Below, piece after piece: positions 1 to 64,000 of a stretch of DNA of 64,000 nt. This DNA is from Beverwykella pulmonaria (taxonomy: Eukaryota > Ascomycota > Dothideomycetes > Pleosporales > Melanommataceae): contig BCHH01000016.1 in NCBI GenBank assembly GCA_001599595.1, forward strand, positions 136,643 to 200,642, given 5' to 3'. The notes below the pieces were generated by a model. That model was not told the DNA's origin, made no database searches, and saw nothing but the letters and a program-made list of their open reading frames with translations. Position numbers and translations under genes: made by a program. Each line of letters opens with the position of its first letter. Position 1 is the stretch's first letter.

Positions 1-1769
1 TCGTTTACAAGAACAAGCGCATACCGCATTGGCCTCTTGGTCTTACATTGAACGCCTATATCTCGGTCTTGTCGAAGATTGCATCTGCTGCTCTTCTCCT
101 GCCTGTATCGGAAGCACTTGGGCAATTGAAATGGAGCTGGTTCAACAAGGGAAACTCTAAAAAAATGTGGGATTTCGAGATCTTCGACAATGCGTCTCGT
201 GGACCATGGGGATCTCTCCTTCTCATAGTGCGCACTAAAGGAAAGTCGTTAGCAGCACTGGGCGCCGCGGTCACACTCTTTGCGCTCGCTATGGACCCAT
301 TCTTCCAACAGGTTGTCGAATATCCTGACCAATGGCGCATACAACTAGGGAGCGGCACCATTCCCAGAGCAACAGGCTATTCTCCATATGGAGCTAGGCA
401 GCAGTATCGTGTCACTGGGCAAACCCTTGTGCTCGACCAGAGTTTGCTCGCTGTTGCTAACCGGTTCTTCTACGGTAATGGAACTGTGCCAATACCGTTT
501 GGCAAAGGTACGAGAGCCGAAGTTCCTCTATTCTGTCCCAACAGCAATTGTACGTGGCCGCAATACGAGACCCTGGGTATGTGCAGCACGTGCACCCCTG
601 TCTCCGATCTTCTCGAATTCAAATGTCTCAACACGACGCTCGACTGGATCAAAATTCCCGACATAGATCCTGACACTCAAGATAACAAATTTCCGAATGG
701 AACCTCATGCGGATACTGGCTCAAAGCAGATGATCCCCTTCTCATGAGTGGATACGATGTCGATCACGGTACTAACCATTCTGGCGAGGTGTTGTTGATG
801 CGCGCTCAACCTCTTCTCGACGTCGACACCCGAGATCCACTGCCAGGATACTCTGCTAAGCTTAAACCCGTTCGAAACCCGTTAGCGCACGTCGTCATTG
901 TTTCAGGCGGAGATGTGACGAGGGTTCAACGGAACGAGACACCAATAGCTCATGAATGTATGGTTTCATGGTGCGTCAAAGACATGCTATCAGAATTCTC
1001 GGAGAGAGGCTACACCGAAATCGTCAATCGCACGTTCGTCAATAACACGAGCGGACCTAATCCATGGACGACATTCCCATTTTTCAACAGCGCGGGCGAA
1101 CAAGAAGGCATTGATTATTATTACGGCGAAAACATTACTCTCACAAGTCCAAGCGGTGTTATATATGAAGTCGACAACTTTACCCAGATCCTGACTTTGT
1201 CATTATTCGACGACGTATTCCCCTCAACCTACACAATTGCCAATAGCACTAACGAGGCTGACGCGATGTTGAGGTATAAACAGTACATAGTGAGAAACCC
1301 ATGGATGCGAAACATGACCTACAATCCTTGGATGTTTGCCAACGTCTCGGCCCACATGGACAATATGGCTACCGCCTTCACCAATCTGATACGAGCATCA
1401 GAGGATCATACAGAAATGATCAAAGGCCCAGCTTTCGACAAAGAGAGCATAGTGGATGTCCGATTGGAATGGATGTCACTGCCTCTCAGCTTGCTTGGAC
1501 TGACGTTCTTGTTTTTGGTTGCAACCATCATTCGAAGCTTTATGGAACAGGAGCAGGTCGGTGTATATAAGACATCAGCCATTGCAACACTCCTTTACGG
1601 TTTACCGGAGGGCATGCAGAGGACGATCGCAGAATCAAATGTGGAGAAAACACCGCGAACCAACGCGAAGGAGACTAAAGTAAAATGGGTGCCACAAGGA
1701 GGATGGAGGTTTTCAGGTTACACTCTCTCACCGAGCTCTACCAAGTCTCGTCATACGGAATGGAAATGA
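1..1769 (+). CDS. DUF3176 family membrane protein, 5' end cut by window edge
   Basis: The frame is already open at base 3 and matches the interior of the complete paralogue at 41604-44210 from its KRIP-WPLGLTLNAY stretch onward, so the real start lies upstream of the window; no start inside the window should be used. Visible parts are two hydrophobic segments near the start (around ISVLSKIASAALLLPVSEAL and LAALGAAVTLFALAMDPFF), a long Cys-containing region with many N-glycosylation sequons (expected outside the cell), and a last membrane helix (LSLLGLTFLFLVATIIRS) followed by a short basic cytoplasmic tail. DUF3176 is a fungal-only family of unknown function. No intron is seen. Compared with the paralogue, the C-terminal tail lacks the Ser/Pro repeat extension. 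Confidence 0.9.
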   Translation, partial: VYKNKRIPHWPLGLTLNAYISVLSKIASAALLLPVSEALGQLKWSWFNKGNSKKMWDFEIFDNASRGPWGSLLLIVRTKGKSLAALGAAVTLFALAMDPFFQQVVEYPDQWRIQLGSGTIPRATGYSPYGARQQYRVTGQTLVLDQSLLAVANRFFYGNGTVPIPFGKGTRAEVPLFCPNSNCTWPQYETLGMCSTCTPVSDLLEFKCLNTTLDWIKIPDIDPDTQDNKFPNGTSCGYWLKADDPLLMSGYDVDHGTNHSGEVLLMRAQPLLDVDTRDPLPGYSAKLKPVRNPLAHVVIVSGGDVTRVQRNETPIAHECMVSWCVKDMLSEFSERGYTEIVNRTFVNNTSGPNPWTTFPFFNSAGEQEGIDYYYGENITLTSPSGVIYEVDNFTQILTLSLFDDVFPSTYTIANSTNEADAMLRYKQYIVRNPWMRNMTYNPWMFANVSAHMDNMATAFTNLIRASEDHTEMIKGPAFDKESIVDVRLEWMSLPLSLLGLTFLFLVATIIRSFMEQEQVGVYKTSAIATLLYGLPEGMQRTIAESNVEKTPRTNAKETKVKWVPQGGWRFSGYTLSPSSTKSRHTEWK

Positions 1770-3189
1770 GCACTGCACGCGCGATCTGGCGGACTTCTTG
1801 CCTCCATTCCCTGTATTTTAGCGACTTACGGCTGCTGCATTATTCTCTTTTGTCAAAAAATTAGGTAGTAATAGATAATGGTATTTCAGACGCCATCGTC
1901 GACCTGCATTTACACAACATACTCTCTCATCGCATTCTTCTTGCCCTTCGTGAAAATGACCAAAATACATCTCGCTTACTCCATCTCTATGCGTTTCAAC
2001 ATAGCTAAATAAACCCCTGCAACCACCGCCTCATTCCCACTCATTGAACACAGACATTACAACTTTATTACCCTCCTGCATCTACTTCCAAAGATGCTCG
2101 AACATACAAGTCAGACTGAAGATCAAGGGAGTGTTGATCGGCGTAATCCAATACAGTACTGGCCGTGGTATCTCAGGCATGAGAGCGGAGCGATCAAGGG
2201 TTGTCGTGCTGGGCAGGAATTTGACACTTGTATGGGCTAGATTTTGGAGGAGATGATCAAGTTTATGACCGTACCGCTCTCCATCGAGATGCTCGGAGTG
2301 GATAATAGTACCGGACTTCGAGTAGGCACGGTCACCAGTTGCCGCTGCACGGAAGATAAGGGATCCGATTTTTGCTATTGGAGGGGAAGACTAAAGAAGT
2401 GGGTTCAAAAGAATAGGGTGAGGGCGACGGGGGGAAGCAAGCCGCGAAACGAGGTGTGATTGAGAACGACCTACGGTGGGGATGATGAAGATAGCGAAGA
2501 GCTTGAAGAATTGGATTTAACAGCTGATAAATATTTAATACTAAAAGCTTTGAACAAGTGAAAGGGGATCGATTGTTATGCTCGTCGTTTTTATTGGGCC
2601 TGGCTGTGGGTAGTATTGTTGGGTTGAAAAATTGTTGTCGATACTTTCATGTTGGGGGCGGGACGGGTTTGGGATGCGGCATGAATTAGGGCCGGCAGTT
2701 GAGAAAATTGACCGTTGGTGGGAATGGGTGAGGCATGTGAAGATAAAGTCTTACAGATCGTGCTTATCAGAATATAAACTACGAAGGGCGTGAATAAACT
2801 AAATCTGACCATAATGTGAAATGCCGCGCCTGCGCCCGTTGATCCTAACATCCAACGACGTTCTGATTACTGCGGTCTAAATTCAGAGGTTTAATTCTTA
2901 TGTTCGCTTCCTCGTCTCCCGTAGTGCAAGGGTGCTCGCTCACTTGAGTTGCTCACTCGCTTAAGTCGCTTAGTTCATAATGGAGTACGTTAATGGAGGA
3001 GTGTATTGATTTTCTGGTGGGGCACTGACTGACCCCGCTCGCCCACCTCCCACTCGGCCATCGTGTACGTTACATATTCATTGAATTCCTTCTGAACGTT
3101 TTAAAAAAGAGAGAAGTCCCATCTTCATAGATCTCCCGCGTCGCAAGGACAGCTGCCCCTGAGGCCAATTCATATCAAATCCCGTCAAG
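1770..3189. other. Intergenic, no conserved gene seen
   Basis: Region downstream of the DUF3176 gene and upstream of the MFS transporter. Small open frames at 2044-2459 have no recognisable domain. The only candidate of note is a minus-strand short frame at 2591-2812, listed separately. Confidence 0.5.
2591..2812 (-). CDS. Tentative small secreted peptide (73 aa)
   Basis: This single-exon frame starts at ATG 2812 with a short basic N-terminus followed by a hydrophobic core (FTPFVVYILIST) that could be a signal peptide, then a polar Ser/Thr/Pro/Asn-rich tail without cysteines. No family is recognised. It is included only because of the signal-like N-terminus and its place about 0.8 kb downstream of the DUF3176 gene. 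It may well be a chance frame. Confidence 0.22.
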   Translation of the reverse strand: MVRFSLFTPFVVYILISTICKTLSSHASPIPTNGQFSQLPALIHAASQTRPAPNMKVSTTIFQPNNTTHSQAQ

Positions 3190-5143
3190 ATGGAGATGAA
3201 CGTCGGCGAAAAGGTACTTCCCCTCCCCTACTACCCATCTACTCCCATCTAACATCTCCAGGAAATGCAGCGGCTCGCCCTCGAACTGCACACCGAGCTC
3301 CTCCCGGGCACAGAAATAATGGCCGACACAGGAACCCACCACTTCGTGAAGGGCACCCACAAAACCGTGCTGGTGCCCCAGCCCTCCGACGACCCGCACG
3401 ACCCGTTAAACTGGAGCACCGGGTGGAAAATCGCTTGTATTACTTCCGCGGCGCTGGTAACGTTTAGTCAGGCCTTTGGTCCGCTGGCCCTGGCGCCCAT
3501 GTTTCCGGCGCTGATGGAGAGCTTTAATTGTGGGCTGGAGGAAGCGGTGCAGTTTACGGGGGTGTGTATTTTGGTGCTTGGGTTTAGTAATTTCATCTGG
3601 TATGTGTTCGCTACGCTTGAGCGTCAGCGAAATAGAAATATGAGAGAGAAAGGGAAAGGGAGAAGACGAAGAAGAGAGCCAAGACTAATGTGTAGATGAC
3701 AGGGTCCCAATAAGCACTTCCTTCGGCCGGCGCCCCGTGTACCTCGCCTCCCAAATCATAAACTTCGGCTCGCACATCTGGCGTGCAAAAGCGACTTCGT
3801 ACTCGTCCTTCATGGGCGCATGCGTGGTAAATGGAATAGGTGTTGGACCGTCCGAAACAATTATGCCCGCCGTCATAGCAGATATCTTCTTCCTTCACGA
3901 CCGCGGGAAGTGGAACACGCTGTACTGGGTGGTGTATATGGGGTCGTTGATGGTGTCTCCCATCGTGTCTGGGGCGATGGCGGAGAACGTGGGCTGGAGA
4001 AGCTTTTGGTGGCTCAATATGGGGGTGGTAGGATTGAGTTTCGTCATGGTCGTCTTCATGTTCCCGGAAACGAAATACCACCGCGCGCACCCGGGTGAAA
4101 TCGCCACCGTTGGCACGCTACCCCAGCCCGAAATCGAACCTGAGAAGTCCTCTCCACCCAATGAAATTGAGAAACTCACACCCACGCCAACTCACACCAT
4201 GCCGGACCTCGTGCCTGTCGAAACAGCCGTCGACCCGTACCTCGGGCGCGGCTCGCCGGGGAAATCGCAATGGAGGCTTTTCCAGCCCAACGCGCATCCA
4301 TACAAAAGCATATTATTAGATTTATGGATCCCGTGGAAGTTGTTTGCGTTCCCGATTGTCGAGTTTGCGAGTTTTGTCGTGAGCTGGAGTTGTAGCTCCT
4401 TCTTGACGTTGAATTTGACGCAGAGTCAGGCATTTGCGGCACCGCCGTATAATCTCAGTGCACAGAATATCGGTATATGCTCCCTCTCCCCTCTTCCATC
4501 TTCTTCCCCGAAATATTAAAACTGCATCATATTACTGATCATTATTTTCCACAGGCTTCATGAACTTTGCCATCCTAATCGGCGCCTTCATCGGCCTAGC
4601 GACCGCCGGTCCCCTCAGCGACTGGATATCCGCACGCTCCACACGTCGCAATAACGGCATCCGCGAGCCCGAAATGCGACTGCCTGCTATGATTCCCTAT
4701 ATCATCATCATGTATCTTGGCAACATCGTCGTTGCCGTGGGCTACGAGCGGCACTGGCCCTGGCAGGCCATCGTGATAATCGGGTTCACATGCGCGGGTA
4801 TTCAAGTAGCCGGCCTACCAGCGATTGCGAGTACGTATGCAGTGGACAGTTATAAACCGGTTGCAGGGAGTTTATTTGTGAGCATTACGGTTAATAAGAA
4901 TGTGTGGGGATATGGGTTTAGTAAGTTTATTACGCCGTGGATTATTAGTGATGGGTATGTATCTTTCTTCCGTCCCATTTTCTGGTTACAAGAGGGTGGG
5001 ACTGACAGTGACGTAGGTTTATTCCCCCGATTATGACGAATGCAAGTCTGATATTGCTATGGTGTCTGTTCGGGGGCTTGTTCTGGTGGAAGGGGAAGAC
5101 GATGCGGAGGTGGAGTAGGAATAGCAGTGTGCACATGATGTAG
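3190..5143 (+). CDS. Major facilitator superfamily (MFS) transporter
   Basis: Five exons: 3190-3213, 3262-3599, 3703-4472, 4555-4954 and 5017-5143; all junctions are GT-AG and keep phase, giving 552 aa. Exon 3 carries the classic loop motif FGRRPVYL after the second helix, and the N-terminal block contains the DPLNWS motif seen in fungal proton-antiport MFS (DHA1-like) proteins, followed by hydrophobic segments consistent with about 12 helices and a long central cytoplasmic loop rich in Pro/Glu/Thr (residues about 240-300). The product is expected in the plasma or vacuolar membrane and to export small molecules; the substrate cannot be told. ATG 3265 is an alternative start in exon 2. No biosynthetic cluster adjoins it. 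Confidence 0.88.
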
Positions 5144-5542
5144 GATAGGAGTACGTGCGCACAGATACTTTTGCGAGATACAATAGTGCTTGAAGAAACC
5201 CAAGGAGTAGTGCCATACACTCTCTTGCCAGATAGAGTAGAGTCACGTACAAGCAGCGTATAGCTCCCAATGCTAAGTCAGCTTGGGGAATCGTGCAGAG
5301 GATGGAAGGAGTCTCATTGCAATAAACAGTCACGTCAGGTCATTAAGCATATGCGAATCGTATGTGGAAGTAACAAGACATTAAACCTTAAGGCCACATA
5401 TTTAATCCAGCCAACAGCTAGCCAACTAATCACAGTCATAGTACCTGCCTCAACTCCAGAATGAAATCAACACGGTGAACCATCACCAGATGATAGTCAA
5501 AAGGAACAACAAGCTACCCAAGCTTGCCAGATCTCACAACGC
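5144..5542. other. Intergenic between converging 3' ends
   Basis: Lies between the stop of the MFS gene and the stop of the minus-strand gene at 5543. It should hold both 3' UTRs and poly(A) sites; no further gene is seen. Confidence 0.6.
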
Positions 5543-7610
5543 CTATTTTCTGGAAGTACGCTTAGTAGCACGTTTTCCCTGCTTCTTGATAGGGATAGGA
5601 ACTTTGCCCTCCTTGTAAATGGACCTGAACCGCTCGAGCTCCTTGGTGATGCTCGACAGCGAGCGGTGCTCACGCGGCTCAGGGTCTCCACCAAGCACCT
5701 TGCCCTCGAACTGAAGATTGAATTCAGCAACGAGCTGCTTCAGTCCCTGCTTGGCTTTGCCCTCCGAATTCAGGTTCTTGAGGATCCACTCGCGCTCAAC
5801 CTGCGAGTACTCAGTAACCACTTTGCGGAAGCGGAAGTGGCTGCCGCGGCGCCACTGCTGAGCAATGCGCTTGTTGAGCGCGCTGATCACTGTCTGGTTG
5901 TTCCAATCCTTAGGCGGCGGATTGGTGAAGAACTTGTTGTTACCATTGGTGTCGACGAAGCGCACGAGCAGTTTCTGCTTCTGGTCAAGGACGGTGCCAT
6001 CTGGCTGGCGCTCCCAGCGACCAGGGATTAGCTGGCTGTAAGGTCTGGTATCCTCGATGCCCTCCTCGTTGATGGCGGCGGAGCCCCACTTAACATTGCG
6101 GTAGAGGTGCGGCTTCGCGACACCCTTAACATTGCCTGGAAGGTCTTCGGCATCGGAATCGTAATATTCGGGACCGACCTTAGTGGCCTGCTGAATGAGA
6201 AGGGCATGCTCTGGATTCTGGGGGTCAACAATGCGTGCCATGCGCTTCATCTCTGGCTGCACAAGGAAGAGTGCCGGTTCATTGGCGGTGTTCGGCTTGG
6301 AAGCCATTTCGACACCGCCATGCTTGTCGTTGAAAATGGGGACGCTGTTGCCTTCCTCAAAGCTAGAGGTGGCCGTCGTCTTGGCCTTCTTGTTAGATCG
6401 GGTGTTCTTCTTAGTGTCCGTCTTTATAGTCTTTTTGGTCTTATTGGTCTCGAAGTCAGAGTCGGTCAGATCGGTAGTGTCGACATCGATGGCAGAGCGC
6501 TTGCCCAGAGAGCTTAGGGAGCTGACTGAGGTAGCGGGAGTCGTCTTCGTAGCGCTGTTGTTGACACCTGTGTTGAATGAAGCGATAGTGCTAGGCGTGG
6601 TACTCTCATTGAACATCTTTGTCGGAATCTTGAGAATGAATTTCTTGCGCGAGAACGAAGTGATGATTGCACAGGCTGGCGTATTGGGGATTTTTTCCTC
6701 CTTGTCTGAGTGAAGGATATAGTTGGATGTGACAGATTGGATATCGTCGTCGTCACGGGACTCCTTGATACCTAAGGAGCAGTTAGTAATCGTGATGAAA
6801 GCGGAAGGCGCTATGCAGACGATGGATGACTTACGAGTAATAGGAGAGGAGATAGTGATATCGTGGGCCTTGTGGGCCATAGCGGAGTCGTGGATGTGGT
6901 TCTCGGCGGGTTTCTCGATGGAATTCTCGATGGAGTTCTCGACAGAGTTCTCGACACTTTCAATGGCGGTGACAGCCTCAGACATGATGCTCACCTGGCC
7001 GAACGTTGCGGGGGCATGAATTTCGACTGCATCGGTGTTCTTGGCCTTACCATGCATGATGGCAGCGGAGACTTTAGGTATATCGCTCTTGTCGGAGGTG
7101 GCAACAGCGTCAGCGACGGCATTATTGGCTCCACCATTCATGATGGAAGCGGGAGACTCGGGAATTTCATTCTTGTTGTCGAAAATGACAGAGTTTCCTA
7201 GGTCTATGTAATTGATGAGCTTGAAATCACTGTTCATGACAGCAGCGTTTCGATTTTTGCGGCCGATGATTTCTGGGCTCGGAGCAGCGGAGCGGACCAC
7301 TGCAAAAAGGTCAGCAACCCAGCTTGCCAAAGTAGAAGGGGAGTACTCACTGGGGAAGCGCTCACTGCCGGCGCCCTCACTTTCGGCGCGGAATGATTGA
7401 GCAAGAGACTCGGCGGCCACATTCTCGCTAGTCGGGGCAGGTTTCCAGATGGCAGCCTCGGCCTTGCTGAGAGTGATGAAGTCGGCATCAGGATTAGCAG
7501 AACGGTTGTCCGCTAAACTAATTAGCAACTGAAGTGAAAGGTGCGCTGGGAAAATTACTGTCGGGAGTACCGTAATTGGGCATGGAAGCTGGGCGCCTAG
7601 TACGATCCAT
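5543..7610 (-). CDS. Conserved hypothetical protein with C-terminal Myb/SANT-like helical domain
   Basis: The minus frame is open from 8095, but the splice signals support a start at ATG 7610 and four exons: 7610-7559, 7512-7351, 7299-6835 and 6771-5543 (635 aa). The second and third introns (51 and 63 bp) are multiples of three with no stop, so they hide inside the long frame; the third has a perfect TTACTAAC branch site. The middle is low-complexity Ser/Thr/Lys/Asp with basic nuclear-signal-like clusters. Near the C-terminus, a stretch with spaced W/L/F (REWILKNL, LVAEFNLQFEG, RSLSSITKELERF) resembles the helix pattern of fungal Myb-like DNA-binding domains. A nuclear role is inferred only; the function is unknown. 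Confidence 0.7.
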
Positions 7611-9765
7611 GGCTGATGCGGTGGTACGAGAAATTGAAGTTGGTGTAGGAAGGGTATAGAGTAGATACTGATGTACTGTGAGGAGCGGCTGCGGAGAAGA
7701 TTGTCACTGCAAGGAAGTGCGTCAAGAACTGTAGCTGTTATATATGGCCGAGGGAGCTGTCGCTGCGGAAAGCTGGAAGTTGCAAAACTGCTTCTGAGTG
7801 TATTAGATTGAGGCAAGTAAGTAATAGAGTGGTGGTTGCGAAGCCAGTCCGAGAGGTGAAGGCTGTACGGACAAGAATGGTGAGCAGTTTGCGTTGGGTC
7901 ATTGGAGCGGGGGCGAGAGGTCAAAATTAAATATTTGGGAGGCGGGGCGCGTGCGAGATCATAGGCGAACATATTTCTCAATAGAAGTGTATTTTTCGAG
8001 TGGAAATTTGTTGGCGAAGAACGTCTGCTGCGCTCTTTCGAAGGGCGTCGAGCCAGGTGGAAGCCAGAGTGAAGTAAAGAGAGCGCATGGGGCACTAGTG
8101 AATGCCAATGAGATCATCTAGGCGCGCGGAATGACAATAGAATTAACAGGAGCACGAGATCATGAATAAGTGAGTGAGTGTTTGAGGGCTTGATGTGCAG
8201 GAGGCTGAGGGTGAAAGCGAAGTGGGTGGAGGGAAGATAGGGATACCGTTCTTCTCGTGCTCGAGCAAAAACACTTAGTGACCCTATTAATAAGACGACA
8301 ATAAGGGACCCCTATCATCCTGGCTAAATAGCATCGGGAACAATTGTTTGGGTAGCGGGCAAGCGCGAAGACTCAATTTTGAGCCATCTCAGGAAACAAG
8401 GCCCAGTGGCTAGACTCTGAAGTACCCATATTGACGATCTTGGAGTCTTTTTTCTGTCGGTGCTGGTCATACGAGCTTTGTGCAAATAGTTAGGCTATCG
8501 AACAAACATTGGTGGTGTGCACAGTGGTTAGAATTTCATCCATCACTCACAACATCACTCTCACCTCGCGTATCTGCACCGTCATGTAGCCCCACATTGA
8601 TATTGTTTTCTCCAAAGCGTAAAAAGGAGACTTGAGAGTAGAAAATAGGCGTAGAAGATGTGGCGCAAAGTTTGATAAGTTGAAGGAAGAGTTGAAGTTG
8701 GTGATAAGCTTATTACACCCCGCATTGGTCTGGCGTTGACAGCGACCTATCCCGCAAAGAGAACCTAGACCGCTATGTCAGCAACTGGTGGACGCCGGCA
8801 GCACGCGGGTAGACCTCGCATACCACTGGTTAGGTGCCAGAGAGGTCGAATGTGTTGTCAGTGCCTGCAAGGAGCATCAGCAGCGATGGGACGGAGCACA
8901 AAGGGAGGAAGGCGTAGGCCATAACAAAACGTGCGCGATGGCGGCGGCAGCACGCAGATAGACCTCGTATACCACTGGTTAGGTATCAGGGGGTCAAACA
9001 AACGTGCTGTCAGCGCCTGCGAGGAGTAACAGCAACGCTGGGAAAACGGCAGACACGTGAGCCTGCACCAACGGAGCACTAGGGGGTAGGGGAAAAACAG
9101 CGGACAATTATGCAGCATAAAAGGCAGTATCCACAAATAAGGAAGATATCACCATTACAGGCAAGCGTGACAGGGTGGGCGGTCGAGACTAGAGGACAAC
9201 AGCAACCCATAGGCGTAGGCGTCACGTCTGCGCTTACCTAGAGACGCACACATGTAGCACACGAGCGAAAGGTGCTTTCCCACAGTACAGGCGAGCCTTT
9301 GAGAGCTGCTTCTACGAATAGCCAACAGGTTTTTTTATTCATCTGGCATAAATAGTGGCAATGGTCTGCATAGTTCTAATAGAGGGCTGGCATCAGACGG
9401 TAAACAAGAACGAAATAATTAATTAATAGAGGAAGTATGTCTAAGTTTTAAAGGTGTTTCGTGCTTTAGGGCAAGTTTACCAAAGTTTCTCCATGAAGAC
9501 GGGATGCTCTGCATTCTTAGCGCAAGGATCTAGGGTGATTACAAGCTATGTATTATATTATCCGCAACCTGTATTATACTGTGGAGTCCCTAGTGAAACC
9601 GGCTTCATCTCAATCTAAGTTACCCCGCTCGCTCACAACAAGTCCTGGCATTCAACTTTATTGAAACCAGTACCCCACCTCGGCCCGCTCTTGATCCACT
9701 GTAGTTCACTGTCAACCTGTGAAAAGAACAAGATTCCTTTCGCTATTATACTGTATACCGGGACC
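7611..9765. other. Long intergenic region, probable 5' UTR/promoter plus degenerate duplication
   Basis: Bases 7611-8100 remain open on the minus strand but lack features of a protein and are upstream of the supported start, so they are best read as 5' UTR/promoter. The remainder holds no recognisable gene; a diverged direct duplication at 8785-9045 is listed separately. Confidence 0.5.
8785..9045. repeat. Diverged tandem duplication, two ~105-bp copies about 155 bp apart
   Basis: Copies at about 8785-8890 and 8940-9045 share a core (ACCACTGGTTAGGT) and flanking blocks (GGCAGCACGC, CTGTCAG/TTGTCAG, GGAGCATCAGCAGCG/GGAGTAACAGCAACG). Many differences are C/T or G/A, as expected after RIP or deamination. 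No open frame of note is shared. Confidence 0.6.
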
Positions 9766-10072
9766 ATGTCACAAGAAACAACCTCAACTTCCGTTACGGC
9801 CTGGCAGGACGAGATAAGCAAGCCTACCGCTATATGTCGTCAGAAGGGATGCAAAAGCGTAACTGTATCGGAACCATATAAAGCACAGGATTACTGTGAT
9901 CAGCGTAAGTGCAACTAGTCTATTAAAGAGAGTTCACATGCCCAACTAGATATGAACAGACTCGTGTCATATTTGCCATCAGGCCCCAGCAGTCGTTCAG
10001 TTTATGAATGAACAAGGCTTTTGCTCAGCTTGTAAGGCTTGCAATACTAAATCATGTTGCAACGGCAATTGA
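9766..10072 (+). CDS. Small cysteine-rich protein (83 aa), treble-clef-like Cys/His repeats
   Basis: Two exons, 9766-9904 and 9960-10072, joined by a 55-bp GT-AG intron; splicing extends the pattern C-x4-C ... YCDQHSCHICH ... FCSACKAC ... SCC. The repeated YC-xx-H-x-C-xx-C / FC-xx-C-xx-C spacing is like small fungal proteins that bind zinc with Cys/His pairs. There is no signal peptide, so the product is probably intracellular. ATG 9766 is the first ATG of the frame. The function is unknown. The left inverted repeat arm begins only about 220 bp downstream, so this gene could be tied to the mobile region. Confidence 0.6.
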
Positions 10073-10290
10073 CATTGCTTTTTCTATTAAAGGTTCGAAA
10101 ACTACTGCTATTGGAAATGCTAGTTTGTACCCCGTTGTTCGGTCAATTAGTGTTTATTGTTGTAAGGTGCATCCCTAGGTAGCGGGACACCCGGTGTGGC
10201 GGGACAAATGAGGGGTACTTGGACTTTCAGCAGCTAGAAAGGCCACGCGCACAACAAATATGGCTATAATTCTGTAAGAATAATCTGCTG

Positions 10291-10880
10291 TAACTAATTC
10301 TAAATATCTATAACTAACTCTTCCCTAAAAATTACGTTTGCATTGTTGTCTCTGCGCCTAGTTTGTAAAGCGCCTTCTATTGTAGTGTAACAGACTTCCC
10401 ATCCTACAGCACCAACACAACGTCTTTTTCACTCTAGATTTTACTCTAAGCAAGTTATCTTCAGCCTTGTGCGTGCTATTGCGGGTAAATTTATGCAGGG
10501 TCGCTATACCAATCAGTACCTCCCGCAGAAGCGAGTACCAATCCTTGCTAGTGCAGAATGACCCTACACGTCTCACCTCATTGTTAGTGCGTAATGTATC
10601 TGTGGCGGCTGTCAGACCCGTGGCTGTGCAGCGCCGCTGCCAAGCGCTGCGGGGACATCTAAAATCCGACTTTGGATTGGGAGCAGGGCCAGGGCTCCCA
10701 TGGCCCTAGTGCTTGTGCAAAGTTCACGAACGCGTCTGGCATCGAAACCGCAAAACCGCAATCTTCCGACACAGCCGCCGTACAACTTCAAGATGTGATC
10801 CAACGGCTGGCTACGTTTTACTTCGGTAGCTTCCGTAACATTTATCACGGCGCCCCTAAGCCCTGCAGACTCGCCGTAAC
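10291..10880 (+). repeat. Left arm of long inverted repeat (~590 bp)
   Basis: Matches the reverse complement of 13690-14312 along its length, for example CAGACTTCCCATCCTACAGC and GCCAGGGCTCCCATGGCCCT in both. Differences are mainly transitions plus one block of about 35-50 bp present only in the right arm (near 14110-14160). Confidence 0.85.
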
Positions 10881-11041
10881 TTAGCTCGGCGCCAAGGCGC
10901 TACTCTGTTTGCGGTACTCTGTATATATACACATTGTGTCTTCCTGTACCTCTACTCTCTAGCTCAGTATTTTCATGTTATATCGCTCCTCTGGTGCAGC
11001 CCCTGAGTGATCCCTTACAACATACAATCTTGTAAAGGCAT

Positions 11042-11797
11042 TTAGTTATTGTCATTCCTCGAGTCCGGCTCATTCGGGTACGGGGCCTCGTCCTTTCCGA
11101 TCTCACGAACCGTAATCGCAGACGACCCGCTGCTCTGATAACCCTCAGTAGCCAGAATCATATAATTGTGGTTCCCTAGCTTCAAACCATTCTTCGTCCA
11201 AGCATCAAAATGGTTTCCCGTAGTGATATTGCCGCCAACCCGCTTCTGCGTGCGCACCGACCAAAACTGATAGAAGGTCGCGCGACCCACAATCGACGGC
11301 TGGTTAACCCGCTGCGTCTGATAGATATCATAAGTTCCGCCATCACTCTGGATAGTTCCGCGCTTCTGGGTCCCGCTGCTGGGGTTATACGTCCCATAGC
11401 TCTCAACGATATAGTACTCGATCAGCGGATCCTTGGTCCACCCATAGAGCGACAGATACGAGTTCTGGTTGATGCCGCTCCAGGTGCCGTTGTAGGCGAT
11501 GGACTTCGCACCGCCGGGGTTCCACCCCTTGCCCCCGACCCAGTTGCCGATATTGCTCCACTGGCTGGTGTAGGAACCGTTCTGCAGGTTCGTATACGTC
11601 ACGCTGCCACGGCTGTTGTCCGACCAGAAAGAGTAGAAGTAGTGGCTGTGGAACCCGTAGCCCTGCGCCGAGCCCTGTTGGCGCGTCTCGAACTTGCTGC
11701 CCAGGTCGATAGATCGCCCGAAGAGCTGTTCGCTCAGCGGGATGGCGGATGTGATGGCCGCCACGGCGGCCGTGAGGAGGAGGGATTTGAACATCAT
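11042..11797 (-). CDS. GH11 endo-1,4-beta-xylanase, secreted
   Basis: Intact single-exon gene of 251 aa from ATG 11797. A signal peptide occupies about residues 1-19 ([18 protein letters not shown]), followed by a propeptide. The GH11 jelly-roll is recognised by [11 protein letters not shown], the nucleophile Glu127 in [10 protein letters not shown] and the acid/base Glu218 in [12 protein letters not shown]; the family cuts beta-1,4-xylan. Length and motifs are complete, so it should be active outside the cell. A possible TATA-like TATAAAG lies at 11844-11838. It sits between two long inverted repeat arms, far from other wall-degrading genes apart from GH3 at 33.8 kb. A C-terminal Asp/Asn-rich tail without a binding module is seen. 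Confidence 0.96.
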
Positions 11798-12234
11798 GGT
11801 TTGAAATCTGAGTATGTATGTATAAGAACCGGGTGTGCTTTATAGAGAAAAAAAGTGTTTCTCTTTTTACACCCCTAAAGTTTTTCTCACGATCGAGAGA
11901 GAGGAGTGTCGCCTGTCTTTTATCTGCTTTTTGGCATCTCTTTGCCGCAAAGATGCCGGGCTTAGATTACGGAATTCATTCATGGAATTTTGCGCTAGAT
12001 GGAGCGTGGGTAATTGAATATTAAAATGCCAAGATGTTAGTAATTGAAATATAGGGTTATGGTATAAGCACTGTGTTTATATTAATGGAGGTTTTGCCCA
12101 TTAGGCCGATTGGCGCGGTAACCCCGGCACGTCTGGGGATACACCCGCGTTCTTGGATATACATGTGCTTTTACCGAAGTTGGAGTATCAGGGGTGTCGC
12201 AATTCGATCTGGACCTTGCACCACTTCTACCAAC

Positions 12235-12241
12235 GGCTAAA
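12235..12241 (+). promoter_or_regulatory. GGCTAAA motif, possible XlnR-type site
   Basis: The heptamer matches the known fungal xylanase activator core GGCTAAA/GGCTAR and lies about 440 bp upstream of the GH11 start, inside the same inverted-repeat block. A match this short can occur by chance. Confidence 0.3.
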
Positions 12242-12295
12242 ACCTCCTTCAGTTTGTTAATCTTCTGATTTCTTTTCTCGGCCCCGAATCTTGGC

Positions 12296-12822
12296 ATGGC
12301 GCATGAAATTGAAATAGAATTGTTGCTTATTATTTCACTAGTGTGCTACAGCAATGCGCGGAACGGAGTGCTCCAAAATGCCCGACCGAAGCCCCAGCGC
12401 GGTCGACCGAAGAATCCCGCAATGAAGAAGCAGAAGGCCAAGTCAAGATTCTTGAGTACCGCAGTCGCATCACTAGCCTCAACGCTCAGAAAGACAGCCT
12501 GGGAAGGCAAGTCAACGAATTGCAGCAATGCATTGCAGAACAGGAGCGTTCAATCGGAGAAATTCAAGAAAGAGATCTGCGGACTCGACAATGCATCATG
12601 GCAGGCGGAAGAGGACAGCAATATACGAAACCGACTCAATGCACTAGAAAAGGTGGCTCAGACTTGGGCGAGGGAGCATGCCTTGCCCAGCATGGTAGAA
12701 TGGGAGAAGAACAGCGCCTCAGTAAAGTCAATTCGGATGCTGAGGAAACACTAGGCAAACTTCGCACTCATACAAAAAGACGGATTCCCCATGCCGCTCG
12801 GATTCCAGTCAAAGGAGCGTAA
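12296..12822 (+). pseudogene. Frameshifted remnant of a coiled-coil fungal protein
   Basis: Two overlapping plus frames together read as one coiled-coil protein: frame 12343-12822 supplies the first part (KILEYRSRITSLNAQ ... LGRQVNELQQCIAEQE) and frame 12296-12754 the second (GLDNASWQAEED ... IRNRLNALEKVAQTWARE). The switch falls near 12570 with no good intron, so a one-base shift is likely. Heptad-rich Leu/Gln/Glu composition is clear; the family resembles fungal hypothetical coiled-coil proteins. Decay fits its place inside the inverted-repeat block. Confidence 0.5.
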
Positions 12823-13689
12823 TCGCAAAGCCTTGACATTCATGACTGCTTGGTTGACTTGGAGACTTCTTTGGAGAGCCTTCAAGAATCCGTTCATTTT
12901 CGTTCGCCGTCTCGTGGATCATCATCGGAAAGGGCGGGATTTGACTTCCAGTTGTGGGATCTTCTGTATATACTGGAAGATGGTATGGGTGCCCGCGCAC
13001 CATTAGTGATTTTCTCATTTGATGCTGACTGCATGCAGTGTATGGCGAACGCCTCCGATGGAGCTAGCAGGGAGGACGGCCGACCCGCACCGGCCAGGAC
13101 CTTGCGCGGAAGGCGATACTATGATGAGGAGAAGAGGACGGAAAGCAGCCACAGATGGTGTGGCGTCTTGCCAAGCACAGCCCCCATCAGATACGATTTC
13201 AGATAACAACGACCCGGAACCTGACGGCCAGTTCCACACCGCTTTTATCCTGCATCTCTGCTCTACCTTACCCAGCCCTCGTGAGCTTTTTACAACCCAA
13301 GCTCCCCGCACGCCGTACATGTCAAACATGAGCACCTCTGTACTGCGCTAATGATTGCAGTGCTCCATGCACGGAGCCGTTTGTTGTATACGTGCGACAG
13401 CTATATCACCAAGATATGCAACGCCTTTCCACCTTTGTATATGCTTGCAACTGTGGCTTTCTGCCAGTGGCACTCAATCCGCTTGCTGGAGCGTAGACTT
13501 CGACCTTGGCGTTCCCTGGCTTATCATGCCAATCTCTGTCGTCCGCTGCCATGCCCGCTATGTCCTACGCCCATCCTATGCTAGGCATCTGGCTGCCGCT
13601 CAGTATGCATCTCGATCATGATGTGCTCGGGAAGCACAAGGATGTGAGAGGGCTGGAGCGGGTCTTTTGCTCGGTCGGCGGAGAGTCAA
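12823..13689. other. Interior of the inverted-repeat block, no gene supported
   Basis: Several open frames overlap on both strands, as expected in GC-rich sequence, but none shows a domain, a signal peptide or consistent splice signals. Confidence 0.45.
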
Positions 13690-14312
13690 CGTCGAGTCTG
13701 GAGGGCTTGAGGGCGCCGTGATGGATATTGCGGAAGCTACCGAAGTAGGCGCAGTCGGCCGTTGGATCACATCTCGAAGTTGTACGGCGGCTGTGTCGGA
13801 AGCTGATTGCGGTTTTGCGGTTTCGATGCCGGACGCGTTCGTGAACTTTGCACAAGCACTAGGGCCATGGGAGCCCTGGCCCTGCTCCCAATCCAAAGTT
13901 GGATTTTAGAGGTCCCGCAGCGCTTGGCAGCGGCGCTGCACAGCCACGGACCTGACAGTCGCCACAGATAATTTACGCACTAACGATGAGGTGAGGCGTG
14001 CAGGGTCATTCTGCACTAGCCAGGATTGGTACTCGCTTCTGCGGGAGGTACTAATTGGCATAGCAACCCTGCATGAATTTACCTGCAATAGCGCGCACAA
14101 GGCTGAAGATGACTTGCAGGCATTAGAGTAAGGTTTTAAGGCAAGCACAAGGCTGTTATACAAAAATCCAGAGCAAAAAAGACGTCGTGTTAGTGCTGTA
14201 GGATGGGAAGTCTGTTACGCTACAATAGAAGACGCTTCACAAACTAGGCGCGGAGACGACAATACAAACGTAATTTTTAGGGAAGAATTAGTTATAGATA
14301 TTTAGGATTAGC
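13690..14312 (-). repeat. Right arm of long inverted repeat (~620 bp)
   Basis: Reverse-complement partner of 10291-10880. Its outer end stops about 18 bp before the stop codon of the minus-strand gene at 14330, so insertion may have replaced that gene's 3' flank. Confidence 0.85.
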
Positions 14313-14329
14313 TACTCTCCACCTTTCCA

Positions 14330-15325
14330 TCAACGCCGTTTTCCCTTTGCTTCTTCATCGGCACGTACATCTAAAAACCACATATTCTCTTTACAATCCT
14401 GCAGCTCCTCCCACCCGTGCATCTCCATCCCCTCTAACTTCTCATTGCTCCGCCGGATCCACAACCACATCGCAACCACTGCCGCCAGACTAACTATTAG
14501 TTTCTGTGCATTCCAAGATTCGACCTCCTCGTCGCGGAGTAAAAGGTAGGCGTCGAGTGAAGTGATATGGTGTTTCATCTTGTCTCCGATTGCTTTGGTG
14601 ACATATCCGCCCTGTGGCGCTGCGAGGAGCGTTGGCCATATATTCAACAGCAAGGGCTCTCGCAATTGAGATTTGTAATTCTTGATCACCGGCGGTGGAG
14701 CCGGAGACGGCACACTCGGCACCTCAGACGGCACACTCGGCACCTCAGACGGCACTACGATGGGCTGTCCTGAGACCTTATGCCAGGAGAACTGCAAATC
14801 ATATCTTAACACCAACCTGACGCTCGTATTCCTCTTCGTAGCATACAGTCGATGCATCAGTTTCCTATTCTCTAGTATCTGGTTCGGGAGGAGCGTGCGT
14901 GTAAGAAGCGTGAAGAGGGATGTTAGGATGGTGCGACCGACGCCGACGGCGGAGATGTCGACAGCGGTAAGGTCTAATATCTCTTTAAACAGACGTGGCC
15001 AGTTAATGCTTGTTTTTTTTAATTCACTTTCGTCCTCCCTCCCCATGTTTCGATCTTTAAGTAGTGAGGAAACAATGGGAGAGGCCTGTGGACACGCCTT
15101 CCCAAACTCGAGCAGTGCATCTAAGGATGCTTCAAGCGTGCCGGGGAACGGACACGGGATTGTCGGAGGCAAGAAGTACGAAGGCGGGACCTTGGAGGAG
15201 TGGCAGTTTACTGCGGCTACGGCTGGGGCTTCTTGTTCAGGGATGGGGGTTTCGGAGTGCGTTGTGGCGACAGAGGCTACATGCGCACAGCGGTCGGGCT
15301 GGATTTTTGGTACTGATGAGGACAT
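14330..15325 (-). CDS. Hypothetical protein, 331 aa, paralogue of the gene at 16135-17663
   Basis: Single-exon gene. The central part aligns with its neighbour (TRTLLPNQILENRKLMHRLY against TRVALPNAIIVNRKLLLSMY, then TKRNTSVRLVLRYD against TRRNLPVQCCLRYD), so the two are tandem relatives in the same orientation. The N-terminus is Pro/Ser-rich with no signal peptide; one hydrophobic helix near the C-terminus (LIVSLAAVVAMWLWI) is present, as in the neighbour (AVKVLGIWWWMAV). A 21-bp duplication makes a Pro-Ser-Glu-Val repeat. The family and function are not recognised. Unlike the neighbour it has no introns, which suggests a retrocopy or intron loss. Confidence 0.72.
   Translation of the reverse strand: MSSSVPKIQPDRCAHVASVATTHSETPIPEQEAPAVAAVNCHSSKVPPSYFLPPTIPCPFPGTLEASLDALLEFGKACPQASPIVSSLLKDRNMGREDESELKKTSINWPRLFKEILDLTAVDISAVGVGRTILTSLFTLLTRTLLPNQILENRKLMHRLYATKRNTSVRLVLRYDLQFSWHKVSGQPIVVPSEVPSVPSEVPSVPSPAPPPVIKNYKSQLREPLLLNIWPTLLAAPQGGYVTKAIGDKMKHHITSLDAYLLLRDEEVESWNAQKLIVSLAAVVAMWLWIRRSNEKLEGMEMHGWEELQDCKENMWFLDVRADEEAKGKRR
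14709..14754. repeat. 21-bp tandem repeat (2 full copies plus part)
   Basis: Unit GGCACACTCGGCACCTCAGA+C repeats in frame inside the hypothetical gene and encodes the doubled PSEVPSV segment. Confidence 0.9.
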
Positions 15326-16134
15326 TATGGAAGAAGTAGTGGTTGTTTGGACAATAATGGTAGGCGAGAGTTGATTAGACTGGGGTGAGGTTGACGTGTG
15401 TGTGAATGGAGTGCGAAGTGCGAAGTGCGGAAGACGCTTTTGCTTCCCTGAGTGACAGAGGGTTATTTAAAAAGTAGCCCTGGTCGTTCTCTAAGTGCGG
15501 TGAGTCTGCAGGTTTGCAAGCAGTGAAAGTGATAGATTATGTCATATGCTTTGGAGAGATTTCTACTCTGAGTTCAGGTTCAAGTGCATGGACATAGGAT
15601 AAATGCATTGTTTATAGGGTGCACAAAACAACAAGAAAACTCTGCGATCATACGAAGAAAAGTCATTTTTTGGCAGTGACATCGCACTGATTTGTCTCAC
15701 ATTTGAAGGAGAATTATCCTCATGGTCTTAAAGATAAGTAAGCTGCCGAATATACATGAACTTAGACTTGCAAGCTATCACTGGAGAAAAGAAGATATCT
15801 TCTTTGTGTACTATGTATATAGAGAGTATAGTCTTGCTATTTGAGAACAGAAATCTAAACCATATCCTTCGCCTGACATAACTATAACCTTCTTCTAGTC
15901 ATCTACTGAAAGCCGTGTACTCTCCCAATTACCGGCTAGTCTCGGATCCATTTTTCACCCTACCACCCCGCATACCAAAGACTGCCAGTTGTATGCAAAT
16001 CTTTGATCTACACGCAGTACGCGCAAAAGACTCCGTCGCCAAACTCTATACAACTGTTATGCCTCCAAACTCCCCCTCAAGACTACACACGCTCGCAATT
16101 CCCAGGACCCTCGAACTCCAGGCGCCCCTCAAAT
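15326..16134. other. Intergenic between the two related hypothetical genes
   Basis: Contains the promoter side of the 14330-15325 gene and the 3' flank of the next gene. No further coding sequence is supported; small plus-strand frames at 15915-16245 overlap the 3' end of the spliced minus gene. Confidence 0.5.
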
Positions 16135-17663
16135 TTAGAACTCCCGCTCCACTCCCTTCCATTCCTGTTCCCCATATTTCCTCAACACCTCCGTATTTAC
16201 GGCCATCCACCACCAGATCCCCAACACTTTGACCGCCTTCTTTAGCAACTCATGCTTCTCCATGCACCTGACCTCCATTTCATCCTGTACTAGATAATTG
16301 TCCAAGTCGCTCTTCCGGTGCTGCATCTGCGCCGGCGTGTTGGGCGACGTCTGAAGCCACTGTAGGAACTTTTTGCCGTCGGGGGTTGGGCGCGAACGGA
16401 AGATTGGGCGCGTGCACCTAGTGTAGAGTGGGTTCGTTGAGGAGGCGAGATGGGAAGTAGTGGCGGGCGGTGGAGGAGTAAGGATATAGGAGTCGTAGCG
16501 CAGGCAGCATTGTACTGGGAGGTTACGACGGGTGAGATACATTGAGAGCAAGAGTTTACGATTGACGATGATGGCGTTTGGGAGCGCGACCCGTGTGAGG
16601 AAAATGTAAAGGTCCTGGAGGTTGCTCTCGCCGTGGCTGAGATTTATCAGCATAGGTTTTCCATGCCAAGTCGAAGGACTCTCTAGGACTCTTCAGTCTT
16701 TTGGACATGGCTTTTCATAAAAGCCGTAGAAGCTCTAAGTGTACGACGGTGAAATAGTGCGAGAAAATGAACATACTGGGCCTTCTTCCTCAAAAAATAC
16801 GCAAGCAACCTCGCCCAATCCGGCTCTGGTCCGGCAGTATGAGGACGGTTAAGGTGCGCGATAATCACTGAGGGAACATTGCGGTATGGTGGCGTGAGCC
16901 TAGCAAGTTAGCAAAAATAACAAGTCCAGCTCTCCCTCGCTCCCTTCGCCTAAATTCTTAAATGCGTGCCTTCACCCAGAACCTGTAGAAGCTTGACCAA
17001 GCCCCAGATCCCAAAGCCCAAAGCCCAAAGCCCAAAGCCCAAATTTTAAGAGAATGCCTTGCCAAAAAAAAACTTGCTTATACTCACATAGGGACCGAAT
17101 TGAAATCCGCAACTGCGAAATCCATCTCTGGGATCTGCATGATCAAATCGTCTGGATCACCGGTGGCCTGGAACGTGGCCTGCGACGGCTGGTATGCGGG
17201 CGGTAGCATGTTGTATAGCGACGCTCCAATCTGCTGATGAATAATCCCGAGTCTGAGGCGGGTGGTGCCCAGAAGGCGAGACTTACCTGCGCGTTGAATG
17301 TCCGGCGTGCTTGGTCCTGGGGCTGTCAGTGAGGTTGATAGGGGAGAGGGAGAGGGACAGGGAGACAGACGGTGCCGTTGCCGTTGCTGTGCTCTTGGAC
17401 AATATGCATGCTATGTGCATTGAACAGAGAGTGAGCTCGGCCCTGTGCTTGTCAGTATTTGAGCAAAGTGGAGGTAGCGAGAAGAAGTACAGACGTTGCC
17501 ATGTTTTTGTGCGATATACATATTCTGAAGTTCCCCAGCGAGGTTGCCGCCGGAACCAAAGAACGGCTGTGCAGAATCAAGCTGGGTGAGTAATTGTTCA
17601 TGTTGTGTTTCTTTTAAGGGTTTGACGTACGGAGTTTGATAGGCGGGCTCCGTGTCCGGCCAT
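16135..17663 (-). CDS. Hypothetical protein, 332 aa, seven exons, paralogue of 14330-15325
   Basis: Exons 17663-17631, 17581-17495, 17442-17371, 17324-17289, 17233-17088, 16899-16777 and 16636-16135 join in phase to 332 aa, almost the length of its intronless neighbour. Two donors are GTCTGT instead of the usual GTAAGT/GTACGT, each with a CTGAC branch site near the acceptor. The N-terminal half is polar with Gln/Asn/Ser; the conserved half (about residues 165-332) carries PDWARLLAYFLRKK, VALPNAIIVNRKLL and a C-terminal WWWMAV hydrophobic patch. No signal peptide or known domain is seen. The start was chosen because the 33-nt first exon ends at GTACGT and restores phase. Confidence 0.62.
17010..17044. 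repeat. 7-bp microsatellite CCCAAAG, about five copies
   Basis: Four perfect units plus a CCCAAAT end, lying within the fifth intron of the 16135-17663 gene. Confidence 0.9.
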
Positions 17664-18260
17664 CTTGATACTTGGAGACGTTCACCGCGTATGTTGCTAT
17701 GAAGGATTGAAGAAGCCAAGATTGAACTGTATGCTGGGATTGGGTTTGAAAAGAGTGGCGTGGGACCTCAGAGTGAGGATAGAGAAGCGGGAAGTAAAAA
17801 GTGAAAGTTTTGCGTAGCTTGGCAGGCGGATGTTTAAATGGGATGTGGTCACTCACTCACGCCTCCTGACTTGGTCGTTAGAGTCTGAATGCAGTCTGTG
17901 TATTGAATGTTGCGGTTTCTGTTAACGTACCTCTCTTGTTCAGGCTCCATCCCACAGTCCCCAGAAATCCCCTCTAGTCGCAAATGATCACCTCATCACG
18001 AAGATCTAGTCATATGTGTATGTTGAACATGTATCCTTTCATATCTTCTTACATCCCTATATACACACCAACAATCATAAATATTATACTCAAGCTCCGT
18101 CCACACGTCTATGTGTCGGAGTAGAACGTAACCCTAGACTCCTGCCTGTCCATGGATCCCCTTCAGGTATCGTATCGTAAATTTGGCGTCTTTAACTTCC
18201 AACATGTTCCAAAATGCCCAGACATATGTACAACACATATCCCACCGTCGTGCCGCTACA
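17664..18260. other. Intergenic: promoter of 17663 gene and 3' flank of Rab GAP gene
   Basis: No coding sequence supported. AT-rich stretch near 18050-18100 probably belongs to the 3' flank of the upstream minus-strand gene. Confidence 0.5.
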
Positions 18261-21200
18261 CTACGACGCCGGTATTGTAGCACTAGTCGTGCTAACACTC
18301 CTCTTCCATCCGCTCCAGAACCCGCCCACGCCAGTCGCGGTCGTACTCGGTGGTGTAACTGCAGGTGTCGGCGTCGTCGCGGGTGTCGGGATACCAGTAT
18401 TTGCCGGCTTACTCCCCATACCTATGCTGATTCCAATTCCCATCCCGCCTAAAATCCCCGTCCCACTTGTACTCGTCGGACTCACACTCGTAGTCTTTAC
18501 GCCCATCGCCTTCCGCATGCTCTCAAATTTGCTCTTCATCTCCTCCAACTCCTGTCTCGCCACCGCCTCCGCCGTCTTCGCGTTCACAAGCTCAAGAAGT
18601 AACGCTTCGTCCTGAACAGGCGATTGGTTTTCTGTCGCAAGAATGGATTGCGTGGCTAGACTAGAACTTCGCTTTGTGAATTGCTGGGGCGGGTTATTTG
18701 TCTTGAGGCTTGGTGTTCGACCTAATCGCAGTTCGCGAAGTCCGCTGGTGGTCGACACCGCGGAATCGGAAGTATTGGAGCGGGATAGTGAAGGCGAGGA
18801 GTCCGGTGGTGAATCGGTGCCGCCTGATAGGCCCCATGGCAGTGACCCTTTCCGTGCGTTTGAGCGTAGATCTTGTATCGTCTTTTCGTGGCGTTGATTC
18901 GTAGAGTAGGATTCTTGGAGGCGGTGTCGTGTGTCGCGCAGCGCATCGCGCGCGAGCTGAAGGTCGGATTCGCGGTCGTGGAGGTCGCGGGCTAGCGATT
19001 GTGCGCGGATTGTTTCGGATGAGAGTTGTTCTTTGATTCGCGCGAGGGAGTCGCGCAGCACCTCTTTGGTTTCGAACATGGAGGATGCACGGTGGTGTGT
19101 TTGGTGCGAGGGAAACTGTTTGTCAAGGACCTCGGCCAACTCTGCGACTTCGGGTGGTAGAGGTGTTGATGATGCGTCTTCTGTATTGGGAGGAGGAGAG
19201 AGAGTGGCAGAGGTGATGGTAGTTCGGCGACGAGATTGTCGCGATGAGGGCGCGACGAGAGTGGATTGTTTGTTGCGCACTTTGTCGATAACTGTGCGCA
19301 CGATTCGGTGGTCTTCTTTGCGGTCTTCGCGCTGCTTCTGAAGTGCGGCTTCAAGCTCGCTGTTCTGCCGCTGCAGCTGGCTCACCGACATGAGCAGTTG
19401 TTCGATCTGATAATGTAGATCACGATCCTTTGCGGATGGTGCCGTCCGGATGGAGAGCGCAACTGATTCATGTCCAGACTTCATCGATAAAGCGTCGGTA
19501 GAGGATCCTCGCGACATTTCGGTCAGTGCAGTGCTGTTGGTGCCAGATGAGCTGTCGGAGCCTTCCATGGAATTTAATGTCGAGGCAAAACTCTGTTTTG
19601 ATGGTGTTCGTCGGAGAAAACTGGCAGGTCTCGAAGGCGCTGTGAGACCGGGGCTGAGTGAGACGGATTTCGTCGACGAGTTAGACGGGCCCCACAGCCG
19701 TCCGAGGAATGACGTTGCGGCCTTTTGCACCTTTAAAATCGAGCTGTCCTTTGCTTGGGCTTCCTTGAAACTGGCCTCCAGCCCTTGGAGGCTTTCGCGG
19801 GTTACGTCGTTGGTGAAGCTGACAAAGTCGTTCACGAGCTCGTCAGCAGACTTGGCGTTGCGGCCATAGGGATCCCAGACTGAGCGCCCGAGGAGTAGTT
19901 GCATGACATCCTCGAATTCCGCCAGTCCTAATATCTTCTGCTCGTTCCTCTTCATCAGGGCGAGTGCGACGCGCATAATAGTCTCAGATGCACCCTCGGC
20001 AAATAGTACGTCGTAAATGCGAAACAACATGGGTAGGGGACAGGTGACTGCGAAAAAAGACAGGAACCACTGTGATAGGTAAGCTGACTCGATCCCTAGA
20101 GAGTCGAGATGCGCGGCTAAGTCTGGCATGTGTTGATGTAATAGGCGCTGGAACTGAAAGATGCGAAGATGAAGTCCCGACAGATCGGGTAGGAAGCACG
20201 ATCGGAGATCGTAGTCCTCCATGAGTCTATGACAATTATTAGCGTCGAGCAGGGCTGAGATACTCGTGTAGATAGACGTACCGTACGAGCACGCAAAATG
20301 CCTCCTTGTCGCCCATCTGCATCAGCAGTGGACCAACCAGGAAGCCCAGTCCCTGGCAGTACCCGATCTTGTTGTCATACAAACTGAAGCATTTCAGCAC
20401 GCGACCAAGCATCTTCTGTCCCTCTCCTTCTGGATCTTTGAACATCTCCACGCCTGGGAAACTTCGCCCGAGGTCCTTGTTGATGATATTCTCATACGGG
20501 CTCGACTCTCCACACAGCATATCATACTGATCTTCAATCAGCTTGTCCCGCGCCCCCGACGCGCTCTGCCAGACCACACCCCGCAAAGGAGCTGGTATGC
20601 CGCCACGGATCTTGTTGAGGGAGAGGGTCGGAAGTCGCTGGACAGTCTGCGGGTAATCTCGGACGAGGGCGGCCCAGAACTCGAGTTCTGTCATTGGAGG
20701 CGGGGATGGGAGCTGCGAGAAGCGCATTTGTGCGCCGTCCTGCTCATGACCCTGGACGACGAGGCGCTTGAGTTGGTTCATGGAAGGAGGCCGCGATCGG
20801 CTGCGGGCGCGAGCAGCTTCCTTTTTGATGTTGGCTTTGGGGTCGGCGGAGAGGGCATTGTTCTCCTGCTCTAGTCGTGCGAGGAGTAATGCCATAGCCT
20901 AGGTTGTCAGTCAGCAATGGAGTCCTTGCCTTGGATATAATATACACTGCTCACATCGTCCTGCCCCTCTTCTTGAGGTTCCTGTTCCTCGGCCTTCTCC
21001 AGCTCGGCCCAGTCCACATGGGCACTCTCGTTGGACTGATCGCTGTTACTCCTCGGCCTCTCTCTCAACCTGGGCGTCCGTGGTGTCTCTTCGTCCTCAT
21101 CTGGCAGCGAAATGGTAGGGCTGTTCATGGTAAACGATCGAATGCTTCCGTCCCGACTGTCTCGCTCGCGGATGGCCAGCATAATCTCAGTAGAGGTGGG

Positions 21201-21446
21201 CCGAGAAGACAGCCGCTGCTCGTCGACGGTAATGTCGGGTTGTTGCAACGTGGACATGGCCTCGTATCCTTCCTCGTCGTCGTCCTCCTGTTCGGTTGCG
21301 TGTGTCCCGTCTGTCTCGGATAGCGGGACCGTCACCATTGAGTCAGTAGGAAGGGGCTGGCCGTCCTGGCTGTCGTCGTGCGTCCGGGGCGAGCGTGCAG
21401 CTGCATCGTGGAGGGTCTGTACTGTGTTCTCGTTGGCGGCGTCCAT
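18261..21446 (-). CDS. TBC-domain Rab GTPase-activating protein, Gyp5-like
   Basis: Exons 21446-20955, 20898-20282 and 20226-18261 give 1024 aa. The N-terminus (residues 1-164) is acidic and disordered; the TBC domain starts near residue 260 (KIRGGIPAPLRGVVW). It keeps both catalytic fingers: Arg about 309 in IINKDLGR (IxxDxxR) and Gln about 346 in IGYCQG (YxQ). A long coiled-coil with Gln/Glu/Arg follows (about residues 620-800), with Ser-rich linkers and a Gly/Thr-rich tail. This order (acidic head, TBC, coiled-coil) is that of yeast Gyp5/Gyl1 and animal EVI5, which act on Ypt1/Rab8-type GTPases in Golgi-to-surface secretion. The ATG at 21446 is preferred; the frame extends upstream only with non-ATG codons. 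Confidence 0.92.
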
Positions 21447-24153
21447 GGTGGATATCCGTCCTTCCTTCACTGTGTCAACATGTGCAGACACACAATAAAC
21501 ACTCGAAATGAGAGCGGGCGGCGATTGGCAATTTCGTCAATGCTGCAAGCTGTGGGCTCCCTGTCCGAGGCACAAACGGTGCTGGCGGGCAAGGTGTTTC
21601 GAATGAGTGGACTCCAGTCTGGCTGTAGCAAAACACGCACCAAATCAGTAGGACGAGTACGCAGGAATGTGTGAATACGCAGCGAATAAATAAGGAGCGG
21701 CTAGCACATCAGTGCAGGCAAACAGAAACAGACGCAGGAAAGGAGAACAGCAGCACAGCAACGAGCGACGCTTGAAGATGTGGAAAGGAGGTGTTCCCTT
21801 AGCTTATCACGACGGTCGAGGGTCCATCTCCTTGGCGGCCATATTAATCCGCCACGGTAAGGATCGCGATGTGTCCCGCGCACCGCATTCACACGCGCAT
21901 CGGGCGCCCTCTCCACATTGGCATGGGCGAGGCGAGGCTGCATCCTGTACGACGACGAGTTGTGCACGCGAACGCGCTGCAGCGAGTGGTGGGCGCTGCG
22001 AATGGGGAATTGCAGTCGAATGCAGCCTGTGACGGCGAGCATGCGGTGAGCCATTCAGTGCTGCGCAAGCATGTAAATACCCCCCAAACCACGCGCTCCA
22101 CGCGGATGAGACGCGCCAGTCCAGGAGGAAGAGGCAAATTGTAGCCAATCACGCGCGAGCTCTCCAAATCGCCACCGATCGAGCAGCGCACAGGTGATGA
22201 AAATATTAGCGCCACGCCGCCCAGTCGCTGACCGCTCAAGATGATCAATTCTCAGGAGTCAGGGCTACATCACCAAGTCGTGTTAGAAGAGTCGAATCGA
22301 CGTTTGAGATGGCAGAGATGGTGTGAGTGTGGGTGCATCCTCCAGGCAGAACTCCTTCCAAATCCGCCAAGAGCCGTCATGCATTTTGATCTCCCAGCAC
22401 ACATGCATTGCGCTTGAATATTGAACCCAACTTTGCCTACCGTTTTCGAAAGAGAAGGGAAAGCGCACTGAGCCCTACATTCTCAAGCAGACATGGCAGG
22501 ATGTCATAGGCGTATACAAGCCCGTTCAACTTGATCTGGGTTCTCTTTGTGGTCGGTAAAAGAAGATCGTGTATCAGCTCCTACACGAGCCTGGCATGAC
22601 CACACCAAAGATGCCTCAGCCTTCATTCCCTGCTGCGAACACCACGTTCGCGTCTTCTCGCCCAACAAGCTCTCGCCCTCCTGTTTGCAGATACTTTCGT
22701 TTCAAACACACCAATGTCCGATTGGCAACCACTCCCGACGCCCCTTTCGAAAAATCTTCGCCACCTCCTTCTCCGGACGTAGAAGCTTCGCTCAACTCGG
22801 TGTACACACTTGTGCGATTGAGTTTGGTTTGAACTCCAACAAGGGTAGACAAGTCTGCGCAGAATCAGCCTTGTCTGTTTGTGCAACCGTTGACGGAAAT
22901 CCAGGGAGTCTGCATCGCTCACTCTGAACGAGGTTGATCCTTCAACTATTGTTACACGCATCTCATACTCTATTTCGGAATCATATCTCCTTATGCCATG
23001 CATTAGCGTAAGCTCTGCTTGGCGCCCCCGCTCCTTAGATGTACATGCATATGTGCTCGTTCCATGGTTGAAGTCCCGCAGGTACCACAACATTATCAAC
23101 CAATCATGACTATTCGCGTAGATTGTCTTCGTACTGATGGATGACGCCGAAAATATATAAATTCACCCTTTGAATTCGCAATCTAGGTATATGCATTAAA
23201 GCCTGGCACCCAGTTCGAGTGATTCTGGTTACTAGACAGATACCAACGCTCTCCTGCAGAGTGCAATACTGTCAGCCAAGAGAATGTATGGTAGTTCAGC
23301 CCCGATGTCCTTACTATTGTATCTGCCTTTGGGGTTATGCTATATTGATTGAGTCCATATAATAGGTCTTCACTATCCACCACAATCCAAGAGATTGCCC
23401 TGCCACTGCTCCAAGGCGCCTTCTCCCACAAACATCTACTCAAGACACGCCGAAGTACAAGACTGGAAGGTCGAAGTGCTCGTGCAGAGTACCATCGCAT
23501 CTGCCGGACAGGCATATGACTCAGCGACATCACCTGCCGGGATTGCTCTGTAGAAAATTTAACAGTTCGAAGCGAAGACTCTTGTGTGATTGTGTATGTA
23601 CTAAAAGACAGTAAAGGCACCGGTGCAGTTGCATATGGCTCTAATTTTGGTCACCGGTAAAAGGATCAAGAGAACCGCTCGGAAAGAGCTCTGTCGCATT
23701 TATCGGAGGGATCGCCTGTGGAACATCGTCCTCGTTAACATTACGTAGATGCTCAACTAAGTGGCCGCATCGAATTACACGCTACCACGGCCCATATCTA
23801 TTGACTTACCAGCTTAATTTGGGTGAGTTATGGCAGGCAACCACCTCCTTTGCAAAGGGGTATCGTATCTGCCAGTACACGGTTTAACATATCAATTCGA
23901 TACAACTTCGAAGGGGCGTATATCTCGAACCCATCCGCCAACTACCTCATCAGCATGCCTTTTAAACACTTGTTTCTCTAATGATCTGCTTTAAGCGCGT
24001 TATGCATCCCTCGCATATCCGATCACGTTCCTGCCACTACTACACCATCAAACTGCATCACCGAGGATCTTCTGACTTCACGCCTTTCACACAAAAAAAT
24101 CCTCGCCACGAAAACGTACTTCTTTTACCCTACCATCGAATTGAATAAGTTGG
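21447..24153. other. Long intergenic region, no gene firmly supported
   Basis: The first 700 bp upstream of the Rab GAP gene are GC-rich with CT/GA tracts and probably hold its promoter and 5' UTR. Frames at 22569-22832 (plus) and 23183-23620 (minus, 145 aa) have coding-like composition but no domain, signal peptide or splice support; the latter is the more protein-like because it is rich in Trp/Tyr near its end. Confidence 0.45.
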
Positions 24154-24584
24154 ATGGCCCACACCCTGCTCCAACACATTCGGACAACATCGGTACGTTA
24201 CAGAACTACCTGCACCAAAGCTACGCCGATCACAATGATCCTATGTTTCAGCAGATGCAATTCAACGCCAAGCGCGATGTACGTGCCGCGCGCAAGGCAT
24301 TCGCTGAAAATAATCGAATTCCAGGCCGGAAGCCGGTCGGTGTGAGCCTCAAAGTCGATTTCGATGATGAGCTCAATGGTGGCAGGGGTATGGTTGTGAA
24401 AGAGACACAGGATGAGAAGGTGATCGGCAAAGGCCAAAGCAGGAGCATCAAACGGAAGACGGGCTGGAATCGGATGGGGAAGTGGGAGTTGGCCGAGTCG
24501 GAGAATAACGCCCCCACTATCTGGGCAAGCAGAAGGTGCGCCAAGGCGCGTGGTATTGGAAGGAATTATGCTAGGATGGACTGA
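24154..24584 (+). CDS. Tentative small basic protein (123 aa)
   Basis: Modelled as exons 24154-24192 and 24252-24584 with a 59-bp GTACGT...CAG intron; without splicing the frame is open from 24141 but lacks an upstream ATG. The product is rich in Lys/Arg/Asn and has a middle segment (KPVGVSLKVDFDDELNGG) that looks protein-like. No signal peptide, membrane span or known domain is seen. The function is unknown. Confidence 0.4.
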
Positions 24585-24828
24585 GGATGGTGGCGTGGAA
24601 TCAGACCGGTATTACATGCGCTGGCAGATACAATAGGGCTTTGCGGAAATGATTCAATCTTTTGATACGGTACCAGAATTTGGCGTAGATCCAGCGCACA
24701 TGCAAGCGAGCTAGATTGAGGGTAATAGTAGACAAAATACCGATGACACTGGCTGTCTGAGTATTGAATGCATGTCATCTATCAAGGCCTCACCCCCGTT
24801 CCCCAATTCTGCTCCCAAACCACCTTCG

Positions 24829-25586
24829 TCACACAATCTTCCCTGTCCCCTCAATACACTGCCTCGCAATACCTGGCTCCTCTCTTGGATTCCTCCTCTT
24901 ACTCCTCCTATACTCCCCCGCAAACTCAGTAGCACAAAGTCCCGGATCCACACCCCACACCATAATCGGCTTCAACATCTGCACCCACTGCACCGTTATC
25001 ATATGTATAGCTGCCTTGCTCGCCCAATACGGCGATGCACTCGTGTTCATCGGGTGTGGAGCCGTTGCTTCCGCGATGGAGATAGAACCTATGCTTGAGG
25101 AGATGACGATAATTTTTGCAGAGGAGGATTTCTGGACGAGGGGCGTGAAGGCGTCGGTTGTAGCAACAGTGCCTCTGACGCTTGTTTCGAACATGCGGCG
25201 CCTGTTTTCTGGTTGGGTTGCGCTTCCACCTTCCCCGGCCATGATTGCGGCGTTGTTGAGGAGGATATCAAGATGGCCATACTCGTCAGTTACTTTGGCG
25301 ACAGCAGCGGAGATACTAGAGGTTGATATGTTGTCGATTTGGATGGGGGAGATTGTTGTTTGGTCGTTGGTTTTGGAAGTAGAGAGTTTGGCGACGGCGG
25401 CTTCACCTCGAGCTATATCGTGACACCCTACTAAAATTCTGTAGGGCTTTTTTGATTCGGAAAGCAGTTGAGCAACTGAGACACCGATGCCTTGGTTTGC
25501 GTCTAGAATGTATGTTAGATGAGATGGTGCTGGGAAGTGTTGTACTTGCCTGTGATGAGGACTAGAGGCGGCGGGGAAGCTGCCAT
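24829..25586 (-). CDS. Short-chain dehydrogenase/reductase (classical SDR)
   Basis: Exons 25586-25550 and 25502-24829 give 236 aa. The only in-frame junction uses a GC donor (GCAAGT), so the intron is GC-AG. The NAD(P) loop reads T-D-A-N-Q-G-I-G instead of T-G-xxx-G-I-G: the first Gly is Asp. NNAA (about residue 95), the catalytic Ser about 149 (VISSSIGS), and Tyr171/Lys175 in YWASK are all present, so the catalytic set is complete. The substrate is unknown. The C-terminus is shorter than usual; after the stop another frame continues with GGLGAELGNGG, so a late frameshift may have trimmed it. Confidence 0.85.
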
Positions 25587-26459
25587 GCTGGCAGTGCAAG
25601 CTCACGCAAACTATGTCAAAAAATATTTGCATAGTATGTCTCGAAAATTGCCGTCTTATTATGTGTTGTGAACTATTTTACACACCGACAGATTTAAGCG
25701 GACGTCGGCTTTGGGGATAGAGCAGGATCAAAGAATGTCAGCAATTTAGCATTGAAGTAACAGAGAGTAGCCTCATCAAAATATTACTCGGAGAGACAAT
25801 CGCATTGCTGTCAGTCGATCTTTCATTATTTACATGAATGAAGGCTAGTAAGAGAAAGTGCGATGTGATTTACAGACATTCTGTCTTCTGCTATTTGTCA
25901 CGATTAGAGGAAGCAGTCAATTGTCTGATGGGTAAATGTGTATATAAGGAGTGTGAAAGCCATGACGAGTTGACTGCCTGCACGATGACTATATATCCTC
26001 TTGAAGGGGAGATAGCTAGAATAGGACATATGGTCGAACATGTGAGACAAGTGACACTGTTGACTCCACTTGAGAGTCTAGAATCTATAAATAAAAAAGG
26101 CTCCCCTAGTTCGTCAATAAAGGCAATTATTTCTTCCCATTAACTAGCGGTAAGTTACACCAAGATTTTGAGATTTCACAGGTTGTTGGAGTAATAAGAC
26201 TTTGGATTTTTGTCGATTGTAGTACCTCTGCTCAAGAACCTCAAAATATACACTCATTTCTTCCGGGTTACAGCCACCTGATTGCTCGGCTTCATTTAGA
26301 TACTCTAAACACCCTTTCCAAAAGCGCTTGATACAGGTGCTCTTCTCGTCTTGTTAAGAAGTTGTCACTCGTAGATACAGTTTTTTCACTGCTCACTTAC
26401 CGTTAAGACAAAGGATACACTTCAGAACTTACAACTTTGAAATATAAGCTAAGCCTATC
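25587..26459. other. AT-rich intergenic, no gene seen
   Basis: A 101-aa plus frame at 25838-26143 has no domain or good context. Probably the start of the repeat-rich, gene-poor stretch that runs to 29.8 kb. Confidence 0.5.
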
Positions 26460-26809
26460 TTATCTACGCTTCTCCTCCTTTTGCATCAGCTGCCCCAAGA
26501 TTTGGAACATCACTGTCGCCATATTTTCCCCTTTCTCTTCCACATCTCTTCACATTTTCATGTGAACTGATCTGGGTGCCATTTCACCCTCTCCTTCTTC
26601 AAGAACACCACGATGTACTCTCCGGAAGCCTTCAGCACACTTTCCACATTAGGGTGGCATACTCGGTAGGGGTTTTGACATGCGTCCTGGCATGCGAGGT
26701 TGCTGCGAACACACAAGCCTATTGGAATCGAAGGGAAGTTAGCAGTATTGACAACATTGAGACCAATCGCAATGGAATTTCCCGAAGACCGGATTTGATA
26801 CTGCGTCAA
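26460..26809 (-). pseudogene. Decayed fungal gene fragment with WHPD-type C-terminus
   Basis: The minus strand reads FLKKERVKWHPDQF, then a stop, then CEEMWKRKGK, then after a frame change MFQILGQLMQKEEKR and a stop. This matches the usual end of a fungal hypothetical family (RWHPDKF ... MFQ-I-LMEKEKRR) broken by one stop and at least one frameshift. The 5' part is too decayed to follow. It lies next to an LTR-like repeat. Confidence 0.5.
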
Positions 26810-27049
26810 TGGTCGCTTTTATATCCCTTGGATACTGAACTGATCATTGTCGAGTGCCGAGGGTATACCGTCGCGATTTGGCGGACATTCAGCACACTTC
26901 CATTCGAAGCCATTAGACATCTCAGCAAAGTTTTCAAGCCATCAATTAACAGGCATCGATGGAAAAGCGCTATTCCAAGTTGCCGGCCAACTTCTGTCCC
27001 TCTGATGTAAGGGTAGAGCGACCAATGATAGTCTCTATCATTGTCTTGA

Positions 27050-27217
27050 AAGTTGTGTGCCAGTGGGTCACATGACGAGCCACCTCCATATTTATTTTCG
27101 CTATCTGGGCGAGCTCCTAGCGTGCTTGGTAAGACCATAGATATTTCCTTAGTAACTCCTCTGTAGATTCAATACAATCATCATCAATCTCTCTATTAAC
27201 TTTGTCGCGTCACGACA
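27050..27217. repeat. LTR-like dispersed repeat, copy A
   Basis: About 160 bp align with 47668-47820: CTCCATATTT/TTCCATATTT, GTAAGACCATAGATA/GTAAGACTCCAGATA, AACTCCTCTGTAGATTCAAT/AGCTCCTCCGTAGAATCAAT, ATCATCA. Copy A carries the T/A versions at several C/G sites, as after RIP. It could be a solo LTR; exact ends are unclear. Confidence 0.55.
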
Positions 27218-27693
27218 AAGGCCTCCATGTTTATGCTTGAAGTTGCGAGGTTTAGAAAAAGTGGCACGGGGGTGTTTGATATAACCAAATTAGCAGATGA
27301 GGTTAATACTATGATGATTTTATGCGTGTTGCACCTAGGCATGCATAGTGTTAGAGTTGCTTTACACAATGTGAACGTTCTTGAACAATGTGTATTTTGC
27401 ATTCGCTCACTTCCATGGATTTTCGAGGAACTTACATACGTTGTGAACAATGTCGGGATTGAAATGAGAGTAGTAGAAGTGTGAATTATGAATAAAGCTA
27501 CCGTGTTAGAAACTCTACTAAAATCTGTCCACTCCTCACGTAATCGGGTTTGTGGGGAAGCAAAGACGAAGATAAACTGCTGCTATCTTTTCAATTAAGG
27601 CCAATTAGGAAGCTGTAAAGGCCGATTGAAATTAGGCTAATTTCCATGAAATCTGGAGAATTTGGTCTTCCTGGCTCTTCATCGCACGGTTGG
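27218..27693. other. AT-rich spacer, no gene seen
   Basis: A plus frame at 27227-27484 shows no known domain. Ends at the target duplication of the element at 27700. Confidence 0.5.
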
Positions 27694-28104
27694 TGGATGT
27701 ACGGAAAGCGGTTGTAAGCAAACCGGCAACAATTCAAGCGAGGAAAATCAAAACGCAAAATGTTGATAGGGATCTTACAGCTAGCTGCATAGTGGTGCGA
27801 GCACTAGTCGGCAAGGCATAAGACAGTTGTACGGTGTACACAGCGTACGGGGATAGTAGGGTGGGCAACAGGTTTCTGGTTATTGCTCTGCTCATCTATG
27901 TACGAACGCGAGCGATATTTAAGGAGGCGCGCCCGTGCACGGGCATCACGTGATATAACCACGTGATCCCATACCAGGCTAGACATACTTTGCGCCGTAT
28001 CGCTCCTGCGTACGGACACAAAACGTACATTGCAAAAATCAACAAACGCATGCGCACCCGTGAATAATAACATACCAACACAGAGCAAGGTTTAAGTCCA
28101 GAAA

Positions 28105-28300
28105 GCAGATATAAGCAAACCAGCAACAATTCTAGTGAGGAAAATCCAAATCTAAAACGCAAATGCAAATAACAACATACTAACATGAGCAAGATTTTAA
28201 AGTTATAATATCTTACAGCGCCCTTATGTTTGCAACATACAGCAGACAGTTAAAAGGAAAAGTAACAAAATTTATTAGCTCTATATAAAAACTTTCTAAA
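28105..28300 (+). repeat. Internal diverged copy of the element's right end, inverted
   Basis: AAACCAGCAACAATTCTAGTGAGG and the following TTTAAAGTTATAATATC...AAAATTTATTAG block match the reversed sequence of 28640-28795 with about one change per six bases. It suggests nesting or an internal rearrangement. Confidence 0.75.
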
Positions 28301-28554
28301 CGTGTTTGCAACGCGTTCTTTTAAGGGGCCAGGTGCTCGTGGAGCCAATATAGTGCCAGAAGAATACTTATGAATTTGATGCAGAGTCTTGGAAGTTTGG
28401 AACCTTAGCTACTGTGAGTAACAGTAATGTGCTGACGGTTGTTGCTGTTGGTGTACTGTGAGTTAGAGTACAGTGATGTGCGCAATGGGTATTAGTCGGT
28501 ATTGTGCGCAATGTCAGGTGTGTGAAGTACTGTGCTGCAGAGTACAGTACTTGT

Positions 28555-28623
28555 CGGGACCGTCGTTTGGGACCGTCGTTCAGGACCGTCGTTCGGGACT
28601 GTCGTTCGGGACCGTCGTTCGGA
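28555..28623. repeat. 13-bp minisatellite, five units
   Basis: Unit CGGGACCGTCGTT repeats five times with single substitutions and a partial sixth, inside the 1.1-kb element. Confidence 0.92.
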
Positions 28624-28811
28624 CTGGTGTCGCGGTGGTTACCGTGACAATCCTGTAGTTCTAATAAGGCTAATAAATTTTGTCCCTTGCCCTTTAACTA
28701 TCCGCTGCACATTACAAATAAAGGGACGCTGTATGATATTGTAGCTTTAAACCTTGATTTTCCTCGCTTGAATTGTTGCCGGTTTGCTTACAACCGCTTT
28801 CCGTATGGATG

Positions 28812-29840
28812 CAATACAGAAAGAGCTGGTCATTTTGGCGGTGGGAGTTTGACATCTCGAATTCGAGTAAAGTTGTGACAGAAAAGAAAAATTTAGGACA
28901 GTAATCACTTTCTCGTGTGCAATTCCTCTAGGTTCCACTTATGTTGAATTTATCCTGCGAGATGTTGAGTCGAACATCACGCGCACTCGCAGATTAATTG
29001 AGGAGAGCTTGCGAGGCACTACCTAGGCATTCCAATTAGCCCTTCCTTCAACATAAAGCACAAGGCATGGACTTCATGCTAATTAAGCTGAAGTCGAAAC
29101 AATGTTTCATGGCGCTCTCATGCATAGAACGTGCACGTCCTGTCAGTCGATTCAGGATTACTACGACAAGGAGGCCGATCCTAAGGTTAGGCAATAATTC
29201 GCACGTTGTTCCGAAAAGGATTCCCATATACGAAAAAACATCGATACAGAGCTACAGCTGTAGGAATAGATTAACAGTAGTGCTTATAGACTTTTAGTCC
29301 GTTTATTTGCCACCAAGTAGTCGGACATTGGCAGGGGCACGGAGTTCCATCTTCAGGCGCCCTAAAGATCTGACTGTAATGGCGAAGCGAGCCAATCAAC
29401 ATCCTTTTCCTGCTGATGATTTGTACTTGGCGGAGCTTCGCCAATGTGGATATTAGATACCTGTTGGTCATGGGGACTGAGGACATAAGGCATTCTACAC
29501 TGAATGGGTTAGTATAGCGCAAATTGTCGTTTCGTTGTTCCTAGGCCACCACCGTAATATTTTTGTAGTCGGAATACCGTTCAGGGTTTGCCAAGAAGCC
29601 TGTATATTCAGCTGCGCTGAAGACTGATACGACTTGCCTATCAACTTTCACGATGTATAAGAATCCAAGACTCTTCCTCATTTTTCTACATCAATCAGCT
29701 TTCTACTTCATTATTTACTACTATCTTCTTCATCCCCGGTGGAACCTACATTTTCTTCTTACCACCTCTTTTTTACCTTCGCCTTCTCTTCCAAAGTACC
29801 CATTCTTTCATTTTCACCCTCTTTACCACCTCCAATCAAC
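28812..29840. other. Spacer upstream of the CAP protein gene
   Basis: No gene supported until the pyrimidine-rich leader (29650-29840) that precedes the CAP gene, typical of a fungal 5' UTR/promoter of a highly expressed gene. Confidence 0.5.
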
Positions 29841-30317
29841 ATGGTTTCTTCCAAGACTCTTTCTATCATCGCCTTTGCAGTAGGGTCTGCTTTTGCAGCC
29901 CCCGTCGAATCTGTGAACACCTTGGAAGCACGACAAAACCACTACATGGACATTGTCGGCGAGTGGCGTAGCAGAATGGGTATGTCCCAGCTCATGTACG
30001 ATGGGCAGCTCGAGGCCAACGCTGCAAACACCGTCCAAGAGAGCAACGGCCAGATGATCCACAAACTTAATCCTGGAACAATGGGCCAGGTGCTAGCGCC
30101 GGGCAATTCTGACCTTGGGGCCTTCTACAGCGCATTCGTTGGCGGCTGGCTCTGCGAGATCCCGACCCTTCCTGGTCTTAACGGCGTCTGCGATTCCGAC
30201 TTTGGTATCACCTGGACCCATACTTCGACGGGGCATGCTGAAATCCTTACTAGCCCCTCGATGACTCGAATCGGATGTGCATGGGCAGCTGGTATCTGGG
30301 GGTGCGACTTGGCTTAG
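29841..30317 (+). CDS. Secreted CAP/SCP (PR-1-like) protein
   Basis: Intronless, 158 aa. A signal peptide (about 1-19, MVSSKTLSIIAFAVGSAFA) is followed by a short pro-region ending in LEAR. The CAP fold is suggested by the opening helix (MDIVGEWRSRMGMSQLMYD), the helix with repeated Ala (LEANAANTVQ), the HTSTGHAEILTSPSMTRIGCAW segment (equivalent of the GH-T/Y-x-x-GC block) and the final IWGC. It is short for the family. CAP proteins in fungi are secreted and bind sterols or lipids in some cases; effector roles are reported for some. ATG 29841 was chosen because it begins the signal peptide. Neighbours are repeats on both sides. Confidence 0.82.
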   Translation: MVSSKTLSIIAFAVGSAFAAPVESVNTLEARQNHYMDIVGEWRSRMGMSQLMYDGQLEANAANTVQESNGQMIHKLNPGTMGQVLAPGNSDLGAFYSAFVGGWLCEIPTLPGLNGVCDSDFGITWTHTSTGHAEILTSPSMTRIGCAWAAGIWGCDLA

Positions 30318-32025
30318 GTGAATTGGAGAGGGAGGCTTTAAAAGGTGCTGCCATGGAGTGGCTCTTATGAGAAAGTTGCTGGGCATTCGAGATTGCAATA
30401 CGCCGCTGTTTAGAGATTTCCTATCATCTCTTTCATTTTCTGTATATTCTCTTTGGACTTGGCTTTGCTCAGCGAATCTATTTCCTTAAATTTTGAATGA
30501 TATGTGGCGATCATTGAGGAATTCTATAAAAGGATTTTATTCACGAGCATCATTCCCGTTCTTGTGTCCGTTGCTGAGTGTGGCAAATTAAAACATGGTC
30601 AGTAGCGCTGGGATCCCGAATCATCTCCTACCACTTAGCCTTCCCTAAGCCCATGACCTAGTGCGAATGCATAATACTAATGTACTCATTAAAACTGTAA
30701 ATATAAGGCTATGAATCATAGGCAGCCGTTACTGATGCTCTGGTCGGGTCGAAGGCTGAAGACTGAATACGTCACTTTACTGTTCATAATACGAAACTCT
30801 ATGAGAATTTAACAAACACAGTGTAACCGTCGACACCTCGTCCTTCTCATTATCTTAATGACAGCTTTCATTCTCACTCAAACTCGGACACCGTAATATG
30901 CCCGCGCCATTGCTATTCTTCAAATATTGGCAATTATCCTAGCCATACAACTTCATCTTGGAAGGGGTGTGAGGCTATGGTTGGCTATCAATTGCCTGAA
31001 GATCGTGCCATTTTGTAGCAAGGTCTTCGATAATGGGGTGGAAGCAGCCATCTGCTGGCTTACCGATGGAGGTGTCGAATAAAGTCCATATGTTATAATT
31101 GTCGCCGTCATAAGTGTTTCTCTAAGCCCGGGCACCATACCAGTCACGTGGAGCCATTGGCTAATCACGTCCATCATCATATATATATATCAGCTGTATA
31201 TTACACACACACACTCACAATACAAATCTTCATACCATCACCCTGCTGACAGCTGATACATATATGATGACGAACATGATTAGTCAGTGTCATATACACG
31301 TGATTGGGATGGTGCCCTGGCTTCTAGTACATTTTGCCATCTTTAAGAGGAAGACAAACCAAAAAAATGAGCAGGAAGCGGAGTATAGGAATGAAAGCTT
31401 GAAAGTTCAATCGGAAACTTTCAACGAAGGTGAAAGGTGCTTTAAGGCTTGTGGGATCGGTCATACGACCCTGCATGTCTCGCGCAATCGATGTGGTGGT
31501 TAGATTGGGGCTCTACTGTTTACCCTAATAGTGACCCATGCGTTACAGGTGCTACGCGGGAGAGCCTAAAGCACCTGCATCTTGTAGGGATGAGGATCCG
31601 CCTGCATATTGAAGTTGGATACGAATAGGCCCTTGGCCGAGAACCTTAGCCCTTTGTAGTGGCATATCAGCAGCTAAGTTAGAGCGTACTAAGCCGCCTC
31701 CGCTTATAGGTTGGAAAAAGGCGGTTGCACCATCGTATTATCGAAACGCGGGCGTGCTACTGGTTTAGGATGAGTACAACCAATCAGAGGCCGAGTTTTG
31801 TATGTAATCCAACCGCGCGCATGGTTCACTTTTGTACCGTTCGGATTTAATATAATTTTAGCTGCGACAAGACCTTATCAATTCTGTGCGGCACAGCTTC
31901 AACGAAAAGGATTATAACGTAAAAAGTTTGCTCCTTGCCAACATGGGTGCGGTGGTCAGCTCTTTCTTCCATTTAATATCTAGCAAACCTTTTACGTAGA
32001 TCGCTTTTATTCCTGTACATGCGAC
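30318..32025. other. Repeat-rich intergenic region
   Basis: No gene supported. A plus frame at 31264-31503 ends with C-x4-C-x-x-x-H-type residues that might be a relic of a transposase zinc knuckle. A diverged palindrome at 31126-31324 is listed separately. Confidence 0.45.
31126..31324. repeat. Diverged inverted repeat (arms ~72 bp, spacer ~50 bp)
   Basis: 31126-31197 reversed matches 31249-31324 (CAGCTGATA, ATATGATGA, GATTAG, CACGTGA, GGTATGGTGCCC/GGGATGGTGCCC). It contains an AT dinucleotide run and could form a hairpin; probably a foldback/MITE relic. Confidence 0.65.
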
Positions 32026-33658
32026 ATGAAACGTGTTCTTACTGAAAGCGCACTGGCGGATGCTGGTATTGAGTTCTTTGAACAGGTCGCGACCCTCGAA
32101 GAATTGAAAAGGGAGTGCCCCCAGGCTAGAATACTCGCCCAGTATCTTCTCGATTTCAAGCATATCATTTCCCGTGAGCGTTGGGTATGTAAGCGTTTAG
32201 ACATAGATCAATTACGATATATTTTCTAACTTTGATATTGCGAGAACAGAAGGAATTAGACCATCAAGCCAAAAGCCACTTGTCAGCGACGGAGAGAGAT
32301 CACATCGTGATACCTGAGAAGCTGCCGGATAAGCAACTCCATGTTCACAGGTACAAAAGCTTCGTAGATCGGTACGATATCAGACGCTGTGAGGCAAATT
32401 TCGACCTAGCATCAGTAATTAAGAGGAGGGCAGATAACATCCAGTCAGAAGACGAGGAGCGTTGGGGCGAAGTTATCAAGAACTGTGTTTTCAAAAGGTT
32501 GATTGCACAGACAAGAAAGGGGGAAGGTTCTACGTACGAGCGAAGTGCTGTGAATGTGTTGAAACGATTTAGAGCGTACAAAACTACTCATTCCTCAACT
32601 CGATAACTGGCGCTAATGCAACCAAACAGTGAACTTGAGCATACCTGGTCTTTTGGCAGAAAAGTTCTCCAGGCATATTGTCAACCAACATACTTCGAGC
32701 TGAAGGCACCAAAACCGGATCTTTACTTCAGTTTCCCTGCGTACTTGCAAGGTGATGTCGAGTGCGGGCCTTTGAGCGCGGATGATTATATCCAGAACTT
32801 CAGTGTGACGCGACTAAGTCGGCTGTACGAGGAGTACCTGAAACTCGCTAGGTACGATGAAGATCGAAAGTTCGGCTTCAATCCTAGTCCATGCAAAGCT
32901 TTCCACGCCTTGACTTCCTTCAAAGATCGAACTTGTTTTCCATGGGCTGTTTGTGAGTGGAAGCATCACGGCAAAATCGGTACCCGCGACGAAGATTACC
33001 TGTACTGCCAAGCTGCCAACGGAGCAGCCGTTTGCTTGACGCTGTTCGCCAACGCTGCTGCGGGTGGGCGACCAACTCCAGTACTAGACGACATTCGTCC
33101 CGTTATTTGCATGACGTTCACGGGGCCCAAGAGTAAAGTCTGGGTCGCGTATGTGACCGAGGTTGAAGCTGGTCGCTATAAATATGTATGATGTCTTTAC
33201 TTAACTTCTTTCTCTTGTGCTGATCATTTTAGCGCATGCGTTGTATATGGGAAGGAGACCTAAGTAGTATTTTGGATAACGTCAAGCTGTGTGTAATCAT
33301 TGAGAACCTTCATTTCTGGGCAATGAATCACCTGCGGCCATGGCTTTCTAGCTGTGTTGATCAATGGCGCCAATCAATCGCGGAGATTATGAATGTAGAC
33401 GATGTTGAATCAGATTTGGCGGAATCAGACAGCAGTCTAAACTTTGCATTCCAGCGTGCAGCTACATTGGATGAATTTTTGAACCCAGAGAAGGAAAATT
33501 TGCATGATGACGACAGTTATGAGGACTCTGAAGAAGATGAGGATGAAGAATATAATGAGGATGAGGACGATGAAGAAGAAGAAGAAGAAGAAGAAGAGGA
33601 TGAAGAGGATGAAGAGGATGAAGAGGAAGTTTGTGAAGTTTGCGGTAGCGTTTACTAG
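32026..33658 (+). CDS. Fungal hypothetical protein, possible PD-(D/E)XK fold, long acidic tail
   Basis: Exons 32026-32184, 32250-32533, 32630-33185 and 33233-33658 join in phase to 474 aa. The centre has KPDLYFSFP followed about 90 residues on by FPWAVCEWKHHG, i.e. a PD ... ExK arrangement like the PD-(D/E)XK nuclease-like superfamily, then a conserved YCQAANGAAVCL helix and CMTFTGPKSKVWVAYV. The C-terminal 45 residues are almost all Asp/Glu (DNA-mimic or histone-binding-like), ending in CEVCGSVY. No signal peptide is seen. The family is common in Pleosporales-type genomes without assigned function; nuclease activity is only an inference from the motif spacing. The second intron uses a weaker donor (GTACGA) with a CGCTAAT branch site. 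Confidence 0.68.
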
Positions 33659-33765
33659 TATCTTATAGTTTCAGCCTCCACAAAGTTCAACCCGAGTTCA
33701 AATAGCACTTTTCATTAATCACATTATCGTAGCATGCTACACCGGTTCCAACCTAAACATGCACT

Positions 33766-36501
33766 TCAAACTATGATCTTCTCACTCAACTTCAAATCTC
33801 TCGAACTGAATCCAACATCCACACCAATCTCACCACTTGGCAACCTCCAAGTCTGCGCTTCCGTGTCCCAGAAACTGAGGTCGCGTCGAAGCAAGGGAAA
33901 CGTCACCGTAGCCGTGGCCCCAGCATCCAAGCCGATTTTCTCAAAGCCCCTCAGACTTCGTACTGGTGTACCCTCTCCCGCTTCCGATGGCAAAGAGATA
34001 TATAGCTGTGGCACTGTAGCACCAGATACTCTGCCCGTGTTCTTCACCGTGGCAGTGACATTGACGAGGGTCTCCCAGAGCTCAACATTGCCACCTGGCC
34101 CAACCTTCGCAGTTGCGCTTGGTGTCCTAGCAGTGTTCGATGCGATGGCGCCGATCTTGATATCAGAAAGTTCGAACGTGGTGTAGCTGAGCCCAAACCC
34201 GAATTCATACGCTACACTCTTTTTTTGTGCGTCGAACTCCTTGTAATCAATCAGATTTCCCTCTTTGAAGTCAGCTTGCCACGCGTCTGGATCCGTAGAG
34301 CCTAATAAGGCAGTGCTATTGGCCAAGTTCTTCGAGTAGTCGGATTCCTGGTTAGCGATCGTGTAGGGTAGTTTTCCGGATGGGTTGACATCGCCCCATA
34401 GAATATCGACGATGGAATTCCCGGTCTCCTGCCCTGGCATGTGCGCAGCTAAGATAGCGGTGACATTCGCATTATCCTTCCAAGGGAGGACGTTGGGTGA
34501 GGCACCATGCAAAACCACCACCGTATTCGGACAAAACGCCGCGGTCTTCTGAATGATGGCAGTGGAACTCCACTCCGCAATTAACGTCTTCCTATCATCG
34601 CCCTCGCTGGCCCACGATTTGAGGAATACGATACACACATCAGGCGGGGAGGGCGCGATGTTTCCGAAGCCGTGGTCGAGGATGAAGGTGTTGGATGTTA
34701 TATACTGCACGAGCGCGCCGTAGGATTGCCCTCGCGTTTTGATGGCTTCGAGAGGCGAGATGACGTATGTGAAGCGTCCAGTTCCCGAGCCGCCGCCGAC
34801 TGCGAGAGTACCAATGTCGTAGTTGGAAGATGGGAGGGGACCTTGGGTGTAGTCTGCAGCATCGTTGCCGAAGACACCAATGTTCTTTGGTTGCTTTAGT
34901 GGTAGAGCGTTGTTCATATTTTTAAGTACGACGGTACCGGCAGCACCTAGGGCGCGGATGTGCTTTGCGTGATCTTTACGCACGTCGACGATGGGGCCGA
35001 GGGTAAAGTTGTGCACGTAGTTTGCTACAGGGAAGAAGTTTAGCGTTCCGGTTGACTTGTCGATAGGAGGGTAGCCGGAGTCTTGGCCAAGGAAGAAGTA
35101 CGGTGTCATTACACGGAGGACCATGTCGTCTAGGCGGGAAAGGGCGAGGGAGCCATTTTTGATACCGGTGGTGATATTGCCGCCAAAGTAGGATGGTGAG
35201 CCTGTGGCGAAGTCAAAGCCGCCCTGAGGGCAGTGTTGGCAATCTGTCAAAGTGAATAAGTGAGGTGATGGCTTACAGGCATATCCATATCAAGACCAGC
35301 CTTGATCGCAGGAATACCGCTACGAGTACCACCCCAGTCAGACATCACGTATCCCTGGAAGCCCAATTCCTCTTTCAGTAACCCATTTAGTGCCTTAGAG
35401 TTCTGGCACCCGTACGACCCGTTAATGCGGTTGTACGAGCACATGATACTCGCTGTTCCAGCCTTGAGCGCATTTGCGAAGGGCCAGAGATATGTCTCAT
35501 GCATAGTCTTATCATCCACATTCGATGAAACTGCCTCCACAGTCTTCCCACCCACACTTGACGGATTCCTCTGAACCTCCTGCTCATTAGCAATGTAATG
35601 CTTCGTACAAGCCTGTACGCCCGTCTCCTGAATCCCAATCACAGTCTCCTCGACCAATACCCCAGAAAGATAGCTGTCTGGTGAGAAGCCCTCCCAGTTC
35701 CGGCCTCCGAATGCTGAGCGTCCGAGAGGGCCGACAACAGGACCTAAGATCACGTGAGAGCCTTTTCCTTTGAATTCGGAGGCCATGAGGGCACCGCGTT
35801 CTTTTACCAAGGTGCGATCCCAGGATGCAGCTGCGGAGAGGCCAGCGGAGAAGACGCTGGTGTAGATAGCTTGGCGGATGGCGAGGGGGCCGTCTTGCAG
35901 GCAGAGGCCGGTGAAGTTTAGGCGTGGAATGGGGGCGATGTTGCCAACGCATGGTCCAGGAGTGCCTTTTAAAGTCAGTGAAGCCCTACATTCTAAATTT
36001 ATTTGAAGGAGGTGGATATGAAAGCCTTCGGATTTGTGTCTTGCTCAGGTATGGCTTATCCTGTCACTAGAAAGGAAGAATTCAGACGAAAAGTCGAAAA
36101 TGACTGGATCTCTTGTAGAGGATTAAAGAAACAGTAAAGGCTAGTACATTAGGAGAAAACGATGCATATCTGAAAGTGATAATGTGAAGGACTCTCCCAC
36201 AACGTGCCTGTGACCATCTCGGTCTTCTCCTCCAACGTGAGCTCATCGAGAAAAGCATGTGCCTTTTTCAGAGCATCGTCCCAACCGCCAGCACCTGTTA
36301 TGTTGGCTATAACCCAAAGTCAGCACTCAAACTTGAGACCAACAAGTGGCTGTCGCAAATACCAGCATTTTCAGTGAGGTGGAAATAAGGTTGCTTACGC
36401 GAAGGATACACGGGAGGGCTCGATCCGTATTGCGAGAGCTTATCCTGCGCCACCGAAATTGTGGCGTATGCAAGACATAATAATATTGACGATTGCCGCA
36501 T
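33766..36501 (-). CDS. GH3 beta-glucosidase, secreted
   Basis: Exons 36501-36399, 36306-36208, 35965-35277 and 35223-33766 give 782 aa. It begins with a signal peptide ([19 protein letters not shown]), then the GH3 N-domain ([46 protein letters not shown]) with the nucleophile Asp about residue 277 in VMSDWGG, the GH3-C domain ([10 protein letters not shown] ... [17 protein letters not shown]) and a C-terminal fibronectin III-like domain ([12 protein letters not shown]). GH3 enzymes of this layout release glucose from cello-oligosaccharides or other beta-glucosides. The second junction (36208/35965) needs a GC donor (GCACGT) and a 242-bp intron, both unusual, so that part of the model is less sure. 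It converges with the gene at 32026-33658, about 107 bp apart. Confidence 0.94.
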
Positions 36502-37806
36502 TTTGTAAATGTGAAATTGATTGGATTTGAGCACCAGTCCTGAGTTGGCCTTCTACGCCTTTTATGTGGATTTGGAAACCCCTTGCTAGGAATGAATGCA
36601 CGTTCCCCGCCTTCGCTCCTCCTGACCACGATCATCTGGCGGGAAATTCTCATCGTCGGACTAAGGATCCGCAAGCACGTGTCATGCATGTCTTAAATGC
36701 TGATACTTGGTTCTTTGTACCACTCTGTGCGGAACAGAGCTATCTTTTAGGCTAAGCTGCTCAACTGAAGTACTTCGGCAGATTAGGATGGAATTTCATC
36801 AGTTACTCAAAGAAAGGCTTGCGCGCTCGATGGAAGGAGAAACAGTCTTGTGCTCGAAAATGCTTATACTTCGGTGAAATGAAGTGGTGGCTGAGATGGT
36901 GTTGTGATGCACCGGACGGTAGGGCCAAGCTTGGGATGGTGTTGAAGAACTTGCAGGGGAGGATGTATGCAGGGGTCTAATGCGGGGGAGTGTGCACTAA
37001 TCAAGACCTTACATCACGAGATGCGGGCCAAGATGCTCCGCATATCGCTGGACCTATCAATACTCGTTATGTCTAGCCTAAACGACATTAGGTTTGTACA
37101 ATTCTCTCCGAGGGAGTAATCGAGGCGTACCAAGTTTAACAAGTTGATTTTTTAATATAAGAGCAGAATGAGGCGCGGCTTGATCGATGCTTTGCCGTTG
37201 CATTTGCCTAAGGCATAATTATATTGGAGTAGCTGTAGTATTATTGCAACTTTGAATCATACTTGGATGTAATACACCTCCAAGTCGGAGAGGTTGCAAG
37301 CTTAAATGAAAGTCTATTGGCAGATGTCACAATGCTAGCGTCACAAGGTTGAACAGCAACCGAGGCAGTCAAAGCGAGTGTGAATTTGGCCCGGACTGAT
37401 TTGAAATTATGACCTGCGGCTCGAAATATCAAACTTCATTTTTAATCTCAGTATGTATGCTAGGTATTGCACGACCGAGAATATGACTTGAGCGCAACAA
37501 TCAAACTCCAGGGAATTACTTTAATAATAGTACATTGTAAGCAGGGTGCCACTATAGTACTGACTCACCTACTGTACTATAAATAGCTGGTGTCCTGGGC
37601 TTACAAAGTTTAGCAGGTATGTAGCGATTTGTGTGAAGACTATTCTGATGCTCGTCACTTGCCCTCACTTATTCCCGTACTAAGGTCTTAGCGCGCCGCA
37701 CCGTGTATATTAACACCCAGCCAGGTCGTCTCTACTCGGCACCTAGTTACTTGTAATACAATCCGGTTTCAGCTCTCTACTCTCATAGCTGCCTGTCAGG
37801 CTAACG
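36502..37806. other. Promoter region of the GH3 gene and AT-rich spacer
   Basis: No gene supported. The first 500 bp should hold the GH3 promoter (a GGCTAA motif is listed). The rest leads into the pogo-like relics. Confidence 0.5.
36750..36755 (+). promoter_or_regulatory. GGCTAA motif, possible XlnR-type site
   Basis: About 250 bp upstream of the GH3 start; matches the GGCTAR core also found upstream of GH11. Short motif, may be chance. Confidence 0.25.
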
Positions 37807-37883
37807 TATTCGATAAGCGAGCCGTCCAGACAAGCGAACCGTCCACTTCACCAAAAAAAGCGACGCGTCAACCATTAACAACT

Positions 37884-38300
37884 ATGCGACGACAACAGAA
37901 CGCGCAATTAATCCACAGCGAATGCATGGTTTCTCTTAATATTTTGGCTATCGATCGACATCAACTTAAAAGCGAGCGACGTGCTATTGCGACGTATAAT
38001 GTACCCAGAGACACGCTGAAGGATCAACACGCTGGAACGACTGCACGACGCGATTGTGAGCCTAATTCAAAGAAGTTCATTAAGCTCGAGGAATCAGTTA
38101 TTACTCAACACATATTTGACCTAGATTCGCAAAGATTTCCGCCTAGATTGAGCGAGGTGTGAGATACGGTCAACAAACTACTTGCTCAGCGCGCTACAAC
38201 TTTGACAAAACTAGTTTCTAGATGGGCGTCGTCTCAACAAAAATAGTTGTTACAAGCTCTACGAGATTCAATCAGCTAAAAGCTTTACAAACAGGCAATC
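37884..38300 (+). pseudogene. Pogo-like transposase, N-terminal fragment
   Basis: The frame 37884-38162 begins MRRQQNAQ and contains YNVPRDTLKDQHAG (psq-type helix-turn-helix) and LEESVITQHIFDLDS-RFPPRLSEV (start of the CENP-B-type HTH), then a stop, after which VNKLLAQR continues. The DDE core is missing. The matching end of the same protein, CSRCKETSHNIRMC and a stop, occurs at about 39059-39105. Confidence 0.82.
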
Positions 38301-38339
38301 GCAAATGGGCCACAGTAATCTAAGGTGTCAACACTTGTA

Positions 38340-39000
38340 GACTACTGTTAAGGGCGGGTCCCGGATCCTATGGCGTCGTCACGTAACAGGTAGGGCTGAG
38401 TTCGTCCTAGGTGATGGAGGGTGAGAGAGGTGAATACAAAGTAGACGTCGAAGCAGGGAAAGGGTAACATGATAGACAATATGTTTCTGACGAGCGAGAG
38501 GCTTCACGGTGAGCGGCGTCAATGTCAGAACAGATGTATGCAGCGGATACAATTTAAGAATTGACTATGAAGACTATCTAGAATATTCGTGAAGTTTATA
38601 TATTCGACTGTATCTGTTCGCCAAACATGGATGTGTGGATCTGTGGATCTGTGGTTCACAGATCCAACAGATCCACTAATCCATTCTGATTTGCTGGCCA
38701 ATGGTACTGTGGCTTGCAGTATCATGTCGGTTTGATTCACTAGCTGATGCCGGTTTGACTCGCTAGCCGATGGTGGGGCATCGTCCCCCATGCCGTGGTC
38801 GGTCTCATGACCTTTTATCGGATTGCCCGTCACGCTACTGTTGCAGACAGTATAACTGGTCGTCAGTAGTTCCTGAGTTGCGTTGGTAACAATTTGCAAC
38901 AAAGCGTAGAGCACGCAAAAGAAAGCAGATATAGAAGCAAGTAACCCTACAGCATAGAGCGCTAATATAATTGCTCTAAAGGACGTTGATACGCATCTTG
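38340..39000. repeat. Unidentified insertion inside pogo relic 1, LTR-like start
   Basis: Begins with TGTTAAGGGCGGGTCCCGGA at 38346, resembling the TGTTA start of a retroelement LTR, and includes short GTGGATCT repeats and GGTTTGA-TCACTAGC duplicates near 38630-38770. No retroelement gene is present and no target duplication was found; the nature is uncertain. Confidence 0.35.
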
Positions 39001-39284
39001 AGGGTGAAATGCGTCAAGGTAGAGAGGGCTTAAGTAGCAACACGGCTTAGTGGACACACTGCAGCCGCTGCAAAGAAACAAGTCACAATATTCGTATGTG
39101 TTAGGTGCAGAAACTACTATAGATCAATTTGCAAATTGTAAATAGTCTATATCTTCTCGCGTTGTAGGGTTATCTTATTTTGGAGTCGTAAAATACTGGT
39201 GGGCCGACGGCTCACTTGTCCGGACGACTCGCTTATTGAATAAAGTTTTGATTCATTATGGAGTGATTGTTGAGATATTAAGCG

Positions 39285-40195
39285 TATTTTATAAGTGAGT
39301 GGCCCACCTCAGGAACTTTTTGCAACGCATCACCTACCAACTACGATGGCTCAACCAACTACTCACCGATTGCCCTGCAACGAAGCAGATATAGTCCTTG
39401 CTATCTCAGCTATCAACCAAGCCCAAATTAGAAGCGTGCGACGCGTTGTCTCAACGTATAATGTCCCCTGATCAACCCTCCGCCACCGACGCGCTGATAT
39501 AGCTGCGGGATGGTGGGAAGGTTGGCAAAAGCTTTACCACGCATTTTAAACGACCGTACAACTGGCAGAGAGCTCTACGTAGGGACCCTAAGATAATAAG
39601 GGACTGTTTTAAGCGTGTATAGCGTACAAAGGCTTAGAGACTCACTGGGTATCTCAAACACCAAGCAACGCGCATAAGCTAGAGGCTCAGTCATCTCTAG
39701 TATGTGAGAGGATTTGAAGGCACGTAAGCTCATCACCTACATTAGTTTTTGCAGTCGCTCGACTAGCTTACCAAGGGCGCTGAGAGAATGGTCCATGAGC
39801 TAGTGTTGCTGCGCGACCAGGTCTCAACCCTTCAGAAGGCTAATGAGACCACCACAAAACGTAGAGAGCATGAAGGGAAACGGATACAGAAGCAAGGGAG
39901 CTTAATAGTAGCAGAAGGTGCAGAGATAGTCTCTCAGAGAGAGGCTGAGCAGCAGCTAGTGTGTGAAAGGTGTCAAGATGCAGCGTAATCAGGTATAAGT
40001 CAAAGGGCTACAGCGCGCTATAGCCGTTGCAAAGAGCCTGGGCACAACTCACGAATATGTAAAAAGGGTACTGTAGATTCTAATTAACCTTAAATAGTTG
40101 TTATATTGATACCGGTAGTATTTAAATGTACAGTTGAAGTATGTGGTTGTAAAGGTCGATAAAGTTGGTGAGGTGGGCCACTCGCTTGTAAAGTA
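39285..40195 (+). mobile_element. Pogo-like DNA transposon relic 2, internally deleted
   Basis: The ends match in inverted orientation over about 37 bp (TATTTTATAAGTGAGTGGCC from 39285; reversed right end TACTTTACAAGCGAGTGGCC from 40195) with TA borders. The three differences in the first 20 bases are all C-to-T, the RIP signature. It is 911 bp long, too short for a full element. Confidence 0.82.
39345..40067 (+). pseudogene. Pogo-like transposase relic, N- and C-terminal parts only
   Basis: It starts with ATG then AQPTTHRLPCNEADIVL and SVRRVVSTYNVP (psq-type HTH), followed by a stop where an Arg codon is expected. The C-terminus at 39788-39988 reads MVHELVLLRDQVSTLQKAN and a Lys/Arg/Gln-rich helix, ending in a zinc knuckle (SRCKEPGHNSRICKK) after another stop. 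This head and tail are typical of fungal pogo/Fot1-type transposases; the DDE domain is deleted. Confidence 0.8.
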
Positions 40196-41603
40196 CGTTA
40201 ATTAGATTTGTATGCTTTCGCCTTGTTATCTGCAATACAGTGGTTGCTACATTAAGCTGTCGACACATTTGTGTTTAGTAAATATTCATGATGTTGCGAG
40301 GTATATGACACCGCCTGAGAGCCCGAGAAGTCCTACGGGACTCGGATGTGTCGCTTTGGAGACTTCTTTATTTGTTCGGGTTTGTTTAAGCGCCGAGGAA
40401 GCCGTTCTGCTTCCGCAACTTAGCCTAAATTTGCTGCACAAGCTTTTGCATCATCCGCAGCGTGCGGGCAGCAGACGCAACTTGTATTGCTGATGGTATG
40501 TAGAGAGTAGTGTTGTGTTGGGATCCAACAGGATATTGCTCCTACAGGGAGAATACTGCGCTTAAGGTGGTGGGTGTAGATGCAGAGGTCAAAATACAGG
40601 ATGGCAGAGCTCCAAGCGACAGCCGAGTCAGCAGCCGAGCTAAGTTGTCGAAGGACGTGCATATACTCCCTGTCCCCAGCTCTGGCGGCCAGAAAGCGGG
40701 GCAATATTGTAGCCGTAAAGATCTGTTTTGCAAGTAATAAGTGTTCCAATAGAAAGCTTCTTGATGATGATATACTACCTATGTAAAAAGTGCCCACTAG
40801 ACAACAGCCCACAGTAGAAAAAGCCTTACACACCTCTTCTTAAAACTATTTGGGTATTACAATATAGGACTGCGTTTTACTCTACTTTGACGCCTTTTCA
40901 AAGAGGACTTTGACTCGTTGGTCGACTAACACAAACACCTCATCTCTTGCAGCAGGTTACAGACATGGTTTCAGCACCTGCTTGTAGCCGCCGAGCCGCT
41001 ACGCCACAAATGCCCGACGAAGCAAAGGCTAAGAGGCAAGCGTCGTTAGGTCTGTGCGTTAAGCGCCTAAATCAAAACCAACACCAGGTGAACCACTTGG
41101 TGCTACTTTGTCGATCCTTCTACAGGCGTCAAGGGCTTGTCCCTTGGCGGTCTCCACTGCGGCGTAGTTGTCGCTGCTCCTCATAGACTCCGCCGCACCC
41201 GGCCGTCTTTACTAGTAGCCATCGCGCCCGCCAAAAGATCTTATGGCATCCGGCCGAGCCTTGTTTTCCTAATTCTCATTACTCTTTCCTTCCCTCTACA
41301 CATATACCACTCAGTTCGACGAGTACTATCAAGCTCGCAGTACCTATCCTACGCCTAATTCAGCATTCTGTTTCCTTAACCAAGCACGCGGGCCCGTGCT
41401 TCCCTTAATTCAGCATTTCATTTGCAACTGTTCTATATAAACATTTACGACTCACATCGACTTTAATCATCAAACAACACAGTACCAAGTGCTACCACAG
41501 ATACTTTTTTTTTCCTACACACTAGCAACACTTTGCACCGCCTACCGTCAAGTCAGTGGAATCAGCAGGCCTGGTACTCCGCTCGTTTTATTCTCGACGA
41601 ATC
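40196..41603. other. Spacer and promoter of the second DUF3176 gene
   Basis: Frames on both strands at 40212-41358 show no known domain. The last 250 bp are listed as promoter. Confidence 0.45.
41350..41445 (+). promoter_or_regulatory. Likely core promoter of the DUF3176 gene
   Basis: TATATAAA at 41434-41441, about 165 bp before the start codon. Just upstream are an imperfect palindrome (AGCACGCGGGCCCGTGCT, 41383-41400) and a direct repeat of TAATTCAGCATT on both sides of it. The role of the palindrome as a binding site is inferred. Confidence 0.45.
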
Positions 41604-44210
41604 ATGTCTAAGTATCCAGCCTCCCCAATCTGGTCCCCCAATGGAATCATTCCGACGTCGAATAAGGGTCCAGATTATACCTGTCCTACCTACGAAGTTA
41701 GCGCAAGAGACCAACCAATCTACTGCGTTTCACCCGCCTCACCAGCTCCACCGTCCTATCATTCGGGCAGATCGCCCACTCCCTCGAGAAATCTTGCTGT
41801 CCCATCTCTCAGTCTGGAGACACCGCATCGCTGGACCAAGCCTCGGACTCCTCGTCCTGCCCTCCGATTCGATCCAGAAGGAAGGCCACGTGTTCGCTTT
41901 CGTCGAAATGCCTTCTCTCCTCTTTCTCCAGCGACCATGAAAAACGGCGACATTGACTGGAGTCGGAAAAGTCAGGTGGGGCTTGGGATACCGGACGCCC
42001 TATTCAAGCCCGACCGAAGCCCCATAACGCCCGGTACAGCGGAGAACAAGGGTAATGACAGGAATGAAGATCTTCCGAACGCCTCGAACTTTGCTCAACG
42101 TATTGAGCAAAGGTTGTGGAAGTACAGCGCATCACGGAATGTTGTAAAGAGGTGGCTACTTGAGATTATTAGCTGGTCGCTCAGCGCTCTATGCATGGTT
42201 GGTGTCTGGGGCATGCTACTATTCTACAAAGACAAACGCATACCGAACTGGCCCCTAGGTCTTACGTTGAACGCGTACATCTCAGTCCTGTCAAAGGTCG
42301 CGTCTGCCGCTCTTCTTTTGCCTGTGTCAGAAGCCCTCGGACAGTTGAAATGGAGCTGGTTCCACGGTTCAAGTTCCAAAAAGATGTGGGATTTTGAGAT
42401 ATTTGATAATGCTTCTCGTGGGCCTTGGGGATCACTTCTTTTGCTTGTGCGTACTAAGGGGAAATCTCTGGCAGCACTTGGCGCAGCAGTGACTCTTTTT
42501 TCACTCGCTTTGGATCCATTCTTCCAGCAAGTTGTCGAATATCCTGAACATTGGCGAATCCAACCAGGGACTGGCTCCATTCCCCGAGCCACTGGCTACG
42601 AACCTTACGGATCTGGGACGGAATTCCGGGATGGGGACGTTAATATCGAGCTTGACCAAGGCATGCTAGGGGTTGCACATCATTTCTTCTTCGACAATGG
42701 AACTTTACCCATAACCTTTGGCAGAGGAGTAAGAGGGGAAATACCGCTGGCATGTCCCAGCAGTAACTGTACATGGCCAGAATACCAAACTCTCGGTATA
42801 TGCAGCAAGTGCACAGAGGTCTCCCAGCGCCTCGAATTCAAATGTATGAACACAACGCTCGACTGGATTCAGGTTCCTGGCCTAAATGCAGACAATCAAG
42901 CCGACTATCCGAACGGAACTTCGTGCGGGTGGTATCTCAAATCAACCAATCTTCTCATGACTGGCTACAACATCAATTCTAGCGATACAGCAGACGCAAA
43001 AGAAATATTACTGATGCGCGCTCAGCCCCTCTACGACATCTTCACCCGACAAAAGCTCCCTGGATACATACCTAAGCTCAATAACATTCGCGATCCACTA
43101 GCCCACATCGTCATCGCGTCTGGCCAGGATCTGAGCAATATCCTGCGAAACACGACTCCCATAGCCCACGAATGTATCCTCTCATGGTGCATCAAAACGA
43201 TGTTATCGACATACTCAGAGGGAGGCTACACCGAGAAGGTTATCGACACTTTTGTCAATGAGACCGTGGGACCTTTGCCGTGGGAGACTTCCCCGACTTT
43301 CGACGAGAATGGTAAACAGGATGGTACCTCTTACTCTTATAACGAAAACGTCACCGTGAGACATGAGAGTGGAATTGAGTACCATATCGACAATAACACA
43401 CAACTTCTTACTGTTTCCTTGTTCGACGATATCTTTCCTTCGACCTACACACTCGCAAATACCTCCGATGAGTCTCAAGCCTTGCTGCGATACAAACAGT
43501 ATATCACTCGGGGTGTTTTCACACGAAATATGACTTATAACCCTTTTCTGTACGCCAACATTACGACACATTTGGAAAAGATGGCCGTCTCATTGACGAA
43601 CTTGCTGCGATCAGCACCGAGCAATACAGAGATGATAAGTGGACCTGCTTTCGATAAGGAGAGTTTTGTCGATGTTAGATGGGTATGGTTATCACTTCCT
43701 GTTGGTCTGCTTGGCTTAACGTTCATTTTCCTGGTTGCAACTGTCATTCGAAGTTCGATCGAGAAGGAACATGTGGGAGTGTGGAAGACATCCGCCATCG
43801 CATCACTCCTATATGGTCTTCCAGATGAGATGCAAAGGAAAATTACATTATCATCATCATCAAAGGCCAATGGGACACCGCGAGCGAACGCGAAGGACAT
43901 CAAAATAAAATGGCTCCCTCGAGCAGGTTGGAGGTTCTCAGGCAACGCACTATCCCCACGCGCACCTTCTTTCAAAACTTCACCGTCACCCAAATCCTCA
44001 CCATCACTCACCCCCCCGCGGCCTCGCAGATCTTCACTGTCTCCCAAAGCCCCATATCCTCTTAAGTCTTCACTATCTCTCAATTCACCACTTCCTCGCA
44101 GATCTTCCATGTCTATCAAATCCCCACTTCCGGTCGAATCCCGACCTCTTCCTAGCCCCCCATCGAGCCCTATATCGCACCAGCCTACACATCCCGCGGG
44201 ATGGATATGA
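41604..44210 (+). CDS. DUF3176 family membrane protein, full length
   Basis: Intronless, 868 aa from ATG 41604; the frame is open further up only through a GTG. A disordered Pro/Ser/Arg-rich head (1-160) precedes three hydrophobic segments (LEIISWSLSALCMVGVWGML; ISVLSKVASAALLLPVSEAL; LAALGAAVTLFSLALDPFF). The large region to about residue 700 has conserved Cys (CPSSNCTWPEY, CSKC) and many N-x-S/T sites, so it should face outside; a last helix (LPVGLLGLTFIFLVATVIRS) leads to a cytoplasmic tail with Ser/Pro/Arg repeats (about 60 residues) that the first copy lacks. DUF3176 is fungal and uncharacterised. It is very close to the truncated gene at 1-1769. The Kex2-repeat precursor gene lies 1 kb downstream. 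Confidence 0.93.
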   Translation: MSKYPASPIWSPNGIIPTSNKGPDYTCPTYEVSARDQPIYCVSPASPAPPSYHSGRSPTPSRNLAVPSLSLETPHRWTKPRTPRPALRFDPEGRPRVRFRRNAFSPLSPATMKNGDIDWSRKSQVGLGIPDALFKPDRSPITPGTAENKGNDRNEDLPNASNFAQRIEQRLWKYSASRNVVKRWLLEIISWSLSALCMVGVWGMLLFYKDKRIPNWPLGLTLNAYISVLSKVASAALLLPVSEALGQLKWSWFHGSSSKKMWDFEIFDNASRGPWGSLLLLVRTKGKSLAALGAAVTLFSLALDPFFQQVVEYPEHWRIQPGTGSIPRATGYEPYGSGTEFRDGDVNIELDQGMLGVAHHFFFDNGTLPITFGRGVRGEIPLACPSSNCTWPEYQTLGICSKCTEVSQRLEFKCMNTTLDWIQVPGLNADNQADYPNGTSCGWYLKSTNLLMTGYNINSSDTADAKEILLMRAQPLYDIFTRQKLPGYIPKLNNIRDPLAHIVIASGQDLSNILRNTTPIAHECILSWCIKTMLSTYSEGGYTEKVIDTFVNETVGPLPWETSPTFDENGKQDGTSYSYNENVTVRHESGIEYHIDNNTQLLTVSLFDDIFPSTYTLANTSDESQALLRYKQYITRGVFTRNMTYNPFLYANITTHLEKMAVSLTNLLRSAPSNTEMISGPAFDKESFVDVRWVWLSLPVGLLGLTFIFLVATVIRSSIEKEHVGVWKTSAIASLLYGLPDEMQRKITLSSSSKANGTPRANAKDIKIKWLPRAGWRFSGNALSPRAPSFKTSPSPKSSPSLTPPRPRRSSLSPKAPYPLKSSLSLNSPLPRRSSMSIKSPLPVESRPLPSPPSSPISHQPTHPAGWI

Positions 44211-45238
44211 ACAAGTCGGTGGAATGTGGGGCATTGCGTATACCATTATTGTCTCCCAAATTGGTTAGATTTAGTATTTTTGTTCAAAGGTTAAAATTTT
44301 ATGCCATCTACACTCTTTCTGTTTGAATGACGTATTTAGACTGCTTGCTATTTCGATCTGTGGATACATGTTGAGTTTAGAGTGGTCAGTATATAGATCA
44401 AACATTTGTGTTCGATTCGGAGAATGAAAGACGGATAGTCTCAATTGTATGCACTCGGAGTTTAACCGGACTCCGAGAGGAGCCGGTTCGGGCAAGAGTA
44501 GGCCCTCAACAGTGCACTTTTGTACTGGCTTGTAACAAGTACCCGATAACCCTATCAATAGGTACTTCCTAAAAGACGCTTTCGAGTGTGTAGGTAGCGA
44601 TTCGACGCATAATCCTTGCTGATTGATACAGATTTAGGACACGAAAAAGCCTGCATCTTTGACCGCTGGCGGGGATGACGAGTGCAAGCGCTGTGTAATG
44701 TTGATTCAGATTGAACCCCTGATCCATCAGATACTTCTGACGTAGGGGCCAGGCGGTTACGGCTGGTATACCACACGCGCATGTATTGGGGTCCACAACA
44801 ATTGATTGGCGTTGAATGAAAGAGCTTTAGTTTCACCGTTGGACGCTCGGCGGCAAAAGCTATAAACAGTACCGTACTAACCTATCTTAGCCTAGACCTT
44901 CCGGGCGCGTAGTATCCTTGGCATACACAATGCATCATTCCAAAACAACGCAGTAGCCCAGCATTTACGCTCGCTCTCCAATCACTGCTCAAGCCATCAA
45001 TATTACCTGACGCATCCAAACCTCGTTCAAATGGATAAAAGTCGTCCTCTTCCCCCAACTTAGATTCGGCAGAGGATCCGGATCCACTCCAAACTCACTC
45101 TTTCAAGCATCGTCTTCGTCTTACAGGCTGTGCCTGCTTTGCTTCCTTCGTCCTGTTTGCTTTTGCCTCTTATCATCTCACCCACCGCCCCAAACAACCC
45201 ACACATACTAGATTTTAATAATCACAACAACAGACAAC
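44211..45238. other. Intergenic between DUF3176 gene and repeat precursor gene
   Basis: Small frames only. A TATAAA-like box (GCTATAAACAG, about 44860) and a CT-rich leader from 45100 to 45200 probably belong to the precursor gene's promoter and 5' UTR. Confidence 0.45.
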
Positions 45239-46000
45239 ATGCGTCCCTCCCTCCTCATCTCCACTTTCGCTCTCACAGCCCTTGCAGCCCCGATTCCAGT
45301 AACCGAGGTAGGCCCAGATATGTGTTGGACACAAACCGTTCAGGACTGATTAAGGTTGCAGGGTCAAGCACCTGCGCTTCGCGATGTCAATGAAATCACT
45401 TCGCCAATTGAGACGCCCATTGAGACGCCTGTTGAGGCACGATTGATACGAAATGGCAATGGCATTCTTATTGGATCTCGTGAGAGCCCGGAACAAGAGG
45501 ATGAAGCCGAGGTCGAGAAGCGTAAAGACGCCAGAAAGAACTTCCTNNNNNNNNNNNNNNNNNNNNNNNNNNNNNNNNNNNNNNNNNNNNNNNNNNNNNN
45601 NNNNNNNNNNNNNNNNNNNNNNNNNNNNNNNNNNNNNNNNNNNNNNNNNNNNNNNNNNNNNNNNNNNNNNNNNNNNNNNNNNNNNNNNNNNNNNNNNNNN
45701 NNNNNNNNNNNNNNNNNNNNNNNNNNNNNNNNNNNNGAGGTCGAGAAGCGTAAAGACGCCAGAAAGAACTTCCTGCGTTCCGAAGAGAACGAAGCAGAGG
45801 TCGAGAAGCGTAAAGACGCCAGAAAGAACTTTCTGCGTTCTGAAGAGGATGAAGTCGTTGAGGTTGAGAAGAAGAGCATCATCGACAGCGCTAAGAATGC
45901 CGCTCGGGGTGTTTATAACAATGTTGTTGGTATCATTGAAGCCATGAAGGCACGAGGCTTCAACAGTGCCAATAATGTTCCTGCAAGAGAAGCAATCTAA
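45239..46000 (+). CDS. Secreted precursor with tandem Kex2-site repeats (candidate peptide precursor)
   Basis: Exons 45239-45307 and 45362-46000 (54-bp intron) encode a signal peptide (MRPSLLISTFALTALAAP), a spacer (IETPIETPVEARLIRNG), then repeated 20-residue units EVEKR-KDARKNFL-RSEENEA, each with a Lys-Arg Kex2 site, and a final unique segment (SIIDSAKNAARGVYNNVVG) where KR has become KK. Three copies of EVEKRKDARKNFL are visible; 190 N interrupt the array and keep the frame. Such layout is that of Kex2-processed repeat proteins, which give several copies of one secreted peptide (alpha-pheromone type or dikaritin RiPP precursors). The core lacks the Tyr usual in dikaritins and the Trp-Cys pattern of alpha-pheromones, and no UstYa/DUF3328 gene is near, so the product class is open. 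Confidence 0.8.
45509..45859. repeat. 60-bp tandem repeat array (with assembly gap)
   Basis: Units start at 45509, 45737 and 45797 (the last 63 bp long) and are nearly identical in DNA (GAGGTCGAGAAGCGTAAAGA opens each). A diverged fourth start is at 45860 (GAGGTTGAGAAGAAG). Confidence 0.93.
45547..45736. other. Assembly gap, 190 N
   Basis: Lies inside the 60-bp repeat array, so it is probably a collapsed or unresolved set of further repeat units. The given length is not a whole number of 60-bp units (190 minus the 22 bases needed to finish the broken unit leaves 168). Confidence 1.
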
Positions 46001-46433
46001 AGACCACGCGAGCGCTTCTTTAGGGGAGCTGGTGTGCAAGGAGCCTATTTTGAAGGCTCAACATGGGGGATAAGGCTAAGGACTAAGTCGTTGATGCGGG
46101 ACAGGATATTTCGGACAATCATTTTACTGATTTCATCAATCTCATACTTTTTCTGTTCTTTGTTTGGAGCTGAGCTTTTGGGGCCAGTAGGGGGTTCAGT
46201 AGGATTAAGGACGAAGAGTCTACTATACCTTAGTAAACTAAGCGTGAATACAATCCGTCTATCACTAATACGTCTCTATGAGTGCATGTCTTTAAAATGA
46301 TACATGAGTCACCTTTCAATCCACGACTAATATATGTATGTCGGTGCCCATGTTTGTTTGATCCCATGCCTTTACTCACTCACAGCCTATCCCAACGCTG
46401 AGAAGCCCTACTTCTAATCAATTTAAACATCGT
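46001..46433. other. 3' flank of the precursor gene, no gene seen
   Basis: Contains only short frames. Confidence 0.5.
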
Positions 46434-48184
46434 CGAAGATGCCTTTCGAGAGGCGGATGACGACGATGATATCCTGCGCTTCATCAAGATGACAGAGCCT
46501 CGTGCTAATCTCTCTGACAGCTCCTCCCAGAATCCGAACTATATCCTGACCATGTAACCATTCGCGCGGTCGTTAGGAGCCCATCCGTTGTCATCTACAC
46601 CAGCCCAGGACAGGAACAACTAACCCACCAGTTTCACCCACACAACAATGTTGTAAACACAATCGACCGTTTCACTATCGGCGATGCTTGGTTGGATAAA
46701 GGTGAATCTAACGACCTTGGTTTTGCCCAAGGTGTCCGCTCCGACACCACACGAGAACAAGATTTTCGAGAAGAACCCAGACCACCCCGGACAGTAGCTC
46801 GTGCACTTTTGGAGACAGCAGCCCCCGGATTTTTCCTAGTATAGGCGGGCCGACCGTCTTCCGTACTTCATTCCAGATCCTACAGTACAGTATCGTCCGA
46901 ACAAACCACACTCAGATCGGTGGTGCTCCTAAATTGATCCCCACGTTCTACCCACCAGACGGGACAGGTATATGGATAACATGGATAATAATCGCCAGCT
47001 CGGTGGCCCTTATGTCCACCAGTGCGCAGTTCCGCCCCAGCATCCAGCTCGCGTGGGCGTTCAGCCAGAACCGATCTTTATCGTGCACAAATTCCATCGC
47101 AAAACCAGCGAGTACCTCCACCACTACAATTCTGGGGGGACCTGGAATAAGTGGGACAAGAACTTGGTGTGTTTTGACATCAAAAAAGCCGAGCGGCTGC
47201 ACATCTTCAACCGATGGTTTGGCCAGAATTTGTAACGTGGAGACCATCAGTACAGAAAGCGGGCCCCACGCCAGCGTTGAAAGGCTTACGAGATTTGAGA
47301 GCTCCGTCGGTATTTTAAGCAATTCATTGAGGAGAATGGATTGATAGAGGGCTCATCGCAAGCCCTGGTGGCAGACCGCCAAGCGCCTTGTCCATGTGGT
47401 TCGAAAGCTCCGCGACCAGCACGCCGAACCTTGTAACTTCAATGCTGTGTCCTCTATGGCAGAACGCGGTATCTACCCTACAGGCAACCCGCGAATGGGC
47501 ATCCATGAGTTGCGCCAATTAGGTAGGCAGCTTCGCAAGATTGTGAAGGACCATCCGGATCTCGTCATTCCCGACTCCATTCAAAAGTCACACAATTGCA
47601 TCTCAGTGAACAACACGGACAAGATCATTGGGGTTTGTCGGCCGGTGGGTCATATGATGAATCACCCCGACGTTCGCTCATGTGACACTTCCATATTTGT
47701 TATGACTACCTTGGCAGGTTCCTACCGTACTTAGTAAGACTCCAGATAATTCTTCGGTAGCTCCTCCGTAGAATCAATACAACAATCATCACACTCTTTA
47801 TCTACTTCGTCACATTACGATAGGGTTATAACCTCGTGGCCAATCAGCACAAAATGACAAAAGGAAACTTTCAAGAACAATAAACTCGACAAGATCACAG
47901 TCGTGTACGAGGACGGGGAGATCAAGGTTTACGATCGTTTCAACCGGAACTTGAATCGGCAATTCTTTCAGGCTCTAGTAGCTCCTGCGACCGAGATTCT
48001 AGAGGTTGGTCAGAAGCAAGACATTCTTTGGAGGATGAGAGAGAAGAGCATGATCCAGAGGTCTGTGAAGTTGACAAGGACCAGTAGGGGGAGGTTGAGC
48101 CGGAAGATGAGTCTAGCCAGCTCACACGCATCAAAATCACTGATCGGTAGATGCCATAGAGGGCAAATGAGGATGCATTGGTGA
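46434..48184 (+). pseudogene. Decayed coding sequence, broken by stops and an LTR-like repeat
   Basis: Plus-strand stretches look coding but are broken: FIKMTEPRANLSDSS near 46480, VVIYTSPGQEQLTHQF near 46585, PEPIFIVHKFHRKTSEYLHH near 47070, a segment MGIHELRQLGRQLRKIVKDH near 47500, and VYEDGEIKVYDRFNRNLNRQ near 47900. Stops and frame changes separate them, and the LTR-like repeat copy B sits between the last two. No family is recognised; it may be one or two dead genes of the repeat compartment. Confidence 0.35.
47668..47820. repeat. LTR-like dispersed repeat, copy B
   Basis: Partner of 27050-27217, less affected by C-to-T changes (GGTAGCTCCTCCGTAGAATC). A 17-bp part (CGGTAGCTCCTCCGTAG) recurs at about 50273-50289. 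Confidence 0.55.
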
Positions 48185-48989
48185 ACTCGAAACGCTCTGT
48201 AATTTTTCGTCACTTTGTTCTCAAGCATGCATCAGGGTGGAAAAAAGAACGTGTGGCATGGTTGTGTGTCACTTTCTATGGGACAGTATCCTAGATGCGT
48301 CGGGATGAGGTAAAAAGTTTTCCAATGACTAGGTGATTACAATCTGTCTGTATAGTCAATACTACGCCGTAGCAAAGTGATACTTTGCGCGAATATACCA
48401 CTGGCATGGGTGGAAGGCTTGGGTGCATGATGCAGGGAACAGGTCTTGGTTTCTCTGTCAGCTGCTTGCTTCGTCATCACTCAACAGGTATATATATGGG
48501 GACCCGAACACGATACCCACACATGGCACAACGATCACATGGGATCAAAAAAACACCATCATCACAATCACACACGAACCTCAACCCAACGAGACCACGA
48601 ATGTTTCATCTGTTTTTCATGACACCTTCGTCTTTCATTTGGTTTGGTAGCTGGATACAACGAAATTGCAAACAGTCTACTACCAAACCTCCATCTTGAT
48701 TCTTCTCCCTCCTTCAGTGCATTGCTGCTTCGGACATCGCATGGCTGCGAGTCGCCCTCCTACCCCCGTGTAATTATTTCTTTATCACACACCCTTTACT
48801 CCACCACAATACACGTTCTTGAACGTTCAAAATTGTACTTTTGCCTGACATGAACTCCTTGAATGTACATCTTGTCGTGAATACGTGAGGACGCTCTGCA
48901 CATGGCACTGAGGAAACACGTTCGAGCATCACAGAGCATGACCACTCCCAGATCATGGTGGCACATGTAGAAAGCGACACAAAACATTA
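48185..48989. other. Spacer, no gene seen
   Basis: Only short overlapping frames on both strands. Confidence 0.45.
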
Positions 48990-50182
48990 CATGCGTGTAC
49001 ACTAAGGAGCCCGAAGTCCTTTGTGATGTGCTGCCGAATCCATGGCCATGCGTGCTCAGCGTTGATGTCTGGCGAGTGCCCTGGTCATGGGAGCTTTAAT
49101 ATATATTTAACAGCTAGAAACTCCTTATCAAATCTAGAAGTGTAAGCGGGAGCTCCATCCTTGAGAAGTAGCACGTTAGTTTTGCCGCTGCGTTTAAGAG
49201 ACGTGATCCAAGGCACAAGAAGAGGCTTCAACATTTCCTCTGTGACGATACCTATCAATACCACCCCTACTTCTCTCTCTCGTTTGAGATTGTCAGACTT
49301 CCTGTACGCAGCTTGACGGCTGTTAATTGCTTCTCCAAACTCTCCAAGAGCAGCTCTCGCAACGCGATGGAGGCTAGTATCCTGATCCCTTCGATCTTTG
49401 TTCTCCTTGTTGGGAGCCTTTTAGGTAGCTTTCTTCTCATTTTTAGTCTCTTTGCTGTAGATATGGCAGGGTCCTTTTTCTCCCTAGGTTAAGCTCTGTA
49501 GAATTAAAGTTGGCTGTACTTTAGAATGCGAGGTTTCTTAACATCTTTATTATAGTGCATGTCCCATTATTCCCCTACTCTTCCAGGCATCTCGTCAGTA
49601 TAAACAACTCAACAGAAGTTAAAGCCTTTGCCATCTCCTATCTTATCTTTATCAGGATTATGAGCAAGTGCCCACTCATAACGCTCGTCAATTTCATTTT
49701 GCGTCAACTCAGGCTTGTAACCCTGCTTCCTCCGCGCATGCCTAGCCCAACACATAATATTTTGAAACGTTTCAACGCTCATGGGAGGTAGGACATCATC
49801 AAAATCGCCGTCCTCAATTGCCTGCCAAGCCTCCTTTTCGCGATGATCTTGATCAGAGGTGACGAGCTCCACAATCTTCTGCTTCTGCGCTGGGGTGAGA
49901 AGCTCTGGTCTCCCTCTTCCTGGCTCATTGGCAAAGACTTGGGCGTCATAAACAAGCAATCTAGCTTCTTCTAATCGTACAATAACGCGCTCGATGAGCT
50001 TTGAGATAGATGAGTGATCGCGCTTCATGAACTTCGAGATTCGGCCATGCTTGACCCCCAAGGATGGCAGCACCCGACGCAAACGCCCTCTCCACCACGC
50101 CCAACTCTGTAGGATCAGTTTTTTGGCGCGCAGCTACATCTTTGTAGCTACCAGGCTTGCGACGTGAAGTAGCGGGCATTTT
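48990..50182 (-). pseudogene. Tc1/mariner-like transposase relic
   Basis: On the minus strand the N-terminus starts near 50179 (MPATSRRKPGSYKDVAARQK), shifts frame, and continues from 50082 (RRVLPSLGVKHGRISKFMKR helix-turn-helix, then GRGRPELLTPAQKQKIVELV second HTH). The DDE part begins after a stop at 49609 with VVYTDEMPGRVGE (first catalytic Asp) and, after many stops and shifts, ends near 49010-49090 with PGHSPDIN-EHAWPWI (second acidic block, PGHSPDLN type). The layout and motifs are those of fungal Tc1/mariner transposases; it cannot be active. Confidence 0.8.
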
Positions 50183-50513
50183 TATTAACTTGTTACGTTG
50201 TTGTGTTGGAGTTACATCACGAGGTATGGCCAAGTCGCGCACATTCTAGGTGGGGAATCAATAAATACTACCGGTAGCTCCTCCGTAGTTCCTTGGAAAG
50301 ATGAGAGGTTGATGGAACGGGGTGGAGACAAAGAATGCACGAAGATCCTCGCAGAAATTTACGGCGGGCGCGATGGACCAATCGCGCAGACGCCCACAAA
50401 TCCAACAACGACCTTGACTTTATTCCTATTCCAAACATCCCCACCAGCGACATCATCTTTGCAACGAATACGACGCCGAGCTTTCTGTACCCAGAGTTTT
50501 CGATCTATACATC
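50183..50513. other. Spacer and promoter of the Rmt3-like gene
   Basis: Transition from repeat-rich DNA to the conserved gene block. It holds the third partial match to the LTR-like repeat near 50273. Confidence 0.5.
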
Positions 50514-52101
50514 ATGTCCGTCAGCGACTCCGATGTCGCCAGTTCGGTTGGCGAAATCATTGAAGAAACCTCCGAACCAGACACCACCGCATTCAAATGC
50601 CTCTTTTGCAATCAAGACTGGAACCATGTGCCAGATATGTTCCTGCACTGTCAGAGCGAGCACAAATTCAACGTCGAGAGCAGCATCAAAGATCTCGGAC
50701 CCAGTTCGTGATCAACAGATTCAAACGGCGCTATACCGAATGCGCTGACCACGTGAATTAGACTGCGACGACCTGACAGTCATAAAGTTGATCAACTTCC
50801 TGCGTGCAGAAGCCAAGAAGGGCACCAATCCTGAGACAATATCGGTGACGTCCAAGACGCTTGCTGATGACGAGTATCTCCGGCCCACGCTCGAGGACGA
50901 CGCGCTGCTATTCGAGATGGGCGACTTCATGCCCGACTTCAATGAGAACGAGAAGCCCAGAGACTACGACGAGTACGAAGCAGCTATGAAGGAAAAAGTT
51001 CCCGATGATCTGGAGAGGATCAGACTAGATGACCACCGCGACACAAGCTACTTCGAGTCCTACAAAGGCGCCGGGATCCACAGAGAGATGATCGAAGACC
51101 GGGTGAGAACAGAGGGCTATAGAGATTTCATTGAAAAGCATGCGGAGTTGTTCAAGGGGAAGACAGTGTTGGATGTAGGATGTGGGACGGGAATTCTCTC
51201 GTTGTTCTGTGCGAGGGCGGGCGCAAACAAGGTGTTTGCGGTGGATAACTCGGATATCGCAGTGCGGGCAAAGGAAATTGTGAAGAAAAATGGATATGAC
51301 GACAGGGTTGAAGTAATTCAGGGGAAGATTGAGGATTTCCACACACAGAGGCTTATCGGCGCAGGGAAGGTGGATATCATCGTGTCGGAGTGGATGGGTT
51401 ACGGACTCTTGTTCGAAGGGATGCTAGACTCCGTACTACGAGCGCGAGATCTGTATCTGAAAGAAGGAGGGTTGATGGTTCCGAGTCACTGCACGTTACG
51501 TGTTGCGCCGGTCTCGGATGTAGACTGGATATCCGAGCAGACAGGCGAGAAGTTCTGGACAGATGTGTACGGCTTCGACTTTTCACCCATGCTTGCCGGC
51601 GGACTTCTCGGTGACAGAGACATCGGGGTCTATGACGTGCCGAGCAAGGCCATCTGCGGCTCGGCTTCGACTTTCTACAAGATTGACATTGCGAACATCA
51701 CGGCTAAGGAACTAGATTTCACGGCACCATTCTCTGCCACGCTACACCGGGACATCGAGTCCCTCGATGCATTCGCAATATGGTTCGACACCTTCTTTCT
51801 ACCGCCGGGCTCGAAACAAGACCTAGAGACTCCAGATATTCTGAGTTGGGGCAATAATGGCGAAGAAGGTTGGGCGTTCTCGACAGGCCCGTTTGGTACT
51901 CCTACACATTGGCACCAGGCTGTGCTCCTCTTGAAAAAGGAAGAACGCGTGAGCGGGTTGAAGAAAGGCAGTTTGCTTAAGGGAAGCATCACGTATAAGA
52001 AAGAGAGGAGGGATGTTCGAGGGATTGTGGTGGACATTGCATGGGAGAGCGAAGGCAATGATGGCCCTATTTCTGGAGCTCTTTCGAGAACAATGGCTTG
52101 A
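50514..52101 (+). CDS. rmt3: Type I protein arginine N-methyltransferase 3 (PRMT3/Rmt3)
   Basis: Exons 50514-50703 and 50762-52101 (58-bp intron, donor GTTCGT, branch GCTGAC) give 509 aa. The N-terminus has the C2H2 zinc finger diagnostic of PRMT3 (Cys29, Cys32, His45, His50). The SAM-binding motif I is VLDVGCGTG (about 199-207), the double-E loop is SEWMGYGLLFE (Glu273, Glu282), and THW is present near residue 450. PRMT3-type enzymes put asymmetric dimethyl groups on arginines; the known main substrate is ribosomal protein uS5 (Rps2) in the cytosol. All catalytic residues are kept. This gene opens the conserved block at the right of the window. Confidence 0.95.
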
Positions 52102-52666
52102 TTCGTTGACGGCATGAGATGAAAACGTTGTGGGTTTTTAGTTGTCCATAGGTACCAAAAGCTGTTGAACGAAGTATCTCAAAACTAGGTTTAGAAGATG
52201 CGTATACCAACGCTCTCCATTGTTGCACACTATCTTTTCTTACTCCTTACTGCCACATCCACCGATATTCGAGATTGTGGATCATCAGAATCATGTGATG
52301 CAGTGTGGTTCGCTGACTGCTGTCAGTGTGCCAAGGCTGTGGCATGCAGCAGCTTGCATTAGGCCCCGGATCATCATGTTGCTTCTTCTGGATGGCCTGA
52401 TAGAACTGTTATCGCGTCTCAATATACATGTGTCTCGGGCCGCTTATCTCCTTACGATTCTTCACGTTACGTCTGCAGATCGGGTGATGTTCCGGTGATG
52501 GCATTGAAGCTCTGATCTGTGTGGCCCAAGCTTCATTTGCGACCACATGCCCGATTCTCGCACCACCAGAGTCGCCTTGACGCCTTGACAACTCCTTCGA
52601 CAGGCAAACGCTTGGAACAGATAGCTTTGTACTGGAGAATGCGGCCTCGATAGACACTCTATTCCC
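52102..52666. other. Intergenic, promoter of RAV1-like gene
   Basis: No coding sequence supported. Confidence 0.55.
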
Positions 52667-55600
52667 ATGCGCGGCATTCTCCCCGGTCAGCCGCAGGCGA
52701 AGCTGCAAGCCGTCACCCATGGCTTGTGGGAGGGCAACCAAATCATTGTACGCTCTCTGCACTTCCACGGGCTATGCGCATAACGATAGCTAACACATAC
52801 ACGCCCTGTTGTAGGCCTACATCTCCGGCAATGCACTCATCATTCTTGACCGCCCAAACCACGTCCTCCAAACCACGTACATCGACGAAGAGACCGACCT
52901 CGAAGCTATCACTCTCGATGAGGAAACGGGCAAGATCGCGACATGCTCCACGCGACATATATACATATACCAGCCCTACGGACAGGATGAAGGCGCCGTC
53001 AAGGTGGGTTTGGCACACGACCCTTGGGGGTTACGCTGACGCGCACAAAAGTGGTCGTTGCTGGGTAGCATGTCCCTCCCGGACCCCGACGATTCAATAA
53101 CAACACTTTCATGGGGCACGTCGAACGAACTGCTCGTGGGTAGCGCCTCGCTCACGCTCTTCAGCACACATGGCTCGACGGAGCAGATTTGGGCAAAGCA
53201 GCTAGCGAACCCCGTTAAGTTCGCGCAATTCTCGCCCGACGCGGAATTGATAGCCTCGACAGGAAGATACGATCGGTTGTTGAAAATATGGCGACGGCTT
53301 GCCTTTGGCTCGGCAGATCAATCCTTCGATTACTCGTACCTCCCTCACCCGATGGCCATTACAGGGATCCATTGGCGGCGGCCGTTCCATAAAGACCAGA
53401 CCGCGGACAATGTGCTATACACCATTTGTGCGGATAACAAAGTGCGAATATGGGTGCCAGGGGATCATCATGGTATTGATGGGCTGCAGCTGTGGGGAGA
53501 GGTCGATCTCATAGAGTCGATCAAGCCGCGATCCGTGCCGCTGGACCAGCAGTCGAGGAAGAGGTACGCCTTCTTCATCGACGGGAGATACTTCACGCAT
53601 GCCACGGAGCGGGCTGTACAGCAGGCTTCAAGTGATGAGAAGGACCAGGTTGCGCTGCATCACCTCATCGACGTCGCCAACCGCAATCCAGAAATTTGCG
53701 TTGTGTTGGATGACCGGGGGAACATGTCTGCGTGGGGCTTTGAGAACATAGGGGCCAAGATGAAGAAGACGTCGGATGTCTTCAACATCGCACATTTGGA
53801 TGGGCTGCATCTTCACTTTGCATCCGGTGCCAGCGGTCTTCAGGACAATGTTCAATTCTATGCCTTTTGTGGCGAAAAGCAAGACTCCGTCTTCACGTTA
53901 TTGTCCCATCATTTCGACGGACGCCTAGAATGGCTAGAATCTCGAATCGACTACCTCTTCGATCCATCTCCCCAGTCCCAACGCATCCAACGCAAAGCGG
54001 TCTGGACCGGTCACCTGCATGCCATCAAGAAAGTTAACCGCACAGCAAGCGGAAGAGCTTTGGTCTCACGGACGGTGACAAACGAATGTAATGTCTGGGT
54101 GCAACGGCCGATAGAGACAGGAATGACGATCCACCGCCATAGTACTGTGAACGTCACGGAACACATCCACCGGACATCGCTCTTGCAAGAAGGAAACTTC
54201 GTCGTCTTCCTTCACTACGAGGACATTTCCCTCTGGGATACGCGTTATCCTATGGCTACTGAAGTAGCCCGATGCCAATACAAACTCCGCGGCAAGCCAC
54301 TTTGCCTTCTCGTCATCCCGGAAACCGAGCCCGGTGGAAGATGCCTACACATTGCCACGATTAGCTCCGAGATGAAAGGCATCTGCTGGGAAGTCCGGCT
54401 ACCTCTACAAGACAGAGACCCGGTTACCGGTCGTAAACTTTCTAGTGTGGCACATCTTGCAAACGGCGCCTACACCAACGGTCTTCCTGATATCTCGATG
54501 GAGGAATTCTCCGTCTTCGATCTCGGGTCAGGGGACGATCTTGCTTTTGTGCTCCCTGTTGATCCCGCCGGTTCAGCCCCAGTAATCTCAGGCTTCCTAG
54601 ATACGTTTGCACGCGATATTGCCATCTCTTATACCCATTCTGGCGTAATCAAGTCTTGGACAACTAGGGTGAACACCATACATCGAAAGTTGGAATGGTT
54701 ACAGACTTCGACCGTTGATACTAGCATCCCGAATCCTTCACTAGCAAGTGGTACATCGATACGGAAGGCTGCGCTAGTAGATGAGAAGAAGACGACATTA
54801 ACCATCTGGAATACTAGGAGTGCCGGCTTGGAATATGAGGAGAAGTTCGAAGGCAATGGAAACATAGAAGACCTCGATTGGTCCTCCACACCCGATAACC
54901 AGTCCATCCTCGCCGTCGGCTTCTCTCACCGCATCATCATATACGCTCAGCTTCGGTATGATTACATGAATACTGGTCCTTCATGGGTCCAAATAAGAGA
55001 CGTGCGCATCAGAGACATTACACCACATCCCATCGGCGATTCGGTATGGCTAGGCAGCGGCAACCTCATCATCTGCGCAGGAAATCAACTTTTCGTCCAA
55101 GATGAAAACGTTGAGGTTTCTGACGGTCTATTCCCTAGCTTGCGCATGATCTCCCGCAAGAAAGCTTCCATCGACATTTTCACAGCAGTGAGCCGACTCA
55201 ACGGCCCCCTCCCAATCTACCACCCGCAGTTGCTTTCGCAATGTGTGCTCTCAGGGAAGTTGATGCTTGTACAGCGCATCCTAATCAAACTTTACCAGAA
55301 GCTGAAGTTCTACTCCGAAGGCGATGAGCTGGATAGCTTTCTGGGCTTCACACCGGAAGACTTCTCCGAGGATCCTGAAGTATGTAATTGTTCCCAAATA
55401 CGTCAAATAGATTACAAACTCACTTTACGATACAGGCTCAGACAACCGCTTCGAGAAAGGAAATGCATTCGTCATATGCCGACTTCTCCGATGACGGAGA
55501 GCCCGATGCAGTGACCGAACAAGTCGCAGCTGACCTCAACGAGCTACTCACTCATAAACAAATCCCGCTTTTATCGAGCCGTGCGCAATTCCACCTCGCG

Positions 55601-57163
55601 GATATCATCGAATGTGTAGGCATGGTGGAGAAGCATCGACGGTCAATCGACCAGAATGCTGGGCGATTCCTTCTCTTCTTCAGACAACATGCCTTGAGCG
55701 ATGAACAGCAAGTACCAATCTCGTGGAGAGAAATTGTTTGGGCTTTCCATTCGGGTAGCCAGGATATTCTGGTTGACCTCGTATCGAGGCATTTCAACGG
55801 GAAGATGCTTTGGCAGCATGCGAAGGAGTGTGGAATGTTCGTGTGGTTGACAGACACCACTGCCTTAGTAAGGCATCTAATCCTTCTGGTTCAATTTATT
55901 TCTGACGAGAACAGCGCGCCCAATTCGAAGTCATCGCACGAAATGAGTACACTAAGTCTGATGAGAAGAACCCTGTGGACTGCAGCCTGTACTATCTAGC
56001 ACTCAAGAAAAAAGCAGTTCTTGTGGGACTGTGGAGAATGGCTACATGGAGCAAAGAGCAGGGGGCTACCCAGAAATTACTGGCGAATAATTTCAACGAA
56101 GAGAGGTGGAAGACAGCGGCTTTGAAAAATGCATATGCCCTAATGGGGAGGCGGCGATTCGGTGAGCCCACAGAACTCAAAGCTGACATTCACTTCGTAT
56201 TCATAATAGGTTGCTAACACGTTTCACAGAGTATGCAGCCGCATTCTTCCTTCTCGCCGACCACCTCCAAGACGCTGTCCAAGTGCTACACAATCAGCTC
56301 AAAGACACGCAACTCGCCATCGCCGTAGCCCGCGTCTACGAAGGCGACGACGGCCCAGTTCTTCGCACGTTCCTCAAAGAGAAAATTCTCCCACAAGCGG
56401 CTCGTGATGGAAATAGATGGCTCGCAACTTGGGCGTTCTGGATGATCGGTCGCCGTGATCAAGCAGTGAGAAGTATTGTGACGCCTTTATCGACACTGCT
56501 TAGCCCGCCTGAGACGCCGAATTTCAAGAGCAAGTGGTACTTCACTGACGATCCGGCGTTGGTAGTGCTGTATAAGCAGTTGAGGGAGAAGAGTTTGCAG
56601 ACACTTAGAGGCGCGACCATGATCGGGATGAGGGAGGAATGGGAGTTTGTGCTTCATACGGCGGGTTTGTATGAGAGGATGGGATGTGACCTGCTTGCTC
56701 TGGATCTTGGTAATTATTACTTTCCTTTCTACACCTCCACCTCAGCCTCTCCAACCAAGCAAGGCCCTTCATGCTAATTCTCAACCTAGTCAAAACATGG
56801 GAATTCCTCGCTCCACCACCAACAACCCTCAACCTCAACCGCACACCCCTCTCACCCGCCATCCCGCGTGATTCCTTTCACGCCCAGTCCCTCAATCAAT
56901 CAGCGACGGATTTTGCCTTCGATCCCAGGCAGCTACTTCGTCGGAGAAGTTCCCTCGTTGTCGCGGATTTACCTACCAGAGAGTATATTGCAAATGCACT
57001 TGCAGAAACCAAAGGGGCCACCGTGGAAGAGGAGAGTGAGGAGAGTGATGAGGAAGACGAGAAGAAGGTGGACGAGAAGCAGCTGGAAGAGAAGAAGAAA
57101 CCGCCGCCCACGCAGTTTACGGAGCCAGATGCGGGGAGCTTGTTGGATGCTTTCGGATTTTAG
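52667..57163 (+). CDS. rav1: RAVE complex subunit Rav1 (V-ATPase assembly regulator)
   Basis: Exons 52667-52747, 52815-53003, 53052-55379, 55436-55867, 55915-56161, 56230-56709 and 56790-57163 join in phase to 1376 aa. It starts MRGILPGQPQAKLQAVTHGL with AYISGNALIIL, the usual Rav1 opening, has WD40-like blades in the first half (LASTGRYDRLLKIW type, ICADNKVRIWVPG) and the Rav1 C-terminal domain (FEVIARNEYTKSDEKNPVDC, YYLALKKKAVLVGLWRMA, YAAAFFLLADHLQDAV). The C-terminus is acidic/Lys-rich and ends LLDAFGF. Rav1, with Rav2 and Skp1, re-joins the V1 and Vo sectors of the vacuolar/endosomal proton pump; the animal relatives are DMXL/rabconnectin-3. All introns are 47-81 bp. Confidence 0.95.
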
Positions 57164-57620
57164 GTTGAGGCATGGTGGATGGTGGTAGGGGTGGGTAGGG
57201 ACTGAGAGAGCTGGAAAGGAGCTTGTATAGTAGATATTGTATGCCTTGGAAATCTGGAATTTGGTATTCTGGGACCCTTGCATCGAAGCATGATACGATT
57301 CGGACTCAGGGACGTAATTAGCGGGCGAGAAGTTTATACCGCATAAATTCAGACAGAGAAGAAGTGACTTCGCGTGTAAGTCTTTCAGAAGTACTTCAGT
57401 GTCATTAAGCAACATTTAAAAAAAGTGAGAAAGACAGAAATGACCACGAAACGAAACCTGAATGTACTGAAGCAAAACGGAAAGGGTCCCCAAGAATTGC
57501 CTCGCTGAAACCAGAACTACTCCTCCAATAATCACCACCAAGCTCTGCAATCCAGTGTTTCAATCCTCTAAATTTCTGCACGCCTCATTCTCCTCTCCGA
57601 CTATAACCGAGCAACACGTC
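57164..57620. other. Intergenic between converging 3' ends
   Basis: 3' flanks of Rav1 and of the minus-strand gene; no gene seen. Confidence 0.6.
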
Positions 57621-58946
57621 CTAACGATTAAATTCCTTAATCTCCTCAACCGCCATCATGTACTCCACAGCCTCTCTAACCTGAGCCTCGGTAAATGCAT
57701 CCTCGACTCTCCACTTTAACGCCAGTGCTGATTTGACCTGCTCGCGGAAATACCACCAGCTGGGCAGGACGCTCATAAAAGCCAGAATACGCAATTTCTT
57801 CGCGGGCCACTGTGCGACTTCCAAGTTGACGTGATCTACCAAAAAACATAAAGTTAGCAATTCCTGCTACCTTGTATATAGGCAGTGGAGGAAGTGGTAA
57901 AATACCTACGGAATTTCTGCTTGTCCTTTTGCACAACATACTGCCAAATGGTGCAAGCGAACTTATCGATTGTGATCGTGTCGAACTTCGATGTTGGGGC
58001 AATGCGGGTCTCGACAAACCCAGAGAGTAGATTAATAGTGTAATTGTCGGACTGGACGACTGGCATAGCGGCTTGAGCGTCTGCAGCGGTCAGAGTGGCA
58101 TACGATAGAGCTAGGGACGGGTGACCTTGGAAAACTCCGGGGTATTGTTGAACTCGTGAGCAGTTGTGAGGCAGCTGGCTCGGGAATGTGGGCAGAGACT
58201 GCTGTCCTCGAGGTGGTGCGGATGATTGTGGACCTTGGAATGCCTGCGGACCTGGGAGCGAGGACGACTCCGTGGACTGGCCGTTCGCGCCGAACATGGC
58301 TGCGAGCTGGGCCTGCGAGCGGATGGTCGGCAAGCTTATGCCTTTCTGGATGTGCTATATTCTCTTAGCACAACTTTATTTGCTATACACGGAGGGCAAA
58401 GGTAAATGTACCTGACGCAGAGGCGTTGGAGGCTTTGGTGTCTTGGGAGTTGGCGGTTGGTCCTGACACTTTTGGTTAGTTGGCATCGGTGACACCTGTT
58501 GTATATCAGTGTAGCTGCTTTGAGGTAGGAATTGGCTTGTGCGTACGCCCCTCTGCTCGCCCTTGGTCTTCTTGACTGCGCTTCCCTCCTTATTACCCGC
58601 CGCGGTTTGGCCCACCTCTCCTCTCACCGCATCCTCGCTCTGTCTTTCGCCCGCCTCCTTGTCCTCGCTCTGCTTCTCTGCCGCTTGACTCACCTTCTTG
58701 TTTCCCTCCTTCGCATTTGCCTCTGCCAGTAGCTGGACCTTCAAACTCTGTTCATGCTCTTTAAGCTCTATCGCTCTTTGCTCCTGGCTCGGAAGTGGAC
58801 CCTTTTTCTTCTTTCCGATGGGGCTATTGGAGGACCCCAATGGTTGAGGGCGCTATTGTTGTCAGTGTCACCCTCTTTAACCATGGAACAAGAACAAGGA
58901 CAAGACGTACTCTCTTCGGATTTGGTGTGCCCCCTGTGGTCGCCAT
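57621..58946 (-). CDS. Hypothetical protein, 378 aa, four exons
   Basis: Exons 58946-58911, 58852-58412, 58354-57910 and 57835-57621 join in phase. The N-terminal half is charged and low-complexity with Lys/Glu/Gln (KKKKGPLPSQEQRAIELKEH), likely helical and disordered; the middle is Pro/Ser/Gln-rich; the C-terminal 110 residues look folded (TIDKFACTIWQYVVQKDKQK ... SVLPSWWYFREQVKSALALK ... AVEYMMAVEEI). No signal peptide or membrane span is seen. The family is not recognised. First-exon choice rests on ATG 58946 and a GTACGT donor that restores phase. Confidence 0.62.
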
Positions 58947-59667
58947 CGCAATATGAGACGTGGACGTGTTGTTAAGGAGGACGGCGGTTGACGGTTGTTG
59001 CTGCGGTGGTGGATCAAGTGATAGAGACGAGACTGAGGTTGAGTGCGGCGGTTGTGGGCCCGTGTTTGCACCAGGTTTGGGCTGAAAGTGGTGAAAGTGA
59101 AAGCGAACTTGGGAGGGAGAGGGAAGACTGATTAATGGAGCAGGGAAATCATGGAGTTTGGGCACATGCTTCTGGGTGCCTTTCACCTACCTGTTGAGCG
59201 GTAAGATTGGAAGAGGATTTGAGTAGAGCAGACAGAGGTATGTGATGAGACTTGCTGATGTAGACCGTGTACGATATAACGAAGGTAGACAGAAGCATCA
59301 ACAACGCGAGTGTCCGATTCGTATGACAGATTCTGAGTGACAAAGATAATTTTGACTCCGAGAGATGCGAGTGGGTATAGAAAAGTTGATCACCAATGAG
59401 GATGAAAGAATGGGGTATGTATGTCATGATATAAAAAGAATGATGAGCATGAATAGGCCTCCTTGATTGCTATACTCATCCACACGATCCCCAAGATTCC
59501 AGGGCCGTATCCCCCTTCCTCTAAGCTCATATCCAGCGCCAAGCCGTGAGACACCGTGAGACACCGTGATATGCAAGCCGCTATGTACTCCCTTCCGAAC
59601 GCCATGTCAAACCAATACACAGTGAATCTGATCCCGTCCGCCGTGGAATCCTTTAGACAAATCCAGC
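58947..59667. other. Intergenic, no gene seen
   Basis: Promoter side of the 58946 gene and 3' flank of the J-domain gene. A short direct repeat GTGAGACACC occurs twice near 59550-59570. Confidence 0.5.
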
Positions 59668-60759
59668 CTACGCTTTAGCTCGTCCCTTCAGAAGCCGTCC
59701 GCGCTTCTTGGGTGGCGGAGCGACCTCCTCCTCTTCGTCAGACTCTTCAAGGTCCTCCTCTTCAAGCATCGCATCAAGATCGTCTTCATCTACCACCTTC
59801 GCCTTCTTCGGCCTACTCTGCTTTGCTTTCTTCGCGCGCTCCCCCGTCGCTAGAAACATCTCTTCTGGTGGCTCATCCGGCGTCCCTCTCTTCTTGCCCC
59901 GACCCTTTGGCGCGTACTTGGCCTCCAGGTGGTCCAGGAAACTGCCTCCATTTCGGGATTTCTGCTTCTGTTGGATCATAGCTAGAAGGCCTGACATGTC
60001 GCCGCCATCGTTCTTTTTGGCCTTGGATTTGCCGTTCTTTGAGGCCTTGGCATCCTTGTTGTGGTGCTTGTCGAACTCGGCCTGCCTCTTCCGCTCGGCA
60101 GCCTTCGCTTTCTCGCGGGACGCATCGTTGTTCTCCCGCTCGTATTCAGGATACGACTCAATTGTCCCCTTCGCAATCTCCTCATCCAGTATCTTCCTAA
60201 ACCGATCGTCATCCTCGAGGATATCAGACAGCATGACGCACTGGTAGATGGCATTGAACCTGCCCTGAAACTTCGTGTACGTATCTAGTAGATCCTGTCT
60301 TTCCTCAGAGGAGCCCTTGTACGCAGCTTTCGTCTTCTTGATGTTCTCCTCGGTGACGAGCTCAGCAAAGCGCTCGCGGTAGAACTTGAGCCAGTCGAAG
60401 TCGTCGTCGTGAAGGGTCTCGGCGGTGCTGCCCGTGAGGTCGTAACGCTTGCGGCGCTTTTCGTCAGAGAGGACGGCGTAGGCAAAAGCAATCTCTTTGA
60501 ATTGTTCGTTCGCGGTCGTCTTGTCTTCGTCTTGGGCCTTGTCTTGGGCACGTTAGTTGAAGTGATTTTGGGAATAACTACAGCGCATACCTGGATGGTG
60601 CTTTAGCGCCAACTTGCGATACGCCTTCTTCACCTCATCTGCGGTGGCTTCGGTCTCAAGACCCAGTACGGCGTATGGGTCGATGCTGGGAGGCTCCATC
60701 TCGTTGCCGAAGAACTCGTCGTCGCTAGGCTCCTTCTCCTTCTTACGTCCTCGCGCCAT
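59668..60759 (-). CDS. DnaJ-domain protein, DNAJC9-like
   Basis: Exons 60759-60591 and 60542-59668 give 347 aa. The J domain starts at about residue 27 ([20 protein letters not shown]) and the HPD motif (residues 55-57) is split by the 48-bp intron. A middle helical region ([38 protein letters not shown]) matches the DNAJC9 layout, followed by a Lys/Arg-rich and then acidic tail ([20 protein letters not shown]) ending in basic [16 protein letters not shown]9 proteins are nuclear Hsp70 co-chaperones that bind histones H3-H4; that role here is inferred. It is divergent from the deaminase gene, with 222 bp between the starts. Confidence 0.9.
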
Positions 60760-60981
60760 ATTTTGGTGTTTTTGGTAGGTGTCAGGCGGAGGGAGAGCGC
60801 GTGGTAGTGATGGAGAGATGCGAGAGAGAAGCACAGAAGAGGTTGAGGTTGTCGTGGGAGTTGTCGAAGACGCGACGCGTTAAAATGCTTATCGATAATG
60901 CTAGTAGCGCCACATTGACGCCACACCACTTTCGCTTACATCTCCGCTCATGCCTCACTCCTCTTACCTTCACCTCTCATC
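60760..60981. promoter_or_regulatory. Bidirectional promoter, J-domain gene / deaminase gene
   Basis: The 222-bp interval separates two divergent start codons, so both promoters must lie here or overlap the 5' UTRs. A short palindrome-like ACGCGACGCGT is at about 60871-60881, resembling an MCB-type ACGCGT box at its end. Confidence 0.5.
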
Positions 60982-61542
60982 ATGCCTCTAGAGAACTTCC
61001 CCAGCGGGCTGGACCCCGTTCAACCGCCGCCTGCTATAGACCCGTCCGACCACGCAACATTCATGCGCTTGGCCCTAGATCAAGCGCAAGAATCGCCCCC
61101 GAAACCTTCTAATTATCGCGTTGGCGCCCTCCTGGTCGACTCCTCCACTGGGGTCATCCTTACCCGAGGCTATACACTCGAGCTGGAAGGAAACACACAC
61201 GCGGAGCAATGCTGTCTGTCTAAGTATGCTTCTTCACATGCTGTCCCTGAAGAGCGGGTAGGCGAAGTCCTTCCACCACACACAGTTTTGTACACGACAA
61301 TGGAGCCGTGCAACCTGCGATTGAGCGGGAACTTGCCGTGTGTGGAGAGAATCATTAGGACAAAGGCAAAGGATGGGAACCAAGCAATCAAGAAGGTGTA
61401 TATTGGGGTCAAGGAGCCGGAGAAATTTGTTGGAGAGAACGAGGGGAGAAAGAAGTTGGAAGAGCATGGGGTAGACGTCGTACACGTTCCTGGTTTTGAA
61501 GATGATATCTTGAGGGTTGCGACTGCAGGACACGACAAGTAG
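60982..61542 (+). CDS. Cytidine/deoxycytidylate deaminase-family protein (Rib2/DRAP-deaminase-like)
   Basis: Intronless, 186 aa. The zinc-binding deaminase signature is complete: HAE at residues 73-75 and PC-x9-C with Cys110 and Cys120 (TMEPCNLRLSGNLPC). The N-terminal helix FMRLALDQAQES and YRVGALLVD strand fit the CDA fold. The long loop between the Cys residues and the short length are like the deaminase domain of fungal Rib2 (riboflavin pathway, pyrimidine deamination) rather than tRNA adenosine deaminases. Substrate not certain. Shares its promoter region with the J-domain gene. Confidence 0.85.
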   Translation: MPLENFPSGLDPVQPPPAIDPSDHATFMRLALDQAQESPPKPSNYRVGALLVDSSTGVILTRGYTLELEGNTHAEQCCLSKYASSHAVPEERVGEVLPPHTVLYTTMEPCNLRLSGNLPCVERIIRTKAKDGNQAIKKVYIGVKEPEKFVGENEGRKKLEEHGVDVVHVPGFEDDILRVATAGHDK

Positions 61543-62087
61543 GGGATGAAATATGAGGGCATCGGACGATTTACGCGGCAAAGCTGTTGTCGTATACTCA
61601 GAGCATTGCATAGGCATGTTGTACTTCCTGGCAAATCTATAAGAGTAGCATAGGAAGAATAATTTTATTTACCCAAGGCCAGAACTGCGTAGGTGCTGAC
61701 CTGCAGGCACAACTAGATGATATATAGGTGAAGAACTGGAAAAATTCGCTACGAGCCGAGATGGAAACATGTCTCCCCATAGCTTCAGTCAGCAAGAACA
61801 ACACAGCGTGAAAAGAGAAAGAAAAAAGGAACCGACTGCCAGCACCGATTCGCCCGATGTCAACATCCAGATCTTACATGGCAATCTCGATTTCGCATGA
61901 TGAACTTCGATCGCTTGGCGCTCACACACGTCGTTCCAATGGCGTCATGACTTTTGTCTGGCGAATCGCCTTCTCCATCATACACGCGAATAAGCAGTGA
62001 CGCGTAGAAACAATCGTAAACGAATAAAGAAGCTCGCCATCAACTCCATGCTTCCATTCTTACCATTTCCTGCCACGATTCCGCTCT
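61543..62087. other. Intergenic, no gene seen
   Basis: 3' flank of the deaminase and promoter of the next gene. Nothing further. Confidence 0.55.
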
Positions 62088-62928
62088 ATGCTTCCACTCC
62101 GCTTTACATCTTGCTCCAAGACCATCTCCAACCTCACAAAACCAATAGTCTCCCAACTTAAGCAAACGCCCCGTATAACAGCGTCCAAAATGTCAACCGG
62201 TGGCCCCCCTTCCAGCTCCACATTTGCAACCGGCCCCCTTAACATCGAGAATACCGATATCCAAACGGCCGCCGGCATTACTTTAAATGATAACCAAAGA
62301 ACCATCGTAGGCTCCGTCCTCGACCTCTTCGCGGGCCGCCCTTCCCTTGCAAAACTGCAACTCTGGCGCGACGACGCAACCTTCACCGACCCCCTCACCA
62401 TCGCCACTGGCCGTGACAGGTATGCCGCGCAATGGTACGGCCTCCAATCTGCCTTCTCCTCTATCGAGCGCCTGCACCACAGCGTCACCGATGCGGGAAA
62501 TCCGATATTGATGGACATGAAAACGAAATACACCGTGAAGGGGATTGGAAAAGAGCAGACGATTCAGAGTGTCATTGCAATTCATCTCGATAAGGAGGGC
62601 ATCATTGAGAAGGTGGAGGACCGGTGGGATGGCGAGTTGCCGGATGGGAAGATTGCAAATGTGAGTCCCGTGTTTCCTCTGCTGAGCCTGTTTTGGTGGG
62701 TCAATTATTGGATGGCATGGGGACATTGGGTGTGGAGTTTTACGTGGGAGATGCGGGCTTGGGGGGTGGGGGGTGTGCTTCCTTCGCAGAGTAGACATGT
62801 GTTACTGTGTGCACAATGGTTTGCTAACAAGTGTGATATAGGCTTTCCGACATTTGAACGCGGTGACGGTCCCGAAGATGATAAGCGTACCAAAGAATGC
62901 GGAGGAGGATGCGAAGAGGGGGAATTAA
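62088..62928 (+). CDS. NTF2/SnoaL-like fold protein
   Basis: Exons 62088-62660 and 62842-62928 (181-bp intron, long for this region) give 219 aa. The N-terminus (MLPLRFTSCSKTISNLTKPI) is basic and Ser-rich without acids and could be a mitochondrial presequence; ATG 62193 (MSTGGPP) is an alternative start. The body has the cone-like NTF2 pattern: LDLFAGRPSLAKLQLWRDDA, FTDPL..ATGRDRYAAQWYG, then strands ending EKVEDRWDGELPDG. The second exon restores the usual family end AFRHLNAVTVP. Function unknown; SnoaL-like proteins bind small hydrophobic ligands. Confidence 0.82.
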
Positions 62929-63006
62929 ACGGAACCAGTGCTCTAGATTATTGTAGCATACATGTACTCGTAAATCGTATAATCATATCCCCGGTCGCGC
63001 TAACTC

Positions 63007-63659
63007 CTACATCCAGTGGAACATTCTTCCAAGCGCCAGGTGTAATAGGGCAATAACGATTCCTGCTCCGTAGCCCACTACTTTGATGCTTGGTAAGCCT
63101 TCATTGACAATCAAAATTGTTCCACAACTTCCTTGTCTCGTTGTCGGTAGCCCAGGGCCATCCATGGTCAGCGTTTGACAGAATCCACCGACAGCCGGGA
63201 CATTGTAGACAGCCACAGTCGTAGGCTGGGGCTGAACGTATACAACCTGTGTTTGCTGTTGGGCCTGTACCGTTATGGTTGTAATGGAGGCGACGTTCAC
63301 GCTCCCACCGCAGGAGCTGCCAGCAGGACAGCAGCCGATTAAGCCGCCTGAGTTGGGAGGTGAGGCGCAAGTATATGAACTGGGGCAACACCTGCAGGAT
63401 GTTTCAGCTTCTTTTTCTGTACCAAATTCCACCTTGCTCACCAGCTGGGTTGGCCAATACTACTGCAGCTTAGGGAAGCGGAATTAGGGCACATATTCGT
63501 GTTGGTTGTAGTGATTTGCTGGCCATTCGGGTTGACAATGTAGATGGCACCTGAAAAGGGCGCATTATTCGTGAATGACGGAGGATTTGCTTCTGGGTCC
63601 GCAAGACAGAGGATGGGTAGGAGAAGTCCAGCAATCCGCAGAGGCGCATGAAGTCGCAT
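63007..63659 (-). CDS. Secreted Cys-rich, probably GPI-anchored surface protein
   Basis: Exons 63659-63442 and 63391-63007 (50-bp intron) give 200 aa. A signal peptide (MRLHAPLRIAGLLLPILCLA) is followed by a Cys-rich module: CPNSASLSCSSIGQPSW joined by the splice to CCPSSYTC...GGLIGCCPAGSSCGG. Then come a Thr/Val/Gln-rich linker and a C-terminal hydrophobic end (VGYGAGIVIALLHLALG) suited to GPI attachment. Such proteins sit in the fungal plasma membrane or wall; their role is unknown. Its stop lies 78 bp from the stop of the NTF2-like gene on the other strand. Confidence 0.85.
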
Positions 63660-64000
63660 CCTGACTGTACGTAATAGTAGGAAAAGGAAGGAAAAGAACA
63701 GGAACCAAGCCTTGAATTATCGATAAAGCTACCACGATACCATCGGTGGTACGGTCAGTCACAATGCGACGTCAATACAAACTCTTCTAGTTAGCAGACA
63801 AGAGAGAGAGGTAAAAGTAGGACAGAGCCAGCTGTCACGGTGGGCTCACCCAGCGTCTTATGACCTTGGCCGGGTCCCCGTGGAAGCTCCAAAAAGGAAA
63901 CTGGAATAGCTCCGAGCGCATGCTTGGGTTGCAGCCTCGTAGGTCATGGCAGCTTGGTAGTGCGCTGGCGGGAATGTTGAAAAAAACTTGAACAGCTAAA
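63660..64000. other. Promoter side of the surface-protein gene
   Basis: No coding sequence supported up to the window edge. Confidence 0.5.

Follow-up and report, generated by a model that had tools for sequence, protein, structure and literature searches.

A probable orphan Kex2-processed repeat protein encoded by a single-copy gene of a Pleosporales-like filamentous fungus

Introduction

Kex2-processed repeat proteins (KEPs), as described in the cited sections of two surveys (PMC6339444; PMC7329392), combine a signal-like start and a pro-region with near-identical short units, which are separated by Lys-Arg (KR). Le Marquer 2019 counted 1193 KEPs in 226 species and gave 9–24 aa as the commonest unit size in Dikarya, with the exception of yeast-like Basidiomycota (PMC6339444). 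The second survey, Umemura 2020, catalogued 7878 KEPs, of which 2560 are without a homologue, and its cited sections place 22% of KEPs near DUF3328 genes and confine most KEP types to one genus (PMC7329392). For Coprinopsis, the cited part of a further study describes the detected KEP peptides as linear products with minimal modification and reports no detectable phenotype of kep knockouts (PMC9769878). Among named peptides, the ustiloxins, phomopsins and asperipin-2a contain Tyr in their cores (cited sections of PMC7329392). The alpha-pheromones of Pleosporales share the core PYG[LM]P[IV]G, and those of ascomycetes generally feature XA/XP dipeptides for Ste13 after KR (cited sections of PMC6339444).

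The window analyzed here, which is the whole stretch of DNA of 64,000 nucleotides, contains a gene that exhibits the layout of the KEPs: a signal-like start, a pro-region and KR-separated, near-identical short units of 18–19 aa. It differs from the surveyed KEPs in a unit sequence without any match in the searched protein collection, and in only two whole units being visible, because the array is interrupted by a gap. The gene also resembles Rep1 (repellent) of Ustilago, as both would give rise to secreted peptides from a Kex2-cut repeat precursor without a link to mating. This likeness is one of layout, the cutting being predicted here, and the Rep1 peptides comprise 37 aa (cited sections of PMC6339444). 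With a probability of roughly 0.77, we consider the gene a single-copy orphan KEP of a Pleosporales-like filamentous fungus, whose predicted processing would release probably linear peptides.

Gene model and repeat array

According to ORF translation and predicted splicing, the gene consists of two exons on the + strand (45239–46000). Its features are as follows:

45239–45307, + strand: exon 1, with the signal-like peptide MRPSLLISTFALTALAA and the start of the pro-region, APIPVTE (translation, hydropathy)
45308–45361, + strand: predicted intron of 54 nt, GT..AG, branch-like CTGAT at 45346
45362–46000, + strand: exon 2, with the N gap inside and TAA at 45998–46000
45362–45508, + strand: acidic, non-repeated pro-region, which ends with ..SPEQEDEA before the first EVEKR
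45509–45546, + strand: first boundary EVEKR, head KDARKNF and two further bases before the gap
45547–45736: N gap, 190 N, in phase with the frame
45737–45796, + strand: boundary EVEKR and unit KDARKNFLRSEENEA (peptide KDARKNFLRSEENEAEVE with the next EVE)
45797–45874, + strand: boundary EVEKR and last unit KDARKNFLRSEEDEVVEVE, closed by KK
45875–45997, + strand: non-repeated C-terminal tail of 41 residues, SIIDSAKNAARG..PAREAI

The start ATG at 45239 (context ACAACATGC) opens the hydrophobic sequence MRPSLLISTFALTALAA, whose best 8-residue hydropathy mean amounts to 2.38. It is plausible that this sequence is a signal peptide, as had been claimed in a preliminary description of this DNA. It was recognized by inspection and hydropathy alone; both KEP surveys, according to their cited sections, called signal peptides with SignalP (PMC6339444; PMC7329392). 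Sequence features also agree with the intron proposed in that description, as it has GT..AG ends, 12 intron bases follow the A of the branch-like CTGAT, and an in-frame TGA would be read if the intron were retained, so that the gene model requires splicing. The readable sequence of exon 2 contains no stop before the TAA. With the gap counted, the spliced precursor comprises 235 residues in the order signal, acidic pro-region, EVEKR, units and tail. The pro-region carries a charge of −9 from APIPVTE to EVE, and the precursor can be expected to be mostly disordered.

Three KDARKN heads are visible, all of them with Lys-Arg before them, and two of the units are whole (18 and 19 residues), which falls within the 9–24 aa class. 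The Arg codons of the KR pairs before KDA are located at 45521, 45749 and 45809, with GAG-GTC-GAG-AAG (EVEK) preceding all three, and the 26 bases which begin with the CGT of the first head are the same as those of the next visible unit. TRF reported a period of 60 nt with 2.0 copies, a match of 93% and a score of 208. In the six frames of the window (stretches of at least 60 residues), a KR- or RR-led 6-mer occurs three times in this array alone and twice in three other stretches, namely the antisense of this array and two short ones (70 and 61 residues). As a DNA repeat, the array exceeds chance. Its final boundary is KK and not KR, and each unit includes an internal RK, which is counted as a Kex2 site in one KEP survey (cited sections of PMC7329392). 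Between the two whole units, the 11 codons that begin with the Arg of KR and end with Ser show two synonymous changes and no replacement, and the unit tails differ by two substitutions (N to D, A to V) and an extra V. This pattern, drawn from few changes, is consistent with a constraint on the head.

The previously claimed presence of at least three near-identical units after Lys-Arg, which is also the number by which KEPs are recognized, holds in so far as there are three KR-led heads. Whole units number two, the third being cut with its remainder behind the gap, and the published threshold of three Kex2-separated repeats is reached only if the gap completes a third unit. By the formula of Le Marquer, the repeats account for 15.3% of the protein (18 residues × 2 / 235, hidden units uncounted), which is barely above the filter of at least 15% in the cited sections of that survey (PMC6339444).

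The 190-base N run at 45547–45736 is the sole N run in the window. Among 39 loci retrieved from this genome, 36 lie outside this gene, and these contain no N runs. Over the gap, the distance from head to head is 228 nt, i.e., 76 codons, which is in phase and corresponds to 3.8 units of 60 nt; hence the number of hidden units and the size of the gap are both unsure. If the gap length is right, about two to three hidden heads and about five to six units in total are to be expected. The gap, which the preliminary description took for an array left unclosed by the assembly, is likely due to a failure of assembly, as it occurs in repeat arrays; stretches withheld from a sequence also read as N.

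Predicted processing

According to the layout, the precursor would enter the secretory pathway, where Kex2 would cut after each VEKR and perhaps also at the last KK, and Kex1 would remove the basic pair. Exported would be several copies of a linear peptide of 18–19 residues, made up of KDARKNFLRS and an acidic tail, as well as one 41-residue tail peptide. The acidic stretch before each KR would most likely act as a spacer which shields the basic heads and leaves the cut site exposed. The anatomy of the sequence thereby supports the earlier prediction of a KDARKNFLRS peptide of about 18 residues. The genome contains one match to the P-domain of proprotein convertases (P_proprotein), on contig C3, which is a match of the P-domain alone. 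The role of the peptides is most likely extracellular and lineage-specific, be it in self-signaling or in interaction with other organisms.

Searches for related sequences

No homologue was found among 5.8 billion proteins, neither with the 212-residue reading of exon 2 (E up to 1, 2401 candidates) nor with the 235-residue spliced reading (E up to 10, 789 candidates). A control search with the neighboring DUF3176 gene scored 7993 candidates and yielded 489 proteins at E ≤ 0.001, which indicates that fungi are represented in the collection; this control is a long, conserved protein, and the precursor is short and of low complexity. As the search depends on exact shared 5-residue words, and scores must be high in a collection of this size, distant relatives could be missed. 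A search for paralogues in the assembly (45.6 Mb, 31 contigs; E up to 10) gave one first-look candidate and one match, which is the gene itself, and the spacer pattern EAE[VA]EKR occurs in the genome at two places, both in this gene (control: none). The genome and protein searches together match the look of a stand-alone KEP.

Pfam gave no match at 0.01, and neither did NCBIfam at 1, a library that serves bacteria and archaea. A match to the RXLR effector family (PF16810; 12.7 bits at a cut-off of 26.9, E 0.18) was judged to be chance, as was the sole PDB match, a splicing-factor chain (E 0.075), which lies partly over the X stretch. The strings KDARKNF, DARKNFLR, ARKNFLRS and RKDARKN are absent from the searched full texts; supplementary tables of the KEP surveys may list the gene or a relative. 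The claim that the precursor matches no named peptide class agrees with the protein and Pfam searches; its layout is that of a KEP, a class in which orphans are common. The suggestion of a new peptide family is overstated, since KEPs often have orphan cores and no DUF3328 (2560 of 7878 without homologue in the cited sections of PMC7329392). The lack of homologues makes the gene an orphan member of the KEPs rather than a new kind.

Alternative readings

It is unlikely that the protein escapes cutting and acts in full length, e.g., at the cell wall, as a highly charged secreted repeat protein whose KR pairs result from a composition rich in K, R and E. Shuffled units of the same composition hold KR or RR in 62% of cases and some dibasic pair in 89%. 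Duplication of a unit also carries its site along, so that the evenly placed KR sites amount to a single event, which on its own is weak evidence. The KK at the last boundary also suits an uncut protein, and so does the fact that no homologues were found in which conservation of the sites could be compared. However, each of the three visible heads is preceded by an acidic stretch and KR, and the head which adjoins this KR changes only synonymously. Furthermore, the late Golgi is where Kex2 meets soluble cargo. Quite improbable is the idea that the main product is the C-terminal tail of 41 residues, with the repeated units as pro-region or by-product. Apart from the signal peptide, this tail is the least hydrophilic part of the protein (GRAVY −0.02, and +0.20 for its first 29 residues), and non-repeated KEP ends are among the peptides detected in Coprinopsis (cited part of PMC9769878). 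Its helical moment is, however, not outstanding, being reached by 184 of 2000 shuffles when the first 29 residues are taken and by 583 of 2000 when the tail is taken in full, and its release needs a cut at KK, a weaker site which Kex2 cuts "to a lesser extent" (cited sections of PMC6339444).

The architecture is the same as that of ascomycete alpha-pheromone precursors, and by inference so is the Kex2/Kex1 route, and the genome encodes a Ste2-type receptor (two adjacent matches on C3, around 1523259, read as one gene). Nevertheless, an alpha-type mating pheromone precursor of this fungus is a very improbable reading, as the visible units contain neither PYGxPxG nor, in line with the earlier claim of a missing Trp/Cys pattern, any Trp or Cys. 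In addition, K-D-A-R stands after KR where the Ste13 signature would be expected, and the units are strongly hydrophilic, with GRAVY values of −1.73 and −1.29. An exact search of the 45.6 Mb assembly with the back-translated Pleosporales core gave no match, and two looser exact patterns, neither of which matches in a KR-flanked repeat, gave one and two matches compared with two and three in reversed controls; such exact patterns miss a pheromone that is diverged, split by an intron or located in a gap. The absence of the published motif elsewhere in the genome, with looser patterns no better than their controls, leaves a small opening for the pheromone reading. There is accordingly a very slight chance that the lineage lost or replaced its PYGxPxG pheromone and that peptides of the KDARKNFLRS type, or those of another orphan KEP, serve as ligand of Ste2 or of an unknown self-signaling receptor. 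A precursor of cyclic RiPPs of the dikaritin type has hardly any probability. It would share with the dikaritins (ustiloxin, phomopsin, asperipin) and the epichloecyclins a secreted precursor with a signal-like start and Kex2-spaced repeats, and the genome is rich in UstYa (at least 58 matches, counted exon by exon and thus a lower bound). Yet none of these 58 UstYa/DUF3328 matches lies on C16, the contig of the gene, which makes a cyclic dikaritin unlikely and extends the earlier observation of no DUF3328 in view beyond the window. The visible units also lack Tyr, as had been noted for the core, so that two defining features of the cyclic RiPPs are missing. A Pfam scan of 30 proteins from the window revealed neither UstYa nor tyrosinase nor P450. 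It covered 28 of the 59 stop-to-stop frames that reach 150 aa or more (precursor included) and two shorter ones, and small exons could escape it.

As an orphan KEP with probably linear products, the gene adds one precursor to a large and varied class whose functions are mostly unknown, and leaves the picture of that class unchanged. If it is expressed, its product would be a defined linear peptide, seemingly constrained in its basic head, which can be synthesized and tested.

Genomic neighborhood

Upstream of the precursor lies the DUF3176 gene (41556–44210, + strand, Pfam E 7.9e-37). Its two best matches, among the 120 listed of the 489, are from Massariosphaeria phaeospora (64% identity) and Lentithecium fluviatile (67%), both Pleosporales, and it is from these two matches that the fungus is assigned to a Pleosporales-like lineage; an rDNA primer pattern gave no match. 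Near its end, this gene contains a 36-nt tandem repeat (44022–44131), and a second DUF3176 gene is found at 3–1769 (+ strand). Downstream, the three short frames that were scanned gave no Pfam matches. Beside the precursor gene, the region 46400–50133 consists of decayed-looking short frames and is possibly a transposon relic; it includes a weak HTH_32 match on the minus strand (49609–50133, 21.5 bits at a cut-off of 33.7), and its TA/AT dinucleotide index of 0.70–0.74 is not raised, the highest bins of the window (1.02–1.16) being 8001–12000 and 38001–42000. Beyond the HTH_32 match follow an arginine-methyltransferase gene (PRMT_C), whose PRMT3-type zinc finger is just below the cut-off, and a Rav1 gene.

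Elsewhere in the window, a frame at 29661–30317 (+ strand) encodes a CAP (cysteine-rich secretory protein) domain (E 7.7e-07). A deaminase frame at 60919–61542 (+ strand) matches Inv-AAD (E 2.3e-59) and dCMP_cyt_deam_1 (E 2.3e-13) in Pfam, the former being by its label of the invertebrate AID/APOBEC type and found here in a fungus. On other contigs, several UstYa/DUF3328 matches lie near one another, for example at C4:2944088-2949035, C2:698829-705201 and C20:78912-80067, which are candidate loci for dikaritin-type RiPPs.
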